Assembly (NCBI RefSeq): GCF_025143825.1
Contig: NZ_CP083560.1
Coordinates: forward strand, 1,674,001 to 1,738,000
Origin: Sulfitobacter sp. S223
GTDB taxonomy: Bacteria; Pseudomonadota; Alphaproteobacteria; Rhodobacterales; Rhodobacteraceae
Reading direction: 5' to 3'
Length of the DNA: 64,000 bases
Positions 1-64,000 of the stretch are shown in pieces. Positions within the stretch are counted from its first letter, which is position 1; every line of letters starts with the position of its first letter. Position numbers and translations under genes: made by a program. The notes below the pieces were generated by a model. The model had not been told where the DNA came from and searched no databases. It worked only from the letters and a program-made list of their open reading frames with translations.

Positions 1-674
1 TTGGGCATGATCTTTATCCCGCCGCCCGGATAAAGTTCGACGCTGGCGGTGGCGCGGGCTTTGTCCGCGATGACGACATTATAGGCCATGTGAGAGGGTA
101 CTCGTTTCAGCGCGTCGAGCGCTTGCTCAACTGTGTCACAGGTCTCCAGCACATAGCGCAGAATGGTCGTGATCCCGAACCCTTCGCCGGATTCAGACCG
201 CCCGCCATAGGCCAAGGCGATGCTGAGGCCTGCATCGTTGATGCCGTCCGACAGACCCCAGATAAACTCCACCATCCCCATCACAGGTCGGCCCAGCCAT
301 TCACTGCGCAACAACAGCCCTTCGTTCAGGTCCGGTGACAGATCGTAGTTCCGCACAAGCCGCACGTCCGTCTCATCAGCAATTGCGGCAAGCGAGCAAC
401 CGCCAAGATAAGTGGGCGGACACCATGTTGACAAAAATCGCGCAGCCCGATCAGACCCGCCAGCGACCATCACCAGCCTGTCATAAACAGGCAGAAGTTC
501 CGGCATATATCGCTGCATGGCCGCGCGGCACTGCTGTTTTGTGGGGCCGTTATCACCGCCGCGCCCGATGAACCAAGCTTCATAAGCAGGCCAGGACCTG
601 TCCCAGCGGGATTGCCATTTTGGTCCTGGTGTCGGTTCGCTCACAGCATCGAACGTTAGCGTCATGTTTGTCAT
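1..674 (-). CDS. C45-type Ntn amidohydrolase/acyltransferase, partial
   Basis: The reverse strand reads open from ATG at 674 to the window edge, about 224 residues, so the C-terminus is missing. A GGCS motif near residue 91 followed by VRNYDLSPD fits the peptidase C45 family (penicillin acyl-CoA acyltransferase-like), in which Cys becomes the N-terminal nucleophile after self-cleavage. These enzymes hydrolyse or transfer amide-linked acyl groups; the substrate cannot be told from sequence. The start lies one base after the stop of the upstream esterase gene, so the two are very probably co-transcribed. The family call rests on recognised motifs only. Confidence 0.75.
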   Translation of the reverse strand, partial: MTNMTLTFDAVSEPTPGPKWQSRWDRSWPAYEAWFIGRGGDNGPTKQQCRAAMQRYMPELLPVYDRLVMVAGGSDRAARFLSTWCPPTYLGGCSLAAIADETDVRLVRNYDLSPDLNEGLLLRSEWLGRPVMGMVEFIWGLSDGINDAGLSIALAYGGRSESGEGFGITTILRYVLETCDTVEQALDALKRVPSHMAYNVVIADKARATASVELYPGGGIKIMP

Positions 675-675
675 C

Positions 676-1758
676 TCAAGTATCCTTGTGGCTTGGCTCA
701 AAGAAAAAGCGGATCATTTCCGCGCTGGCATCGGGGCCGTTGGCATCCGTGTAGGAGCCTTTGGGATTGCCGCCCGACCACGCATGCCCAAGCCCGTCGA
801 TACGCCAGTGTTCCACCAAGCTTTCGCCGTTTGGACACAAAACTGTGCTGCGGTTAACGCGGCGGCCGCAGACTGTGTTTTCTTCTTCGGTTTCAATGGT
901 CTGTCCTGTGGTGCGGGAATGCGCGTCTTGATGGATGCGGTCACCGTTGGAGGGATGCACCACGCTGTCGGCGCTGCCATGAAATACGATGGCGCGGGCG
1001 GCTTTCCCGTTGTCGTTCGCAGCCGGAGCAGTCATCGCGTTGCCAGCCATGGCGGCAAATGCTGACGGGACGCTATTTGCTGCGCCGAATGGAAGGCCCG
1101 AATGGGCGCCAACCGCGGCAAAGATGTCGGGGTGGGTTTGCCCAAGGATGACAGCCATCGCGGCACCTGCAGACAAGCCGGCAACGAAGGTCCGCCGGGG
1201 AGGCGTGTTGAACTCTGCCATAACCTGCCGCGTCAATCCGGCAAGGATGGCCGGTTCTCCGCGTTCGCGGCGCTGGTCGCCCCGACTGAACCAGTTCCAA
1301 CAAGACTGGGCATTGTCCCCACGAGATTGACCGGGATAGATCACGACAAACCCGTGCTGTTCCGCGAGGGCATTCATACCGGTGCCCGTGGCGAAATCTT
1401 CGGGTGTCTGCTTGCACCCGTGCAACATGACGACAATCCCTGTCACGCCCTGTGCCGCGGTTGAGGGCACGTAGACACGATATTTGCGGCTTCCGGCTTT
1501 GCAGGAATACTGCTCTTGGCGGAAAACCGCACCGGAGGAGATCGGAGAGACAGAGGCGTTTTCCGGCTGTGGTGTCGGGTTGAGGGATTCCGGCATGGTT
1601 GTCATTGTTGACTGGCCCGATCTACGCTTGGGGCCTGAGGTCGGGCGCAGACCATGTGCGGCCAGCGTACGGGCAACAAGAGCGTTCGCAGCACCAAGAC
1701 GTGCAGCGCGCAATTTATGGCTCGGCGGACGCCATGCGCCGACGTTGAAAATGTTCAT
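676..1758 (-). CDS. PHB depolymerase family esterase
   Basis: Encodes 360 residues of the extracellular-type short-chain PHA depolymerase/LpqC esterase family (alpha/beta hydrolase). Visible motifs are VVMLHGC for the oxyanion region, CWNWF, the nucleophile elbow GLSAGAAM near residue 193, and a C-terminal GLGHAWSGG that carries the catalytic His. The first ~80 residues are basic and low complexity with no clear signal peptide, so secretion is uncertain. The frame is open further upstream to 1881, but that would overlap the next gene; ATG 1758 has an AAGG ribosome site 9 bases upstream. It lies between an RHH gene and a C45 hydrolase in one reverse-strand operon. Confidence 0.85.
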   Translation of the reverse strand: MNIFNVGAWRPPSHKLRAARLGAANALVARTLAAHGLRPTSGPKRRSGQSTMTTMPESLNPTPQPENASVSPISSGAVFRQEQYSCKAGSRKYRVYVPSTAAQGVTGIVVMLHGCKQTPEDFATGTGMNALAEQHGFVVIYPGQSRGDNAQSCWNWFSRGDQRRERGEPAILAGLTRQVMAEFNTPPRRTFVAGLSAGAAMAVILGQTHPDIFAAVGAHSGLPFGAANSVPSAFAAMAGNAMTAPAANDNGKAARAIVFHGSADSVVHPSNGDRIHQDAHSRTTGQTIETEEENTVCGRRVNRSTVLCPNGESLVEHWRIDGLGHAWSGGNPKGSYTDANGPDASAEMIRFFFEPSHKDT

Positions 1759-1789
1759 TTGGATCATCCTTGATCTGGGGGAAGGGGGC

Positions 1790-2206
1790 TTAGCTGATGC
1801 GGTCGGCGAGGGCTTTTTTGATGGCAGAGCTTGCCTGAAGTGCGCCCAGAACCGAAATCGAACCGATCGTGGCAAGCGCAAGTTCGGGGGTCACGTCTGG
1901 ATCAATCCGCGCAAGGCCGACGACCTTGACATGCAGGATCTCTCCTGCGGCTTGAACGGCTTCAAGATCTGCACGCGAGTAGTCTCTCAGTCCCAGCTCC
2001 ATCGTGTGACGTTCAATGGATTTCGTGACGGTATCCACGTGACTATCAAGCTGTTTGCGAATTGCGGTGCGGATAAAATCACTGCGGTTAGAGTAGAAAC
2101 CTTCCTGCACAAGCAGGTCGATCCGGCCCAAATCCACATATCCTAGATTGATCGTGATTTTTTCACTGTCAGGAACCTTGTCCCGTAGCTGTCGTACGTT
2201 GCTCAT
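1790..2206 (-). CDS. Ribbon-helix-helix (CopG-type) DNA-binding protein
   Basis: A 138-residue protein whose N-terminus has the RHH pattern: a beta strand (KITINLGYVDLGRID) followed by two helices with YSNRSDFIRTAIR. The ~80-residue C-terminal part is unassigned. It is probably a transcriptional regulator of the following esterase and C45 hydrolase, 31 bases downstream. The start at 2206 is preferred because GGAG lies 6 bases upstream; an in-frame ATG at 2218 is possible but has a poorer ribosome site. Function is inferred from fold and position. Confidence 0.75.
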   Translation of the reverse strand: MSNVRQLRDKVPDSEKITINLGYVDLGRIDLLVQEGFYSNRSDFIRTAIRKQLDSHVDTVTKSIERHTMELGLRDYSRADLEAVQAAGEILHVKVVGLARIDPDVTPELALATIGSISVLGALQASSAIKKALADRIS

Positions 2207-3293
2207 GCGTTTCTCCATCTGTCTGGATGGTATATGGATGTTATTGGTTTCTTTGCAAGTGCCAAATATGTCGCTTATGCGGACTTTGGCCGGTTAAGGC
2301 AGGTGGGACTGATTTGCGTGGATCAAAAGGCGGGCGAAAAGATGGCTTGATCCAGCACGGCGAAAATTGATCTGTGTTGCGGCGTTTTTCATCCTGACCA
2401 TCGGGCCGTTACGCATTCCGCTATGCCAATGACGCCAATTCGGCCGCAAAGTAGGCGCGATGGTTGGAGCTGACCCGAACTGCCTCTGCCATCGGAATGT
2501 TTGTACAGGATGTCGGCGCTTCGGGACCGTTCTATGAAGCAACTATGCTTGCGTTATTCGGGCTGAACCGAGAGCCCGCTAGCATTTCTATGCCCGACCT
2601 GACCCTATTTGAATCCTGATGATTTGCAGCGGGTGCGCGAATAGATGGAGCAGTTTGGTCGAAAGGTATCTATCAAGGATACTCAGATTTTCGTGCCTTG
2701 CGTCCCGACGGAGGCATTTCAGTCGGACAATCTGAGCGGCAGAGACGGATGCCTACGGTTTCGCGAAGCGCGTGACGGGGATGAGCTTGGTTCTGACCGA
2801 CGTTAATGAAGTCTAAAGGCAGCACAAAAGTCCGCACAGCCTTCTTGCTGTGATTGCAGAAAAGCTGACTGGAGCGATCCTAGAATTTGACATGACGGAT
2901 TTGTACAAGCCAAAGCTACTCTATATCAGCCCGAAGTGTCAGGGCATCCGCGACTGTTCCGACAAAGAGTTTCTTGCCGATCCCGGCTTGCTGACAGAGA
3001 TGCACGCTGCTTGATCCTGTTGCCGCAAACCGCGTTTTTATAAAACCTGTCTGTTATGCCCCCTTATTAGACCATTTCTGGTTGCCACCTTTGGCTAAGG
3101 TTGTGGCCTGATCTTATTTAATAGAGGCAAAATTTTTTAATTGTGACGTTACATTCCATCTTGTCGCGGACTTGACGATACGGAACCTTGATCGTGTTTG
3201 ATAGATGCCGATGCCATGTCCTTTGCGGATTCAAACCGCCAGTCGGACCACTGCTATTTGTCGAAATTGCTGAACAATATGGAAAGAACTACG
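2207..3293. other. Intergenic stretch with decayed coding fragments
   Basis: About 1.1 kb without an intact gene. Two short open stretches on the plus strand look protein-like but are interrupted: one from ATG 2645, and one from GTG 2850 to the stop at 3012-3014 (54 codons, ending LLTEMHAA). They are probably remnants of one older gene. I cannot name the family. The last 120 bases presumably hold the promoter of the acyl-CoA ligase gene. Confidence 0.4.
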
Positions 3294-4889
3294 ATGCAAA
3301 ATTGGCCCGCTCAGATCACTGACCTGATTTCCCCCGAGACACACTTCGGGCGTGAGAACATCAAGTGCTTTGTCGATCGCCCCAGCAATCTGAATGTGAT
3401 GGTGCAGCAGTCTGTCGCGCGAAATCCCGATGGGGAGGCGGTGGTTTGCGATGATCTCCGTCTCACCTATGCCGAGCTTGACACGCAGGTCCATATGGTT
3501 GCCCTCGGCCTCAAGAATCTGGGTGTGGGCGCGGAAAGCAGGGTCGCTTTGTTGTTGGACAATAGTTCCGAATTTCTGCTTGTGCTGTTGGCCAGTTTGC
3601 GGCTTGGGGCAATTGCTGTGCCGATCAACGTGAGGGAGCAGACGCCAGAGCTTGCGCATATCCTGAACGATTGCGGTGCTTCGGTTCTGGTTCATGATGC
3701 GACCTATGCGGAAAAGCTGCCGCTAGGCCGGGACGTGCCAACACTTGAACACCGCTTTAGTGTTGGTGGGGCTTGTGATGGATCGCGCGGTTTTAATGCG
3801 CTGATCGCGTCAGGCGGGGAACTTGACGGTCCCGTAGTCTTTGAGGAAAGCGTTGCGGTCATTCTTTATACATCTGGCACAACAGGCCAGCCAAAGGGTG
3901 CGATGCTGACCCATCTCAACATCATTCACTCTGCCATGCATTTTGAGATGTGTATGGAGCTGGGAGCGGGCGAGCGTTCGTTGCTTGCGGTCCCTGCATC
4001 CCATGTGACGGGGCTTGTCGCGACACTGTTCACCATGCTGCGGACGGCTGGGTGCAGTGTCATTATGCGCAGCTTCAATGCGCCCGCATTTCTGGAGCTT
4101 GCTGCGGCGGAGAAGGTCACTCAGACGTTGATGGTGCCTGCGATGTACAATCTTTTCCTGCTGCGCTGCACGATTGAAGACTATGATCTGTCACACTGGC
4201 GTATCGGAGGGTACGGGGGGGCTCCGATGGCGGAATCCACAATTAAGGAGCTTTCGGAAAAATTGCCGAATTTGCTGTTGGTGAATGCCTATGGCGCGAC
4301 CGAGCTGACGTCTCCTGCCACCATATTGCCGTTAGGTCTAGGGACAGAGCGATCAGATAGTGTTGGTATCGCGGTGCCGTGCGGAGAAATCCGGATTGTT
4401 GATGAAAAGGGTGCAGAAGTCGCGCCCGGAGAACATGGAGAGCTGTGGATCAAGGGGCCGATGGTTGTGCCGGGATACTGGAACAATCCCGAAAAGACAG
4501 CCTCGGAATTCCACCAAGGTTTCTGGAAAAGCGGTGATGTGGGATCACGGGATGACGAAGGGTTCATCCGGTTGCACGACCGGCGCAAGGATATGATCAT
4601 TCGCGGCGGCTATAACATCTACTCAGCCGAGATCGAGAACGCGCTGACGGCCCATCCAGCCATCATCGAATGTGCCGCCATCGGGCGTCCTGATCCGGTG
4701 CTGGGCGAAAAACTGCATGTGTTCATTCAAAGCTCTGACGCCGGTCTTGATGTGGACGCGGTCAAAGCACACATTCGCGCGCTGCTGGCAGATTACAAAG
4801 TGCCGGACTTTGTGACGCTTAGCGATCAGCCGCTGCCGCGCAATGCGAATGGCAAGATCGTCAAAGCAGTCCTCAGAGAACAGGCATAG
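3294..4889 (+). CDS. Acyl-CoA synthetase (AMP-dependent ligase)
   Basis: A 531-residue ANL-superfamily ligase that activates a carboxylic acid to its acyl-CoA through an acyl-adenylate. Motifs in order: the phosphate-binding loop YTSGTTGQPKG near residue 192, GYGGAPM, NAYGATELT, the hinge region GDVGSRDDEGFIRLHDR.KD, and the catalytic lysine motif PRNANGKI near the C-terminus. The open frame extends to 3198, but ATG 3294 has a GGAA 9 bases upstream and matches the usual N-terminus. It converges on a TetR gene and is followed by a TRAP carrier, which suggests uptake and CoA activation of an organic acid; the acid is unknown. Confidence 0.88.
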   Translation: MQNWPAQITDLISPETHFGRENIKCFVDRPSNLNVMVQQSVARNPDGEAVVCDDLRLTYAELDTQVHMVALGLKNLGVGAESRVALLLDNSSEFLLVLLASLRLGAIAVPINVREQTPELAHILNDCGASVLVHDATYAEKLPLGRDVPTLEHRFSVGGACDGSRGFNALIASGGELDGPVVFEESVAVILYTSGTTGQPKGAMLTHLNIIHSAMHFEMCMELGAGERSLLAVPASHVTGLVATLFTMLRTAGCSVIMRSFNAPAFLELAAAEKVTQTLMVPAMYNLFLLRCTIEDYDLSHWRIGGYGGAPMAESTIKELSEKLPNLLLVNAYGATELTSPATILPLGLGTERSDSVGIAVPCGEIRIVDEKGAEVAPGEHGELWIKGPMVVPGYWNNPEKTASEFHQGFWKSGDVGSRDDEGFIRLHDRRKDMIIRGGYNIYSAEIENALTAHPAIIECAAIGRPDPVLGEKLHVFIQSSDAGLDVDAVKAHIRALLADYKVPDFVTLSDQPLPRNANGKIVKAVLREQA

Positions 4890-4892
4890 GGG

Positions 4893-5537
4893 TCAGGCGC
4901 GCATACCGTTTACAACGGTTTGCGCAAGGGCCTCTGCAATCAGTTTCCGGTCAGCATCTGTCTGGTCGGGCCTGATCCGGTACCAATCGACCAGACTGTT
5001 CAGCGCGCCCATGATCACCCGACCAGCGATTTTGACATCAGGAACGCTGAGCGTTCCATCGCTGATGCCGTTGCGCAGAACGTCTCTGTAAAGTTCTTCG
5101 TAATTGTTGCGTTGTGTGATCAGCTCTTCAAGCATTTTGCGCTCCGCCTCGGTGGTCGAGCCACGCAAATATATCTCGACCCCAAGACGGATGCTGCGCT
5201 GATAGGGCAGGGTGTCCATCATGACGCGTGCATGGGCAGCGGCCATTGCCTCAAGCTTTTCGTCATGCGGGATGGTCTGCGCGAGAACGGGATCAACCGC
5301 ATCAAAGCAATATTGCATCGCCTGACGGTGCACCGCGAAATAGATCGAACTCTTGGACCGGAAGTGGTGATAGACGCGCCCCTTGGTCGCCCCGAGAACA
5401 TCGGCGATATCGTCAATTGTTGCTTTCTCAAGGCCCTTCAGCATGAAGCATTGCGCGGCGGCTTCTACGATTTGTTGGCGGCTATCCGTCATCGGCGGCT
5501 GGGTTTCTAAGGTTTGAGTTTGCATCATCTCGACCAT
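4893..5537 (-). CDS. TetR/AcrR family transcriptional regulator
   Basis: A 214-residue regulator with the TetR helix-turn-helix at residues ~20-65 (IDDIADVLGATKGRVYHHF) and a variable ligand-binding C-terminal domain. It ends 3 bases from the acyl-CoA ligase stop, in convergent orientation, and is divergent from the TRAP genes starting at 5864. It may repress one or both modules in response to an acyl-CoA or aromatic ligand, but that is inference. The start is not certain: in-frame ATGs at codons 4, 5 and 16 are alternatives. Confidence 0.85.
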   Translation of the reverse strand: MVEMMQTQTLETQPPMTDSRQQIVEAAAQCFMLKGLEKATIDDIADVLGATKGRVYHHFRSKSSIYFAVHRQAMQYCFDAVDPVLAQTIPHDEKLEAMAAAHARVMMDTLPYQRSIRLGVEIYLRGSTTEAERKMLEELITQRNNYEELYRDVLRNGISDGTLSVPDVKIAGRVIMGALNSLVDWYRIRPDQTDADRKLIAEALAQTVVNGMRA

Positions 5538-5863
5538 TCTTTAAGCGCCCGCGTTTCTTCGTTGGTGTTGGTTTTGCGCGCTAAAGTTACCTTACGGACG
5601 CAATATCCATCTTCATACGTCAACTCTGCTTTTCGTGCAAAACTTTCTATTTTTCGTGTTGGCGCCAAAGGAACGAACGTGGGCTATTGACACCCGTGCC
5701 TTGTGGGCTGACACTAACATACTACTGAGAATGTTGTCGCTTTGGAAGTGAAACTGACAACAGTCTATTCGCCGACGGAGGGGCGGATAAAGTAACCATA
5801 AATGAACGGCCCGTCGGGTGCTTTGGCGCTCCGTACTGGCCACACACGTTCGGGAGGACACTT

Positions 5864-7015
5864 ATGACTTTTAATAAATCCATCGCACTCGCTGCGACAC
5901 TTGCCGCTACAGCCATCGCAGGTCAGGCCGCCGCCAAGGAACGCCTGAACTTTGCTTACGGCTACCCGAACACCTCTGCGATTGGCAAAGGTGTAGAAGA
6001 TTATGTCGCCGCGGTTTCCGAGCGTTCGGGCGGTGAAATTGATACGACCGGCTTTGCGATGTCACTGCTGAGCCTGCCGGAAACATCCCCCGGTGTCCGC
6101 GACGGTCTGGCCGATGTGGGCTTTGTACTGCCGCCATATTATCCGGCTGAGTACCCAACGACCCTGTTCCTGCATGAATTGAACCTGTTGATCAATCTTG
6201 TGGAAAACCCCACTGGCAAAGAGCCGTTGGCCTACACTGGCGCGATGATGGAATACACGTTCAACAATTGCCCTGAGTGTCTTGCTGAGAATAAAACGCA
6301 AAATCAGGTTTACACGGGCGGTGGCGTGACGCCGCTGTACAACCTGCTGTGCAAAGACGTGAGCGTGACGTCCATTGCAGACCTCAAAGGCCTGCGTCTG
6401 CGCGCGGGCGGTGCTGGTTTTGTTCGGTTCGCGGATGAGTTCGGTGCGCAAGGTGTGCGTTTGCCCGTGTCCGAAGTCTATGAAGCGCTGGATCAGGGCA
6501 TTATTGACTGCGCCATGCTGTCAGCGCCTGAATTGACCAACTACAACCTGCATGAAGTTGTTACCGACATCACGCTGGCTGTCCCGGGTGGTGCATTTGC
6601 CGGCGTGTCGTCTGCCAACGTGAATGCTGACCGTTGGAACGCAATGGACGACAAAAGCCGCGAAGCACTTCTGTGGGGTGGTAGCCACATGACAGCCGCA
6701 ACCACGTGGAACTTCTATAGCGATGACGCTTCTGCGATTGAGCATGCGCGCGAAAAAGGCATCAAAATCCATGCTGCCGAGCCAGAGCTTCTGGCTGCGG
6801 TCAAAGACTTCTCGCGCAAAGACCTGAAGACAGTCGCGGGCCTGTTCAAAGACACGTACGGCGTTGCCCGTGCGGATGAAATCGCTGCCGAGTTTGAGCC
6901 GCTTTTGACCAAATGGAACGATCTGGTGAAAGACATCGACAGCCAGGAAGCGCTTCAGCAATTGCTCTGGGATGAGGTAACGTCAAAAGTCGATCCGGCC
7001 ACATACGGCAAGTAA
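5864..7015 (+). CDS. TRAP transporter substrate-binding protein, DctP family
   Basis: 383 residues with a Sec signal peptide (cleavage near GQAAA-KE at ~24), followed by a DctP-type periplasmic ligand-binding fold (NFAYGYPN at the start of the mature protein, and LRLRAGG...RFADEFGA containing the usual carboxylate-binding Arg region). It would capture an organic anion in the periplasm and hand it to the DctQM membrane parts encoded next. GGGAGGACACTT precedes the ATG as a strong ribosome site. A stem-loop follows the gene. The ligand cannot be predicted; the neighbouring acyl-CoA ligase suggests a carboxylate. Confidence 0.88.
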   Translation: MTFNKSIALAATLAATAIAGQAAAKERLNFAYGYPNTSAIGKGVEDYVAAVSERSGGEIDTTGFAMSLLSLPETSPGVRDGLADVGFVLPPYYPAEYPTTLFLHELNLLINLVENPTGKEPLAYTGAMMEYTFNNCPECLAENKTQNQVYTGGGVTPLYNLLCKDVSVTSIADLKGLRLRAGGAGFVRFADEFGAQGVRLPVSEVYEALDQGIIDCAMLSAPELTNYNLHEVVTDITLAVPGGAFAGVSSANVNADRWNAMDDKSREALLWGGSHMTAATTWNFYSDDASAIEHAREKGIKIHAAEPELLAAVKDFSRKDLKTVAGLFKDTYGVARADEIAAEFEPLLTKWNDLVKDIDSQEALQQLLWDEVTSKVDPATYGK

Positions 7016-7039
7016 GCCAACCGGCTTTTCGATCTGACG

Positions 7040-7066
7040 GGGTGTCGCTTGTATCTGGCGACACCC
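7040..7066 (+). terminator. Stem-loop between dctP and dctQ
   Basis: GGGTGTCGC at 7040-7048 pairs perfectly with GCGACACCC at 7058-7066 across a 9-base loop, followed by TTCGTTTCC. The T-run is weak, so it may stabilise the binding-protein mRNA or act as a partial terminator rather than end the operon. Confidence 0.6.
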
Positions 7067-7097
7067 TTCGTTTCCTTCTCCATAGGGGATAGCTCTC

Positions 7098-7646
7098 ATG
7101 AACTTTATTTCGTCCGTCATCTCGCGGCTGATTGCGGGGTCGGCATCAATCGCCGGCTTGCTGGTGTTGCTGCTGGTTGTGCATGTCACCCTTGATGTCA
7201 TCATGCGGTTTGTCTTTGAGACACCGCTGAACTCTACCATTCTTTATGTTTCCGCTTTCTACATGGTTGGAATTGCCTTTCTGCCGCTTGCTGCTGTCGA
7301 ACAAAAAGACGGCCACATCGCGGTTGAGCTGCTGGTCGAGAAGTTTCCGCAAAAGCTGCAAAACTTCATTGCCGGTCTTGCACTGCTGCTGACCTTTATC
7401 GTGACGGCAACCGTGGCCGTACGCACGGGTGACGAGGCATTGGCCAAATATCTTGGTGGCGCATACTCCATCGAAGCGGGGGGTAAGGTCATCACCTGGC
7501 CCACCTATCTGTCTTTGCCCATCGGCTTTGGCCTCATGTCGATAGTGGCCGGCTGGAAGCTTGTTTGCATGATCATGGGGCGCCCGCACGGGCTGAATGC
7601 CTTGAAGATCGAAGACCCCTATTTGTCCGGCGGAGATAGCCAATGA
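7098..7646 (+). CDS. TRAP transporter small permease, DctQ family
   Basis: 182 residues with four hydrophobic segments (about residues 12-35, 50-70, 90-112 and 135-158), as in DctQ subunits. It partners the large DctM permease, whose ATG overlaps this stop codon in an ATGA arrangement at 7643-7646, indicating translational coupling. The start has GGGGATAGCTCT upstream. Confidence 0.85.
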   Translation: MNFISSVISRLIAGSASIAGLLVLLLVVHVTLDVIMRFVFETPLNSTILYVSAFYMVGIAFLPLAAVEQKDGHIAVELLVEKFPQKLQNFIAGLALLLTFIVTATVAVRTGDEALAKYLGGAYSIEAGGKVITWPTYLSLPIGFGLMSIVAGWKLVCMIMGRPHGLNALKIEDPYLSGGDSQ

Positions 7647-8953
7647 CCGAATTACAGATCGCGGGCATCTTTATCGTCGTTCTGCTGATCATGATCCTGA
7701 TGCGGATCCCGATTGGTATCTCTTTGATTGCGGTTTCGTTTTGCGGGCTGTGGTCGATGTTCAATTGGAACATCGCGTGGGGCAGTCTGGGTATTGTGCC
7801 CTATAGCTTTGCCAACTCTTGGGTGCTCAGTTCTATTCCGGCATTCTTGTTTATGGGGTTCATCTGTTATCATACCCGATTAACGCAGGGCTTGTTCAAC
7901 GCGGCGCAAATCTGGCTATCGGGACTGCCGGGCGGGCTGGCGATTGCTTCTGTTTTCGGATGTGCGGGTTTTGCCGCCGTGACTGGGTCATCTGTCGCCT
8001 GTTCGGCGGCCATGGGTAAAATTGCCGTGCCTGAAATGATGCGCCACCGCTACAGCGCGGAGCTTGCAACCGGGACGGTCGCAGCCGCAGGGACCATCGG
8101 TGCGCTTATTCCTCCGTCGATTCTGATGATCCTTTACGGCATCATCTCACGCCAGTCCGTCAGTGCCCTGTTTCTGGGGGGATTGGTCGTTGGGGTAATC
8201 ACGCTGGTTGCCTACATTGTGCTGATCATGGTGCGGGTAAAGCTTAACCCCGAACTGGCTCCCCCTGTGGATATCAAGGCGACGCCTGCCGAGAAGATCA
8301 AAGCGCTTGGTCAGACATGGCCTGTTCTGCTGATCGTGATCGGCGTTTTTGCCGGTTTGTTTGGTGGTGTCTTCACCCCGACCGAAGCGGGCGCGATCGG
8401 GGCCGTTCTATCGACTATCGTCGCATTCCTGTACCGGACGTTGACTTTCAAAGCGCTACGGATGGCCTTTACCGAAACGCTGACAACCACGGCGGCATTG
8501 CTGATTATTGCTGTCGGCGCGAGCCTGCTGACGCGTTTTCTGGCTCTGTCTGGTATCGGTGATGCACTGTCTGACGCGATTTTGGGCTTTGGTGTCTCGC
8601 CGCTGATGATCATGGTCGGGATCGTCGTCGTCTATCTTGTGCTTGGCATGATGCTGGAACCGGTTGGCGCCATGCTGCTGACGCTGCCTATTGTGATGCC
8701 GATTGTGGACGAGACGGGTTATAGCCTGCTTTGGTTCGGGGTGGTTCTGGTCAAACTTCTTGAGATCGGAATGATCACGCCACCGATGGGTATGAACGTC
8801 TTTGTGATCAAAGGGGTCGTTGGCAACATCGCATCGTTGTCGATGATCTTCAAAGGCGTGTTCTGGTTTGTGGTGATTGACCTTGTGATCGTCGCGGCGA
8901 TGATCGCCTTTCCGGACATTGTGCTGTTTCTGCCGGCGATGGTCGGGAACTAA
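7643..8953 (+). CDS. TRAP transporter large permease, DctM family
   Basis: 436 residues, strongly hydrophobic throughout with about 12 membrane segments, matching DctM length and character. Recognisable DctM stretches include GSSVACSAAMGKIAVPEM and the FTPTEAGAIGA loop, plus LEIGMITPPMGMN near the end. This is the Na+/H+-driven transport channel of the TRAP system encoded from 5864. It is the last gene of the operon and is followed 25 bases later by a hairpin terminator. Confidence 0.9.
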   Translation: MTELQIAGIFIVVLLIMILMRIPIGISLIAVSFCGLWSMFNWNIAWGSLGIVPYSFANSWVLSSIPAFLFMGFICYHTRLTQGLFNAAQIWLSGLPGGLAIASVFGCAGFAAVTGSSVACSAAMGKIAVPEMMRHRYSAELATGTVAAAGTIGALIPPSILMILYGIISRQSVSALFLGGLVVGVITLVAYIVLIMVRVKLNPELAPPVDIKATPAEKIKALGQTWPVLLIVIGVFAGLFGGVFTPTEAGAIGAVLSTIVAFLYRTLTFKALRMAFTETLTTTAALLIIAVGASLLTRFLALSGIGDALSDAILGFGVSPLMIMVGIVVVYLVLGMMLEPVGAMLLTLPIVMPIVDETGYSLLWFGVVLVKLLEIGMITPPMGMNVFVIKGVVGNIASLSMIFKGVFWFVVIDLVIVAAMIAFPDIVLFLPAMVGN

Positions 8954-8978
8954 CGTCAGAGCATATCCTGATTATTGC

Positions 8979-9010
8979 GCCTGTCCCCGTTGCTTCGGGG
9001 GCAGGCGTTT
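8979..9010 (+). terminator. Rho-independent terminator of the TRAP operon
   Basis: GCCTGTCCCC pairs with GGGGGCAGGC (8979-9006) around a short loop and is followed by GTTT. The T-run is short but the stem is strong and correctly placed just after the dctM stop. Confidence 0.65.
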
Positions 9011-9078
9011 CTGTATCCGGCGGGTGGGAGGGTCCGACTGCGGACCGGTGCGCTGCTTCTTTGAAATTGCTGCCATCG

Positions 9079-9523
9079 TCATGGCCGCCAACTGCCGCGC
9101 AGAGACCACGCGCGGGCAAGCAGGGGGCGCAAAAAGATCGGCGCAACGATCGCGACCATTAACCCAAGAGAGACGTGGGCTTAGAAACCATCACCGGTTT
9201 CGGCCTGCATGGCTTGGGCTAAGGCAAAATAATCGCAAAACCCAACATCAGACCGGCAGACATCAACACGCCGCTGCGATCCATAAGCTGCGCGTGGTCT
9301 TTCCAGCTTTCCTGCTCGACCGCTGCCAACGCTTTGGAAAGGTTAAAGTCAGATTCATGCTGGGCAGTGTATTGGCACGCATAGTAAAATCCACGGCAGT
9401 TGTGGCACAGGATGGCCCGCTGCGTCAGTTCACAGTCAAGGAATGCTCGTTTGTGGTGCAATTCGGGAAAGACCCAACAGTTGCTTTCGCAGAAGCGGCA
9501 GGCGTTTCAGGTTTTGGCCTGAT
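9079..9523 (-). pseudogene. tcuB: Decayed tcuB-like 4Fe-4S membrane protein
   Basis: The reverse strand reads NACRFCESNC, then LCHNCRGFYYACQY, a tricluster Cys pattern typical of the tricarballylate-utilisation iron-sulfur protein TcuB. It continues with AETGDGF-stop-AHVSLGLMVA, which resembles the TcuB membrane part. In-frame stops occur before the first Cys motif, after GFAIILP and within the membrane part, and there is an internal deletion, so no intact product is possible. Just upstream, 9532-9598 on the same strand reads TGHIAGKEAAAHTKL-stop, like the C-terminus of the flavoprotein TcuA. Together they mark a dead tcuAB operon. Confidence 0.65.
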
Positions 9524-9661
9524 GGAGCGCTTTATTGAGAGGATAGTTTTGTATGGGCCGCGGCCTCCTTGCCAGCGATGTGTCCGGTGGCGGTGCAGAT
9601 GGTCCTTACCTTGTCAGGGCATCATCACCTTTGTGCGTAGGAAAGCCTGACCTGGCAGGAT

Positions 9662-10003
9662 TTGACGTCAGAGCCGCTGATTGTGGCGGCGCGTGGCGGG
9701 TGAAACCGTTTGCTTATTGATGAAGCGCTGGCCAAAAGCAGCACGCAGGTCCAGAGAAACTATGAGGTTGGCCGCATCAGTACAGCGATAGATCTTGTCC
9801 GTCACGGTATCTGCGTCGCGCCTTTGCCCGCCACGGCGCTAACGGCGAAGAAGGGGGAGGTTGCGCATTGACGGCCCTTGACCGGCCCGTTGGTCACACG
9901 TCCGATTGGAATGCTTTTAAGCTCGGGACAGACAGACACTATCCTAACCCATGCACTCAAAGAGGTGATCATTCAGGCCGTGCGCAAAGCACCTGACGCC
10001 TGA
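9662..10003 (+). pseudogene. Decayed LysR-type regulator, C-terminal part
   Basis: One frame of 114 codons reads EPLIVAARGG, STQVQRNYEV, STAIDLVRHGICVAPLPATAL and ends at 10003; this is the effector-binding domain of a LysR regulator. It is broken by TGA codons at two places (after ARGG and after GEVAH), and the DNA-binding N-terminus is absent. It is divergent from the tcuAB remnants, as tcuR normally is, so it is probably the dead regulator of that locus. Confidence 0.7.
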
Positions 10004-10169
10004 CAGGATGTGCCGCCTGTCTGTCGCTCGGCCATCCTGCACAAAAAATAGACACTCATTTTCAGGGGTGAAATTTTTGTAAAAAATCCGGTTTATTAAT
10101 TTGCGTAACCTGAATTTTTCACCCAGTTTGTAACGGTGATCTTAAATCAGGTCACGCTTTGGCATTCGG

Positions 10170-10217
10170 GCCTCGACACAAGCAACAGTTTGTTGCTGCG
10201 TCGGGGCTTTTTTTATG
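10170..10217 (+). promoter_or_regulatory. Leader terminator upstream of the amide operon
   Basis: GCCTCGAC...AGCAACA (from 10170) pairs with TGTTGCTGCGTCGGGGC (to 10207) with one bulge, and is followed by seven T residues (10208-10214). This is a strong intrinsic terminator only 12 bases before the ATG of the AmiC-like gene, so it lies inside the mRNA leader rather than after a gene. The operon encodes an AmiR-like ANTAR antiterminator, so the simplest reading is a leader attenuator that AmiR opens when amide is present. An additional inverted repeat (GGGTGAAA / TTTCACCC) lies upstream around 10065-10122. Confidence 0.7.
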
Positions 10218-10225
10218 GGGAATCC

Positions 10226-11305
10226 ATGTCCGAGAACTTTGATATTGGTATTTTATACTCCCGTTCGGGCACGTATCAGCTGCTTTCCGAACCTCTCTTT
10301 GTCGGGGCTATGTCTGCGATAGATGATGTGAATATGGACCGCGCTTTGCCGGTATCTTTTTCGCCAATCGTGCGGGACCCTGCGGGTGAGCTGACCAACT
10401 ATGCGCCAATGTGTGCCGATATTTTAAGCAGTTCGAACGCCAAACACATCGTGGGCTGTGTGACATCGTCGAGCCGGAAAGAAGTCATTCCCGAACTGGA
10501 CCGCACCCAAGCGACGCTGTGGTACAACGTACCGTATGAAGGGTTCGAGACATCCGCGCGGGTTGTTTATTCCCACGCGGCAACGAACCAGAATATTGTG
10601 CCGATACTTGGATGGGCCATGCGCCATTACGGCATGTCCGCTTTTCTTGTTGGCTCCAACTATATTTGGGGTTGGGAAACCTGCAGGGTAGCGCGTACAC
10701 GGCTTGAAGCGTCCGGTGGCGCGGTGCTGGGCGAACGATATCTGCCCTTGGGCGACACGGCCATTGACGGGCTGATCACCGAGATCGAGCGCAGTCGACC
10801 AAAGTTCATTCTCAACTCGCTGGTCGGCGCGTCTTCCTATGCTTTTATCAAGGCCTATGCCGAATTGGGGCGCCGCGATCCGTATTTTGCCCCCGGAAAT
10901 TGCCCACTGCTATCCTGCAACCTAACCGAAGCCGAACTGCCTGTGCTGGGTGACGCGGCAGAGGGGCTAATTTCTGTCGGGCCATCCTTCTGTGAGACTC
11001 AGGCTGCTGACGGGCAGGGTTCTTCGCTGGAGCGCACAGCCTATCAGTCGGTCCTGACCTTGGCTGCAGTGCTTGCCCAAGGGGTAAGCGGGTCTTTTGA
11101 TAGCTATCTGGCAGAGCACGGCGCGCGATACGGCATTGACCCTGCGACCCAACACAAAACGCTCGACGTGCATATCGCGCAGGTCCGTGGCGGCGCATTT
11201 GAAATCCTGCACAGCTGGAAAGATATTGCGCCTGATCCTTACCTGACGCGGCCGTCGCGCCATCCGCAATTCAGCGAACCAATGTTGACTGTGGTTGAGG
11301 CATGA
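10226..11305 (+). CDS. AmiC-like amide sensor (periplasmic-binding fold)
   Basis: A 359-residue protein of the type I periplasmic-binding fold (branched-chain amino acid/AmiC group). It begins FDIGILYSRSGTYQLLSEP, typical of AmiC, and has no signal peptide, so it is cytoplasmic. In Pseudomonas AmiC binds short amides and releases AmiR. The AmiR homologue follows with an ATGA overlap at 11302-11305. The frame is open upstream through the leader hairpin, but ATG 10226 with GGGGAATCC before it is clearly better. Confidence 0.82.
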   Translation: MSENFDIGILYSRSGTYQLLSEPLFVGAMSAIDDVNMDRALPVSFSPIVRDPAGELTNYAPMCADILSSSNAKHIVGCVTSSSRKEVIPELDRTQATLWYNVPYEGFETSARVVYSHAATNQNIVPILGWAMRHYGMSAFLVGSNYIWGWETCRVARTRLEASGGAVLGERYLPLGDTAIDGLITEIERSRPKFILNSLVGASSYAFIKAYAELGRRDPYFAPGNCPLLSCNLTEAELPVLGDAAEGLISVGPSFCETQAADGQGSSLERTAYQSVLTLAAVLAQGVSGSFDSYLAEHGARYGIDPATQHKTLDVHIAQVRGGAFEILHSWKDIAPDPYLTRPSRHPQFSEPMLTVVEA

Positions 11306-11901
11306 AAAAGCAGATCGATATCGCCGGTTTGGAGGGCGCGCGGGCTATTGTCCTGCATCCTGAACACGACAGGTTACCGGTTTTGCTTCGCCAGTTACGT
11401 GCGATCGGGCTGGAGGTCGAAGTGGCGTGGCCAAAGTTGCCTGCCTCTGCGATCACGGCTGATTTTACCTTATATGACACCGATGCCGGCCACGACGAAC
11501 AATTTCCCTGGCCTGCAGGCAATGCGCCAATGCCGATGATCGCCCTTGTCGGATCAGAGGCGCCGGGCCGGATCGAGTGGGCTTCGAGAACCGGAGCGGA
11601 CGCATTGCTGGTCAAACCATTGGCGGCCAGCGGCGTTTTTGCTTCCCTGCTGATGGCGCGACAATCCTTTGAGCGCCGGAAAGCGTTGCTGGCAGAGGTC
11701 GATGCGCTACGAGAACGGCTTTCAGCGCGTCAGACAATCGTGCAGGCGGTAACGCTTCTGGCGAAGAAGACCGGCTCTGACGAGACGGCATATGATGATC
11801 TGCGCCAACTTGCGATGGCTTGGCAAATGACCATGGAAGACGCGGCCGTTGTGATTGTGAAGCATCACGAACCGACAGGAGAAAACTGTGGCATTAGCTG
11901 A
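11302..11901 (+). CDS. AmiR-like ANTAR antitermination regulator
   Basis: 199 residues: a receiver-like N-terminal domain (residues 1-120), a short coiled coil (KALLAEVDALRERLSARQTI) and a C-terminal ANTAR RNA-binding domain (QAVTLLAKKTGSDETAYDDLRQLAMA). Proteins of this type bind paired hairpins in leader RNA and prevent termination. The terminator directly upstream of the first gene (10170-10217) is the likely target. The gene overlaps the next permease gene by 14 bases. Confidence 0.82.
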   Translation: MKKQIDIAGLEGARAIVLHPEHDRLPVLLRQLRAIGLEVEVAWPKLPASAITADFTLYDTDAGHDEQFPWPAGNAPMPMIALVGSEAPGRIEWASRTGADALLVKPLAASGVFASLLMARQSFERRKALLAEVDALRERLSARQTIVQAVTLLAKKTGSDETAYDDLRQLAMAWQMTMEDAAVVIVKHHEPTGENCGIS

Positions 11902-12772
11902 GACCAATACCGCGCTGTTGCCGCCAACTGTCTGGCAACGCTTGAAGAAACGTAAACTTGCCTTGTTTGGCATGGCGCTGATCTTTCTCACGTTGTCCGG
12001 TGCAATTTTTGCCCCGTACCTGACCCCTTATGAGCCGAACGACCAGATGTTTGACGGGCTCACGATGCAGGGGGCTCCGATGGCGCCCGGCGCACAGTTC
12101 GCGCTGGGGACTGATTTGCTGGGGCGGGACTTGTTGACGCGTATTTTGTACGGCGCGCGGACTTCATTGATCATCGGGCTGGTGGCGAACGGTGTCGCGC
12201 TGATCATCGGGACATTTGTGGGTGTCACAGCGGGGTATTTTGGCGGCATTTGGGGCGGCATCCTTATGCGCTTTACGGATCTGATGATGGCCTTTCCTGC
12301 GTTGCTGTTGGCGATTTGTCTGGCAGCAATATTCCAGCCGTCGCTGTGGATCGTGGCAATGGTGATCGCGACGGTGAACTGGGTGCAAACCGCGCGGGTT
12401 CTGTACGCAGAAACTGCCAGCCTGTCGCAGCGCGAATTCATCGCAGCAGAGCGTACTTTGGGGGCAGGTAACATGCGTATCCTGTTTCGGCACATTTTAC
12501 CCCATCTCACACCAACGATCATCGTTTGGGGCACTTTGGGTATCTCCACGACCGTCTTGTTGGAGGCAACGCTGAGCTTTCTGGGGGTCGGCGTCCAGCC
12601 GCCAACGCCAAGCTGGGGCAACATTATATTTGAGAACCAGACCTATTTTCAGGCAGCACCTTGGCTGGTGTTCTTCCCCGGGTTGGCAATTGTGACGCTG
12701 GCGTTGGCCTTCAACCTTGTAGGTGATGCGTTGCGCGATGTGCTTGACCCGACACAGCGGGGCCGTGCGTGA
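11888..12772 (+). CDS. ABC transporter permease, DppC/OppC type
   Basis: 294 residues with an N-terminal OppC-like membrane segment, GTDLLGRDLLTRILYGARTSL (the conserved start of the permease core), five further hydrophobic segments and the EAA-type coupling loop (EFIAAERTLGAGNMRILFRHILPH). It starts with GTG, preceded by AGGAG at 6 bases. It forms the membrane channel with the DppB-type permease encoded next; the amidase in this operon suggests that amides are carried. Confidence 0.88.
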   Translation: MALAETNTALLPPTVWQRLKKRKLALFGMALIFLTLSGAIFAPYLTPYEPNDQMFDGLTMQGAPMAPGAQFALGTDLLGRDLLTRILYGARTSLIIGLVANGVALIIGTFVGVTAGYFGGIWGGILMRFTDLMMAFPALLLAICLAAIFQPSLWIVAMVIATVNWVQTARVLYAETASLSQREFIAAERTLGAGNMRILFRHILPHLTPTIIVWGTLGISTTVLLEATLSFLGVGVQPPTPSWGNIIFENQTYFQAAPWLVFFPGLAIVTLALAFNLVGDALRDVLDPTQRGRA

Positions 12773-13692
12773 TGCTGGCATTCATTGTAAAACGTCTGAT
12801 CCAGTCAGCGCTTATTCTGCTGGGCGTATCCTTCATCACGTTCGCGCTGCTTTACCTGCTTCCGGCTGACCCTGTACGCCAGCTTGCCGGTAGATCAGCC
12901 ACGCCTGAAACTGTGGCGAATATCCGTACTCAACTGGGGTTGGATAAGCCCTTTGTGGTGCAATACGCACGCTATCTGGGAAATCTGGTTCAGGGTGATC
13001 TTGGGCGCTCTTATCTGCAAAAGACCGAAGTAAGCACGCTGATCGCATCGCGCTTGCCGGCGTCCTTGCTGCTGATGTTGGGCGCGATCGTTTGTGAACT
13101 GGTGCTGGGTATCACAATGGGCGTGGTCGCCGCCCTGCGTCGCGGGACGTCTACCGATAACGCCCTGATGATGGCCAGCTTTATCGGTGTATCGGCGCCA
13201 CAGTTTGTGGTCGGCTTGCTCATGCTCTATGTCTTTGCAGTTCAGTTGCACTGGTTTCCGATCGGCGGTTACGGAACGTTTGCGCATCTGGTTTTGCCGT
13301 CGATCACTTTGGGTATTCTCGGGTCGGGCTGGTACAGCCGCATGATGCGTTCATCCATGATTGACGTGCTGCGTCAGGATTTCATCCGGACTGCACGGGC
13401 AAAGGGGCTGAGCCGCATGCGGGTTTTGTTGCGCCATGCGCTGCCCAACGCGATCCTGCCGATCATTGCGATGATTGGGATCGATGTAGGCATCTTTATG
13501 GGTGGCATCGTTGTTGTTGAATCCGTCTTTGGCTGGCCCGGCATCGGACAGCTTGCGTGGCAGGCGATCCAGCGAGTCGATATTCCGATCATCATGGGCG
13601 TCACGCTGGTTTCAGCTTGCGCCATCGTCATTGGCAATCTGGTCGCGGATATCGCGTCTCTGTTTGCCGACCCGCGGATCAAGGTCCGCTAA
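12772..13692 (+). CDS. ABC transporter permease, DppB/OppB type
   Basis: 306 residues of the DppB family: FIVKRLIQSALILLGVSF at the N-terminus, YLLPADPV, an LGLDKP segment, and the coupling loop DFIRTARAKGLSRMRVLLRHALPN. The ATG overlaps the TGA of the preceding permease (TGATG), so the two are translationally coupled; a GTG one codon earlier is the alternative. About six membrane segments. Confidence 0.88.
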   Translation: MLAFIVKRLIQSALILLGVSFITFALLYLLPADPVRQLAGRSATPETVANIRTQLGLDKPFVVQYARYLGNLVQGDLGRSYLQKTEVSTLIASRLPASLLLMLGAIVCELVLGITMGVVAALRRGTSTDNALMMASFIGVSAPQFVVGLLMLYVFAVQLHWFPIGGYGTFAHLVLPSITLGILGSGWYSRMMRSSMIDVLRQDFIRTARAKGLSRMRVLLRHALPNAILPIIAMIGIDVGIFMGGIVVVESVFGWPGIGQLAWQAIQRVDIPIIMGVTLVSACAIVIGNLVADIASLFADPRIKVR

Positions 13693-13721
13693 TAATACCA
13701 ACCCAACAGGAGTAAATCAGA

Positions 13722-15362
13722 ATGAAGAAGCTGCTTACAACTTCGGCCCTTGTGGCCGCCCTTGGCCTGCCTCAGCTGGCGGTTGCCGAAAGCCACTCCA
13801 GTCTTGATCCGAATGCGAAATCCGGTGGCAATATCACTGTGACTTACAAGGATGACGTGGCCACGCTGGACCCTGCAATCGGGTATGACTGGCAGAACTG
13901 GTCCATGATCAAGTCACTCTATGACGGTCTGATGGACTATGAACCAGGTACAACCGAACTGCGCCCAGGGCTGGCCGAAAGCTATGAGATTTCTGATGAC
14001 GGCATGGTATTCACTTTCAAGCTGCGCGAGGGGGTCAAATTCCACAATGGCCGCGTGATGACAGCAGATGATGTCAAATACTCGCTTGACCGTGTGACCA
14101 ATCCCAAGACCCAAAGCCCGGGTGCCGGTTTCTTTGGCTCCATTGCCGGATATGATGCGATGTCTTCTGGCGAGGCCGAGGAACTGTCAGGCGTCAAAGT
14201 ACTGGATGACCAAACGGTCGAGATTACGCTGTCACGCCCCGATGCGACGTTCCTGCACGTTATGGGCCTGAACTTTGCTTCTGTTGTGGCCAAGGAAGCA
14301 GTTGAGGCGGCGGGCGCCGATTTTGGCAAAACAGCCATGGGCACAGGCGCGTTCAAGCTGGCCGATTGGACTATTGGTCAAAAGCTGGTGTTCGCCAAGA
14401 ACGAAGATTACTGGCGCGCGGGTCTGCCCTATTTGGACAGTGTGACGTTTGAAGTGGGGCAGGAGCCTATCGTGGCCTTGCTACGCTTGCAGAACGGCGA
14501 AGTCGATGTGCCCGGTGACGGCATTCCGCCTGCCAAGTTCCAAGAGGTCATGGGTGACCCCGAACAGGCTGCGCGTGTGATCGAAGGCGGACAGTTGCAC
14601 ACAGGCTATATCACGCTGAACGTGAAAATGGCCCCGTTTGACAATGTGGATGTGCGCAAAGCCGTGAACATGGCGATCAACAAGGAACGCATTACCCAAG
14701 TGATCAATGGCCGCGCCGTACCAGCGACGCAACCACTGCCACCGTCGATGCCGGGTTATACCGAGGGCTACGAAGGTTATGCCTATGATCCTGACGCAGC
14801 CAAAGAGCTTTTGGCCGAGGCAGGGTTTGCAGACGGGTTCGAGACAGAGTTGTTCGTGATGAACACAGACCCCAATCCCCGCATTGCCCAGGCAATCCAG
14901 CAGGATTTGTCAAAGATCGGGATCAAGGCGTCGATCCAGTCGCTTGCTCAGGCCAGCGTGATCGCGGCAGGCGGCGAGGCGGATCAAGCGCCGATGATCT
15001 GGTCGGGCGGCATGGCGTGGATCGCGGATTTCCCGGATGCGTCAAACTTCTACGGCCCGATTTTGGGCTGTGACGGTGCCGTGCAGGGCGGTTGGAACTG
15101 GTCATGGTATTGCAACGCGGATGCGGATGCGATGGCAATTGAGGCCGACAGCATGACCGACCCCGCAAAAGTGGAAGAGCGTCTGAAAATGTGGTCCGAT
15201 GTCTACATGAAAGTCATGGAAGACGCGCCTTGGGTGCCGGTGTTCAATGAACAACGCTACACCATGAAGTCCGAGCGTATGGGCGGCGATGACAAGCTTT
15301 ACGTCGATCCGGTCTCCATCCCTGTTAACTATGACTATGTGTATGTAAACGATGTGCAATAA
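13722..15362 (+). CDS. ABC transporter substrate-binding protein, family 5 (DppA/OppA)
   Basis: 546 residues with a cleaved signal peptide (AVAES at ~23) and the SBP_bac_5 pattern: DVATLDPAIGYD, a LREGVKFHNGR motif, ADDVKYSLDR and VDVRKAVNMAINKERI. It binds the transported solute in the periplasm. AGGAG lies 12 bases before the ATG. Its stop overlaps the amidase start at 15352, which ties binding protein and enzyme together. Confidence 0.9.
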   Translation: MKKLLTTSALVAALGLPQLAVAESHSSLDPNAKSGGNITVTYKDDVATLDPAIGYDWQNWSMIKSLYDGLMDYEPGTTELRPGLAESYEISDDGMVFTFKLREGVKFHNGRVMTADDVKYSLDRVTNPKTQSPGAGFFGSIAGYDAMSSGEAEELSGVKVLDDQTVEITLSRPDATFLHVMGLNFASVVAKEAVEAAGADFGKTAMGTGAFKLADWTIGQKLVFAKNEDYWRAGLPYLDSVTFEVGQEPIVALLRLQNGEVDVPGDGIPPAKFQEVMGDPEQAARVIEGGQLHTGYITLNVKMAPFDNVDVRKAVNMAINKERITQVINGRAVPATQPLPPSMPGYTEGYEGYAYDPDAAKELLAEAGFADGFETELFVMNTDPNPRIAQAIQQDLSKIGIKASIQSLAQASVIAAGGEADQAPMIWSGGMAWIADFPDASNFYGPILGCDGAVQGGWNWSWYCNADADAMAIEADSMTDPAKVEERLKMWSDVYMKVMEDAPWVPVFNEQRYTMKSERMGGDDKLYVDPVSIPVNYDYVYVNDVQ

Positions 15363-16299
15363 ATGTCCTGACTACACGATCCACGGCGCAAGCCACCATT
15401 TTGGCTGGGACAACTCGTTTGTCCCGGCCATCACGGTCGCACCGGGGGATACAATCGAGTTCAAATGCCACGACAGCTCTGCCGGACAGCTTACCGCTGA
15501 CAGCACAGTTGCCGACGTGGCAGCCATGGATTTCGGCAAAATCAATCCGGTGTCCGGTCCCGTCTATGTCGAGGGGGCCGAACCCGGCGATGCGCTGAAA
15601 ATCACAATCGAGGGCTTTGCGCCGTCTGGCTTTGGCTGGACGGCGAATATCCCGGGCTTTGGTCTGTTGGCCGATCAGTTCGAAGATCCCGCGCTGACGA
15701 TCTGGAAATACGATCCTGATACGTTGGAGCCTGCGCTATTCGGTAGAAACGGGCGCGTGCCGCTCAAGCCGTTTGCGGGAACCATTGGCTGCGCCCTCGC
15801 GGAGCCGGGGTTGCATTCGGTTGTGCCGCCACGGCGCGTGGGCGGAAACCTTGATATCCGCGATCTGGCAGCGGGAACCACTCTGTACCTGCCTGTCGAA
15901 GTCGCGGGGGCATTGTTCTCAATCGGGGACACCCATGCCGCCCAAGGCGATGGTGAGGTCTGCGGGACAGCGATTGAAAGCCCGATGGACGCCACCGTAA
16001 CTTTGGACCTGATCAAGGATGCGCAGCTGAAAATGCCGCGCTTCACAACACCGGGTCCGGTCACCAACCACTTGGATGCCAAAGGATACGAGGTCACGAC
16101 CGGCATTGGTCCCGACCTGATGACTGGCGCAAAAGAGGCGGTGAGCCAAATGGTTGACCTTCTGTGCAAGACCCAAGGTCTGTCCGCAGAGGATGCCTAT
16201 ATGCTGGTGTCTACCTGTGGCGATCTGCGCATATCCGAGATTGTGGATATGCCGAACTGGATCGTGTCTTTTTACTTTCCACGCTGCGTGTTCGAATGA
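15352..16299 (+). CDS. Acetamidase/formamidase family amidohydrolase
   Basis: 315 residues of the FmdA/AmdA family. The N-terminus HHFGWDNSFVPAITVAPGDTIEF, VEGAEPGDALKI, FGWTANIPGFGLLADQF and GDTHAAQGDGEVCGTAIE are the family landmarks. Members hydrolyse formamide, acetamide or related short amides to the acid and ammonium in the cytoplasm. Its position between transporter genes and under AmiC/AmiR-type control agrees with amide use as a nitrogen source. The start overlaps the previous gene by 11 bases. Confidence 0.88.
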   Translation: MCNKCPDYTIHGASHHFGWDNSFVPAITVAPGDTIEFKCHDSSAGQLTADSTVADVAAMDFGKINPVSGPVYVEGAEPGDALKITIEGFAPSGFGWTANIPGFGLLADQFEDPALTIWKYDPDTLEPALFGRNGRVPLKPFAGTIGCALAEPGLHSVVPPRRVGGNLDIRDLAAGTTLYLPVEVAGALFSIGDTHAAQGDGEVCGTAIESPMDATVTLDLIKDAQLKMPRFTTPGPVTNHLDAKGYEVTTGIGPDLMTGAKEAVSQMVDLLCKTQGLSAEDAYMLVSTCGDLRISEIVDMPNWIVSFYFPRCVFE

Positions 16300-18074
16300 G
16301 CGCGGCTGATAAAACAACATCGGTGGCCCCAGTGGCCACTGATGACCGTCCCACGGTTCTGTCTGTGCAGCAGCTTGATATCTCTGTGCGTACAGAGGCA
16401 GGTATCCAGCCGCTTGTTGCAGATCTCAGCTTTGAGCTGAAACGCGGCGAAACCCTTGCGATTGCTGGAGAAAGCGGATCAGGAAAATCGCTTACCTCGC
16501 TTGCGATTATGGGGCTGCTACCACCGCCTGCTGTGCATGTAGCAGGTGGAAAAATTATCTTTGACGGCCAAGACCTGACCGAATTGCCCGAGACAAAGAT
16601 GCAGCGCCTGCGCGGCGACCGCATCGCTATGATATTTCAGGAACCGATGACTGCTTTGAATCCTGTGATGCGGATCGGTGATCAGCTGACAGAAGCCATT
16701 CGCGCACATGAACCGATGTCCAAACGCGCAGCCCGCGCGCGCGCGCTTGAGGCCTTGCAGGCCGTGCGTCTGACAGAGCCGGAACGCCGGTTGAAGCAAT
16801 ACCCGCATGAGCTGTCGGGTGGTATGCGTCAGCGCGTGGTCATTGCCATTGCGATTGCCCTGCGACCCGATGTGATGATTGCGGACGAACCGACAACTGC
16901 CCTGGATGTGACGGTACAGCGCGATGTGCTGGATTTGCTGCGTGATCTGGCGCGCGATATGGGGATGGCTTTGATCCTGATCACCCATGACATGGGTGTT
17001 GTGGCAGAAATGGCCGACCGCGTGCTTGTCATGCAGAAAGGTAAGCTTGTCGAAGAGGCGCCCGTGCGCAAGCTTTTCAGCGCGCCTCAGCAGGCCTATA
17101 CGCAACAGCTGCTTTCAAGCGTGCCGCGTATGGGGCAGGGCCGGGAAAGCAATGTTGATACATCAGCCCGTCCTTTGGTGTCAGTTCGGGATTTGCGCGT
17201 CACGTATGATCTGCGCGGCGGAATATTGGACCGTGTGCAGGCGCGGGTCCATGCCGTCGAAAAGATCAATTTTGACATCTTCGCGGGTGAAACGTTTGCG
17301 GTCGTCGGAGAAAGCGGCTGTGGCAAATCGACTGTCGCACGCGCGCTGACCGGCCTTGTGCCGCATCAAGGTGTGATAAGGTTCGAAGGCGCGCCTTTGT
17401 TGCGCGACCGCGTCTCGCAGTTCAAAAATACCCGTGCCATGCAGATGGTGTTTCAGGACCCGATGGCGGCCCTTAACGGGCGGATGACTGTCGGGGATCT
17501 GGTCCGCGAGCCGCTGGTCATTCACGATATTGGCACGACGCACAGCCGAACAGACCGCGCAGCAGAGCTTTTTGCGCGTGTGGGGCTGGAGCCTGATGCG
17601 CTTGACCGGTATCCGCACGAGTTCTCCGGCGGGCAGCGCCAGCGCATTTGTATTGCTAGGGCCTTGGCGTTGAAGCCCAAATTAATCATCGCAGACGAAA
17701 GCGTGTCTGCGCTGGATGTTTCTGTGCAGGCGACTGTGCTGGACCTGCTGAACGAACTAAAGGCCGAATTCGGGATGTCCTATCTGTTCATATCGCATGA
17801 CATGGCTGTCGTCGAAAATATCGCGGATCGTGTGGCGGTCATGTATCTGGGGCAGATTGTTGAAATCGGATCAAGTGCGCAGGTCTTCGGGAACCCGCAG
17901 CATGAGTATACGCGTCGCCTGATTGCCGCAGCGCCTTATCCCGATCCAACACGCGCGGTTCCGACCCGACCTGTGATCAACACCGAGCTGAAAAGCCCTG
18001 TAATGCCCGTCGGTAAGGACCCGGAACTTTTCAGCTACCGCTCCATGGGAGACGGCCATCTGGTGGCGGTGTAA
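16296..18074 (+). CDS. Dipeptide-type ABC transporter ATPase, fused DppD-DppF
   Basis: 592 residues with two complete ATP-binding domains. The first has GESGSGKSLTS, LSGGMRQRV and DEPTTALDV; the second has GESGCGKSTVA, FSGGQRQRI and DESVSALDV (Ser in place of Pro in the second Walker B region). It energises the permeases encoded at 11888-13692. ATG 16296 overlaps the amidase stop (ATGA). The frame extends 44 codons upstream inside the amidase gene, which is not used. It is the last gene of the operon. Confidence 0.9.
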   Translation: MSAADKTTSVAPVATDDRPTVLSVQQLDISVRTEAGIQPLVADLSFELKRGETLAIAGESGSGKSLTSLAIMGLLPPPAVHVAGGKIIFDGQDLTELPETKMQRLRGDRIAMIFQEPMTALNPVMRIGDQLTEAIRAHEPMSKRAARARALEALQAVRLTEPERRLKQYPHELSGGMRQRVVIAIAIALRPDVMIADEPTTALDVTVQRDVLDLLRDLARDMGMALILITHDMGVVAEMADRVLVMQKGKLVEEAPVRKLFSAPQQAYTQQLLSSVPRMGQGRESNVDTSARPLVSVRDLRVTYDLRGGILDRVQARVHAVEKINFDIFAGETFAVVGESGCGKSTVARALTGLVPHQGVIRFEGAPLLRDRVSQFKNTRAMQMVFQDPMAALNGRMTVGDLVREPLVIHDIGTTHSRTDRAAELFARVGLEPDALDRYPHEFSGGQRQRICIARALALKPKLIIADESVSALDVSVQATVLDLLNELKAEFGMSYLFISHDMAVVENIADRVAVMYLGQIVEIGSSAQVFGNPQHEYTRRLIAAAPYPDPTRAVPTRPVINTELKSPVMPVGKDPELFSYRSMGDGHLVAV

Positions 18075-18481
18075 TACGGTTGCCATAATGATATGATCGG
18101 GGATCAGGAAATGGATCGGTGTTTTGCCGATAGGGCAATGACGCCAGAGGCTAATTTAAGCGATGCTTGGTCCCGTGGGTTTGGTTGGGTAGGGAACACC
18201 TCAAAAGCCTTCAGATATTGTCCCGCAAAGGCATCTGCTACAGGATCATTTCGATTGCAGACTGGCTTTCATCGAAAGCCCTAGAAAGCAGCGCAGCGGA
18301 CGCGGTTAAAAAGCGATAAAACATACGATCGTCAGAGACCGTCCATCTTTGCGGCAACTCGTTTTGTGATACAGGGATCAGTCCTTCCAAAGATGGTCGG
18401 TGTCGCCGTGCTGTCGGGGCTTGTTCAATTGATAGACCAGTATGTCCTCACCTTGCCGCATATCGCGGTTCGGCTGCTACG
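18075..18481. other. Intergenic, no recognisable gene
   Basis: Some 400 bases between two converging units. A 63-codon frame at 18093-18284 has no recognisable content and no ribosome site. I see no clear terminator. Confidence 0.5.
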
Positions 18482-18784
18482 TCACAGTTTACGCAAGTAC
18501 GCCCAAGACACATGGCCCTTTATCCGGCGCGCCTGATCCAACGTGACACTGCACCACCGTGTTCCTCCGGTTTGCTGACAGCTTTTTACGCGCAGGACCG
18601 TGCCGTTCGGAAGACCAAGGATCACCTTGTACCCGATGCCGGGCCCGGTGCGCATCTTCAGCATGTCATCAGCTTCGACGCCTATAACTTCGAAACGTCC
18701 AAGCGAACCAGCTGCAGCAGGCTCAGCGCTTAGCATGGCACCCAACATTAAGCTGACCAGTGCAGGGTAGATGATACGTGGCAT
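18482..18784 (-). CDS. Small secreted SH3-domain protein
   Basis: 100 residues: signal peptide (ALVSLMLGAMLSAEPAAA) and one bacterial SH3 domain (MLKMRTGPGIGYKVILGLPNGT, then WCSV and GHVSWAYL). Such domains often bind peptidoglycan or other surface partners in the periplasm. Two Cys (CQQTGGTRWC) could form a disulfide. An AGGAGAAAGCA ribosome site precedes the ATG. It stands alone between two transport operons; its partner is unknown. Confidence 0.82.
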   Translation of the reverse strand: MPRIIYPALVSLMLGAMLSAEPAAAGSLGRFEVIGVEADDMLKMRTGPGIGYKVILGLPNGTVLRVKSCQQTGGTRWCSVTLDQARRIKGHVSWAYLRKL

Positions 18785-19348
18785 TGCTTTCTCCTGTTCT
18801 CGGTTCCGTTTTGAGTTGCAGCTTTATAGAAGACTGACGGGAACGACCACGCATTCCAGCGGCATTTTGTGGCGATGAAACAGTGTCGTTGCTCCGTGAT
18901 CTTCGATTAGCCGCAAAAGGATGCGTGAATGATGCAAAATAGGTCGGGCGCTTGGGCGAAGGTGTAAGGTCGAGATGGGTATTGCTGATCGCCACCTACG
19001 GGCCTGACCATCCGCAAAACGCCGTACGAAATGGCTGTGGTTTCTGGAAAATCCAGACGCCTTCGCCGAACGGCTGGGGTTTATGATGCCCATTCAATGC
19101 AATGTTAGAGAATTGGCTCCGACTATAAAAATCGGAGCCGTTTTGCACGGCGTTGAACCTAAAAGGTGAATTTAGGCATCAGCTTTACGAATGCCCAATC
19201 TGTGCAGAGGAATGTGCCGTGCATGGTTGATCAAGGTCAAGATCATCTAATCCATCCTGAGCCGGTAAAACCTGCTGAATCGTTCACCAAACAGGGCCAG
19301 TCAGTTGGTAGCTTTCCCAAACGTCTATGCCGTCTTCCTTTGTTGTTT
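18785..19348. other. Intergenic with faint coding remnants
   Basis: About 560 bases. On the plus strand, 18980-19090 reads like short pieces of protein (LIATYGPDHPQNAV; ENPDAFAERLGFMMP) in shifting frames, ending at the hairpin at 19115. It is probably a dead gene of unknown family. No intact gene is seen. Confidence 0.35.
19115..19144 (+). terminator. Rho-independent terminator
   Basis: GGCTCCGA (19115-19122) pairs with TCGGAGCC (19132-19139), followed by GTTTT. It has plus-strand orientation with no intact gene upstream, which supports a decayed plus-strand gene in the preceding 300 bases. Confidence 0.65.
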
Positions 19349-20662
19349 CTAGCCATAAAAGTACTGCGGCAGAAACAAAGCGATCGCTGGAAACAGGATG
19401 ATTAGAACAACACCAATCAACGTCACTATCACGTAAGGAAATACGGACGCGTAGATGTCACCCATTGTCACATCTGGTGGAGCAACCCCTTTGAGGTAGA
19501 ACAAGTTGAACCCGAATGGCGGTGTCATATACCCGACCTCCATCATGATGATGAACAAGATCCCAAACCAAATCGGATCGAAACCCGCGTCACGGACCAC
19601 CGGCAGGAAGACGGGCAGGGTGATCAGCATGATGCCGACAGGATCCAGAACCATTCCCAAGAAGAACAGAACCATAAGCATGAAAAATAATGCGCCCCAG
19701 CGTCCTCCGGGTATCATATTCATGACATTGGATATCAGGCTTTGAGCACCCAAAGCAGTATAGGCTGTGGAAAAGGCATGTGCGGCGAACAAAATCCACA
19801 TCACCAGCGCGGTGAGTTTCAGCGTCTCGATAGAGGCGCGATGGATAACGTCCCGGTTCAGTTGACCGTTAACGCCAGTGGCAAATAGTGCGCCAAACAC
19901 ACCGATCGCTGCGGCTTCGGTTGGGGTCGCGAAACCGCCAAAAATCGCACCGAGAACGATTGTGACAATCAATATCGGCAGAATAACAGCTTTGAGAGAG
20001 CGGAACTTCTGGCTCCAACTTGCCCGTTCATCAAGGGGGAGCGCCGGTCCCAGCTCTGGCTGAAGCCAGCAGCGGCCGCCGATGTAGATCGACACAAGCG
20101 CAAACAACGTCAGACCCGGCCCGACACCAGCGGCAAAAAGACGACCCACCGACACTTCGGTCAGCAGAGCATAAAGCACCATGAGGATTGACGGCGGAAT
20201 GAGAATACCCCATCCGCCCCCCGCATTGATGGCCCCAAGAGCAAGCTTCTTGTCGTAGCCTCGCTCCAGCATTTTGGGCAGGGCGATCGTTCCCATCGTC
20301 ACCACAGCGGCGCCTGAAATGCCCGACATTGCAGCGAAAATTACACAGATCAGAACTGTACCGATTGCCAGACCACCACGCAGACCACCCCACCATTGGT
20401 GCATCATGTCATAGAGGTCGTTAGCGACTCCTGATTTTTCCAATAATATTGCCATAAAAACAAAAAGTGGAATGGCCATTAGCGTTGGCGATTGCATCGT
20501 CTCCCACATTTTGGAGGCGAGCAGGTAGAAGCCGATGGGGCCCATCTCGAAATAAAGAAAAACCACAGATACGCCGCCTAGAACAAAGGCTAACGGGGTG
20601 CCCACCATGAGGAAGAATAGAAGGCAACCGAAGAACAGTACCGTTAGAAGTTCGACACTCAT
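19349..20662 (-). CDS. TRAP transporter large permease, DctM family
   Basis: 437 residues, about 12 membrane segments. DctM landmarks: GSGVANDLYDMM-like early loop, SGISGAAVVTMGTIALPKML, INAGGGWGILIPPS, FATPTEAAAIGVFGA and MMEVGYMTPPFGFNLFYL. It is the transport channel of the second TRAP system. The start overlaps the stop of dctQ (ATGA at 20659-20662), so the two are coupled. It is the distal gene of the operon. Confidence 0.9.
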   Translation of the reverse strand: MSVELLTVLFFGCLLFFLMVGTPLAFVLGGVSVVFLYFEMGPIGFYLLASKMWETMQSPTLMAIPLFVFMAILLEKSGVANDLYDMMHQWWGGLRGGLAIGTVLICVIFAAMSGISGAAVVTMGTIALPKMLERGYDKKLALGAINAGGGWGILIPPSILMVLYALLTEVSVGRLFAAGVGPGLTLFALVSIYIGGRCWLQPELGPALPLDERASWSQKFRSLKAVILPILIVTIVLGAIFGGFATPTEAAAIGVFGALFATGVNGQLNRDVIHRASIETLKLTALVMWILFAAHAFSTAYTALGAQSLISNVMNMIPGGRWGALFFMLMVLFFLGMVLDPVGIMLITLPVFLPVVRDAGFDPIWFGILFIIMMEVGYMTPPFGFNLFYLKGVAPPDVTMGDIYASVFPYVIVTLIGVVLIILFPAIALFLPQYFYG

Positions 20663-21225
20663 GACCGGGTCTCCTGCGCGTGTTCACCATTTTGGTCAGG
20701 CGCACCCGGTTTGCCGAACACGTCATCGGGGACGGGCAAACCACGCAGAACCCGGATGTCGGCCCAAAGCCGCACAACACCCTGTAAAAGAAGCAAGATT
20801 GCTGCGAGGGGGATGAGCGCTTTGGTCGGCCATAACGGGGCTTTCCAAACCGAGTTTGAACGCTCTAGATCTTCAATCGCATCGTAGGCGATGTCATAGC
20901 CTTGCCACAAAAGGACGCCGACAAAGAGCAAAAATAACGGCCATGTCAAAACGTCCAATAACGACCGCCGCTTGCTGGACATGCTTCCATAAAAGATATC
21001 GACATTCACATGTCCGCGCTCTGCCAGAAGATACCCTCCACCGATGATGGCATATCCCCCGAATATTAAGGTGGCGAGTTCAGCCGTCCAGATTGTGGGA
21101 GTACCGACCAGATATCTCATGACGACATCCGCAAGTAAAAGCGCAAAGATCAAAAGTACGGCCAGCGATACCCACCGTCCGATAAAGCGATTTATGCGCG
21201 TAATTGCGCGGGCAAGCTGCCACAT
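20659..21225 (-). CDS. TRAP transporter small permease, DctQ family
   Basis: 188 residues with four predicted membrane segments and the DctQ-like opening RFIGRWVSLAVLLIFALLLADVVMRY. The last ~25 residues are polar. It lies between the binding protein and large permease genes in the usual P-Q-M order. Confidence 0.86.
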   Translation of the reverse strand: MWQLARAITRINRFIGRWVSLAVLLIFALLLADVVMRYLVGTPTIWTAELATLIFGGYAIIGGGYLLAERGHVNVDIFYGSMSSKRRSLLDVLTWPLFLLFVGVLLWQGYDIAYDAIEDLERSNSVWKAPLWPTKALIPLAAILLLLQGVVRLWADIRVLRGLPVPDDVFGKPGAPDQNGEHAQETRS

Positions 21226-21265
21226 ACCTTGCTGCTCCTTGCTAGGTTAAGGGGGAGGGGGGAAG

Positions 21266-21292
21266 GCGGGTCACCCGATGTGGGTCACCCGC
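21266..21292 (-). terminator. Stem-loop between dctP and dctQ of the second TRAP operon
   Basis: Two 11-base arms (GCGGGTCACCC and GGGTCACCCGC on the plus strand) pair with one mismatch across 5 bases. Placed between the binding-protein stop and dctQ, it probably shapes the ratio of binding protein to permease. Confidence 0.6.
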
Positions 21293-21308
21293 TGGTTGTT
21301 CCGCTGGC

Positions 21309-22346
21309 TTAAGCGTAGCCCATATCAGCCATCAAAGTGCGATAGATGTCCGCCGCTTTGGCAGCCCGTTCGCCCTTTTGGCCCTCTGCCTCAAGGATCG
21401 TCGTTGAAGCATTCGCAAGCATTTCCAAAACGTCATCCGGCAGTTGCATAACCTCTATCCCGTCATTCTTGATACCTTCCGCCAAAGCGATCGCTTCTTT
21501 GTGCTGGTACTCTGCAGACCGGAGGAAGAAACGGGTAGTGATGATTTCTTCCAGAGCGCCACGCAGATCTTCTGGCAGCTCCTCAAGGGCGTCGATGTTC
21601 ATGATGAAAGCATCCGTGGTCTGTGCCAGAACGGGTTTGTAGTGGTACTTGCAAACCTCCCATAGTGACATGGATTGTGCCCCAATCGCGGCACCCCAAT
21701 GCGCCCCGTCAACAACACCAGAGCTGAGAGCCTGATAGAGTTCCGATCCGGGGACATATTGCGGGGCTGCACCAGCCGCTGCCAGATAGTCCAGCATGGA
21801 ACCCGATGACCGGATTTTGAGCCCTTGGAAATCGGCGGCTGATTCAATCTTTTTCGAAACGGTCATTTCTGTGGGAAGTACTTTCTCACACATCAGATGC
21901 ACGCCATCTGCGTTGAGATCTTCGTTCACCAAAGCCTCGACGCCAAGATTTTTCATCGCGTGCTCCATCTCCCACGCTTGGCGTAGAGTTCCGGGTATGC
22001 CGTAGACGAATGTTGCCGCCTGTGCGTTGTCGCTGATGTAGGAGGGGCTGATTGTGCCCATGGGTACAACACCTTTGCGCACGATGTTGTAGATGTCGGG
22101 GCCTTTGGCAAACTCACCTGCGCCCAGAAGATCCAGTTTGAATGCACCTTCTGTTTTCTCCTCCAACAAGGTCGCGATAACACCGAGGCTGTCGGTGAAC
22201 GAACTTGATGCTTTGGGCCAATGGGCCTGCACGCGCCAGGTAACTTGCCCCGCTGCGATGGCCTTTCCAACCAAAGCCGGTGAGGCAACAGCAGCAACGG
22301 TTGCGCCGCGCAAGACGGATCGCCGGTTGATAAGTGAATTAGTCAT
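21309..22346 (-). CDS. TRAP transporter substrate-binding protein, DctP family, Tat-exported
   Basis: 345 residues. The N-terminus INRRSVLRGATVAAVASPALVG carries a twin-arginine signal, so the protein is probably folded before export. The mature part is a DctP-type binding protein (VQAHWPKASSSFTDSLG; the binding-site region LKIRSSGSMLDYLAAAGAAP). A GGGAGG ribosome site lies 5 bases before ATG 22346; an in-frame ATG 8 codons earlier is less likely. First gene of the reverse-strand P-Q-M operon. The ligand is unknown; Tat-exported members of this family often bind 2-oxo acids as dimers, which is not shown here. Confidence 0.87.
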   Translation of the reverse strand: MTNSLINRRSVLRGATVAAVASPALVGKAIAAGQVTWRVQAHWPKASSSFTDSLGVIATLLEEKTEGAFKLDLLGAGEFAKGPDIYNIVRKGVVPMGTISPSYISDNAQAATFVYGIPGTLRQAWEMEHAMKNLGVEALVNEDLNADGVHLMCEKVLPTEMTVSKKIESAADFQGLKIRSSGSMLDYLAAAGAAPQYVPGSELYQALSSGVVDGAHWGAAIGAQSMSLWEVCKYHYKPVLAQTTDAFIMNIDALEELPEDLRGALEEIITTRFFLRSAEYQHKEAIALAEGIKNDGIEVMQLPDDVLEMLANASTTILEAEGQKGERAAKAADIYRTLMADMGYA

Positions 22347-23916
22347 GTATTCCTCCCAATTATCTATCATTCAGCGCCGGTTTTTGTTGCGCTGCGAGCA
22401 TACGGCTTAGACATATCCGAGCCGTTGCAGGTAACCGAACACTGATCCTCCTTCATCTGGAAATCAATATTTAACTCCCAAATTAGGAAGAAAAATTCCG
22501 CACAGCGGAATTCTAGTCCGCAAATTCTGTGGGATGCAGCTGCTATGGATGAGGTGTTTTATTGGTCGATGAGGTCGCTTCGTTTATCGTGTAGGATCAT
22601 GCGCCAAGGCGCGGCGGCAGTGAATGAAAGTCGTAAATCAACATCGCGATAGTTCTCAAGAAAGATGTTTTGATGATTGAGCCTACAGCGTCGTTCAAGG
22701 ACAATTTGGAAGTTTTGCCTGCAATTTGCCGTGTTGCTCGTATCAACATCATATCGACGTGCGGATCGCGGAGATGATGGCGGGTCCGGGCGAGATCAAA
22801 GGCTTGATGGAGCGCGATACTGAGGCGATGGAGGCTTTGGTGCCGACAACAAGCGTGATGACGTCGTTGAACAGGATGCATCGCGGCTTGACGGAACAGG
22901 GCGAGGACATCAACGGGCTTCGCCAGCAGCTAAGTCTGCCCGCCTTTCCAGAATGAAGTTTTTCGAATTTCTATGCCTCGCGGAGCCATAGTCATTTCCG
23001 AGGGGGGGAAAGTAATCGGGGAGCGCGGCATGGCCAACACTGGCTTAATCAACTTAGTGAGGGCGCTTCCGAAACGACCGGTAGGCTATCTATCACTGCC
23101 GAAAGGTCGCGAAGCGCGTCAGTTTTTCTGGAGTGCGTGCTCAGAGGCGCATCACGTCCGTTAGCAGCAATCTTGAAGACTGAAACGAAATTCAAAGCAT
23201 ATCGACAGGTCTATCATAACCGTAGAATACCTGAGGTTGGTTCACCACAGCGGAGGTCTCAGAAACCGAAGCTGTCCAGTGCTGCGCGGTGAACAAATGT
23301 CCGCTTCGGACTAGGTCGCGACATTGCTAAAGTCGTTTCGGCCCTCAGCGAACCTTGAATAAGGTTTTTAAACGCGGCGGTCGCAGTTCACATTGCTGCC
23401 TTCACAAAAATTGCTTCTATTGAAGAAGTTAGTCGCGCACATCTGACTGCATTTATGAAAACGGATGCAGACAGGCGGCAGGGACGTGTTGCCCTTCGCG
23501 ATGATCATCGTGGACGGTCATAAACAGAGAGATATCGATAGCCACCACTGTGGAACTGGACAGGTTGATGCAACGCATACGATTAGCCTTCTCATTGTGT
23601 GGAGACTTGCATATTTTTACACCACTGATCTTGCTTGCCACATTGGCAACGCTCTGGCAGGATTTGCGGGTTGCTGCGCTGCTCGGTAGCGCCGCGCGAC
23701 ACAAAAATAATTATTGTATGTCTTAAATTTTCTTTCTAACGTCTGCGCATGCCCGTTCGGGTCTGAACAACAAAAAATCGAAATAATAATTAAATCAGAT
23801 ACCTAACACATGAAGATGAGCGAAATTGATCAGCTATGTCATTTTGCCCAACGTGCAGGCGACCCTAAAAATAACAACACTGCCTGCATAAAACTCAAGC
23901 GAACAGAGAGGTTACT
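22347..23916. other. Long intergenic stretch, no supported gene
   Basis: About 1.57 kb between divergent operons. Open frames such as 22774-22956 (plus, ending LRQQLSLPAFPE) are short, lack known motifs and have no good ribosome site. The base composition and broken frames suggest decayed DNA. The promoters of the flanking TRAP and peptide operons must lie at its ends; the last 150 bases before 23917 are AT-rich. Confidence 0.45.
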
Positions 23917-25497
23917 ATGAAAAAAACAACAGCCATTTTTACCGTTGCGGCGCTGCTATCAACGTCTGCTATGGTCAACGCGGAAACGCTTCGCTGGGCT
24001 CGTGCTGGCGACGCGCTGACTCTGGATCCGCATTCACAAAACGAAGGCCCCAGCCACACCATGCGTCACCAGATGTATGAGCCGCTGATCATCCGTGACA
24101 CTGACGGAAACTTTGTTCCGACACTGGCCACCGACTGGGCTCCAAGCGCTGACAACCCGAATGTATGGGTGTTCAACCTGCGCGAAGGTGTGAAATTCCA
24201 CGACGGTGCCGACTTTACGGCAGAAGACGTGGTCTTCAGCTTTGAACGTGCAAAGCAGCCAAACTCTGACATGAAAGAGCTGATCGGCTCTATCACCGAA
24301 GTCCGCGCTGTCAGCGATTACGTGGTTGAAATCGAAACAGCGGGTCCGAACCCGATCCTGCCCTCCAACCTGACAAACCTGTTCATGATGGACAAAGGTT
24401 GGACAGAGGCGAACAACACCGTCAACGTTCAGGACTTTGAAGGCGGCGAGATCACGTTCGCTACGACAAACGTCAATGGCACCGGTGCGTATACGCTTGT
24501 CAGCCGTGAGCCAGATGTAAAAACCGTTATGGCCCGCAACGAAAGCTATTGGGGTCGCGATGAATTCCCGATGGAAGTCAGCGAAATCGTCTACACGCCG
24601 ATCCAGAATGCCGCGACCCGTGTAGCTGCGTTGTTGTCAGGCGAAGTGGATTTCTTGCAGGATATGCCGGTTCAGGATTTGGCCCGTGTGGGTGATGCTG
24701 ACGGTCTGGTGGTGAAGCAGGCGCCGCAAAACCGCGTGATCTTTTTTGGTATGAACCAAGGGGCTGATGACATCGAAGCCGATAACGTTGATGGCGCAAA
24801 CCCATTGGCTGACGTCCGCGTTCGCAAGGCGATGTCCATGGCAATCAACCGCGATGCGATCCAGCAGGTCGTTATGCGGGGGCAGTCCCAACCAGCAGGC
24901 ATGATCGCCCCTCCATTCGTCAACGGCTGGACTGCCGAGATGGATGGTGAAAGCGTCACTGACATCGAGGGCGCGAAGGCTCTGATGGCTGAAGCCGGTT
25001 ATGAAGACGGTTTCTCGATCCGTCTGGATTGCCCGAATGATCGTTATATCAACGATGAAGCCATCTGTCAGGCCGCTGTCGGGATGTTGGGTCAAATCGG
25101 AGTGACCGTGAACCTTGATGCGATCCCGAAGGCGCAGCACTTCCCGAAAATCACCGATGGTACGACGGACTTCTATATGCTGGGTTGGGGCGTTCCGACC
25201 TACGACTCCGAGTATGTGTTCAACTTCCTCGTGCACGGTCGTGAAAGCGACATCGGTACATGGAACGGCACCGGATACGACAACGATGAGCTCGACGCCA
25301 AAATCAAGTCGCTTGCATCCAACACAGATCTGGACGCCCGCAACGCGGATATCGCCGACATCTGGCGTGTGGTTCAGGACGAGCAGCTTTATATTCCGAT
25401 CCACCACCAAGTGCTGAACTGGGGTATGGCTGAAAACGTTGGCATCGAGGTCGATCCAGAGGATCAGCCACGCGTCAAATACTTCACCATGAAGTAA
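23917..25497 (+). CDS. ABC transporter substrate-binding protein, family 5 (peptide type)
   Basis: 526 residues with a signal peptide (TSAMVNA-ET at ~22) and SBP_bac_5 landmarks: DALTLDPHSQNEGPS, LREGVKFHDGADFTAEDV and VRVRKAMSMAINRDAI. AGAGAGG lies 6 bases before the ATG. It heads an operon of binding protein, two permeases, fused ATPase, regulator and M24 peptidase, which together suggest uptake and hydrolysis of di- or oligopeptides. Confidence 0.9.
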   Translation: MKKTTAIFTVAALLSTSAMVNAETLRWARAGDALTLDPHSQNEGPSHTMRHQMYEPLIIRDTDGNFVPTLATDWAPSADNPNVWVFNLREGVKFHDGADFTAEDVVFSFERAKQPNSDMKELIGSITEVRAVSDYVVEIETAGPNPILPSNLTNLFMMDKGWTEANNTVNVQDFEGGEITFATTNVNGTGAYTLVSREPDVKTVMARNESYWGRDEFPMEVSEIVYTPIQNAATRVAALLSGEVDFLQDMPVQDLARVGDADGLVVKQAPQNRVIFFGMNQGADDIEADNVDGANPLADVRVRKAMSMAINRDAIQQVVMRGQSQPAGMIAPPFVNGWTAEMDGESVTDIEGAKALMAEAGYEDGFSIRLDCPNDRYINDEAICQAAVGMLGQIGVTVNLDAIPKAQHFPKITDGTTDFYMLGWGVPTYDSEYVFNFLVHGRESDIGTWNGTGYDNDELDAKIKSLASNTDLDARNADIADIWRVVQDEQLYIPIHHQVLNWGMAENVGIEVDPEDQPRVKYFTMK

Positions 25498-25508
25498 TAC
25501 CGCATGAC

Positions 25509-25539
25509 GGCGCGCCCGCTTGAGTTGGGCGCGCCTTTT
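25509..25539 (+). terminator. Internal terminator-like hairpin after the binding-protein gene
   Basis: GGCGCGCCC (25509-25517) pairs perfectly with GGGCGCGCC (25527-25535), followed by TTTTCT. Because transport genes continue on the same strand, it most likely reduces read-through so that the binding protein is made in excess. Confidence 0.7.
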
Positions 25540-25642
25540 CTGCTGGATATGTGGGGCAGGCTGCCTCGGGTCCGGTTTCCAACTCATTCCCAACTTGTCC
25601 AGCGGTCCCTTAAGGTTCTGCCGGCAAAGCAAGGCCTTTGCG

Positions 25643-26614
25643 ATGTTGCCGTTTATTCTCAAACGCATTTTCCAGTCCCTTTTGGTGTTGATCATCACCG
25701 GGGCCATTGCGTTTTCGATGTTCACCTTTGTGGGCGATCCCGTTGACAACATGTTGGGTCAAGAGCGTACGATGCAAGACGTGGAACGCCTGCGCGCGCA
25801 GCTTGGGCTCGATAAACCGATCCCCGTACAATATGTGAAATTTCTGGGCGAGGCCGTACAGGGCAATTTCGGGGTCAGCTACAGACAAGGCCGCGAAGTG
25901 TCGGAAATTATCATGGAACGCGCCCCCGCCACGCTAGAGCTGGCCGCGCTATCCGCTCTTTTTGCTATCGTCGGAGGGATCGCGCTGGGTGTGTTTACTG
26001 CGATCCGCCGCGATGGGTTTGTCGCGAATTTGATCATGTCCGCCTCGCTCATCGGGGTGTCGTTGCCAACGTTTCTGATCGGTATTTTGCTGATCTATCT
26101 GTTTTCGGTCGAACTTGGTTGGCTGCCGAGCTTCGGCCGCGGTGAGGTGGTGCAGGTTGGCTGGTGGAGCACGGGCTTCTTGACTGAATCCGGTTTGAAA
26201 GCATTGATCCTGCCGTCAATCACACTGGGCTTGTACCAGATGACGCTGATCATGCGGCTTGTCCGGTCCGAGATGCTTGAGGTATTGCGTCAAGACTATA
26301 TCAGGTTTGCCCGCGCGCGTGGGCTAAGCGACCGGGTCATCAACTTTCGCCATGCGCTAAAAAACACGATGGTGCCCGTGATTACGGTGATCGGGCTTCA
26401 GCTTGGTGCGATCATCGCCTTTGCGATCATTACCGAAACCGTGTTTCAGTGGCCCGGTTTGGGGCTGTTGTTCATCAACGCAATCCAGTTTGTCGATATT
26501 CCGGTAATGGCCGCGTATCTGATGATGATTTCGGTAATGTTCGTTGTCATCAACCTGCTGGTGGATATCTTATATGCCTTCATTGATCCTCGTCTCAGGG
26601 TGGCCGCGAAATGA
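25643..26614 (+). CDS. ABC transporter permease, DppB/OppB type
   Basis: 323 residues. N-terminus FILKRIFQSLLVLIITGAIAF and FVGDPVDN, LGLDKPIPVQY, and the coupling loop DYIRFARARGLSDRVINFRHALKN identify the family. The frame is open from 25520, but the protein family begins at ATG 25643, with AAGG 8 bases upstream. About six membrane segments. The stop overlaps the next start (ATGA at 26611). Confidence 0.88.
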   Translation: MLPFILKRIFQSLLVLIITGAIAFSMFTFVGDPVDNMLGQERTMQDVERLRAQLGLDKPIPVQYVKFLGEAVQGNFGVSYRQGREVSEIIMERAPATLELAALSALFAIVGGIALGVFTAIRRDGFVANLIMSASLIGVSLPTFLIGILLIYLFSVELGWLPSFGRGEVVQVGWWSTGFLTESGLKALILPSITLGLYQMTLIMRLVRSEMLEVLRQDYIRFARARGLSDRVINFRHALKNTMVPVITVIGLQLGAIIAFAIITETVFQWPGLGLLFINAIQFVDIPVMAAYLMMISVMFVVINLLVDILYAFIDPRLRVAAK

Positions 26615-27561
26615 CTGATCACCCTAATCCCACAACCGAGGTCGTCCCGTCACGTATGCGCCGTGCGCTTGACAGTGACTTGTTCTACGCCTTCAAACGG
26701 TCGCCGGTTGCGATCGTGTCTGCGGTGGTGGCCGCTGTGTTGATCCTCTCGGCGGTCTTTGCGCCTCTGATCGCGCCAACAAACCCGTTTGATCCGGCCT
26801 CATTAAACTTGATGAACGGCTTTACTGCGCCCATGGCCCCGAATGCGTTCACCGGTGATACGTTCTTGTTGGGCACTGACGATCAGGGCCGCGACGTGTT
26901 TTCGACTATCCTGTACGGGATGCGGATTTCGTTATTTGTGGGGTTTGCAGCTGTGTTGTTTGCCGTTGTGCTGGGCATATTTTTGGGCCTGGTAGCGGGC
27001 TATTTCGGCGGCTGGGCAGACAGTCTTATCATGCGTGCCGCTGACGTACAGTTGACGTTCCCGTCGATCTTGGTGGCGATGCTGATCTTTGGCATCGCCA
27101 AAGGCATCACGCCTATCGAGAACCACGACCAAATGGCAATCTGGGTTTTGATCCTTGCGATTGGCCTGTCCGACTGGGTGCAGTTTGCCCGCGTCGTGCG
27201 CGGGGCCACGTTGGTGGAAAAAGGCAAAGACTACGTATCGGCGGCGCGTCTGATCGGTCGGCGGCCCTATGCCATTATGTTGCGGCACATCCTGCCGAAC
27301 ATCCTGTCGCCTGTCTTGGTGATCGCCACGATCTCGCTCGCACTCGCAATTATCGCAGAGGCCACGCTGAGCTTTCTTGGCGTCGGCGCCCCCGCCACAC
27401 AGCCTTCTTTGGGCACATTGATCCGGGTGGGCCAGGGCTTCTTGTTCTCAGGCGAATGGTGGATCCTGTTCTTTCCTGCCTGCACATTGCTTGCTCTGGC
27501 ACTCAGCGTGAACATGCTGGGCGACTGGCTGCGTGATGCATTGAACCCGAGGTTAAAATGA
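26611..27561 (+). CDS. ABC transporter permease, DppC/OppC type
   Basis: 316 residues with LLGTDDQGRDVFSTILYGMRISL and the coupling loop DYVSAARLIGRRPYAIMLRHILPN. It starts inside the preceding stop and its own stop overlaps the ATPase start (27558), so the set is translationally coupled. Pairs with the permease encoded at 25643. Confidence 0.9.
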   Translation: MTDHPNPTTEVVPSRMRRALDSDLFYAFKRSPVAIVSAVVAAVLILSAVFAPLIAPTNPFDPASLNLMNGFTAPMAPNAFTGDTFLLGTDDQGRDVFSTILYGMRISLFVGFAAVLFAVVLGIFLGLVAGYFGGWADSLIMRAADVQLTFPSILVAMLIFGIAKGITPIENHDQMAIWVLILAIGLSDWVQFARVVRGATLVEKGKDYVSAARLIGRRPYAIMLRHILPNILSPVLVIATISLALAIIAEATLSFLGVGAPATQPSLGTLIRVGQGFLFSGEWWILFFPACTLLALALSVNMLGDWLRDALNPRLK

Positions 27562-29249
27562 CCGAACCCGTCCTTTCCATTCGTGACCTGACCGTCGAAA
27601 TTCCGACCCGCCATGGCCTGTTCAAGCCTGTGCAGAACGTCACCTACGATATTCGTCCCGGTGAAATCCGCGGTGTGGTGGGTGAAAGCGGGGCGGGTAA
27701 GTCGATGACGGGTAATGCCGTGATTGGCCTGCTGGATGACCCGGCCCGTATCGCGTCCGGTGAAATTTGGTTAAAGGGGCGTCGTATCGACAACCTGAGT
27801 GTCGAAGAACAACGCGCCATTCGGGGCAGTGAGATCGGGATGATCTTTCAGGATCCGCTGACATCACTCAACCCGCTGTTTACCATTGGCGAACAACTTG
27901 TTGAGACGATCCAGCTACACCTGAAGGTCTCACCCAAAGAAGCCAAAGAACGTGCCTTGGCGCTCCTTGATCGTGTGTCGATACCTGACCCGAAGACCCG
28001 ATTTGACCAATATCCACACCAGTTCTCTGGCGGGATGCGGCAGCGTGTGGTGATCGCATTGGCGCTGTGTTCTGAGCCCTCGGTCATTATCGCCGATGAA
28101 CCTACGACCGCGCTCGATGTGTCGATACAGGCCCAAGTGCTTGATCTGATCAAGGAGCTTGCCCGCGAGACCCAAGTGGGCGTGATCCTTGTAACACACG
28201 ACATGGGCGTGATCGCGGATACCACCGAACAAGTGACTGTGATGTACAACGGTCAGGTTGTGGAAAACGGGTCCACCGATCAAGTCCTCAGCGCACCGAA
28301 GCATGAATACACCAAGTCGCTGATTTCTGCCGTACCACGTCCACAGGTCAAACTGCATCGCTTCCCGCAGGTCAGCTATGGTGGCCGCGAGACTAAGTTC
28401 AAGATCGAGGACCTTGCACGGAACTGGACCAAAACGGAACCGTCGAAGTCTGGCAAGTTGCTTGAGGTTCAGGGGATCACGAAGAAATTCCTCGAAAAAT
28501 CGGCGATCCTGCCATCGTGGCGGACCTATTTCACGGCCGTAGACGACGTATCATTCGATATCAAGGACGGTGAGGTGTTTGGTCTTGTTGGCGAAAGCGG
28601 CTCTGGCAAATCAACCGTGGCGCGAATGATCGGCACGCTGCTTGATGTGGACGTTGGCCATATCCGGTTTGATGGCGACGAGGTGACTGCGATGACGCCC
28701 GCTGAGATCGCCGGATATCGCCGTCAAATCCAGATGATCTTTCAAGATCCGTTCTCAAGCCTCAATCCGCGGATGAAGGTCGAAAGCATCATTGCCGAAC
28801 CGCTTTTGCATCACAAAATCCTGCCTCGTGACCAGATCAGTGGACGGGTCCAGGAATTGCTTGATCGCGTTGGTCTGACACGCGCGGCGGCTGCGAAATA
28901 TCCGCATGAGTTCTCGGGCGGGCAGCGTCAACGGATTTCAATCGCGCGGGCCTTGGCGACGCAGCCACGGTTCTTGATATGCGATGAACCGACCAGCGCG
29001 TTGGATGTCTCTATTCAGGCGCAAATCTTGAACATTCTCAAGGATTTGCAAGAACATCTGGGCCTGACCATGCTGTTTATCAGCCACGATCTGCCGGTTG
29101 TGCGCCAAATGTGTGACCGTGTTGGGGTGATGAAGCAGGGCCAGTTAATTGAAGTGCAGGACACCGAAACGCTGTTTGCCAGCCCACAGCAAGATTACAC
29201 AAAGAAATTGCTTGAGCTAATGCCACGGCTGGCACAGTTGTCAGGGTAG
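27558..29249 (+). CDS. Dipeptide-type ABC transporter ATPase, fused DppD-DppF
   Basis: 563 residues with two ATP-binding domains: GESGAGKSMTG, FSGGMRQRV and DEPTTALDV in the first half; GESGSGKSTVA, FSGGQRQRI and DEPTSALDV in the second. It supplies energy for the permeases at 25643-27561. It is separated by 3 bases from the following regulator gene. Confidence 0.92.
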   Translation: MTEPVLSIRDLTVEIPTRHGLFKPVQNVTYDIRPGEIRGVVGESGAGKSMTGNAVIGLLDDPARIASGEIWLKGRRIDNLSVEEQRAIRGSEIGMIFQDPLTSLNPLFTIGEQLVETIQLHLKVSPKEAKERALALLDRVSIPDPKTRFDQYPHQFSGGMRQRVVIALALCSEPSVIIADEPTTALDVSIQAQVLDLIKELARETQVGVILVTHDMGVIADTTEQVTVMYNGQVVENGSTDQVLSAPKHEYTKSLISAVPRPQVKLHRFPQVSYGGRETKFKIEDLARNWTKTEPSKSGKLLEVQGITKKFLEKSAILPSWRTYFTAVDDVSFDIKDGEVFGLVGESGSGKSTVARMIGTLLDVDVGHIRFDGDEVTAMTPAEIAGYRRQIQMIFQDPFSSLNPRMKVESIIAEPLLHHKILPRDQISGRVQELLDRVGLTRAAAAKYPHEFSGGQRQRISIARALATQPRFLICDEPTSALDVSIQAQILNILKDLQEHLGLTMLFISHDLPVVRQMCDRVGVMKQGQLIEVQDTETLFASPQQDYTKKLLELMPRLAQLSG

Positions 29250-29252
29250 GCG

Positions 29253-29855
29253 ATGACCAAGGGTGCGACCATTGAACCGGCCAAGCTGGGTCAGCTGATC
29301 CGCAAATGCCGGCAGCAGCGCAAGCTGACGCTTAAGGAATTATGCGACAAGGCAGGCATGTCAGTGGGATATCTATCGCAGGTTGAGCGCGGCAATGCGA
29401 CGCCGTCACTGGGCACGCTCGCGCAGATTTCACATGCGTTGGATTTGGGGCTTGATTACTTCGTTGCTCGCCCGAAACCGGGTGATGCGGTGTCGTATGC
29501 GGCTAAAAGGCCGAAGTTTTCAATCTCGGAGTCCGGCGTAACTTATGAGGCGCTCAGTTCCGAATTTCCGGGCCATGAATTGTCTGCCTACATCATGAAC
29601 TGCCCCCCCGGGTTTGTGTCCGAGACATTCCAGCACGAGGGTGAGGAGTTCATCTATATCCTTAGCGGCTCTATCGAGAAAACGCTGGATGGAGAGGCCT
29701 TTACCCTGCGCGAAGGTGATAGTCTTCATTACAACGGCATGACACCGCACGCGTGGAAAACGCTAGGCGATTCTCCGGCACGCATGATGTGGACGGGCAC
29801 GTTGGTGGTGCTGCAAGGTCCCGCGAAAAATTGGCTGCCCGGCCAAGACGGCTAA
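29253..29855 (+). CDS. XRE-type regulator with C-terminal cupin domain
   Basis: 200 residues. The N-terminal helix-turn-helix (LKELCDKAGMSVGYLSQVERG) occupies residues ~10-70 and the cupin sensor domain residues ~110-190 (EEFIYILSGSIEKTLDGE; LREGDSLHYNGMTPHAW). This architecture is common in regulators of amine and amino-acid catabolism. Lying within the transporter-peptidase operon, it is probably a local regulator; the ligand is unknown. Confidence 0.88.
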   Translation: MTKGATIEPAKLGQLIRKCRQQRKLTLKELCDKAGMSVGYLSQVERGNATPSLGTLAQISHALDLGLDYFVARPKPGDAVSYAAKRPKFSISESGVTYEALSSEFPGHELSAYIMNCPPGFVSETFQHEGEEFIYILSGSIEKTLDGEAFTLREGDSLHYNGMTPHAWKTLGDSPARMMWTGTLVVLQGPAKNWLPGQDG

Positions 29856-29881
29856 GGCATTTGACGCATCTGGAGGGTCGC

Positions 29882-30994
29882 ATGACGGACATCACAAACA
29901 ACAGATTAGCGCGGTTGCGCCAGCGCATGACCGACACAGGCACCGATCTGCTCGCCGTTGGCCCAAGCAGTCATATGCAGTGGTTGTTGGGGCTGAACCC
30001 TCATGGCGACGAACGCCCGGTGATGGCCCTGGTGACTGCCGATCAGGTGGGTGTCCTGATGCCCCAGTTGAATGCGGATGCCGCCCGTGCCCAATGCAAA
30101 AACGTCCCGTTTTATGAGTGGAGCGATACAGAAGGGCCGCTTGATGCGCTGACCGCATTGCTGACCAAGCTTGATGTCAAACGCCCCGGCCTCAATGTCG
30201 TTCTTGACGAAACAATGCGGACTGATTTTGCGTTTTTGCTGCTGGACCAGCTTGATGCGCCAACCCGCCGGTTTACCCAAGATACAGTGGGCCAGTTGCG
30301 GGCTGAAAAGGACGCCGATGAACACAAGCTGCTGCGCGACTGCGCCCGGCTGAATGACACCGCGTTCGAGCTGGCGTTTGCATCGTTGCGCACGGGCATG
30401 TCGGAAAATGACGTTAAAACCATCATCGTCGACCACTACCGCGCCCACGGGGCTGAGCCTGCGTTCTGTATCGTGGGTTTTGGAGCAAACAGCGCCTTTC
30501 CGCATCACCATACAGGGCCAGATGTGTTGCGTCCCGAAATGGCCGTGCTGATCGACGCCGGATGTCGGTTGAACGGCTATCCGTCCGATATGACGCGCTG
30601 CGCGTGGTACGGAGATGAGCCTGATCCCAAGTTTACACAGATCGCGGGAGTTGTTGAAGAAGCGGTGCAGGGGGCCTTGTCTGCGTCCAAACTCGGTGCC
30701 GCGTGCAGTGCGATTGATATGGCCGCACGTGGCGTGATCAAGAACGCAGGCTATGGCGAGGCGTTTCTACACCGGACGGGGCATGGCCTAGGCATTGATG
30801 TGCACGAACCGCCCTATATCACAGCGACCAATGATCAGACCCTGACAGTAGGAAACGTCTTTTCGATTGAACCGGGAATTTATCTGCCCGACGCATTCGG
30901 GATCAGGCTTGAGGACATCGTGCATCTTGGACCTGACGGGCCAGAAGTTCTGTCTGGCTTGTCGCGGCGAGTGTTTCAGATCGCACCCCGGTAA
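29882..30994 (+). CDS. M24 family metallopeptidase (Xaa-Pro aminopeptidase type)
   Basis: 370 residues: a creatinase-like N-terminal domain and the pita-bread catalytic domain from ~150. All five metal ligands are visible in order: Asp in VLIDAGCR, Asp in YPSDMTR, His in HRTGHGLG, Glu in SIEPGIY and Glu in RLEDIV. It would cleave Xaa-Pro or related dipeptides brought in by the co-transcribed ABC transporter. A GGAGGG site precedes ATG 29882; the frame is open upstream within the regulator gene. Dipeptidase, aminopeptidase and creatinase members cannot be separated by sequence alone. Confidence 0.88.
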   Translation: MTDITNNRLARLRQRMTDTGTDLLAVGPSSHMQWLLGLNPHGDERPVMALVTADQVGVLMPQLNADAARAQCKNVPFYEWSDTEGPLDALTALLTKLDVKRPGLNVVLDETMRTDFAFLLLDQLDAPTRRFTQDTVGQLRAEKDADEHKLLRDCARLNDTAFELAFASLRTGMSENDVKTIIVDHYRAHGAEPAFCIVGFGANSAFPHHHTGPDVLRPEMAVLIDAGCRLNGYPSDMTRCAWYGDEPDPKFTQIAGVVEEAVQGALSASKLGAACSAIDMAARGVIKNAGYGEAFLHRTGHGLGIDVHEPPYITATNDQTLTVGNVFSIEPGIYLPDAFGIRLEDIVHLGPDGPEVLSGLSRRVFQIAPR

Positions 30995-31174
30995 ACTAGG
31001 TCTCCAATCTCGCTTCGCGTCAGAACTTTGCAAGCGGGCTCTGCCGCGTATGAGTGCAATATTGGCGCTGGACGAACCTTCTCGCTTGGGAAGGCTTTGG
31101 TTTCATTAACTTGCTGATCTTCGATTTGTGGTTGCAATCTTCTTATAGCCTCTAAGATTTTGCTTAGAAAAGAT

Positions 31175-31327
31175 ATGGCTTGGCCAAAAGCAAAGAAGAA
31201 AGTGCCTACTAAGGCTGAAGAGGCTGCTATCCTAAAGAGAATGGAAGAGTTTTTAAAACAGTTAAAGCCAACAAAACGCAAAGGCCCACTGTCGCCCAAC
31301 AAATATATGCGATCAAATTTAAAATAG
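31175..31327 (+). CDS. Small basic hypothetical protein (50 aa)
   Basis: An ATG-to-TAG frame of 50 codons, starting MAWPKAKKKVP and rich in Lys (about a quarter of residues), in a pocket of clearly AT-rich DNA unlike the flanking genes. It lies just upstream of a truncated tRNA 3' end, so it may be foreign cargo of an old integrated element. There is no convincing ribosome site and no family recognised. Confidence 0.35.
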   Translation: MAWPKAKKKVPTKAEEAAILKRMEEFLKQLKPTKRKGPLSPNKYMRSNLK

Positions 31328-31462
31328 GCAAAGTATTTTCTGCCAAGTTGTAGTTTCAGAAAACTCTAAAACTCCTATGTCAGCATGTGAGCATGTTAGG
31401 GGGCAAGTTAAAGAAATTTACTCAAAGAAGTTTGTTCCCCCCGGCGCTCCCCAGAAATAAAA

Positions 31463-31490
31463 AGGGCTCAGCAACTAATTGCTAAGCCCT
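31463..31490 (-). terminator. Rho-independent terminator behind the tRNA remnant
   Basis: AGGGCTCAGCAA / TTGCTAAGCCCT form a stem of about 12 pairs (one mismatch) with a CTAA loop; on the minus strand it is followed by TTTTTATTT. It lies 10 bases after the tRNA 3' end at 31500, as a tRNA gene terminator would. Confidence 0.75.
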
Positions 31491-31499
31491 TGAAAATTA

Positions 31500-31524
31500 T
31501 GGCTCCGACGGTAGGGATCGAAGC
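31500..31524 (-). other. Truncated tRNA 3' end, probable attachment-site remnant
   Basis: On the minus strand the sequence reads TTCGATC (T loop), CCTAC (T-stem 3' side), CGTCGGA (acceptor 3' side), G, CCA. The anticodon and D arms are absent upstream. The G before CCA together with GGAGCCA resembles tRNA-Asn. A tRNA 3' end that keeps its own terminator but lacks the 5' part is the usual scar of an element integrated at a tRNA gene. Confidence 0.6.
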
Positions 31525-31866
31525 TAATATGTCTTAAGTATATGATCTTGTTTTGTTATTTCTGATCTCTTCGGCGTCGTAAAAGTGAATATATGACTAT
31601 CCAGTATGACACATTCAGTATTAAGGCAAGTTAGACAAATCGACACCATGGGCGGGGAGCGGACGTTCGCTGCGGGCGCAAAGCTCACCGTCGATTCAGT
31701 AGAAATCGGGCCGTCAGAACCGATGGCGCACTTTGGCCAACGGTGGCAATTGAACCATTTCAGCAACCGCTGGGCCTTATCGATGGACTCCTCCCAAAAT
31801 TGAATGTCTTCTAAAAGGATCGCTTTGGTCGAGATCACCTGCAGCAGTACATGTCAAAAGGCACTC
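31525..31866. other. Intergenic, no supported gene
   Basis: About 340 bases between the tRNA remnant and the sugar kinase gene. The first part is AT-rich; the middle (31660-31760) has TTCGCTGCGGGCGCAAAG-like wording shared with the dispersed repeats further right. The open frame on the minus strand has no recognisable content. Confidence 0.4.
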
Positions 31867-32796
31867 TCAGTCGACTTCACTACTCCAAGGTGGATTTGCT
31901 CCCGCGCGGGATACCGTTATCCCCGCTACTTTCACGCCAAACCTGATCGCGCGCTGCAGCGTGTCGGCCGACATGTTCAAAATACCTGCTTTAGTCAGAT
32001 TTCCGGTCCCGTAAAGGTCTGCAAGAACACCCGCGTTGAAGGTATCACCCGCACCTACAGTGTCCACAACCTCCGCGCGGGTTGCAGATACATGAACTTC
32101 AGTTCCTGTCCTGAGATAGCCGATCGCACCCTCTGCGCCGCACGTAACGATCACCACAGCAGGTCCCATTTCAAGCACGGCGCTGGCTTTGCTTTTCAAC
32201 GTTGAAGGTTCTGGAAACAACCATTCGAGGTCATCATCAGAGACCTTGATGATGTCCGCAAGGGCCATGGCGGTCGTAAGGCGCGACCGATAAGCTGCAA
32301 CATCATCGATAAATCCTGGCCGTATATTCGGATCGATCATGACCGGGCGGCGGGGGGCTTCTTTTTTAAGAAGCGCGACATAAGCATCAGCACCCGGTTC
32401 GCAAGCCAAGCTTATTCCGCCAAGATAAAGTGCTGAAACGTCTGCATCAAGATTTGGCATGTCTTCTGGTTTCAACATTCGCCCCGCAGAGTTCTCGTCG
32501 AAGAAGGTGTAGGTGGCCTGCCCTTCTACAAGATGCACAAAGGCCAATGTTGTCCGCCGATTGGACGTCATAATGTGGGACGTATTGACCAAGCTGGCAT
32601 TCAGCGCTGAGGCAAGTTGCTGGCCAAACATATCTGTCGACAGGCCGGTCAGCATTCCGGTCGCAATCCCGAGCCGACCCAATGCGATTGCAGTGTTGAA
32701 TATGGCGCCACCCGTGTGCGGAACAAACCCCCGCGACCCCGTCATGGTTGGGGCGGGGATCATGTCGATCAAAGCTTCACCGCAGCATAAAATCAT
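31867..32796 (-). CDS. PfkB-family carbohydrate kinase, probably fructokinase
   Basis: 309 residues of the ribokinase/PfkB fold: ILCCGEALIDMIP at the start, HTGGAIFNTAIALGRLG (first signature) and VVDTVGAGDTFNAG (second signature with the catalytic Asp). It phosphorylates a sugar with ATP. It is the last gene of the frc operon, so fructose to fructose-phosphate is the likely reaction, but other ketoses are possible. ATG 32796 overlaps closely with the upstream gene's stop (32801); the frame is open for 33 more codons upstream inside that gene. Confidence 0.85.
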   Translation of the reverse strand: MILCCGEALIDMIPAPTMTGSRGFVPHTGGAIFNTAIALGRLGIATGMLTGLSTDMFGQQLASALNASLVNTSHIMTSNRRTTLAFVHLVEGQATYTFFDENSAGRMLKPEDMPNLDADVSALYLGGISLACEPGADAYVALLKKEAPRRPVMIDPNIRPGFIDDVAAYRSRLTTAMALADIIKVSDDDLEWLFPEPSTLKSKASAVLEMGPAVVIVTCGAEGAIGYLRTGTEVHVSATRAEVVDTVGAGDTFNAGVLADLYGTGNLTKAGILNMSADTLQRAIRFGVKVAGITVSRAGANPPWSSEVD

Positions 32797-32800
32797 AGGA

Positions 32801-33460
32801 TCATTCGCTGTTCTTCGTGGTCGATGGTGCAGGAGACGATGCGATTGTGATCTGATCACCAGCGATGACAACATCACATTGCAGGCTGGTTTCATGCACT
32901 AATTTGGCATTTGGTAGATCGTTGCTGCGCGCTTTTTCTGCTGCTTCCGCCTGACTGTAGTCGTGATCCAGCCACCGTTGCAGCAAGCGCTGCCGCAAGA
33001 CTTGAAACGGGACATCGATCCTGACGGAAAAATCCCACAGGCGGGCAAGATCCCGCCAGTGGGGTCGGTCCAGCATTAAATAATTGCCTTCAACAATCAC
33101 AGTCTCGGTGCTGGGCAATATCACCCCCACACCTGCAATGGATAGATCACGGGATCGGTCGAAGACGGGAAAAATGACGGCATCCTCTGTTCTGAGCCTC
33201 TCTACCAGGTGCAAAAAACCAGCAACATCAAAGGTTTCAGGCGCACCTTTGCGGTGCAGCACGCCGCGATCGGACAGAACGGAGTTGTCCAGATGAAAAC
33301 CATCCATCGGGACGACCTGTGTGTGCTGGTCGATCTCGGCAAGAGCCTGTGCCAGCGTTGATTTCCCGCTTGCGGGCGGGCCGACTAAGGCGACCAAGCG
33401 CCGCCTTCCGTTTAACGGCGCGGCTTTGATCATCTCGAATAGATCTTTGGGCTGGACCAC
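32801..33460 (-). CDS. frcK: FrcK-like P-loop kinase of the fructose operon
   Basis: 219 residues with Walker A GPPASGKSTLAQALAE and a uridine/pantothenate-kinase-like layout (MDGFHLD; VIVEGNYLMLDRPHW; basic lid R.RLLQRWLDHDYS). FrcK of the Sinorhizobium frcBCAK operon is of this type. Its exact substrate is not settled even there. It follows the transport ATPase gene by 5 bases. Confidence 0.75.
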   Translation of the reverse strand: MVQPKDLFEMIKAAPLNGRRRLVALVGPPASGKSTLAQALAEIDQHTQVVPMDGFHLDNSVLSDRGVLHRKGAPETFDVAGFLHLVERLRTEDAVIFPVFDRSRDLSIAGVGVILPSTETVIVEGNYLMLDRPHWRDLARLWDFSVRIDVPFQVLRQRLLQRWLDHDYSQAEAAEKARSNDLPNAKLVHETSLQCDVVIAGDQITIASSPAPSTTKNSE

Positions 33461-33465
33461 TTTCT

Positions 33466-34230
33466 CTATGCCGCCTCTGGCACGGCGGCACCTGTCATAT
33501 AGGCCACAGCGTCTGACATCGAATGATCTTTCGGGTCAATCAGGCAAAGCCGCTTGCCAAGGCGGTGAACGTGGATGCGGTCTGCTACTTCAAAGACGTG
33601 CGGCATGTTGTGACTGATCAGGATGATCGGAATACCGCGGCTTTTGACTTCGAGGATGAGCTCCAGAACCTTGCGGCTTTCCTTCACCCCGAGGGCGGCT
33701 GTCGGTTCATCAAGAATAATGACCTTGGAGCCAAAAGCCGCCGCCCGTGCGACGGCCACGCCCTGGCGCTGGCCGCCTGAGAGTGTTTCTACGGCCTGAT
33801 TGATATTTTGGATCGTCATCAGGCCAAGTTCGGACAGCTTTTCGCGGGCGACGTCTTCCATTCGCTTGCGGTCAAGCTGGCGCAGGACCGATCCCCGAAA
33901 CCCGGGTTTGCGCAGTTCTCGCCCCATGAACATGTTGTCTGCAATGGACAGTGCGGGCGACATGGCAAGTGTTTGGTAAACCGTTTCGATGCCAGCGTTT
34001 CGCGCGTCGATCGGAGAGCGGAACTGAATCTCCTTACCTTCCAGCGTCACTGTCCCCGCATCGGGCGTGACGGCACCGGAAATCGCCTTGATCAACGAGC
34101 TTTTGCCCGCACCGTTGTCGCCGATTATAGCAACAATCTCACCTGGCATTAGATCGAAGTCACAATGATCGAGTGCGGTAACCTTGCCGTAGCGTTTGAC
34201 CAGTCCACGGGCTTTCAACATCGGTTCCAT
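33466..34230 (-). CDS. frcA: Sugar ABC transporter ATPase, FrcA type
   Basis: 254 residues, a single ATP-binding domain: IGDNGAGKSSLIKAISG, LSGGQRQGVAVARA and ILDEPTAALGV, the Gly-Val variant of the carbohydrate CUT2 family. Most CUT2 ATPases are fused doubles; FrcA is a single domain, which supports the frc assignment. The start overlaps the permease stop by one base. Confidence 0.85.
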   Translation of the reverse strand: MEPMLKARGLVKRYGKVTALDHCDFDLMPGEIVAIIGDNGAGKSSLIKAISGAVTPDAGTVTLEGKEIQFRSPIDARNAGIETVYQTLAMSPALSIADNMFMGRELRKPGFRGSVLRQLDRKRMEDVAREKLSELGLMTIQNINQAVETLSGGQRQGVAVARAAAFGSKVIILDEPTAALGVKESRKVLELILEVKSRGIPIILISHNMPHVFEVADRIHVHRLGKRLCLIDPKDHSMSDAVAYMTGAAVPEAA

Positions 34231-35291
34231 CAGGCTGCTACCTTTCTAATCCATTGGTCGACCGCGACCGCGGCAATGATCAGCACGCCGATCAAAAGAT
34301 ACGTCCATTGTGCGTCAGCGCCTGCTAAACGAAGCCCCAGCGTAAAGACCCCGACGATCAATGCACCGAAGAATGTCCCGAGGATCGAGCCGCGTCCCCC
34401 GAATAGGGATATACCGCCGATCACTACCGCCGTGATGCTCTCGATATTAAGCAGCTGGCCGGAGGTGGGAGAGACCGAACCGATCCGTCCGATCAAGGCC
34501 CATCCCGCAAATGCGCAGATCAGGCCCGCAATGGCGTACACCGAAATGATCGTTTTCCTCACATTGACGCCGGACAATTCGGCTGCGTCGGGATCGTCGC
34601 CTACGGCATAGACATGTCTGCCCCACGCGGTGTGCTTAAGCACATAGGCGAGCAGGACCACCAGCGCCAAAAGAAACACCACGCCGAGTGTGAAGATCGC
34701 GCCGCCTACGTTGAATTTTGTACCCAGAAGCTGGAGCAGTGGCGCTTCGGCGGCGATCTCTTGGCTTCGGATCGTTTCGTTTGCGGAGTACAGGAAGTTG
34801 GCCGCGAGAACGATCTGCCACATGCCGAGTGTGACGATAAACGGCGGCAGCTTCATCACGGCGACGAGCCAGCCATTGATCGCCCCGATCACTGTACCGA
34901 AGGCAAGGCCGCAAGCGACGGCGACTTCGGGGGGCAGACCGTAGCGGAAGGTGAACTGTCCCATGACCACCGAGGAGATAACGGCGATGGCACCGACGCT
35001 TAGATCAATGCCGGCGGTCAGGATCACGAGGCTTTGCGCTGCGGCAACAATTCCGACGATCTGCACTTGCTGCAGGATCAGAGTCAGAGCGAAGGGGGAG
35101 AAGAACCGCGACCCCAACAATAAGCCGAAAACGATGATGGACGCCACAAGGACGATCAGTGGCACAAGGGCCGGTGTCACATGCAGGGCGTGGTGGATCT
35201 TTTTGACAAACCCTTCAGATGTTTCATCGAAACGCACGACATCTGTCGCGCCTTTCGAGGCCGCGGCCTCGTAATTATCTCCTGTGGACAT
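34230..35291 (-). CDS. frcC: Sugar ABC transporter permease, FrcC type
   Basis: 353 residues with 8-10 membrane segments of the BPD_transp_2 family; landmarks AGIDLSVGAIAVISSVVMG and SVSPTSGQLLNIESITAVVIGGISLFGGRGSI. It forms the inner-membrane channel for the FrcB-bound sugar. ATG 35291 has GGAG 6 bases upstream. A strong hairpin separates it from frcB. Confidence 0.88.
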   Translation of the reverse strand: MSTGDNYEAAASKGATDVVRFDETSEGFVKKIHHALHVTPALVPLIVLVASIIVFGLLLGSRFFSPFALTLILQQVQIVGIVAAAQSLVILTAGIDLSVGAIAVISSVVMGQFTFRYGLPPEVAVACGLAFGTVIGAINGWLVAVMKLPPFIVTLGMWQIVLAANFLYSANETIRSQEIAAEAPLLQLLGTKFNVGGAIFTLGVVFLLALVVLLAYVLKHTAWGRHVYAVGDDPDAAELSGVNVRKTIISVYAIAGLICAFAGWALIGRIGSVSPTSGQLLNIESITAVVIGGISLFGGRGSILGTFFGALIVGVFTLGLRLAGADAQWTYLLIGVLIIAAVAVDQWIRKVAA

Positions 35292-35344
35292 TGCCCGCTC
35301 CAAACATTTTCAGTGTAATCTGGCGCCTCGCACGCGAGGTGGCT

Positions 35345-35368
35345 GCCGGGCGATTTCAACCGCCCGGC
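35345..35368 (-). terminator. Stem-loop between frcB and frcC
   Basis: GCCGGGCG and CGCCCGGC pair perfectly across an 8-base loop. A second small stem, CCTCGC/GCGAGG, lies next to it at about 35325-35340. As in the other transport operons here, it sits directly after the binding-protein gene. Confidence 0.65.
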
Positions 35369-35395
35369 GAACCTTTCTAATTGGCTTGCAGAGGG

Positions 35396-36415
35396 TTAAC
35401 CCCAGCACAGCTCCTTACCTTCAGCGACGCTGATGCTCTCTACACCGTCGACTGCTTTGTCGGTCACAAGCGCCACGCCGGTGTCAAAGAAATCCTTGCC
35501 TTCGGTTGCCTGAGGCTTCGTGCCGTCTTTGGCAAACGCGGCAATCGCCTCGATCCCTTTGGATGCCATCAACAGCGGATACTGCTGCGATGTGGCACCG
35601 ATCACGCCATCCTCAATGTTCTGGACGCCGGGGCAACCGCCATCGACGGAAACGATCAGCACATCGTTCTCACGACCGATGTCTTTCAGCGCTTCATAGG
35701 CACCCGCTGCGGCAGGTTCGTTGATCGTGTAAACGACGTTTATGCCCTGATCCTGTGCCAGAAGGTTTTCCATCGCCTTACGGCCACCTTCTTCGTTACC
35801 GGCTGTTACGTCGTTGCCCACAATGCGAGGGTCGGTCTCGTCGCCCCATTTGCTTGCATCGCCAAGGTCGATGCCGAAGCCTTGCAAGAAACCCTGATCG
35901 CGCAGAACGCCAACGGTCGGCTGGCTGACGGCAAGGTCAAGCATAGCAATTTTCGCGTTCGCGGCTTCATCGCCCAAAGCTGCGGCAGCCCATTGACCAA
36001 TCAGCTCACCCGCAAGGAAGTTGTCGGTTGCAAAGGTCATGTCGGCGGCGTCAATTGGATCAAGCGGTGTATCAAGTGCAATCACAAGGATACCTGCATC
36101 GCGGGCCTGCTGCACGGCGGGTACGATCGAGGAGGTGTCGGATGGCGTCAAAAGGATGCCTTTCGCGCCATTGGCGATGCACGTTTCAATCGCGGCCACC
36201 TGTGTCTCGTGGTCACCGTCAATTTTGCCAGCATATGTGTTCAGCTCCATCCCAAGCTCTTCTGCCTTGGCCTGAGCCCCTTCGCGCATCTTGACAAAGA
36301 AGGGGTTGGTGTCGGTTTTCGTAATCAAGCATGCCGATACAGAATGCGCATCTGCCGATGCCGTACCTGCCATTGCGATCAGACCAAGTGCGGTCCCTGC
36401 GATAAGTTTCTTCAT
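35396..36415 (-). CDS. frcB: Sugar ABC transporter substrate-binding protein, FrcB type
   Basis: 339 residues: signal peptide (MAGTASADA) and a ribose/fructose-type periplasmic fold ([50 protein letters not shown]). FrcB of Sinorhizobium binds fructose, mannose and ribose. First gene of frcBCAK; GGGAGGAAAATC precedes the ATG. An antisense frame of 391 codons on the plus strand is a shadow of this gene. Confidence 0.88.
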
Positions 36416-36500
36416 GATTTTCCTCCCAGAAAGATTTTACCAACGTCACGAATCGCAGCGTTGCCATGGTGTCAAAATTTACAAAAACGCGAAGCCTGTC

Positions 36501-36529
36501 AATTATTAAATCAACTTGACTTATTAATT
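36501..36529. promoter_or_regulatory. Putative operator between frcB and the ROK regulator
   Basis: AATTATTAAATCAA and TTGACTTATTAATT form an imperfect 14+14 palindrome around the centre, in the divergent promoter region. It is AT-rich as expected for a ROK repressor site. TTGACT could also serve as a -35 box for the regulator gene. Confidence 0.5.
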
Positions 36530-36578
36530 CGATCAGAGGAAAGTTTCCTTATGTAGTTAGAAGGCATGAGCGCAGTTG

Positions 36579-37757
36579 ATGAACCAGATAAACGCCATAG
36601 GCGCGGGGGATCGCCCACAACATGCACCGCATCTCAACCCGAACGAGCGCGCTATTCTCTCCCTTTTGCAACGCAACGGTGCGATGCCAGGCAGCGATCT
36701 GGCGCGGCAGACCGGCCTGTCCGCCCAGACGATTTCGGTCATACTGCGAAAGCTGAAAAGCAGCGGTTTGACGCAACAAGGCAAGCCGGTGCGCGGGAAA
36801 GTCGGCAAACCGTCGGTTCCTATCACGCTTAATCCTTTTGGGGCGCTCTCTGTCGGATGTAAGCTGGGCCGCCGTAGCTGTGATCTGATCGTAATGGATT
36901 TTTGCGGCAAGACGCTGTTCGAGCGCAACCTAACCTATGATATCGCGATTCCACAGACCGTCTTCACCTTTCTCGAAGAAAGCTATGCGGACGCTCGTGA
37001 AGAAATCGGCACCAAAGCTTCGGAACGGCTATGCGGTTTTGGCATCGCAGCACCTTTTGAAATCTGGAAATGGGGGGCCTCGGACGGCAATACGCCCGAA
37101 GAGTTCCTCTCTTGGAAGGATTTGTCATTCGAGCGTGAGATTGCGCGGTTCACCGATCTGCCGGTCTTCATGCTGAACGACGCGACAAGTGCGTGCTGGG
37201 CCGAACAGCTTTATGGCGGGGGACGGCAATTCAATGATTATGCCTATTTCTTCGTCTCGACCTTTATCGGAGGCGGTATCGTCCTGAACCAGTCCGTGTA
37301 CGAAGGCACCAGAGGAAATGCCGGGGCGTTCGGACCGCTACGGGTCGGGGACCGCGCCGGCCGAACGCAACAACTGCTCGACGTGGCATCTGTTCATGTT
37401 CTTGAAACCGCTCTTGCCAAAGCAGGAAAGGATTACCGCGACCTTTGGAAACAGCCGCAGGACTGGTCAGGTTTTGAGGATGAGGTCAAAGACTGGATCG
37501 ACGGGGCAGCACACGCGATCGCACAAGCCTGCATGTCAGCCTGCGCTGTCATCGACTTTGAAGCTGTAATTATTGATGGCGCGCTTCCGAGAGATGTGCG
37601 TAACAGGCTGGTTGAAGTCGTGCGGGCAAAGCTTTTGAAGGAAGACAGCCGCGGATTGCTCATACCAGACGTAGCCGAGGGCGTCATCGGCGGCGGAGCG
37701 CGCGCGCTTGGCGCTGCCTGCGATCCGATCTACAATCAGTTTTTCACAACAGCTTAA
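36579..37757 (+). CDS. frcR: ROK-family transcriptional repressor, FrcR type
   Basis: 392 residues: N-terminal winged helix (NERAILSLLQRNGAMPGSDLARQTGLS) and a ROK sugar-binding domain (FGIAAPFEIW; NDATSACWAEQLYGGG; FIGGGIVLN; RGNAGAFGPL). It is divergent from frcB, as FrcR is in rhizobia, and is expected to repress the frc operon until sugar is present. A TTG codon directly before the ATG is an alternative start. Confidence 0.85.
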   Translation: MNQINAIGAGDRPQHAPHLNPNERAILSLLQRNGAMPGSDLARQTGLSAQTISVILRKLKSSGLTQQGKPVRGKVGKPSVPITLNPFGALSVGCKLGRRSCDLIVMDFCGKTLFERNLTYDIAIPQTVFTFLEESYADAREEIGTKASERLCGFGIAAPFEIWKWGASDGNTPEEFLSWKDLSFEREIARFTDLPVFMLNDATSACWAEQLYGGGRQFNDYAYFFVSTFIGGGIVLNQSVYEGTRGNAGAFGPLRVGDRAGRTQQLLDVASVHVLETALAKAGKDYRDLWKQPQDWSGFEDEVKDWIDGAAHAIAQACMSACAVIDFEAVIIDGALPRDVRNRLVEVVRAKLLKEDSRGLLIPDVAEGVIGGGARALGAACDPIYNQFFTTA

Positions 37758-37785
37758 TTCGCCTGACTGGCGGGGAATATCCGGT

Positions 37786-38475
37786 ATGAAGCGGTCTGAA
37801 ATAAACAGGCTACTCGAAGACGCAGGCGAGATGTTTGAGCGGCACGGTTTTAGCCTACCGCCCTTTGCGCATTGGAGCCCAACCGATTTTGTCGCGCATC
37901 AAAGTAGCGCCGCGCATCTGATACATTCACGCTGCGGCTGGGATGTAACAGATTACGGTGCTGGGCGATTTGACGAAATGGGTTTGGTTCTGTTTACATT
38001 ACGCAATGGTGTTTTAAGTGATCTGAATACCGGTCGTGGCATGTGCTATGCCGAGAAACTGCTGATATCGCGGCAGGACCAACTTTCTCCAATGCACACT
38101 CACATTATCAAAGCCGAAGATATCATCAATCGGGGAGGGGGTACTTTGGTGGTAGAGCTCTTTGGCTCGGATGCAAAAGGACACTTGGACCAGCACGGCG
38201 GTGGCAACGTAATGTGTGACGGCATTTGGGTTCCCTTCAAAGCAGGTGAAAAGCTGAAGCTTGCGCCGGGCGAGAGCATCACGTTGCGCCCCGGCGACTG
38301 GCATGCGTTCTGGGCTGACGGGGCAGATGTCTTGATCGGCGAAGTCAGCACCGTCAACGATGACGAGAGCGATTATATATTTCATAACCCCATTACACGC
38401 TTTTCCCAGATTGCAGAGGATGCAGAGCCAGCGCGGCTTTTGGTAAGCGACTACGCTACCCATTTTCTCGGATAG
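37786..38475 (+). CDS. D-lyxose/D-mannose ketol-isomerase
   Basis: 229 residues of the cupin-fold D-lyxose isomerase family: the metal site is visible as MHTHIIKAEDIINRGGG (His, His, Glu) and a later DWHAFWADG His. The enzyme interconverts D-lyxose with D-xylulose and D-mannose with D-fructose. Starts 29 bases after the ROK gene, so it is co-transcribed. With an Frc transporter that can bring in mannose and a PfkB kinase, it would route mannose to fructose and then fructose phosphate. Confidence 0.85.
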   Translation: MKRSEINRLLEDAGEMFERHGFSLPPFAHWSPTDFVAHQSSAAHLIHSRCGWDVTDYGAGRFDEMGLVLFTLRNGVLSDLNTGRGMCYAEKLLISRQDQLSPMHTHIIKAEDIINRGGGTLVVELFGSDAKGHLDQHGGGNVMCDGIWVPFKAGEKLKLAPGESITLRPGDWHAFWADGADVLIGEVSTVNDDESDYIFHNPITRFSQIAEDAEPARLLVSDYATHFLG

Positions 38476-38487
38476 GAGGCTGACCAT

Positions 38488-38712
38488 GATCGATCGCTAC
38501 TGCTCGCTTATCTTGAAGCGAATGAATTTGAAGTGCTTCGAGCGAACGACTTGGCGCGGGACGACCACCGAACGTTAACACGAATGAATTAAGTTGTGCA
38601 GGCGATCGCACCCTATGTAGAGAACAGTCATCGGACACGGCCTGATGTCAAAAGCCTCGTAGTCTTCAAATGTGCCGATTTTCGTACTTTTTTCTCGTCT
38701 CGACCATCCTGA
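38488..38712 (+). pseudogene. Remnant of a gene downstream of the isomerase
   Basis: One frame reads LLLAYLEANEFEVLRANDLARDD, then TRMN-stop-VVQAIAPYVENSHRTRPDVKSLVVFKCADF. The wording is protein-like but interrupted by TAA and has no in-frame start: the ATG with an AGGAGG site at 38486 is two bases out of frame. It is probably a broken gene of the same operon. Family not recognised. Confidence 0.4.
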
Positions 38713-38789
38713 AAGCTGGACCGTACCGCAGCATACCGATCTGTAGGTGAATGACCGCATTGGACCGTCCGTGAAGACGGCCCAATGGT

Positions 38790-39423
38790 TTAGAATTCGA
38801 TAGCTTCGGCGATAGCGAGGGCATCTTCAAGCTCAACGCCGAGATATCTGACCGTGCTGTCCAATCTTGGTGTGTCCCAACAGAAGTTGGACGGCTCGCA
38901 GGTTGCCGGTTTTCTGCTAAATCTACGTGACCTTCTTGCGCCGCATTGATTGCGTGCCATATGTGCTGGCCTCCAGACCGTTGGACTTCACCCACTCACG
39001 GACAATCCGCGCGTACTGGCGGGTCGAGATATGAAGCCGGTCGTGAAAACGCCCAGGCCAGAGGTGTTCGGATTCCATCATTAGCGGCTCCCGCATCCAC
39101 CTTGCCAGCGATGCTCGGGTGCCTTCAGAAAATTCGAAGCGTCCGGGTTTCTGAGTCTTCCTCTGCAAAACCGATGCCCGTTCTTTGATTTGGCCTGACG
39201 CCATGACATCGACCACTTTCATCTTCACCGGATCGCAGCCGCGCAGCTTGCTGTCGACGCCAAGGTTAAACAGCGCGAGATCACGATGGTTTGCGGCAAG
39301 CTCAAGTCTAACCCTGATTGCCCACACGTGCTTGGGTTTCAAAGGGCGTTTCTGACCCACAATGCGCCCCTTGTTCCAAGCTGGACGTAGTGCGCGAATA
39401 GCAGGTAATTTTGGTTTTTCCAT
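38790..39423 (-). pseudogene. Decayed tyrosine recombinase (integrase)
   Basis: The reverse strand begins MEKPKLPAIRALRPAWNKG and continues with LALFNLGVDSKLRGCD and STRQYARIVREWV, the catalytic domain of a short integrase. Then come two in-frame TAG codons after MRRKKVT. The text resumes with KTGNLRAVQLLLGHTK (His box), and after a one-base frameshift with DSTVRYLGVELEDALAIAEAIEF, which holds the catalytic Tyr. The usual THSMRR box has become TQSMRR. The enzyme is therefore inactive. A hairpin at 38757-38786 could be its terminator. Confidence 0.85.
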
Positions 39424-39970
39424 GGCTGATCCTGCGGTCCGCCAATCCCTCCCACATCGACAACCCGACGTTGACCCAGAAACCATATCATAAGATGCTG
39501 CAACGCATTCGAAGTCGGCTTCGAGCCCTCTTTTCCGAATTTCCGCAATGCAGCTAATGTCTGCTAATGTCCCGCATAGCGGACCTCCAACATTCTTTTC
39601 ATAATGCGTGCGCTGCGAAAGTCTGGTTTGACGGGCCGCGCTGCAGCATTGAATTTAGTGCGTGAACGGCGGCTCTGGGCCGTTCGCTCTGGGTGTCCTT
39701 GGATCGACATTAGGGACGGAGTTCCCGAAGCGGACATTGGCGAGTGAACGCAGCAATTCTGTGATCGATGTCAACTCTTCGAAGCAAGGGGCAGCCATCC
39801 CATTATCTTGGTTGCAACAGCAGTAGGAGGTGTGTTCAGTACCGGTACCGCTTCGGCGCTGCAACTGTTCGATATAGAGCCGTTGGGCCGAGGTGTCTTT
39901 CAGTCCACCACGCTGGGTCTCAGACCCGAATGGACCTTGATATCTAAATCCGAAACCTGGAGATATTAAC
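39424..39970. other. Intergenic with dispersed repeat motifs
   Basis: About 550 bases. It contains GTCCCGCATAGCGGACCT at ~39562-39580 and TTCCCGAAGCGGACATTGG at 39722-39740, both also found elsewhere in the right half of the window. No gene is supported. Confidence 0.45.
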
Positions 39971-41083
39971 ATGAGCACTACCGGCAAGCAGCTATTCACG
40001 ACGTTAGAAAGCAATGGCACGCTCACCGTCGCGATTGAGGATGTAAGCTTTCCCGATCCTACCGGCAATCAGGTCCTTGTGAAAATGGAGGCGGCACCGA
40101 TCAATCCGTCAGATCTGGCCATTCTTGCCGGTGCGGCCGATCTGGAGAACGCTGAGTATTCGCCTGGGAAATATGTCGCCAAGATGCCCGAGCCTTTCAA
40201 TGCGGGGTCCAAAGCGCGGCACGGGCTTAAACTTCCCGCCGGTAATGAAGGCGCGGGCACCGTGGTTGCTGCGGGTGAGGGTGATAAGGCAAAGGCGCTG
40301 ATTGGGCAGCGCGTCGCCTGTGTGCCGGGCAATGCCTACAGCCAGTATTGTATCGCCGACGCCGCCATGTGCCTGCCGCTGGGCGATTATTCGGCCGAGG
40401 ATGGCGCGAGCGGTTTTGTCAATCCGATGACCGCGCTGGGGTTTGTTGAAAATGCTAAGACTGACGGGCAGAATGCGATCCTGCACACGGTAGGGGCCTC
40501 CAACCTTGGCCAGATGCTGACCCGCATCTGTAACGACGATGGCATTGGGCTGGTCAATATTGTGCGGAAGGAGGACCAAGTTGCATTGCTCAACGAGCTT
40601 GGCTCGACCCATGTTGTCAATTCGTCGGATGATGACTTCATGAAGCAGCTGCGGAGCGCCATCGACGATACCGATGCCTTCTACGGTTTCGATCCGATCG
40701 GTGGTGGCAAGTCCGTCGACAGCGTTTTCAAGGCGATGGAGCAGGTCGCGGTGACCAAGATGTCTGAGTATTCGCGCTACGGCTCCAACCAGCAAAAGCG
40801 TATGTTTATCTACGGACGTCTGGACACGGGTGCGACGGTACTTTCACCAAGCTACGGCTTTGGCTGGACTCTGTCTGGCTGGCTCCTGTTCCCTTTCCTT
40901 CAGTCTGCCGGAACGGAAACCGTGGGGCGGATGCGTAAACGCGTGCTCGAGAATCTGACAACGACCTTTGCCAGCCACTACAAGAAACGGGTCGATCTCG
41001 AAGAAATGCTAACCAAGGAAGCTGTGACTGATTATCGCGCAATGAAGACGGGCGAAAAGTACCTCGTCACACCGTGGAAATAG
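39971..41083 (+). CDS. Zinc-type alcohol dehydrogenase-like quinone oxidoreductase (MDR family)
   Basis: 370 residues of the medium-chain dehydrogenase/reductase superfamily. N-terminal GroES-like domain (VLVKMEAAPINPSDLAILAG; GNEGAGTVVAAG) and a nucleotide-binding part (HTVGASNLGQMLTRICNDDGIG) with a variant glycine motif. No structural zinc Cys cluster is evident, as in quinone reductase-like members. It probably reduces a quinone or enone with NAD(P)H. It stands alone between an integrase relic and the relaxase region. Confidence 0.82.
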   Translation: MSTTGKQLFTTLESNGTLTVAIEDVSFPDPTGNQVLVKMEAAPINPSDLAILAGAADLENAEYSPGKYVAKMPEPFNAGSKARHGLKLPAGNEGAGTVVAAGEGDKAKALIGQRVACVPGNAYSQYCIADAAMCLPLGDYSAEDGASGFVNPMTALGFVENAKTDGQNAILHTVGASNLGQMLTRICNDDGIGLVNIVRKEDQVALLNELGSTHVVNSSDDDFMKQLRSAIDDTDAFYGFDPIGGGKSVDSVFKAMEQVAVTKMSEYSRYGSNQQKRMFIYGRLDTGATVLSPSYGFGWTLSGWLLFPFLQSAGTETVGRMRKRVLENLTTTFASHYKKRVDLEEMLTKEAVTDYRAMKTGEKYLVTPWK

Positions 41084-41120
41084 AGTTTTCTGAATAGGCT
41101 ATGTAGGGCGCACGTTTAAG

Positions 41121-41159
41121 GCACTGATCGTTTGACTTTCAAAGTCACACGATCAGTGC
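41121..41159. repeat. Long near-perfect palindrome after the oxidoreductase gene
   Basis: GCACTGATCGT (41121-41131) pairs with ACGATCAGTGC (41149-41159), and inside it TGACTTT pairs with AAAGTCA around a single C, giving an 18-pair stem with one mismatch. There is no T-run on either side, so it may be a bidirectional terminator or a protein-binding palindrome. Confidence 0.7.
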
Positions 41160-41161
41160 AG

Positions 41162-41762
41162 CTACCTCTTTGGCGATCTTCGTAATTGCACGCAGCCAAG
41201 CGGCAGGCTCGGGACCGCGTCAGGCGACTGACCAAAGCTTTTACCACCTTCGATGTGGCAGATGACGATTTTCAACCGATTGCGCTCGGAGAACGCCTCT
41301 ATCCCGCTTGATCGCAGCAGAGTGTACCCGTTGCCATCGGCTAAGGGCGATGGGATTTGCCCGATCTGGTTTACAAAGGTCCGCACTATCATCGGATCTG
41401 CCCAGGCTAACGACTCTGGGAAGTTCGACGACAGAAGATCATAGGCATAGGCATAGGCGAAATGGACCTGTCGCCTTTTCGTGCCGCCCAAGTGTTCGTT
41501 TAAGCCACCTTCCGATCGAATGCGGCGGGACTTTTCCACACCAATGATGAATGGCGGCGACTTGGATTATAGAAGCCTTTGATGTTTTCGAGACCGCCAT
41601 CTCAGCCTGTCTGCGGATGGCGCGTTTGATATCGTTGACGATCTTCTCGCCAAGGCTTTCGCGCGTTCCAGTACTGTACAGTGCGTCAAGGTCCGCTTTG
41701 GGGAAGCTGCACTGCAGCGCTGGGTGGAACTGCCAATGTCCGGTTAGGGCCGTTCGTGTCAT
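41162..41762 (-). pseudogene. Probably frameshifted hypothetical gene
   Basis: Two overlapping reverse frames both look partly protein-like: 41439-41762 (GEKIVNDIKRAIRRQAEMAV, KVPPHSIGRW) and 41162-41539 (YAYDLLSSNFPESLAW, RNRLKIVICHIEGG). They may be two halves of one gene separated by a frameshift near 41500. The 5' end runs into a dispersed repeat at 41691-41719. No family is recognised. Confidence 0.3.
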
Positions 41763-41792
41763 TGGGAATATGATGCCCTTTCCATAGAGCGG

Positions 41793-43094
41793 TCATGGCT
41801 TTGGTGACTGGTCTGGCCCGCGTTGTTCGCTTTCGCTCACGCGCCCGATGAGATTGATCAGTTTCTTAAACAAGTTACCGATTTTGGTCTTGGATGGCTT
41901 GGGTCCAAACAGGCGTTCAATGAATGAGGGCATGTCTCTCATCGTAATGTCGCCCTCAATTACTTCTGCGTCTCCCGACGCGATCTGGGTCACCAGTTCA
42001 TCCATTGCGGCGATGCCAGCGTCCAGTTCGGCTTCTTTTTGCAAATAGCGTTCTTTTATGTCTAACGCGTGATCAGCATTGTCCTCGGCTTGCGCCAAGC
42101 TACTTTTGACCTCCTTCAGGCTGTTTTTCATATCCTTGGCTGCAGCTTTTTGCGCTGCGTGTTGTTGAGTGGACAGGCGTTGCTTACGTGGACCATCGCG
42201 CAACAGGCCACAGGGCTTGCCGACCTTCTCGTAATATCGGTCCTGGAGCTGTTTTAACGCGGCAGAGTAGGCTTCCTTTTCTGGGATCGGACCACGCGTT
42301 TTGCGTGCGACTTGGAGGTGCTCACCGTTCTCGGCCTCCCATTGCGCCATCAGGTCAGCGTTGCGTGCTGCAACCTTTTGGCATGCTTTCTCCCATGCTA
42401 TTAATTGCGCTTCCCGTTTAAGCTTGTTCTTCTTCTGGGTCTCGCGGTTCTTGGAGGGTCGGGGTTGTTTAGGCTTGTTGGGGCGCTTTTCTAATGCGGG
42501 CTTGGGGAGTGATGGGATGGCCGTTGGGGTACCCAGCTCATCACGCAACGCTGTTGCTGCCACCTTACCAGCATGGATTTTATTCGCGTCGAGCTTGGGG
42601 TCGTGTGTATTGATGGCAATGATGTGGAAATGGACAAAGCCCTCATCCAAATGCATCACAGCAGACCAATCAATGTCATCTGGCATGCGATCCGTAAAAT
42701 CAGCCAGCGCATGGTTGATCCATTCTCTTACCTCGGAGCCATGCGTTTTCTTGTCTGACAGAAGGTCGGCAGCGGGCAGGGGGTACGAATGGATTTCTGT
42801 ATACAGCGTCGCGGCATCATTGCGCAGTTTGCGTGTGTATGTCGTGCCATCTTTGCGGGTGACGGTTTCGCGCAGGCCATCCAGAATATCACTGCGCTTT
42901 TCCTGAAGTTGCCGGACAGACATGGTGCCACCGACTTTATACACCGAGCCGGGCTCTTCCACATGTTTAGAATATTCCGGCTCGCGTAACGCTTCTCCCA
43001 AAACCTGCGCGGCGGAATTGAAATGCCCGTCTGTGCCGCTCACCTTTTTGGCGGCTTCTGAATACGTTTCGATATGTATGAACTGGTATGACAC
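41793..43094 (-). CDS. HUH-type relaxase/mobilisation protein, copy A
   Basis: 433 residues. The metal-binding HxDE...HxH motif is seen at ~146-156 (HLDEGFVHFHIIAIN), typical of MOBV/MobA-MobL relaxases that nick oriT and pilot a plasmid strand into a recipient. The C-terminal half is highly charged (KPNKPKQPRPSKNRE) and ends in a coiled coil. N-terminus MSYQFIHIETYS is a beta strand as expected. It is nearly identical to the product of 61464-62765. An oriT-like structure lies upstream. The exact MOB class is not certain. Confidence 0.82.
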   Translation of the reverse strand: MSYQFIHIETYSEAAKKVSGTDGHFNSAAQVLGEALREPEYSKHVEEPGSVYKVGGTMSVRQLQEKRSDILDGLRETVTRKDGTTYTRKLRNDAATLYTEIHSYPLPAADLLSDKKTHGSEVREWINHALADFTDRMPDDIDWSAVMHLDEGFVHFHIIAINTHDPKLDANKIHAGKVAATALRDELGTPTAIPSLPKPALEKRPNKPKQPRPSKNRETQKKNKLKREAQLIAWEKACQKVAARNADLMAQWEAENGEHLQVARKTRGPIPEKEAYSAALKQLQDRYYEKVGKPCGLLRDGPRKQRLSTQQHAAQKAAAKDMKNSLKEVKSSLAQAEDNADHALDIKERYLQKEAELDAGIAAMDELVTQIASGDAEVIEGDITMRDMPSFIERLFGPKPSKTKIGNLFKKLINLIGRVSESEQRGPDQSPKP

Positions 43095-43223
43095 GGCGGT
43101 TGCTCCTGATCTTATTTATGAGGAGGTAGGCGCTTGGTTTTTCAAAACCAAGAACTCTTTCCCACAAAGCGCCTGTCTGATATAGATTTTATGTGGATAA
43201 ACAGATTATTGCAGCGCGAAGCT

Positions 43224-43265
43224 CTACCTATAGTGACAGACTATAGGTAGCTCTAAGAGCTACCT
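43224..43265. other. oriT-like overlapping hairpins, copy A
   Basis: CTACCTATAG (43224-43233) pairs with CTATAGGTAG (43241-43250) around TGACAGA. The second arm overlaps AGGTAGCTCT (43245-43254), which pairs with AGAGCTACCT (43256-43265) around one base. The two hairpins exclude each other. Position upstream of a relaxase gene suggests an origin of transfer or a regulatory switch. The rest of 43095-43488 holds no gene. Confidence 0.55.
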
Positions 43266-43488
43266 GTCTGCCCCTTGCGCCGGGGAGGCGCTCCGTCGTT
43301 TTGTACCAAAACAACTGCGCGAGACTGCGTCTCTTGCTTGATCGTTAAACAATCACGGTGATCGTTCTGCTTATTGCAGTCTCTGCCTGTTTTACACTTC
43401 GACCAGCTTGTCGACCAATCGGCTTCACTCGTGGAGAACATACCTTGTCCGTGTTTGCTCGCCGCACTGGTAAAGACGGCCCTGAAGG

Positions 43489-45717
43489 TTAGCCAATCAA
43501 CGCCTCCGTTGGTCGATCAGAGTTCGTGATGTTGTGCGCGGCCAGTACCTCGGCCAACGCGTCCCCGTCGATCTCCCGCTGCTCCAAGAGGGCTGCTGCC
43601 ACCCGCTCCACCAGTTTTACGTTGTCCTCAACGATTTCTTTCGCGCGCAGATAGTGTCCTCTGATATCCGAGTTCACGACCGATCCGAGGGGGGCGAGGG
43701 GATCGAGGTGGGTCAGCTTCACGGAACTGAGGGAGAGCAGGTTGTTTGGATAGAGCCCCCATGAATATCTTGCTTTGAACGCAATTTCCGTGGCCTGCTC
43801 CAAGTCGCTCTCTGCGCCGTTCGACACCGATCCGAGAAGGACGGCTTCTGCGGCACGGCCCCCCAGGGTGACGGCGATCTGGTCACAGACGTTTTTCTTT
43901 GTCGCGGCAAAGGGGATCTTGCCGAGATAGGCCCCACCGCGGGCCGTGATGCGCACCATGTCGGGCAAGGGTAGGCCGAGAATATGTGCTACAACGGCAT
44001 GGCCCGCTTCATGGATAGCGATGCGATGCAAATCCTCCTGGCGTCCCTCGGGCGCAACATGGTCGACAGCTGCGTGGAGGTGCTGGTTGCAGAGCGTCGT
44101 GTTGCTATGACGGGCGTTGCCCCGTGCGTCGCGGACGACGGCCGCGACCTGCGCGCCTGACATACCAAGAAGACGGTCGGCGACAGTTGCAAGATCGAGA
44201 TCCTGAGCACTTGCGCCCAGCTCAATCTCGCAGATCCGTTTGATCCCTGCGCGGTTGGGGTTCTCCAACGCCGTATGCCGATCAAAACGCCCGGGGCGGA
44301 TGATTGCAGGGTCCACGTTCTCTGGCAGATTTGTTGCGCCCAGAACGATTACACCAGCAGTGTCATTGAGCTTTGTGAGGTGCTCGAGCAGGGCGTTGAC
44401 GATTGCGGCGACATAGCCAGAATTGCGGTGTGAGACAGATCGCTTGGAAAAAGAATCCAGCTCATCAATGAAGAAAACGCAGGGGGCGCAAGCGATAGCG
44501 TTTTCCACGCTCTCGGACAGGGTCCGCAGAAAATCTCCCTGATGGCCCGCTTTTTGACAGATACCGTAGCTGGTGGCGATTAGCGGGATACCGGCAGAGC
44601 CGGCGAGGGCCTGGGCGAGAAGCGTTTTACCGGTTCCGGGAGGGCCGTAGAGGAGCACCGATGACGTGACCTCCGACCAAGGCAGATTGCCTGCCTGCCA
44701 CTGGCCGAGGTCACTGAGGAGATGCTTCATGTCCTGTTGCGCTTGGGGCGGAAGATAGATGGCATCAAGAGAGGGGCCGCGCGCCACTTTGCCTGTGCCG
44801 AGGCGGCGGGTCAGTGCGAGGAGGCGATCTGCAACCTCAAGCGTGGTCTGCTCTGCAAACGCGCTCTTGACCAGCGGCATGGGCAATTCTTGAAAGGCAG
44901 CGTCGTTGGGGAAGCGACCGCGGATCGCGACGTCTGACAGCTTTCCGGTGATGGAATGGGTCTGCCGCAAAATCTCGATGACCATATCGCCCGTGACTGG
45001 GGGCAAGGTAGCAGTCCGCGTGCATAGCAGCTGCCCGCTGCGCGGCAGATCATCGCGGGTTCTGGCGACAACGATCACGTTGTTCCCTTTAGCGATCAGC
45101 CGGTCAACCTTGTCGTTGAACTCCTTGCGGCCGCGATGGCTTGATGCGGCCTGAACATTCGGAAGCTCCGCAACAGCGATGCCATGTAAGTGGATGCCTG
45201 CCTCATCAAGGGCCTGTGCGGTCTGTTCCAAGATGTCAGGGAACATTTCGAAGAAGAGCTCGCGTTCTGCATCGTCGGGAATAGACAGCAGCGTAACAGC
45301 TTGTGGTGACACAAGAGACCGCGCCATCTCTGGCGTATTGAAGATGGCCGCAAAGCGTGCGGCAAAGATCAAACGGGTCAGCGGCAGCTTTGGCTGCTGG
45401 AGGCGGTTAGTGCCATCGGCTGCGGTGGCATAGGGGTCAATGCCGCGCGACTGCCACTCCGCAATCTCTTCGGGTCCGAGATTGTCAGCGGCCGTGGTCT
45501 GGTATGAGGGCAGGGTGGGGACGTCTTCGGGCGTATCCGGAAAATCCATCAAGTCGTCGTCATTGTCGTCATCGAAGGGGTGCTTGGAAGGAGCAAACCG
45601 GGCAGGGGTATTGGTCCGCCGGTGGTTCTCGACATAGACGTGCCGGAGGAGACTCTGCATCAGGTCGAGAGTGAAGGCGGGAGTTGCGCTGTCGCGCACG
45701 ATGGAATGGTGGGGCAT
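43489..45717 (-). CDS. FtsH-like AAA+ zinc metalloprotease, soluble form
   Basis: 742 residues. Residues 1-330 form an unfamiliar N-terminal region with an acidic patch (DDDNDDDLMD) and no membrane segment, unlike FtsH. The AAA+ module follows: Walker A GPPGTGKT at ~355, Walker B FFIDELD at ~413, ATNLPE and PGRFDR. The M41 peptidase domain has zinc motif HEAGH at ~567, LGGRAAE and the third ligand region GAESDLEQATE. It should unfold and cut proteins in the cytoplasm. ATG 45717 has GGAGG 7 bases upstream; ATG 45723 is too close. Third gene of a reverse operon with a GIY-YIG nuclease. Confidence 0.85.
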   Translation of the reverse strand: MPHHSIVRDSATPAFTLDLMQSLLRHVYVENHRRTNTPARFAPSKHPFDDDNDDDLMDFPDTPEDVPTLPSYQTTAADNLGPEEIAEWQSRGIDPYATAADGTNRLQQPKLPLTRLIFAARFAAIFNTPEMARSLVSPQAVTLLSIPDDAERELFFEMFPDILEQTAQALDEAGIHLHGIAVAELPNVQAASSHRGRKEFNDKVDRLIAKGNNVIVVARTRDDLPRSGQLLCTRTATLPPVTGDMVIEILRQTHSITGKLSDVAIRGRFPNDAAFQELPMPLVKSAFAEQTTLEVADRLLALTRRLGTGKVARGPSLDAIYLPPQAQQDMKHLLSDLGQWQAGNLPWSEVTSSVLLYGPPGTGKTLLAQALAGSAGIPLIATSYGICQKAGHQGDFLRTLSESVENAIACAPCVFFIDELDSFSKRSVSHRNSGYVAAIVNALLEHLTKLNDTAGVIVLGATNLPENVDPAIIRPGRFDRHTALENPNRAGIKRICEIELGASAQDLDLATVADRLLGMSGAQVAAVVRDARGNARHSNTTLCNQHLHAAVDHVAPEGRQEDLHRIAIHEAGHAVVAHILGLPLPDMVRITARGGAYLGKIPFAATKKNVCDQIAVTLGGRAAEAVLLGSVSNGAESDLEQATEIAFKARYSWGLYPNNLLSLSSVKLTHLDPLAPLGSVVNSDIRGHYLRAKEIVEDNVKLVERVAAALLEQREIDGDALAEVLAAHNITNSDRPTEALIG

Positions 45718-45762
45718 TGGCATGCCTCCTTTTGTTCAGTGAATAAGGGGAGAGAAGAGAGG

Positions 45763-46779
45763 TCAGGCGGCGATGTCTGGAACCTGACTGTTGGTATCGG
45801 GAAAGCGCGTTTCGATCTCGTCGAGGAGGCGGTGGATGAAGGGGGCTGCCTCGGGGCGGTAGATCTCGCGGGTGACGTTGATGGCATCGCCATACTCGGC
45901 CTTGGCCACAACCATGTCCGGAAACTGCGCGGTGAGCGTCCTGTGCGCGCGTTCCTCCTCTGCCCGGGCGTCGTGTCCGGTCGGCAGGTTCACGACACGC
46001 AGCACCTCCGTGGTGATGCCTTTGTCGATGCCCAGCTGGTGCCGGAGGCGCTTTGCCGGACGTGCGCTGTAGCCGAGCTTGAGAACGGGTCGTCCAGGAA
46101 GATCAATCCGAAAAATGTAGATGTGGGAAGGCCGAGCCGTTCTGCCAAGACTACAGCCCGAACAGGCGCAATCGCCCCAGACCATGTTGCCGACCATAAT
46201 GTCCTGCGTCTGTCCGCAGGTGTGACGATAGCTGCGATAGCTCGGTTTGCCGCTGGAGGCGGGACCAACGAGGTCCCAGCCGAATTTGCGTGCTTGCGCG
46301 CGATAGCGCTCTTCGCGGCATGTCTTGCAGCCGAGACCGTGCCCTCCGTCAGCCGCGAGTGCTACCCGGTGGAACTGGCGCCGCACCTGATGCCCACAGG
46401 AGAGCTGGTAAAACCCATAGTGGCGGCGTTTGGGGGCACGCCCCAAGAGCACTGCACCTACTGTCCGTGCATGCTCAATGCGCTGGTGCTTGATGCAATG
46501 GGGGCATTCGGGGCTATGCCCGAGAACGACACTCACGCGTTTTGCATGTGTGCAGCCGCAGTCATGACAGAGCAGTGCAACATGCAGTCGGTCTTTGACG
46601 CGATCAACGATGGTGAAGCCCTTTTTGCGCGCGGCCTTCCGCCATTTTGCTGGGACCTTTCCGTCGAAAGGGGCGTAAGTCGGGGTGGCGGAGCGAGAAA
46701 GCCGGACATAGTCGGGAAACAGTGCGGCATGGGTGGATGTGTGCTCGGCAGGCATAGGGGTGACGGGGGGCAGCATCAT
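45763..46779 (-). CDS. Cys-rich GIY-YIG endonuclease-like protein
   Basis: 338 residues. Residues ~65-215 contain a series of Cys/His clusters (CHDCGCTH, CPHC, CGHQ, CKTC, HTCG, CACSGC) like repeated zinc ribbons. A GIY-YIG/T5orf172 nuclease domain follows from ~218: HIYIF, then LKLGYSARPAKRLRHQL with the catalytic Arg, and a Glu in AEEERAHRTL. The likely role is sequence- or structure-specific DNA cleavage. It lies 45 bases upstream of the FtsH-like protease gene and shares its strand. A long antisense frame is a shadow. Confidence 0.75.
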   Translation of the reverse strand: MMLPPVTPMPAEHTSTHAALFPDYVRLSRSATPTYAPFDGKVPAKWRKAARKKGFTIVDRVKDRLHVALLCHDCGCTHAKRVSVVLGHSPECPHCIKHQRIEHARTVGAVLLGRAPKRRHYGFYQLSCGHQVRRQFHRVALAADGGHGLGCKTCREERYRAQARKFGWDLVGPASSGKPSYRSYRHTCGQTQDIMVGNMVWGDCACSGCSLGRTARPSHIYIFRIDLPGRPVLKLGYSARPAKRLRHQLGIDKGITTEVLRVVNLPTGHDARAEEERAHRTLTAQFPDMVVAKAEYGDAINVTREIYRPEAAPFIHRLLDEIETRFPDTNSQVPDIAA

Positions 46780-46852
46780 GATGAGGCGCTCCTATATGTG
46801 ATTTGAAAAGGGAGGGTCAGGACCGCGTCAGACGCGGTCCGTGTGCTTGAGA

Positions 46853-47329
46853 TCAGGCAGCGTGCAGGGTGTGATCCCGCTCGAAAAACGCGGCTTGCAT
46901 AGACGCGATCCCGAACAACAGAGGAAGCGCCCGGTCCAACAGGTTGCGCAGGTCTGTGCCGCGCGGCGCAGATGCGCGACGAGCGATTGCCGCTTCCATC
47001 GTCTCACTCAGCGTGGGGTGATCGCCCGTCTCGATATCGAGCAGTGACACCAACTCCTTCACCGTCTCGATAAGCAGGGGAACAGCAGTGGCACCTGCAT
47101 GCGCGCGCAGAAACGCAAAAGCGGACGCTTCGGTCGCGACCCAGGCATCGGCCGTCGCTTCACCCGCACTCTCGACGGCGGAGTAGTCGAGATGCGGCAT
47201 GTGCTTCACATCCTGGTCCAGCGCGATGGTGCGCTCCATATGATGCAGCACCTCCTCAAAAGCCTTGAGAGAAAACGGGGAGGGGGTGGCGGAATGCGCG
47301 GCGCGCGTGGTAATCGTGTTGATAGGCAT
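46853..47329 (-). CDS. Hypothetical helical protein, 158 aa
   Basis: No family recognised. The protein is predicted mostly alpha-helical and acidic (FEEVLHHMERTIALDQDV; LLIETVKELVSLLDIETGD), without signal peptide or membrane segment. An AGGAG site lies 7 bases before the ATG. It is the first gene of the operon with the GIY-YIG nuclease and FtsH-like protease and is divergent from an RHH regulator, which suggests it is a functional part, such as an adaptor or inhibitor, but that is inference. Confidence 0.65.
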   Translation of the reverse strand: MPINTITTRAAHSATPSPFSLKAFEEVLHHMERTIALDQDVKHMPHLDYSAVESAGEATADAWVATEASAFAFLRAHAGATAVPLLIETVKELVSLLDIETGDHPTLSETMEAAIARRASAPRGTDLRNLLDRALPLLFGIASMQAAFFERDHTLHAA

Positions 47330-47434
47330 GAGGATCTCCTAAGGATCGTTGTGACAAGTGTGGGAGAGGGAGTTGCACCTCCGTCTCTCACACGCTATAA
47401 TTAACTTTATAAATTTAAAAAGTCAATCGGTGAT

Positions 47435-47626
47435 ATGAAAAAAATTGGGCGCCCATCAAAAAACACCGAGCAGGTCACTGTGAGACTGCTGGTCAATACT
47501 ATTGAAGCCATAGATGCAGCGCGCAGATCAGAGGATGATCTGCCCAGCAGGCCGGAGATGATCCGCAGGATGATTGATGATTGGTTGGACCGGCATGCTG
47601 AAGAGAACCTGAAGAAGGTTGAATAA
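47435..47626 (+). CDS. Small ribbon-helix-helix DNA-binding protein
   Basis: 63 residues: a basic start (KKIGRPSKN), a beta strand (QVTVRLLVNTIEAID) and helices with SRPEMIRRMIDDWL, the RHH pattern. It is divergent from the three-gene operon beginning at 47329; the AT-rich 105-base gap between them (TATAATTAACTTTATAAATTT) probably holds both promoters and its operator. Likely local autoregulator. Confidence 0.75.
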   Translation: MKKIGRPSKNTEQVTVRLLVNTIEAIDAARRSEDDLPSRPEMIRRMIDDWLDRHAEENLKKVE

Positions 47627-48217
47627 TCGAATTTTTGTGATTCATTAGAAATGTCTTTTGACCGAACGATAATTTTTGATCAGAAGGCGGGTATTAGGCG
47701 TACCTCGTCGCCTATGAGGGACCTTTCTGCCATTCGCTGCGGTTGCAAACTCTATTACCTTTAACAGGCAGCACTCGACAATAAGGGCGGAAACCGGACC
47801 TTAGCTGCGTCTGCGAAGGTCCTGTGCCAGAATTGCAAAAGCGGCCGTTCAAGCCGTAGTAGACCAAAGCCCCCATGCTGCGCTGCGCACCAAGGTCCGC
47901 TATGCGCAGAAAGCGTACTTTGCAAAGTCACGCGAACGGCCAAAAAATACGCTCGAGTTGGCCCCGCACGCTGCGACGCAGCTTCCCCGAAGCAGACATT
48001 GATACGTTGATGCAGCATTATTGAGGTATTAAGGTCCGCTCCGCGGACAAAGCCGCCTTGTGCAGATGCGGCGATTACTGAAGCTTCTGAACTCACTGTA
48101 CTTAGGAACGATATCCTCGCCTATATCCGCTCCATCTGGCCCGAGCGGGAGCGTGATGTTCAGGCCGGTCGAAACCCGCCGTATTAAACAGCACGAAGAT
48201 TAAATCCACATCAGCCC
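47627..48217. other. Intergenic with dispersed repeat motifs
   Basis: About 590 bases. It contains ATTCGCTGCGGTTGCAAAC at ~47733, AAGGTCCGCTATGCGCAG at ~47892, GCAGCTTCCCCGAAGCAGACATT at 47978-48000 and GGTCCGCTCCGCGGAC at ~48033. These belong to the dispersed repeats of the region. No gene is supported. Confidence 0.5.
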
Positions 48218-48248
48218 TTGACCCTCCAGCTACTGGAAGCCCTATCTG
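48218..48248 (+). promoter_or_regulatory. CueR-type promoter of copA
   Basis: TTGACC (-35, 48218-48223) is followed by a 19-base spacer holding the dyad CTCCAGCTACTGGAAG and then TATCTG (-10, 48243-48248). The over-long 19-base spacer with a central dyad is the hallmark of MerR/CueR-activated promoters. It lies 28 bases before the copA start. Confidence 0.8.
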
Positions 48249-48276
48249 TTATCTGAGATAGAATAGGAGCCTCAAC

Positions 48277-50784
48277 ATGAGCAGCGAAAATTCGACCACA
48301 TTCCATGTCCGCGAGATGTCCTGCGCCTCTTGTGTCGGGCGGGTAGAAAAAGCGTTGCTGGCCGTGCCGGGGGTGCAGTCGGCATCGGTAAACCTTGCGG
48401 CAGAGACGGCGACAGTCGCGATGGCGGAAGGGTCCGATATGGAGCCTATCGTCACTGCGCTCAAAGACGCGGGCTACCCTGCGGAGCTTCAAACATACAG
48501 GTTTTCAATCGAAAATATGTCTTGTGCATCATGTGTAGGGCGGGTCGAACGTGCCCTTGGCGCAGTGCCCGGTGTTGTGACGGCTTCGGTCAATCTGGCG
48601 CAAGAGAGCGCAAGAGTTCAGGCACTTGGTGTCTCTGCGGCACAGATTTCACAGGTGGCGGGCGCTGCCGGTTATCCGGCGCGGCTGATCATGGATGAGG
48701 GCGACACGGACGATACCCGCGACCGCAAGGCATCTGAGGCTGCACATCTCAAGACGATGACACTGCTGGCCGCAGCGTTGACCCTACCTGTGTTCGTCCT
48801 TGAGATGGGCAGTCACCTGATCCCTGCGCTGCACATGTGGATCATGGACACGATGGGCATGGGGCTTAACTGGGGGATCCAGTTTGTCCTGACGACTCTT
48901 GTTCTCGCGATCCCCGGGCGGCAGTTCTATCTCAAAGGGTTTCCTGCGCTGTTCAAGGGTGCGCCGGATATGAATTCCCTTGTTGCTCTTGGCACGTCTG
49001 CGGCATGGGGGTTTTCCACTGTCGCCTTGTTTGTGCCGATGCTTTTGCCAGAGGGCACGCGCGCAGTTTACTTTGAGGCGGCGGCGGTCATTGTCACCCT
49101 AATTCTGCTGGGCCGCTTCCTCGAGGCCCGCGCCAAAGGGCGCACGGGGCAGGCGATTGAACGACTTGTTGGGCTCAAGGCAAAGACGGCCCATGTGGAG
49201 CGGAGCGGCGAGATTGTGGAGCTGTCTGTCGATGAAATTGTGGTTGGTGATCTGGTGCAGGTGCGGCCAGGAGAAAAAATCGCCCTCGACGGGGTCGTGG
49301 TACGTGGCGTGTCTTATGTCGATGAGAGCATGATGACCGGAGAGCCTGTTCCCGCTGAGAAATCGGAAGGCACAGAGGTTGTCGGTGGCACGGTAAACGG
49401 CACTGGCGCGCTGACATTCCGCGCCACGAAAGTGGGCGCTGATACAATGCTGGCGCAGATTATCCGCATGGTGGAAGAGGCGCAGGGCGCCAAACTGCCT
49501 ATTCAGGACTTGGTCAACCGGATCACGCTTTGGTTTGTGCCTGCAGTGATGGGAGTTGCGGCGCTGACTTTTGTCGCATGGTTGGTGCTGGGGCCGTCTC
49601 CCGCCCTCGGCCTTGCGGTGGTAGCCGCAGTTGCTGTCCTGATCATTGCTTGCCCCTGTGCGATGGGGCTGGCGACGCCCACGTCGATCATGGTGGGCAC
49701 GGGCCGTGCTGCGGAGCTCGGCGTTTTGTTCCGGCGTGGCGATGCCTTGCAGTCGCTGGGCGATATCGAAATTGTTGCGTTTGATAAGACCGGCACACTG
49801 ACGCAAGGGCGTCCGGAGTTGACCGATCTGCAGGTGATAGAAGGGTTCCAAGAGAGTGATGTGCTGCGGCTGGTGGCCTCGGTTGAGGCGACGTCCGAGC
49901 ATCCTATCGCCGCTGCGATTGTGCGGCGTGCGGAACAGGAGGGGCTGGCCCTCGGCGTTGTCGACGCGTTCCAGTCGATCACAGGGTACGGTGTCAGCGC
50001 CGTAGTTGACGGGCATGAGATTCTCGTCGGAGCCGACCGCCTGATGGTGCGTGAAGGTATCTCGCTTGATGCCGTGCAAGAATTGGGAAGAGCGCTTGGG
50101 CAGGCGGGCAAGACCCCGCTCTATGCTGCAATTGACGGGCGTTTGGCCGCTATCATTGCAGTATCTGACCCCATCAAACCCAGCACGGCACAGGCAATCG
50201 AAGCACTGCACGCGCTGGGACTTAAGGTTGCGATGATCACGGGTGATAATCAGGCCACGGCGGAAGCAATTGCTTCACAGTTGGGCATTGATACGGTCGT
50301 TGCCGAGGTCCTGCCAGAGGGTAAGGTCGCAGCACTACAACAGCTGCAAGCGGTCGGGCGAAAGATAGCGTTTGTCGGGGATGGTATTAATGATGCACCT
50401 GCTTTGGCCCATGCGGATATAGGGGTGGCCATCGGCACTGGCACCGATGTGGCGATCGAGGCGGCGGATGTTGTGCTGATGTCTGGTGACCTGAACGGGG
50501 TCGTGAACGCGCTGCATGTGAGCAAACGCACAATGCGCAACATCCGCCAGAACCTGTTCTGGGCCTTCGGCTATAATGCCTTGCTGATCCCGGTGGCGGC
50601 GGGGGTGTTCTATCCGCTCTCGGGTCTGATGCTTTCACCCGCACTCGCTGCAGGTGCGATGGCGTTGTCGAGTGTGTTCGTGCTGTCAAATGCGCTGCGG
50701 CTGCGGTGGATCGCCCCTGTTGCTGCGGAAGTGCAAACGACACGCATTGATACTGGGAAATTTGTGCCCACAGCAGCAGAATAG
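48277..50784 (+). CDS. copA: Copper-exporting P1B-type ATPase
   Basis: 835 residues. Two N-terminal metal-binding domains each with [11 protein letters not shown] (Cys at 16/19 and 83/86), eight membrane segments, TGEPVPAEK, the metal-site CPC at ~457, phosphorylation motif DKTGTLT at ~502, SEHP and [14 protein letters not shown]. It pumps Cu(I) from cytoplasm to periplasm. Controlled by the CueR-type promoter just upstream and followed by the cueR gene itself. A few antisense frames inside are shadows. Confidence 0.96.
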
Positions 50785-50794
50785 GGGAGCGATG

Positions 50795-51187
50795 ATGAAC
50801 ATCGGCGAAGTTGCAAAGAAATCCAACCTACCTGCTAAAACCATACGGTATTATGAGGACATCGGGCTGATCACACCATTGCGTGACACAAACGGCTACC
50901 GCAGTTTCCGCGAGAGCGACATGCACAAGCTGGCATTTCTGGGTCGGTCCCGTGCGTTGGGATTTACGATTGAAGATTGCCGCAACCTGCTGGCGCTTTG
51001 GGATGATCAGGACCGTGCCAGCGCTGATGTGCGTGCCATCGCGTCAGAGCATCTGGAGCAAATCGAGCGTAAGATCGCGGACCTCATAGCTATTCGCGAT
51101 ACGCTTTCTCATTTGGTGCAGACATGCGCCGGTGATGGCCGTCCTGACTGCCCGATCCTTGCGAAGCTTGAAAAATTTCCAACATAA
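50795..51187 (+). CDS. cueR: CueR copper-responsive MerR regulator
   Basis: 130 residues: winged helix MNIGEVAKKSNLPAKTIRYYEDIGLI, a dimerisation helix and the metal-binding loop with two Cys spaced CAGDGRPDC as in CueR, the pattern for monovalent Cu/Ag/Au. It activates promoters with 19-base spacers; three candidate sites lie in this island. ATG 50795 is preferred over the ATG immediately before, because GGGGAG is then 5 bases away. Confidence 0.93.
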   Translation: MNIGEVAKKSNLPAKTIRYYEDIGLITPLRDTNGYRSFRESDMHKLAFLGRSRALGFTIEDCRNLLALWDDQDRASADVRAIASEHLEQIERKIADLIAIRDTLSHLVQTCAGDGRPDCPILAKLEKFPT

Positions 51188-51195
51188 TTATGGAA

Positions 51196-51212
51196 CCCTC
51201 CAGCGCTGGAAG
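51196..51212 (+). promoter_or_regulatory. CueR-like operator before the DUF305 gene
   Basis: CCCTCCAGCGCTGGAAG, with a perfect CCAGCGCTGG core, repeats the dyad seen at copA. It lies 44 bases upstream of ATG 51256 and directly after cueR. A -35-like GGAACC overlaps its left edge; the -10 is not clear. Confidence 0.65.
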
Positions 51213-51255
51213 TTTGTTTCCCCCCTGAGAACGAAATTAATCAGGGAGAGTTTCC

Positions 51256-51732
51256 ATGTCTTACATGCGTTTTTTTGCAATGATTATCACATCAACGGTG
51301 GTCATGTTCGGTTTGATGTATCTCAACACCTACGCGCTGGACCATGTCTTTTTCAGCGAAACCCGCAGCTATATGGCTCTCTATATGGGCGCAGTGATGG
51401 CAGTGATCATGCTGGCATTTATGCTGGGAATGTATACCAACCGCGCCGCGAACATGGCGATATTTGCGGGCAGCGCGCTGGTCTTTGGTCTCGCGCTGTT
51501 TGCGGTGCGCAGTCAGACCACGGTCGATGACACATCTTGGATGCGCGCGATGATCCCACATCACTCCATCGCAATTCTCACCTCGGAGCGGGCAAATATT
51601 ACGGACCCGCGTGTGCGCAAGCTGGCCGATGACATTATTGAGGCGCAGCGTTTGGAGATTTCCGAGATGAAAGCGCTGATCATCGATCTGGAAGGCGGCC
51701 CCGCTGCAACACCAGAAATGGACGGGAAATGA
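51256..51732 (+). CDS. DUF305 membrane protein of the copper island
   Basis: 158 residues with three N-terminal membrane segments (to ~85) and a C-terminal DUF305 segment (MIPHHSIAILTSERANITDPRVR; ISEMKALI). DUF305 proteins recur in metal-resistance loci; the conserved His pair suggests metal binding but the function is not established. The stop overlaps the beginning of the next gene's leader. Confidence 0.85.
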   Translation: MSYMRFFAMIITSTVVMFGLMYLNTYALDHVFFSETRSYMALYMGAVMAVIMLAFMLGMYTNRAANMAIFAGSALVFGLALFAVRSQTTVDDTSWMRAMIPHHSIAILTSERANITDPRVRKLADDIIEAQRLEISEMKALIIDLEGGPAATPEMDGK

Positions 51733-51743
51733 AGGAGATGGAT

Positions 51744-52502
51744 ATGCCAAGCAATAAAGATACCAGAACCGCCAAACTCTACCGCATGGCCACCCCTGAC
51801 CACACATGCCCCTACGGCCTGAAATCCAAGGATCTGTTGGAGCGGCAGGGGTTGGAAGTCGTGGATCACCCCTTGGAAACCCGCGAACAAACTGATGCGT
51901 TTATGGAAAAGCATGGAGTTGAGACGACGCCCCAGACGTTTGTCGAGGGGGAACGCGTTGGCGGATATGAGGATCTGCGCATTTACTTCGATCTGGACAA
52001 ACCTAAAGAGGAACAATCTGACACCTCCTATCAACCGGTCATTGCGATCTTCGCGGTGGCGGGTCTGATGGCGCTTGGTCTGTCATGGTATAGTTTTGAG
52101 AATATCTTCACCTTGCGCGCGTTTGAATGGTTCATCTCGATCTCCATGTGCTTTCTGGCCCTTCAAAAGCTGCAAGATGTCGAGAGTTTCTCGACGATGT
52201 TTCTCAACTATGACCTGCTGGCGCAGCGCTGGGTGTCTTATGGCAAGGTCTATCCCTTCGGTGAGGCATTTGCCGGTATCGCCATGACTGCAGGCGCGCT
52301 GTTGTGGCTGGCGGCCCCTGTAGCAATTATCATCGGTGGTATCGGGGCAGTTTCGGTCATCAAGGCAGTCTATATCGACAAACGCGAGCTGAAATGCGCC
52401 TGCGTAGGCGGCAGTAGCAATGTGCCGCTCGGTTTTATCTCGCTGACCGAAAATCTGATGATGCTGGGAATGGGTGGATGGATGTTGGCACGGATGCTTT
52501 GA
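51744..52502 (+). CDS. Glutaredoxin-MauE fusion protein
   Basis: 252 residues. An N-terminal glutaredoxin-like domain (LYRMATPDHTCPYGLKSKDLL, with a single Cys in place of CPYC; TPQTFVEGERVGGYEDL) is joined to a MauE/DoxX-like membrane domain with four segments and a CACVGG motif. MauE-type proteins help form disulfides in the periplasm. AAGGAG is 6 bases before ATG 51744; the ATG at 51729 overlapping the previous stop is an alternative. Confidence 0.82.
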   Translation: MPSNKDTRTAKLYRMATPDHTCPYGLKSKDLLERQGLEVVDHPLETREQTDAFMEKHGVETTPQTFVEGERVGGYEDLRIYFDLDKPKEEQSDTSYQPVIAIFAVAGLMALGLSWYSFENIFTLRAFEWFISISMCFLALQKLQDVESFSTMFLNYDLLAQRWVSYGKVYPFGEAFAGIAMTAGALLWLAAPVAIIIGGIGAVSVIKAVYIDKRELKCACVGGSSNVPLGFISLTENLMMLGMGGWMLARML

Positions 52503-52565
52503 AGCATGTTGGTCTAAGTGGCTTGCGGTCGGCGCATCAACGCTTGTTTCATGAAAAAGTTGGAA

Positions 52566-52584
52566 ACCTTCCTGCGCTGGACGG
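52566..52584 (+). promoter_or_regulatory. Third CueR-like operator
   Basis: ACCTTCCTGCGCTGGACGG resembles the CueR dyads at 48224 and 51196, with weaker symmetry. It lies 37 bases before ATG 52621, between two operons, so it may start a third copper transcript that runs through the outer-membrane and cupredoxin genes. Confidence 0.55.
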
Positions 52585-52620
52585 ATTGACAGAAGGGGCC
52601 CAGTTGCCCACACGAGAGGG

Positions 52621-53025
52621 ATGAGCATGCTTGAAACCATATATGCAATGATGAAAACGTTGGCTTGCGCTGCGTTTGTCCTTGCTTTGGTGCTCCTTCC
52701 GCCCTCTGCTGCCCATGCATCTGCATCCATGCATGGTGGCCACCATTCTGCTGCCGAGACTTTGACAGTTGGCGCTGATCACCAAACTCATGATATTTCG
52801 CAGGTTGATCAAGTAGCTGGGAAATGTAGGTCTGTGGACAGTGCGGAAGGGCAAGACCACGGGGCGGGTAAATGCTGTAGCGGTATTTGCAGTTCTGTAG
52901 TGCTTAATGAGACGGCCCCTGTGTTTGTGGTCCATACCGTTGCTGACCGTTATATTCCCCTTCAAGCTCAGGCGCGCTCGGCCGAGCCTTCAGGCTTTCT
53001 ACGCCCTCCCCAATTTCTGATCTGA
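52621..53025 (+). CDS. Small secreted His/Cys-rich protein
   Basis: 134 residues: signal peptide (LACAAFVLALVLLPPSAAHA), then a His-rich stretch (SMHGGHHSAAE, DHQTHD) and CCSGIC. The residues fit periplasmic copper binding, but no named family is recognised. GAGAGGG precedes the ATG. Downstream of a CueR-like dyad and upstream of the lipoprotein-TolC pair. Confidence 0.7.
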   Translation: MSMLETIYAMMKTLACAAFVLALVLLPPSAAHASASMHGGHHSAAETLTVGADHQTHDISQVDQVAGKCRSVDSAEGQDHGAGKCCSGICSSVVLNETAPVFVVHTVADRYIPLQAQARSAEPSGFLRPPQFLI

Positions 53026-53101
53026 TCATAGGCTCTTAACAGGGCCTTCGTCTCGCGTGCTTTTACACGCGGTTCCGAAGTTCATCAGTCAGGCACGATC
53101 C

Positions 53102-53344
53102 ATGAAAATTCAAATACTTTTGGGGGCTTCGGCCCTTGCTCTTGGCGCATGCGCGCAAGAACTCAAGCCTTTGCCTTATACGGCGACGCCATTGCCCGTC
53201 GTCGCGGCGCAACAAGCCGTTACGAACACAGCCGTTGTGTCGCCTGTAAGGTATCAAGATCCCCTTGCCGGATACACATACCGCGGCCCGACCGGCCCTC
53301 GCGATTGGCGCACCGTCAACGAAGAACAGTCGGAGGGAAATTGA
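53102..53344 (+). CDS. Small lipoprotein of the copper island
   Basis: 80 residues with a lipobox LALGAC at ~12-17, so probably an outer-membrane lipoprotein. The rest is Pro/Thr-rich with YRGPTGPRDW. Its TGA overlaps the ATG of the next gene (TGATG), so it is co-translated with the TolC-like protein and may assist it. ATG 53102 is chosen over an upstream in-frame start because it gives the signal sequence directly. Confidence 0.7.
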   Translation: MKIQILLGASALALGACAQELKPLPYTATPLPVVAAQQAVTNTAVVSPVRYQDPLAGYTYRGPTGPRDWRTVNEEQSEGN

Positions 53345-54807
53345 TGCGTATTTCTAAATTACCGCTGATTGCAGGTTTCCCGCTGTTTTTGGGGGCGTGC
53401 GCTGTGGCAGTGCCTGGCTCTTATACCGAGCCCAAAGCAGGCTTTGCCAACGTTGCAAGCCAGGTGACTCCTGCAATAGGAAAGCGAACTGTGTTTGCCG
53501 AAACCCAGGCTGAAAACGAAGCCTTGAAGAAACAAGTGCACGGGATGGTACATCGAAAGACGATCTCTGCTGATACTGCGGTACAAGTAGCATTACTCAA
53601 TAACAAAGGCTTGCAGGCATCATATGCAAATGTGGGCCTATCTGCTGCTGAAGCATGGCAGCAATCGACGCCTGAAAATCCCGTCGTATCTGTTGGGATC
53701 CTTGGTATCGGAGCTGCCGAGTTGGGATTGTACCGCGCAATTGAGAGCATGATTGCGGTCAATATTCTCGATGCCCAGACGCGCAAGCAGCGCAGGGCGC
53801 TGGCAGACGTGAATTTCCGCGCGGCTCAATTGGAGGCGGTGAACGATACCCTGACGCTTGCCAATCAGGCCCGTCAGGCATGGATTAACGCCGTGGCTGC
53901 TTTCGAGGCCGCGAGCTATCTCAAGCGTGCTAAAGCAACATCCGACGCTGGATCAGAGCTGGCGCGCAAGCTGGGAGAAACCGGGGCACTCAACAAGGCA
54001 GGTCAGGCCCGCGAACAAGCGTTCAATGCAGAACTTGCGGGTCAGTTGGCACAAGCACGACTGAACGCGGATCGTGCGAAGGAGGAACTGACGAGGCTGA
54101 TGGGTCTCTGGGGTACAGATGTGGACTACTACGTTCCCGATGCGTTGCCTTCACTCCCAAAGTCGGTTGGGCAGGTTCACAATGTCGAGGCAAAGGCACT
54201 GCGAAACCGTGTTGATCTGCGCGTGGCGAAGCTGGGTCTTGAAGCACAAGCAGCGGCGTTTGGTCTGACGGATCAAACTCGGCTGGTCACGGACCTTGAG
54301 ATCATCGCGGGAGCCGAGTTGGAGCGTGAAGCCGAAGACGGTGATATAGAAACTGAGGTAACCCCACAGATCGAACTCGAGTTTGCGATCCCGATCTATG
54401 ACACGGGCAAAGCGCGGATGCGCAAGGCAGAGTTGACGTATCTGCAAGCCGCCAACGTTTTGGCGGAACGTGCAGTGATTGTGCGATCCGAGGCGCGTGG
54501 AGCCGAGAAATCCTACCACTCCTCTTACAAGATCGCGCGCCATTACCGCGATGTTCTGGTGCCTTTGCGCAAGACAGTCGAGGACGAAGGTCTGCTGTCT
54601 TACAACGGCATGATCACCAACACATTCGAGCTCCTGACGGACGTGCGCGAAAAGCTCAGCGCGTCGCTGGAAGCTGCAAATGCGAAACGCGAATTCTTCA
54701 TGGCGCAAGCTGATCTGACCGCTGCCATCTACGGCGGTGGCGCGGGCAGCGGTGGTGCTGGTGGAGAAGGTGCAACATTGGCTGCCGGTGGCGGCGCAGG
54801 ACACTGA
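53344..54807 (+). CDS. TolC-family outer-membrane efflux protein
   Basis: 487 residues: lipobox-like LFLGAC at the N-terminus, then long heptad helices with duplicated halves (ISADTAVQVALLNN; ARQAWINAVAAFEAA; ELEFAIPIYDTGKARMRKAE), as in the OEP family. The tail is a Gly-rich run. In copper systems such proteins pair with RND pumps, but no RND or membrane-fusion gene is present here, so it may act with the neighbouring periplasmic proteins or with pumps encoded elsewhere. Confidence 0.82.
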   Translation: MRISKLPLIAGFPLFLGACAVAVPGSYTEPKAGFANVASQVTPAIGKRTVFAETQAENEALKKQVHGMVHRKTISADTAVQVALLNNKGLQASYANVGLSAAEAWQQSTPENPVVSVGILGIGAAELGLYRAIESMIAVNILDAQTRKQRRALADVNFRAAQLEAVNDTLTLANQARQAWINAVAAFEAASYLKRAKATSDAGSELARKLGETGALNKAGQAREQAFNAELAGQLAQARLNADRAKEELTRLMGLWGTDVDYYVPDALPSLPKSVGQVHNVEAKALRNRVDLRVAKLGLEAQAAAFGLTDQTRLVTDLEIIAGAELEREAEDGDIETEVTPQIELEFAIPIYDTGKARMRKAELTYLQAANVLAERAVIVRSEARGAEKSYHSSYKIARHYRDVLVPLRKTVEDEGLLSYNGMITNTFELLTDVREKLSASLEAANAKREFFMAQADLTAAIYGGGAGSGGAGGEGATLAAGGGAGH

Positions 54808-54821
54808 AAAGGAAATTTGAA

Positions 54822-56180
54822 ATGTTGAACAGACGTCAATTACTCGGAGCAGGTGCTGCTGGTGCAACGCTTGTCTCTTCCCAAGCTTGGGGCAAGACAT
54901 TGAACATGGGCTTGCCGGAAGCTGCACAAATGGACAGTGCGGCAACGGCAATCACGCCGCGCCCCTCTTCGGGTGTGGATTACAATCCTGTTGTGACCCT
55001 GAATGGATGGACCCTGCCGCACCGCATGAACAACGGGGTCAAGGAATTCCATCTTGTCGCCGAGCCGGTGGAGCGCGAACTGGCCGATGGTATGATCGCC
55101 CATCTCTGGGGCTATAACGGCCAGTCGACCGGCCCCACGATCGAGGCCGTCGAGGGTGACCGTGTGCGGATATATGTCACCAACAAATTACCTGAGAATA
55201 CCTCCGTGCATTGGCACGGACTGATCCTGCCCTCAGGCATGGACGGTGTGGTGGGCCTCAGCCATCCGGGGATCAAACCGGGCAAAACCTTTGTCTATGA
55301 GTTTGACCTGATCAAATCCGGCACCTTCATGTATCACCCTCACGCGGACGAGATGGTGCAGATGGCCATGGGGATGATGGGCATGTTTGTGGTCCACCCC
55401 AAAGACCCGACCTTCATGCCAGTCGATCGCGATTTCCTGATCATGCTCAATGCTTTCGACATTGATCCCGGCACTTATGTCCCGCGCATCATGACCATGT
55501 CTGACTTCAACCTTTGGACATGGAATAGCCGGATTTTTCCCGACATTGATCCGCTGGTTGTGAACCGAGGCGACAAGGTGCGCGTTCGGGTCGGGAACCT
55601 CACGATGACCAACCACCCGATCCACATGCACGGTTATGACTTCAAGGTGACCTGTACCGATGGCGGCTGGGTGCCGGAGTCTGCGCAATGGCCTGAAGTC
55701 AGTATTGATATTCCGGTGGGTGCAATGCGGGCGTATGAGTTCACCGCCGATCACTTGGGCGACTGGGCTATCCACTGTCACAAGTCGCATCACACGATGA
55801 ATGCCATGGGTCATGACGTGCCAACGTTCATCGGCGTCAACAAAGAGCAGTTGACCAAAAAAATCCGCTCGTTCCAGCCTGACTATATGCCGATGGGCAC
55901 CGCTGGCATGGGCGACATGGGCAAGATGACGATGGAGTTGCCGGATAACACCATTCCGATGATGAACGGCTGGGGGCCGCACGGACCTATCGAGATGGGC
56001 GGCATGTTCTCTGTTGTGAAAGTCCGCGAAGGCATCGAGGCAGACGATTACGAGGACCCAGGTTGGTACGACAACCCTCCCGGTGAGCAAGCCTATGAAT
56101 GGACTGGCGAGTTGCCGGAGTTTGCCTCCAACGACAGTCCGAAAACCATTCTCACACCCAGACCAACGCAGAAGGGCTGA
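54822..56180 (+). CDS. Multicopper oxidase, Tat-exported
   Basis: 452 residues. Twin-arginine signal NRRQLLGAGAAGATLV. The four copper-ligand motifs are HWHG at ~129, HPHAD at ~170, HPIHMHG at ~263 and HCHKSHHTMNAM at ~317, giving type 1, 2 and 3 sites. A Met-rich segment (MAMGMMGM, MGTAGMGDMGKM) suggests oxidation of Cu(I) to Cu(II) in the periplasm, as in CueO/CopA oxidases. AAAGGAAATTTGAA precedes the ATG. Confidence 0.92.
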   Translation: MLNRRQLLGAGAAGATLVSSQAWGKTLNMGLPEAAQMDSAATAITPRPSSGVDYNPVVTLNGWTLPHRMNNGVKEFHLVAEPVERELADGMIAHLWGYNGQSTGPTIEAVEGDRVRIYVTNKLPENTSVHWHGLILPSGMDGVVGLSHPGIKPGKTFVYEFDLIKSGTFMYHPHADEMVQMAMGMMGMFVVHPKDPTFMPVDRDFLIMLNAFDIDPGTYVPRIMTMSDFNLWTWNSRIFPDIDPLVVNRGDKVRVRVGNLTMTNHPIHMHGYDFKVTCTDGGWVPESAQWPEVSIDIPVGAMRAYEFTADHLGDWAIHCHKSHHTMNAMGHDVPTFIGVNKEQLTKKIRSFQPDYMPMGTAGMGDMGKMTMELPDNTIPMMNGWGPHGPIEMGGMFSVVKVREGIEADDYEDPGWYDNPPGEQAYEWTGELPEFASNDSPKTILTPRPTQKG

Positions 56181-56226
56181 AACAGCCGTTCAATCGATCT
56201 ACAATTTAAATCTATAGGATAAACTG

Positions 56227-57039
56227 ATGAAAAACCTACTTTTAACAACCGCGATTGCCCTCTCTTTCGGAGCACCTGCATTCGCAAGTGGCGACCACGA
56301 TACAAAGCACTCTGAGGTAAAGGTTGAAGAGGCCGAAGGCCACGGCAACCATGGTGCGGGACACGGTGATGCCCACGCTGAAATGATGATGATCGGGAAG
56401 CCAGGTGACGCCGCAAAGGTGGACCGGACAATTAACGTGACCATGGTTGAAACGGACGATGGCAAGATGCTCCTTGAGGGTGACGAGATGACCTTCAAAT
56501 CAGGCGAAACGATCCGGTTTGTCATCGAGAACAAAGGCGACCTGGAGCATGAGTTCGTGCTGGACACGATGGAGCGCAACGCCGAGCACAAAATCGAAAT
56601 GGCCAAGATGATGATGGAGCATGACGATCCAAACCGCATCACTCTTGATGCGGGAGCGTCTGGTGAGGTGATTTGGACCTTTGCAAATGACGGTGTGTTC
56701 GAGGCTGCGTGCCTCATTCCGGGTCACTACGAGTCCGGTATGTATCGCGCGGTTGCTGTGGGCGAACACGCAATGAAGGCGGATATGAAAATGGCCGCAG
56801 CGGAAGTGCAAGTGGCGCAGGCTGATGTTGAATACACCAAGGGCAAGGTGACAAAAGTTGATGCAAAAGGCGGGAAGGTCACGATTGATCATGGCCCTCT
56901 CCTGAACCTTGATATGCCTGCTATGAAGATGGTGTTTCGTGCAGACGAGGCGATGATTTCCAAACTGTCCGAAGGGCAGGAGATCGAATTCGTCGCCGAG
57001 CCGGTCAAAGGCAAGCTGACCGTTACACAACTTAAGTAA
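56227..57039 (+). CDS. Periplasmic cupredoxin-CusF fusion protein
   Basis: 270 residues: signal peptide, a His-rich segment (GHGNHGAGHGDAH, residues ~35-55), a cupredoxin domain with ligands His in LEHEF (~107), and Cys, His, Met in CLIPGHYESGM (~161-171), then a CusF-like domain (~200-270) with the paired-Met wording DMPAMKMVF. It probably carries copper in the periplasm. Fusion of a cupredoxin with a CusF domain allows both Cu(II) and Cu(I) handling; that is inference. Confidence 0.87.
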   Translation: MKNLLLTTAIALSFGAPAFASGDHDTKHSEVKVEEAEGHGNHGAGHGDAHAEMMMIGKPGDAAKVDRTINVTMVETDDGKMLLEGDEMTFKSGETIRFVIENKGDLEHEFVLDTMERNAEHKIEMAKMMMEHDDPNRITLDAGASGEVIWTFANDGVFEAACLIPGHYESGMYRAVAVGEHAMKADMKMAAAEVQVAQADVEYTKGKVTKVDAKGGKVTIDHGPLLNLDMPAMKMVFRADEAMISKLSEGQEIEFVAEPVKGKLTVTQLK

Positions 57040-57144
57040 AACGATCAGGAGGCGATGTGTTTCATCGCCTCCTACCATCCGATCAAACGATCCCATGTTT
57101 GTGTCAACGCCCCCCTCAAAAGCACTCGTCTAATGGAGCATGAA

Positions 57145-57672
57145 ATGAAGACTATATTTATGACCCTACTCATCCTGAGTGGCTTGAATATTGCGGTGGT
57201 GAGCGCGCAGGCAAGCACGGGAGTAGGCGAGCAGCCTCATGCTCGCGCATACGACCACCCTGGACATGTTCCCATCGGAGAGCCGGCATCGGGAAAAGAG
57301 ATCACCCGCACGATCGAGATCAATATTGAGGAAACGCAAAGCGGTTATATGCTTTTCGACCCTGACGCGATCCATATCAATAAAGGATCGGTTGTTCGGT
57401 TTGTGATCAACAATTTGGGTAATCTGGACCATGAATTTTTCCTGGGATCTTTTGAAGAGATAAAAAAGCATCAGCAATGGATGCTTAAGCACCCTGAGAT
57501 GAAGCATGATGATCCAAACGCCGTATTCATTCCAAGCGGATCGAGTAAAACGCTGGATTGGAATTTTTTGAGCAAAACCAACCTCGAGTTCGTCTGCTTG
57601 GTCCCGGGGCACCGCGAGGCAGGGATGTTTGGCGTCATTATGGTGCATGACCACCTCGCGCCAAAGCAATGA
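57145..57672 (+). CDS. Periplasmic cupredoxin
   Basis: 175 residues: signal peptide (to ~24) and a cupredoxin domain with His in LDHEF and the loop CLVPGHREAGM, close kin of the neighbouring fusion protein but without its CusF part. GGAG lies 7 bases before ATG 57145. Its stop overlaps the start of the next gene (ATGA at 57669). Likely a duplicate of the preceding domain. Confidence 0.85.
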   Translation: MKTIFMTLLILSGLNIAVVSAQASTGVGEQPHARAYDHPGHVPIGEPASGKEITRTIEINIEETQSGYMLFDPDAIHINKGSVVRFVINNLGNLDHEFFLGSFEEIKKHQQWMLKHPEMKHDDPNAVFIPSGSSKTLDWNFLSKTNLEFVCLVPGHREAGMFGVIMVHDHLAPKQ

Positions 57673-58970
57673 ACCATTCAGAGGTGATAGGGTTCTGGGA
57701 TAAATATTACGTCGTTGTTCATGATCTGGTGCTGTTTTTCGGCTATCCATACGACGATACTGTGCCGGACTGGATTCACCCGATCATCCATCTGATTTTC
57801 GTTCTGGCACCTGCACTGCTGTGGGCTGTCTTGCTTTCTTTCCTGATACGTTGGCTGATTGAACGATCGCGGAGGCAACCGGCTGACGAACCACAAGCTT
57901 CCACCGTAAGAGGTCTTGATCCCAGCCTTTTCAAGGCTGTTCTGAAATACTCCCGCAAGCAACAACTATTGATGATCATCCTTAGCCTTTTCGCAATGCC
58001 GATTCTGTATCTCACGCTGGAGCTGCCGAAACAGATCGTAAACAGTGCATTGGAGGCAGACCGCTTCCCGCTCACCTTCTTGGGGTATGAATTCGAACAG
58101 GTGAAGTTGCTCATGACGTTGTCGGGACTTTACCTGCTGGCGATAAGTGCAAGCGGTCTGAACAAATATGTTTTGAATGTCTTTAAAGGATATGTTGCAG
58201 AGCGGTTTTTGCGCAGGTTTCGCTTACTGGTGTATCGGCAATGGCGCCGCGACCCGAATGCGGGAGACCAGAGCGAAATTGTCCCTATCCTCGCTCAAGA
58301 GGTTGAACCCATCGGCGGATTTGCGGCAGATGTGCTGACGTTACCGGTTCTTCAAGGTGGCACACTCGCCACGATATTATTGTTTATGTTTTTGCAGGAC
58401 CCCGTTCTGGGTGCTGCAGCGCTGACCGTTTTACCTATCCAATTGATCCTCCTTCCCAAGCTACAACGCCGTGTGAACGGATATTCTCGGACAAGGATCA
58501 AGGAGGTCCGGTATCTGGGCAGACACCTCAGCGATCAACTTCGAGATGTGGGTAGTGCGTCACGGTTTGCCCCAACACTCACCAGCTTTCGAGAGCTGGA
58601 AGAGGTCCGGAGACGTATCTATATTTTGAAGTTTTTCATCAAGGCGCTGAACAACTTTCTGACCGCACTCACGCCATTCCTGTTCTATTCGCTGGGGGGC
58701 TATTTTGTAATCGAGGGCCGCATCAGCCTCGGGGCGCTTGTCGCAGTGCTGGCAGCACACAAGGATTTTTCCGCACCACTGAAAGAGCTTTTCCGATACT
58801 ATCAAACACTGGAAGACACGCGGATCAGATATCATGAGATCACGCGATTTTTTTCAGTATCTGGCCGAGGAAAAGAAGCGGAACCAATGGCTGAACCACT
58901 GCCGCACCGGCCCAGAGCATCATATTCAGAAGAAGTGTTTCAGCTTGGGGGCACGTCTCCTTCCGTCTGA
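57669..58970 (+). CDS. ABC exporter membrane domain, ATPase part missing
   Basis: 433 residues with about six to seven membrane segments and an ABC_membrane-like core (LILLPKLQRRVNGYSRTR; LGRHLSDQLRDVGSASRFAP). The frame ends after HEITRFF, where the nucleotide-binding domain of such exporters would begin; the last ~35 residues are probably out-of-frame read-through. No Walker motif follows in any plus frame to 59447. It is either truncated or works with a separate ATPase. Translationally coupled to the cupredoxin. Confidence 0.7.
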   Translation: MNHSEVIGFWDKYYVVVHDLVLFFGYPYDDTVPDWIHPIIHLIFVLAPALLWAVLLSFLIRWLIERSRRQPADEPQASTVRGLDPSLFKAVLKYSRKQQLLMIILSLFAMPILYLTLELPKQIVNSALEADRFPLTFLGYEFEQVKLLMTLSGLYLLAISASGLNKYVLNVFKGYVAERFLRRFRLLVYRQWRRDPNAGDQSEIVPILAQEVEPIGGFAADVLTLPVLQGGTLATILLFMFLQDPVLGAAALTVLPIQLILLPKLQRRVNGYSRTRIKEVRYLGRHLSDQLRDVGSASRFAPTLTSFRELEEVRRRIYILKFFIKALNNFLTALTPFLFYSLGGYFVIEGRISLGALVAVLAAHKDFSAPLKELFRYYQTLEDTRIRYHEITRFFSVSGRGKEAEPMAEPLPHRPRASYSEEVFQLGGTSPSV

Positions 58971-59447
58971 CACTTCGCTAAATAAGGCCGGTGTCAAAGC
59001 ACCAGTCTTCATCGCTATGATCAAGGCATCAACGGCAGCGTTACTCACAATATTTACCTCCCGCACGCCCATCTCAAAATTGATCGCCCCGCTTGGTCTT
59101 ACTATGAGTTACGCCCCGGTTTTTGGACAGGAACTGGGGCAATTTGGGAGATTATGTGCATTTTTGATCAAGGTTGGATGCATCTTAGCACGTTGTCCAG
59201 ATTTGCCCGACCACTTCATCCAACAAAGTTGGGATGCTGTTCATTCGCTGCGCTTTGCACAGAGGTCCGCTATGCGGACAGAGCCCCATTTCGCTGCATT
59301 TGCACCAATGTCGGCTCTTGGGAGAAATTCCTCTCCCTTGCGAAAGCCCATTTGCAGCGCTGCAGACTTCGGAAAAAGAGATCGCTTATGATATTCTTTC
59401 CGACCGGGCTCTTATTAGTTTTCCGTAGCCATGCTGTTGTGAACGCA
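58971..59447. repeat. Intergenic with a dispersed repeat
   Basis: About 480 bases. At 59240-59330 it carries ATTCGCTGCGCTTTGCACAGAGGTCCGCTATGCGGACAGAG and a second TTCGCTGCATTTGCACC, the clearest copy of the dispersed repeat (palindrome GTCCGC TAT GCGGAC). No intact gene is supported. Confidence 0.55.
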
Positions 59448-60590
59448 TCAGCGACCGACCAAGGCCGCGACGCGCGGTAAGGCAGACGCGAAATTTTCTT
59501 CAGCAATCTCGGTTCCGGCAACATCCATTAGGGGCATCTTCACTGGCTTCATAGCTTTGCCTTGCCGCATTTCGTAGGCCACGGGTGCCGCGTCACGCAA
59601 TCCATTTATCCCACTGGCCGTGCCGCTATGTAAGGTCACATCAAAGCTGTCTGGATCCGCAATCGCACCTTCAAAGACTTCTCGTCCCTGCAAGATCAAC
59701 CAGCCACGAAAGTCCTCGAAGGCGTCATCTGAACATCCACCTTGCAACAGATAGGCCAAGGCCCACACGTCCCAACGATAGGCACGCGCATCAAGGCTGC
59801 GTTGGATCTTTTCAAAGTCGCGAATTGCTGTCGCTTTGAATGCAGCCAGTCTTTCGGGAAGCGTGTCGATCCGTTCGCCGATTGGCTGATCCGTCAGACC
59901 TTCATCGATCAGGTCCCAAAATAAATTTTCGTCCATTCTACGCGGATCGGGTTTGCCTTTGGGACGCGGTCTTTTTTCGGCGTCAATTGCTGCAATGTCG
60001 GCGTGGATGCGGGTCAGTTCCGTTTCGCTTGCACCAGTCATTTCTGCTGTTTTGCGATAGTCGGCCATTATAGCCAATAACTCCTGCTTCATCGTCGGAA
60101 TGCGGCTAATCAGTTTTTCGTAATCGCGGCTTTGTTTTTGCTCCGACGCCTGATAATATTTGGCGATACGGAAGCCCGCATTTCGTTCACTGATATACCA
60201 CCAAAACTCCCCCTTGATGAGCCCCATATGTGAGCGCCAAATCCGCCGCACGCGCGCGCCCTCGCCCATCGCTTGCAACCGGTCTAACACGGTCAGATGT
60301 CCGTCACTGATCGGACCGAAAGAGACTTCACCTGAAGGGGTGTAGTGTGCTTCGATCTGGTCAAACCGTTTTTCCTCGAAATAGAATTCGGTCAGCCATT
60401 CGTTTAGATCTTGTAAATACAGATCGTAAAGCGATCGACCTTTTTCATGTGCCACAACACCGCGGTCGACGAGTTCTACCAAAGCGTCTGTGTATCGTTC
60501 CCAATCATCATCGATGGAACGAAATCGCGGCATAAACCCAGTGATCCGTCCATCTTCGAAGCCCATCGAGTCGATTTCACTTTTTCGCAT
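59448..60590 (-). CDS. DUF4240 domain protein
   Basis: 380 residues. The C-terminal part from ~218 (DENLFWDLIDEG, YRWDVWALAYLLQGGCSDDAFEDFRGWLILQGREVFEGA) matches the DUF4240 pattern. The N-terminal ~200 residues are rich in aromatic and charged residues (FEEKRFDQIEAHY; IKGEFWWYISER) and unassigned. No signal or membrane segment. DUF4240 proteins are of unknown function and are often found in polymorphic-toxin immunity or stress contexts; nothing here decides that. Confidence 0.75.
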   Translation of the reverse strand: MRKSEIDSMGFEDGRITGFMPRFRSIDDDWERYTDALVELVDRGVVAHEKGRSLYDLYLQDLNEWLTEFYFEEKRFDQIEAHYTPSGEVSFGPISDGHLTVLDRLQAMGEGARVRRIWRSHMGLIKGEFWWYISERNAGFRIAKYYQASEQKQSRDYEKLISRIPTMKQELLAIMADYRKTAEMTGASETELTRIHADIAAIDAEKRPRPKGKPDPRRMDENLFWDLIDEGLTDQPIGERIDTLPERLAAFKATAIRDFEKIQRSLDARAYRWDVWALAYLLQGGCSDDAFEDFRGWLILQGREVFEGAIADPDSFDVTLHSGTASGINGLRDAAPVAYEMRQGKAMKPVKMPLMDVAGTEIAEENFASALPRVAALVGR

Positions 60591-60726
60591 TATTCGTCCT
60601 CAGTTGATCGATCGCCAACGGTCTCGAATTCAAAGAATGCTTTCTGACCTGTTCAAGGTAAAGACTAAACATTTTCAATCAATCACCGAAGCAGCCGTCG
60701 GCGCAGAGCGCAGTATTCTGCACTTT

Positions 60727-60885
60727 GGGCTCGAAGCCGAAATTCGCTGCGATTGCACATCGAAAAAACTGGATTACAGCCCTGAGCGTCAGCTTTCTTC
60801 AAATGGCCCAATTTAGTTTGCGGCCGCGGCGAAGGTAGGCAATCCGTCTAACGTGTTAGACAGCCATGTCCGCTTTGGGCTGGGA
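60727..60885. repeat. 159-bp inverted repeat, left copy
   Basis: Identical to the reverse complement of 63672-63830 except for one base. It contains a short dyad GTCTAAC-GT-GTTAGAC at about 60846-60861, GCGGCCGCGGCG, and the ATTCGCTGCG and GTCCGC words of the dispersed repeats. It frames the second relaxase unit with its partner. Confidence 0.9.
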
Positions 60886-61018
60886 CCGGTCATCCGGTTG
60901 GGCGCGGCGAAGCCTGCAAGGTCAAGATTTGCGTGCCGCATCGCCGCAAGTCCGGTTTGAGCCCTTGCATGACATTGGTGTACATGCAGAAATATCGTGA
61001 GGACAGGAGACACTGAGA

Positions 61019-61258
61019 ATGGTAAGTCAAGACGTTATTGAATACGCAATGGTGGTTGCGGAAGGCATCTGGATGATCGCCTTTTTCAGCTTTATGGTTT
61101 TCACTTTCTACAGGCATTTTTTCGTTCAACCGTTTAACCACTGGGAGCTTCGTGATCCAACTCACGTAAGCTACAGGTTTAACCGGAAGGTGCTTTTGGT
61201 ATTTGCAGTGATACTTTCCAGCGGCTTGCTGTTGTTTGGCGTGTTTCCTCGCTCATAA
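61019..61258 (+). CDS. Small two-span membrane protein, unknown
   Basis: 79 residues with hydrophobic segments at ~10-30 and ~58-76 separated by a polar loop (FNHWELRDPTHVSYRFNR). AGGAG lies 9 bases before the ATG. No family is recognised. It is inside the inverted-repeat unit and antiparallel to the relaxase. Confidence 0.55.
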   Translation: MVSQDVIEYAMVVAEGIWMIAFFSFMVFTFYRHFFVQPFNHWELRDPTHVSYRFNRKVLLVFAVILSSGLLLFGVFPRS

Positions 61259-61463
61259 GTGTCGAGCGTGAGGAACACCTTTGGTAACTGTTGGTGTAAT
61301 GTCGGCTTCGTCCCGCATTGCGGCCGTCCATCCACGCATAAAGCTGCATTTGCAAGCCAATGTCCGCTTCGGGGAAGTTGCACTTCGGCGGCGAGGGCTT
61401 GCGTGAACGGCAGCTAAGGGCCGTTCGTGTCATTGGGAATATGATGCCCTTTCCATAGAGCGG

Positions 61464-62765
61464 TCATGGCTTTGGTGACTGGTCTGGCCCGCGTTGTTCG
61501 CTTTCGCTCACGCGCCCGATGAGATTGATCAGTTTCTTAAACAAGTTACCGATTTTGGTCTTGGATGGCTTGGGTCCAAACAGGCGTTCAATGAATGAGG
61601 GCATGTCTCTCATCGTAATGTCGCCCTCAATTACTTCTGCGTCTCCCGACGCGATCTGGGTCACCAGTTCATCCATTGCGGCGATGCCAGCGTCCAGTTC
61701 GGCTTCTTTTTGCAAATAGCGTTCTTTTATGTCTAACGCGTGATCAGCATTGTCCTCGGCTCGCGCCAAGCTACTTTTGACCTCCTTCAGGCTGTTTTTC
61801 ATATCCTTGGCTGCAGCTTTTTGCGCTGCGTGTTGTTGAGTGGACAGGCGTTGCTTACGTGGACCATCGCGCAACAGGCCACAGGGCTTGCCGACCTTCT
61901 CGTAATATCGGTCCTGAAGCTGTTTTAACGCGGCAGAGTAGGCTTCCTTTTCTGGGATCGGACCACGCGTTTTGCGTGCGACTTGGAGGTGCTCACCGTT
62001 CTCGGCCTCCCATTGAGCCATCAGGTCAGCGTTGCGTGCTGCAACCTTTTGGCATGCTTTCTCCCATGCTGATAATTGCGCTTCCCGTTTAATCTTGTTC
62101 TTCTTCTGGGTCTCGCGGTTTTTGGAGGGGCGGGGTTGCTTGGGCTTGTTGGGGCGCTTTTCTAATGCGGGCTTGGGGAGTGATGGGATGGCCGTAGGGG
62201 TATCCAACTCATCACGCAGCATTGCTGCAGCCACCTTGCCAGCATGTAGTTTGTTCGCGTCCAGTTTGAGGTCGTGTGTATTGATGGCAATGACGTGGAA
62301 ATGGACAAAGCCCTCATCCAAATGCATCACCGCAGACCAATCAATGTCATCTGGCATGCGAGCCGTAAAATCAGCCAGCGCATGGTAGATCCATTCTCTT
62401 ATCTCGGAGCCATGCGTTTTCTTGTCTGACAGAAGGTCGGTAGCGGGCAGGGGGTGCGAATGGATTTCTGTATACAGCGTCGCGGCATCATTGCGGAGTT
62501 TGCGTGTGTATGTCGTGCCATCTTTGCGGGTGACGGTTTCGCGCAGACCATCCAGAATATCACTGCGCCTTTCCTGAAGTTGCCGGACAGACATGGTGCC
62601 ACCGACTTTATACACCGAGCCGGGCTCTTCCACATGTTTAGAATATTCCGGCTCGCGTAACGCTTCTCCCAAAACCTGTGCGGCGGAATTGAAATGCCCG
62701 TCTGTGCCGCTCACCTTTTTGGCGGCTTCTGAATACGTTTCGATATGTATGAACTGGTATGACAC
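61464..62765 (-). CDS. HUH-type relaxase/mobilisation protein, copy B
   Basis: 433 residues, same length as copy A and differing at a handful of positions (for example NTHDLKLDANKLHAGK against NTHDPKLDANKIHAGK). The HLDEGFVHFH metal motif is intact. Both copies are uninterrupted, which implies recent duplication or selection on both. Its upstream region has the same oriT-like hairpins. Confidence 0.82.
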   Translation of the reverse strand: MSYQFIHIETYSEAAKKVSGTDGHFNSAAQVLGEALREPEYSKHVEEPGSVYKVGGTMSVRQLQERRSDILDGLRETVTRKDGTTYTRKLRNDAATLYTEIHSHPLPATDLLSDKKTHGSEIREWIYHALADFTARMPDDIDWSAVMHLDEGFVHFHVIAINTHDLKLDANKLHAGKVAAAMLRDELDTPTAIPSLPKPALEKRPNKPKQPRPSKNRETQKKNKIKREAQLSAWEKACQKVAARNADLMAQWEAENGEHLQVARKTRGPIPEKEAYSAALKQLQDRYYEKVGKPCGLLRDGPRKQRLSTQQHAAQKAAAKDMKNSLKEVKSSLARAEDNADHALDIKERYLQKEAELDAGIAAMDELVTQIASGDAEVIEGDITMRDMPSFIERLFGPKPSKTKIGNLFKKLINLIGRVSESEQRGPDQSPKP

Positions 62766-62894
62766 GGCGGATGCTCCTGATCTTATTTATGAGGAGGTAG
62801 GCGCATGGTTTTTTAAAACCAAGAACTCTTTCCCATAAAGCTCCTGTCTGATATTCATTTTGTGTGGATAAACAGGTTATTGCAGCGCGAAGCT

Positions 62895-62936
62895 CTACCT
62901 ATAGTGACAGACTATAGGTAGCTCTACGAGCTACCT
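62895..62936. other. oriT-like overlapping hairpins, copy B
   Basis: Same arrangement as copy A: CTACCTATAG (62895-62904) with CTATAGGTAG (62912-62921), overlapping AGGTAGCTC (62916-62924) with GAGCTACCT (62928-62936). The loop changed from one base to three, yet both stems remain perfect, which points to selection on structure. The rest of 62766-63041 has no gene. Confidence 0.55.
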
Positions 62937-63041
62937 GTCTGCCCCTTGCGCCGGGGAGGCGCTCCGTCGTTTTGTCCCAAAACAACTGCGCGAGACTGCG
63001 TCTCTTGCATGATCGTTAAACAATAACGGTGACCGTCTGCC

Positions 63042-63420
63042 TCAATGCAATCTGGGTCTGTCTTGCATTTCCACCAGCTTGTCGCCCAATCGCTTTAACC
63101 CGCGTAACGACAAGGATTTTCCGTGATTGTTTGCTGTGCTCAACGGGCGGGCCAGCACATGCGACGTCCCCTTTACGTCTGCGTCAGGCATTGCTGCGCC
63201 AAGCAGCTCACGCCCCTTTGCGGCGAGCTGGGACACGCTTGGTTCCGTCAGCTCTACGAGCGTGCAGCGGTCCAAAAACGCTTGCGGCATGCGATCAATC
63301 GTGTTGGCCGTCATGATCCAGTTCACCGCACGCATATGGCTCACTGCCGCCTTTAGCTCGCTCGCACCGTACTCACATCTGGCGCGCGCTATCCCGGTGA
63401 AGACGGCCCTTTCCGGACTT
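63042..63420 (-). pseudogene. Fragment of an AAA+ ATPase, C-terminal part
   Basis: The reverse strand reads VNWIMTANTIDRMPQAFLDRC (sensor-1 region and arginine finger of an AAA+ ATPase), then TLVELTEPSVSQLAAKGR and a tail RLGDKLVEMQDRPRLH. The Walker A and B parts are absent; the frame upstream to 63536 is unrelated and repeat-derived. It is a 5'-truncated gene cut near the inverted repeat. Copy A keeps only a decayed trace of the tail, about 43385-43420. Confidence 0.65.
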
Positions 63421-63671
63421 TGACCGGCCATCGCATGCCGCGCTGCATTTTCCCGGAAGCAGATATTAGCTGGTCCTCTAATTTTCCCATCCACAAGCGG
63501 CTCTCTATGCGAAGTTGCACAACCCGCACACCGCATGTTAGCCCGGCCATAGCCATTCCTGGGTATGCTGCTCAGGTGTCAGTTAGGGCTGGCTCGGTGA
63601 TTGCACACCTTGCCAGCCTGAACAGGGACGGCCCAAAGCCGCCGTTAGTGTGAAGCGCGTCTAATGGCAGC

Positions 63672-63830
63672 TCCCAGCCCAAAGCGGACATGGCTGTCTA
63701 ACACGTTAGACGGATTGCCTACCTTCGCCGCGGCCGCAAACTAAATTGGGCCATTTGAAGAAAGCGGACGCTCAGGGCTGTAATCCAGTTTTTTCGATGT
63801 GCAATCGCAGCGAATTTCGGCTTCGAGCCC
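63672..63830. repeat. 159-bp inverted repeat, right copy
   Basis: Reverse complement of 60727-60885 with one mismatch (GCGTCC against GCGTCA). With it, 60727-63830 forms a 3.1-kb unit holding a small membrane protein gene, relaxase, oriT-like site and ATPase fragment. No transposase is inside. Confidence 0.9.
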
Positions 63831-63932
63831 TTGTTGACCGATGCTGCGATACGCACAAAGGTCTGCTATGATGAAAAATCGACAAACTGTCTTTCTTCGT
63901 GGTTGGCAGTAGTAATTTCTGAGGGGCCAAAG

Positions 63933-64000
63933 ATGCACGAACCGAAGGGCCGTCTGACGGACATATTTAGCCTGCCTACCGATGGTTCTGGGCAACCTCA
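63933..64000 (+). CDS. Possible start of a gene, cut by the window end
   Basis: ATG 63933 is preceded by GAGGGG at 6 bases and reads MHEPKGRLTDIFSLPTDG to the window end. Too short to assign. The preceding 100 bases hold no other gene. Confidence 0.35.
   Translation, partial: MHEPKGRLTDIFSLPTDGSGQP

What the first reader, a model, noticed from the sequence alone, without database searches (positions are those of the whole stretch)
43489..47626. RHH-controlled operon: unknown protein, Cys-rich GIY-YIG nuclease and soluble FtsH-like protease
A DNA nuclease with several zinc-ribbon-like clusters is encoded next to an AAA+ M41 protease that has lost FtsH's membrane anchors and gained a ~330-residue new N-terminus. 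A 158-aa unknown protein leads the operon and a small RHH protein is divergent. I do not know a described system with this set. Position between two relaxase copies fits a defence, plasmid-stability or mobile-element competition module, with the protease perhaps controlling the nuclease. Motifs are seen; joint function is inference.
Basis: partly seen in the sequence, partly recalled or inferred. Interest (0 to 1): 0.75.

Follow-up and report, generated by a model that had tools for sequence, protein, structure and literature searches.

The report
Self-regulated nuclease cassette with built-in protease
A small mobile set of genes pairs an exchangeable DNA-cutting enzyme with a small protein that looks built to be destroyed and with the protein-destroying machine that probably does it, which looks like a new kind of self-contained bacterial defence or plasmid-survival switch.

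Summary
The four genes are real and form a conserved cassette. Of 390 Rhodobacterales genomes, 51 match the Cys-rich GIY-YIG nuclease (four only as fragments). In 60 fetched neighbourhoods the small protein lies just upstream in 56, the soluble AAA-M41 protease just downstream in 52, and a divergent RHH gene in 45. Related loci often share little more than this block: window and Roseobacter GAI101 match from 25 bp before the first gene to 46 bp after the last.

(1) The nuclease slot is exchangeable: GIY-YIG and PD-(D/E)XK nucleases alternate with at least eight changes on the protease tree (one origin rejected by an AU test); a CoiA-like protein sits there once. (2) The small protein ends in a non-polar residue in 67 of 75 cases (background 198 of 566), like FtsH/ssrA C-degrons; protease and RHH do not, the nucleases hardly.

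Best reading: small protein = labile antidote, protease = its dedicated destroyer, nuclease = swappable effector, RHH = autoregulator. No function is tested; defence versus plasmid addiction is open. The window's relaxase type is found near 1 of 60 loci. Ten literature searches listed no description.

The parts
47435..47626 (+). RHH (CopG-type) DNA-binding protein, 63 aa, divergent from the operon; probable autoregulator
   Evidence: Pfam RHH_1 3e-07; divergent relative upstream of 45 of 60 related loci
47358..47393 (.). imperfect palindrome (13 of 15 arm bases, 6-bp spacer) between the divergent genes; candidate RHH operator
   Evidence: reached by 1 of 200 base-composition shuffles of the intergenic region and 0 of 200 base-swap shuffles
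46853..47329 (-). small, probably all-helical protein (158 aa), constant first gene; predicted labile antidote or regulator
   Evidence: family HMM finds it upstream of 56 of 60 GIY loci; dN/dS 0.22; AlphaFold model low confidence, pLDDT 52, five helices
46856..46870 (-). C-terminal tail TLHAA of the small protein: degron-like non-polar end
   Evidence: family: last residue non-polar in 67 of 75 vs 198 of 566 background, p 4.5e-20; ends in AA 26 of 75 vs 13 of 566, p 2e-17
45763..46779 (-). Cys-rich GIY-YIG (T5orf172/MUG113-like) nuclease, 338 aa; exchangeable effector
   Evidence: phrog_681 endonuclease 1.9e-12; conserved GIY-YIG residues
46153..46569 (-). three zinc-ribbon-like clusters (residues 71-209) of the nuclease
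   Evidence: C71/C74/C92/C95, C128/H130/C151/C154 and C188/C206/C209 kept in 85-89 of 89; position 190 is H in 69 of 89 but Q in the window protein
45859..46125 (-). GIY-YIG catalytic core (residues 219-307)
   Evidence: Y221, K234, G236, R244, E275 kept in 87-89 of 89
43489..45723 (-). soluble AAA+ M41 metalloprotease, 744 aa
44794..45384 (-). probable degenerate AAA-like N-domain (residues about 114-310) of the protease
   Evidence: AlphaFold model (block pLDDT 68-91 here); tandem-AAA chains of p97 and Rix7 align across residues 114/117 to 557/605; Ycf46-like viral models match over 523-557 columns
44044..44790 (-). active AAA+ module (residues 312-560)
   Evidence: Walker K366 110 of 110, D420 109 of 110, E421 110 of 110, R476/R479 110 of 110
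43534..44034 (-). M41 peptidase module (residues 564-730), HEAGH at 43999-44013 and third ligand D640
   Evidence: H571 107, E572 107, H575 106, D640 107 of 110
43443..47354 (-). extent of the block shared (89.8% DNA identity) with Roseobacter sp. GAI101, no match of the flanks fetched

Best explanation
A self-contained, proteolysis-controlled nuclease cassette. The small helical protein made first is a labile antidote (or clamp) that keeps the co-encoded nuclease harmless. Its non-polar C-terminal tail is a degron for the third gene product, a soluble AAA+ M41 protease dedicated to the cassette. When protease activity on the small protein wins over its synthesis (infection, incoming or lost plasmid DNA, block of expression), the small protein is destroyed and the nuclease is released to cut DNA. 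The RHH protein represses the divergent promoter and so couples expression to need. The nuclease is an interchangeable cartridge: the regulatory core (RHH, small protein, protease) has been fitted with GIY-YIG or PD-(D/E)XK nucleases many times. Shown here: gene order, conservation, sharing of the block without its flanks, nuclease exchange, intact catalytic residues, tail bias. Inferred: inhibition of the nuclease by the small protein, degradation of the small protein by this protease, DNA as target, trigger, and role (anti-phage/anti-plasmid or addiction).
For: Order small protein - nuclease - protease in 49 of 60 fetched GIY neighbourhoods; 5 of the 8 without the protease end within 466 bp of the contig end. 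Divergent RHH in 45 of 60. Nuclease exchange: PD-(D/E)XK (PDDEXK_5) in the same slot in 6 plasmid loci and beside the protease in 18 of 40 fetched protease loci without GIY; at least 8 changes of nuclease type on a tree of 82 proteases; one clade of PD-(D/E)XK-type proteases rejected, AU p 7.6e-129. Distances of the three proteins correlate in 50 GIY loci (Mantel r 0.70-0.77, p 0.0005). Tail: 67 of 75 small proteins end non-polar vs 198 of 566 background; protease 31 of 92, RHH 2 of 32, GIY 22 of 59, PD-(D/E)XK 8 of 15. FtsH is known to read C-terminal, largely non-polar degrons such as ssrA, and the LpxC end (passages seen in PMC8138137 and PMC10850787). Small protein plus nuclease without an adjacent protease occur (L003, L006, L007, L008, L017, L072, L082), the nuclease rarely without the small protein (4 of 60 not detected by HMM; in L100 a likely divergent copy is in place, in L109 the nuclease itself is broken): the pattern expected of an effector that needs its antidote. 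Shared DNA stops near the operon ends in 23 of 38 pairs of loci.
Against: One small-protein family would have to neutralise nucleases of unrelated folds, which is hard for a direct inhibitor; it could act on the protease instead. Five plasmid loci without an adjacent protease keep an Ala-ending tail, so the tail alone does not prove pairing with this protease; host ClpXP or Lon could read it. Ala-Ala ends are also somewhat enriched in the nucleases (GIY 7 of 59, p 0.001; PD-(D/E)XK 3 of 13, p 0.004), so the nuclease could be a substrate too. The small-protein model is unreliable (pLDDT 52). The background for the tail test is a mechanical ORF set. L122, L125, L130 and L135 have the protease without small protein or nuclease found by these HMMs. 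I saw no experiment on it.
Confidence: 0.45

Rival explanations
1. Pro-nuclease activation: the protease cuts or unfolds an inactive nuclease directly, as in the trypsin- or caspase-activated nucleases of Hachiman/AVAST-type immunity; the small protein is the sensor or adaptor that switches the protease on.
For: Constant protease plus exchangeable nuclease fits a common activator; nuclease-protease pairs are an established immune theme (PMC12799240: start of abstract in a listing and 3 passages seen). Ala-Ala ends mildly enriched in the nucleases.
Against: M41 proteases are processive degraders after unfolding rather than site-specific activators (general knowledge). The nuclease's last residue shows no significant non-polar bias (GIY 22 of 59, PD-(D/E)XK 8 of 15). 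That paper's main text has no occurrence of FtsH, AAA, metalloprotease or GIY-YIG.
Confidence: 0.2
2. Off-switch by degradation: small protein is an adaptor that is co-degraded while delivering the nuclease to the protease; the nuclease is kept low in healthy cells and accumulates when the protease is inhibited or outcompeted.
For: Small protein and protease are the constant pair and co-vary (Mantel r 0.77); degron-like tail on the small protein.
Against: Loci with small protein and nuclease but no adjacent protease exist, which would leave the nuclease unchecked unless a protease elsewhere serves.
Confidence: 0.17
3. Not immunity but a plasmid or island maintenance/competition gene set: an addiction module or a nuclease that attacks rival replicons, possibly derived from homing-type nucleases.
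For: GIY family found on 17 plasmid records, all of Rhodobacterales genera, and as two or three copies in many genomes. Both main nuclease families have homing-endonuclease kin (family knowledge; PDDEXK_5 proteins are annotated 'group I intron-associated'). Near-identical copies at two places of one contig in two genomes.
Against: Also on megabase contigs that are probably chromosomal; nothing here separates addiction from defence. This is a rival on role and is compatible with the preferred mechanism.
Confidence: 0.4
4. The genes are merely hitch-hiking together on mobile DNA without joint function.
For: The annotated loci sit among transposases, relaxases and changing neighbours.
Against: Fixed order and orientation although proteases are as little as 26% identical to the window's, correlated divergence, shared block borders.
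Confidence: 0.03

Closest known systems
Nuclease-protease pairs of antiviral systems (PMC12799240; start of abstract and 3 passages seen)
   Same: A protease gene beside a predicted DNase, recurrent in bacteria, acquired repeatedly
   Different: There the protease is trypsin-like (caspase-like in one group, recalled) and activates the nuclease; here it is a soluble AAA+ M41 unfoldase-protease, with an extra small protein bearing a degron-like tail and with exchange of nuclease fold
Type II toxin-antitoxin modules (general knowledge)
   Same: Small first gene then nuclease, RHH regulator, plasmid-borne, predicted proteolytic lability of the small protein
   Different: The protease is encoded in the cassette instead of being host Lon/Clp; RHH is divergent and separate from the small protein; protein sizes are larger
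IetAS (AAA ATPase plus subtilisin-like protease; PADLOC and NCBIfam names, the rest recalled)
   Same: The AAA module matches IetA profiles (7e-28; IteA model 4.7e-28)
   Different: Match covers the AAA part only; protease is M41 in the same chain; no protein of the set matched an IetS model; a nuclease is present
FtsH (TIGR01241)
   Same: AAA plus M41, HEAGH, third Asp ligand
   Different: No transmembrane segment; extra AAA-like N-domain; 192.7 bits against a cut-off of 600
SNIPE, membrane GIY-YIG anti-phage nuclease (PMC13190303, 10 passages seen)
   Same: GIY-YIG effector
   Different: SNIPE has a transmembrane segment and DUF4041; in the passages seen FtsH appears only as a labelling control

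Membership tests
FtsH (TIGR01241 equivalog) | HExxH zinc site, third ligand, Walker A/B, Arg finger | tested here: met
   kept in 106-110 of 110 relatives, T367 as T or S
FtsH (TIGR01241 equivalog) | N-terminal membrane anchor | tested here: not met
   maximum hydropathy 1.32 vs 2.48 in the genome's FtsH
FtsH (TIGR01241 equivalog) | score above the curated cut-off | tested here: not met
   192.7 of 600 bits
GIY-YIG / T5orf172 nuclease | GIY and YIG Tyr/Gly, catalytic Arg and Glu | tested here: met
   Y221, G236, R244, E275 in 87-89 of 89; position 237 is Y in 60 and F in 27
GIY-YIG / T5orf172 nuclease | Pfam profile match | tested here: inconclusive
   no match for the window protein; 9 of 12 family members weak, best 0.0051
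GIY-YIG / T5orf172 nuclease | DNA cleavage | not testable with these tools
   -
Type II toxin-antitoxin | small labile antitoxin and toxin in one operon | tested here: inconclusive
   order fits; lability suggested by the tail only
Type II toxin-antitoxin | toxicity of the second gene alone, rescue by the first | not testable with these tools
   -
Nuclease-protease immune pairs (trypsin/caspase type) | trypsin-like or caspase-like protease | tested here: not met
   protease is AAA-M41
IetAS | IetA-like AAA | tested here: inconclusive
   7e-28 but only residues 320-541
IetAS | IetS subtilisin-like protease gene | tested here: not met
   none of the five window proteins scanned (the four and the relaxase) matches an IetS model

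The most novel reading that the evidence does not exclude
A new class of modular immune or addiction system: a mobile regulatory core of RHH, degron-tailed small protein and a dedicated soluble AAA+ M41 protease that works as a universal trigger and can be loaded with unrelated nuclease cartridges (GIY-YIG, PDDEXK_5, CoiA-like). Related soluble AAA-M41 proteases elsewhere in Alphaproteobacteria may do the same with metallophosphoesterases (L018, L019, L189, L192, L196), a PDDEXK_5 nuclease (L195) or another PD-(D/E)XK-like protein (L197-L199).
Probability: 0.35. Interest if true: 0.88.

Novelty: new variant of a known kind. Interest (0 to 1): 0.74.

Why it matters
Toxin-antitoxin and abortive systems normally borrow host proteases; this cassette appears to carry its own, so it could work in many hosts and be switched by one dedicated machine. 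The exchangeable nuclease slot is a natural experiment in how an immune or addiction circuit swaps effectors while keeping its control core. The degron-tail prediction makes the mechanism directly testable with simple mutants.

Tried and rejected
Relaxase linkage: the window's relaxase type is in 1 of 60 GIY stretches, 0 of 17 plasmid loci and 1 of 18 PD-(D/E)XK genome loci, so I do not count it as a part; other relaxases are annotated near L001, L006, L009 and L012. Nuclease as the main tailed substrate: its last residue is not biased (GIY 22 of 59, PD-(D/E)XK 8 of 15), though Ala-Ala ends are mildly enriched (GIY 7 of 59, p 0.001; PD-(D/E)XK 3 of 13, p 0.004; background 13 of 566). Small protein = DUF6634: no similarity. 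Phage origin: no match in 50,697 phage records; one relative among viral contigs by a pattern-limited scan (L194). Wider spread of the GIY family: only the own genome among 385 genomes drawn from the class (E 1e-10). Small-protein fold: model pLDDT 52, not searched. Terminal repeats or target duplications at the two-copy loci: none convincing by eye. Defence neighbours: annotated neighbours include BsuBI/PstI restriction enzymes, HipA, AbiEi, a PIN protein and thermonucleases, but no enrichment test was made. Literature: ten searches listed no paper describing this gene set; I saw only the top rows, some searches hit thousands, and subscription papers and bioRxiv-only preprints are mostly not held. 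N-domain: VIA-align says residues outside 310-605 are barely tested.

Limits: loci L057-L116 cover 61 of the 70 places; the own locus and 8 weak or fragmentary places were not fetched. One search scored only two candidates per genome, so its counts are lower bounds; of its 90 places above 330 bits, G286:C53 and G211:C8 were neither fetched nor in a GIY locus. Neighbours of 5 of the 23 PD-(D/E)XK places were not examined. G614 was not fetched. Trees used LG+G4 with a quick search, and some long branches meet. The 38 pairs are not independent (window and L157 both pair with L158; L064/L065 are from one genome), and 'four-gene' means only that homology starts 150-420 bp before the small protein and ends at most 600 bp past the protease stop. 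Two small proteins (L126, L128) were put in by hand. In one search the '58 GIY' set is every locus not on the PD-(D/E)XK list.
Full report
OBSERVATION. The four ORFs are present as described. The protease is an AAA+ M41 enzyme (AAA 6.9e-30, Peptidase_M41 3e-20) without a membrane anchor and with catalytic residues kept in 106-110 of 110 relatives. The nuclease has no curated family of its own; family members match T5orf172 and MUG113 weakly, a phage endonuclease family matches at 1.9e-12, and the GIY-YIG residues and three zinc-ribbon-like Cys clusters are near invariant in 89 sequences. The small protein has no family match at E 1 or better in four libraries. Selection on the three operon genes is purifying (dN/dS 0.18-0.23 against Roseobacter sp. 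GAI101). The window lies in a 4.03-Mb genome with a single copy of the nuclease; an uncultured Sulfitobacter contig holds an identical nuclease protein (L157; 96% DNA identity over 6.3 kb).

IS IT A SYSTEM? The GIY family matched in 51 of 390 Rhodobacterales genomes, four of them (G051, G064, G269, G331) only as fragments; among 385 genomes drawn from the class only the own genome matched. I fetched 60 neighbourhoods, covering 61 of the 70 matching places. The small protein lies upstream on the same strand in 56 of 60, the protease downstream in 52 of 60, both in 49 of 60 (small-protein threshold E 0.05, three of the hits weak or short: L094, L107, L115). Of the eight without protease, five (L059, L066, L089, L111, L113) end within 466 bp of the contig end, two (L072, L082) lack it with about 5 kb of sequence left, and one (L109) has a broken nuclease. 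Of the four without a detected small protein, L100 has an ORF of the right place and size that the HMM misses, L090 has none, L101 is unclear, L109 is broken. A divergent RHH gene is found in 45 of 60. In the window an imperfect palindrome lies between RHH and the operon (47358-47393; 1 of 200 shuffles as good).

MOBILE BLOCK. Window and GAI101 share 89.8% identical DNA over 43443-47354, from 25 bp before the small-protein start to 46 bp past the protease stop; the fetched flanks do not match, and GAI101 has another RHH gene outside the shared block (57.9 bits against 102 for the window's). Among 38 pairs of related loci with at least 900 bp of flank on both sides, homology starts 150-420 bp before the small protein (room for RHH) and ends at most 600 bp past the protease in 14, starts within 60 bp of the small-protein start in 9, and differs in 15, among them pairs that share kilobases of flank. 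In two genomes the unit occurs twice on one contig at 99.7% and 99.98% identity (L064/L065, L079/L080). So RHH with its promoter, and the three genes, behave as two linked but separable modules.

EXCHANGEABLE NUCLEASE. On Sulfitobacter and Roseovarius plasmids the slot between small protein and protease holds a PD-(D/E)XK protein of the PDDEXK_5 family (all 6 scanned match, best 4.9e-07; loci L001, L002, L009-L012). The same family occurs in 18 of 390 genomes at 23 places. Of the 40 protease loci without GIY that I fetched, 18 have it beside the protease, 15 of these with a small protein found by HMM and L126 and L128 with one seen by eye; L127 has an internal stop. Of the other 22, several end at contig borders and L122, L125, L130 and L135 show neither partner. 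In L132 a third type lies between small protein and protease: DUF7830 2.4e-04, with CoiA_nuc 0.11 and DUF6035 0.21 only as hints. On a tree of 82 proteases (52 GIY, 21 PD-(D/E)XK, 1 CoiA-like, 8 without) the GIY/PD-(D/E)XK label needs at least 8 changes, and well-supported branches alone force 5 for PD-(D/E)XK against the rest. Holding the 21 together is rejected (log-likelihood 949 lower, p-AU 7.6e-129). The exchanges are old: the nearest cross-type proteases are about 50% identical. Small-protein and protease distances still correlate across types (r 0.44 over 1000 cross-type pairs; r 0.74 over all 70 loci). The constant core is therefore small protein plus protease, with the nuclease as cartridge.

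PROTEASE ANATOMY. The AlphaFold model (pLDDT 81) shows AAA plus M41 like FtsH (2ce7) and an N-domain at residues 114-310 with the strand-helix order of an AAA domain; I see no Walker motif there. Three tandem-AAA entries align from residue 114/117 to 557/605 (p97 9yrc Z 22.0, 352 residues, 14.8 A; Rix7 7swl Z 21.5, 340, 15.8 A; 7t0v Z 21.4, 344, 15.3 A), where single-domain rows align about 240 residues at about 2-3 A; the high rmsd may come from domain orientation. Viral Ycf46-like models align over 523-557 columns. I read the N-domain as a degenerate AAA domain; it was not folded and searched by itself, so this is probable rather than shown.

DEGRON-LIKE TAIL. The small proteins are very diverse (14-22% identity to the window protein in the first alignment), yet their last residue is non-polar (A, V, L, I, F, M, C) in 67 of 75 thinned sequences, against 198 of 566 mechanical background ORFs of the same loci (p 4.5e-20). 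The value falls from 0.89 at the last position to 0.56 and 0.52 at the next two. It is absent in the protease (31 of 92), RHH (2 of 32) and GIY nuclease (22 of 59), and not significant in the PD-(D/E)XK nuclease (8 of 15). Ala-Ala ends occur in 26 of 75 small proteins vs 13 of 566; they are milder in GIY (7 of 59, p 0.001) and PD-(D/E)XK (3 of 13, p 0.004) and not enriched in protease (3 of 91) and RHH (0 of 32). The non-polar end holds in PD-(D/E)XK loci (16 of 17) and the rest (51 of 58). FtsH binds C-terminal degrons, and the ssrA degron is mainly non-polar (passages in PMC10850787); the listed LpxC degron ends in AVLA (PMC8138137). The simplest reading is that the small protein is the substrate of the cassette's own protease. 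Against: five plasmid loci without an adjacent protease (L003, L006, L007, L008, L017) keep an Ala end, and L082 ends in L, while L072, also without protease, ends in NN.

MECHANISM. Preferred: labile antidote plus dedicated destroyer plus exchangeable nuclease (confidence 0.45). The antidote role rests on gene order, on near-constant co-occurrence of nuclease and small protein, and on loci that keep both without an adjacent protease. It is weakened by the need to restrain unrelated nuclease folds; the small protein may instead gate the protease. Rivals are listed in their own section.

RELATIVES ELSEWHERE. Related soluble AAA-M41 proteases were found in 12 of 385 genomes of the class, own included, at E 1e-94. 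Of 11 fetched loci (one place not fetched), L195 has a PDDEXK_5 protein (1.2e-06) and L196 a metallophosphoesterase (4.5e-13). L198 and L199 have beside the protease, and L197 nearby, a protein with a PD...ELKRG/EIKRG motif (by eye; no Pfam support for L197 and L198, the two scanned). L200-L205 are long forms without a nuclease found by these HMMs. On plasmids a metallophosphoesterase lies near the protease in L018, L019, L189 and L192, with DUF6634 annotated in L019, L020 and L189. L021, L190, L191 and L193 gave no metallophosphoesterase hit. This suggests a wider rule, but it was not tested against a background.

NOVELTY. Ten literature searches listed no description of this set. The nearest concept is nuclease-protease pairing in immunity (PMC12799240), with a different protease and activation. 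I rate it a new variant of a known kind because the function is inferred; the modular-cartridge reading would make it a new class.

Noticed in passing
window 41746-43425 and 61417-63095: Two direct copies (96% DNA identity) of a relaxase gene (Mob_Pre 3e-05, just under the cut-off) bracket the cassette and a copper-related stretch (HMA P-type ATPase 48277-50784, multicopper oxidase 54822-56180).
   Followed up: partly
window 60672-60893 and 63664-63885: 222-nt inverted repeat (87% complementary) around the second relaxase copy; nature unknown.
   Followed up: no
L079/L080 and L064/L065: Four-gene unit present twice in one genome (99.98% over 4657 bp; 99.7% over 4285 bp) at different places, suggesting recent movement as a unit; no clear terminal repeats.
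   Followed up: partly
L159:4940-6119 and L160:4821-5905: Two tandem small-protein-like genes before the GIY nuclease.
   Followed up: no
L150:2740-6016: Small protein directly followed by the protease with no nuclease found between them.
   Followed up: no
L018, L019, L020, L189, L192, L196: Soluble AAA-M41 proteases outside this cassette with a metallophosphoesterase and/or DUF6634 neighbour.
   Followed up: partly
L197:6026-6754, L198:5830-6657, L199:5805-6374: Unnamed proteins with a PD-(D/E)XK-like motif (by eye) beside or near a soluble AAA-M41 protease; no Pfam match of note for the two scanned.
   Followed up: partly
L072:4454-4939: Small protein in a locus without protease ends in polar residues (NN) instead of the usual non-polar end.
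   Followed up: partly
window 59448-60590: DUF4240 protein (2.3e-29) near the second relaxase copy.
   Followed up: no
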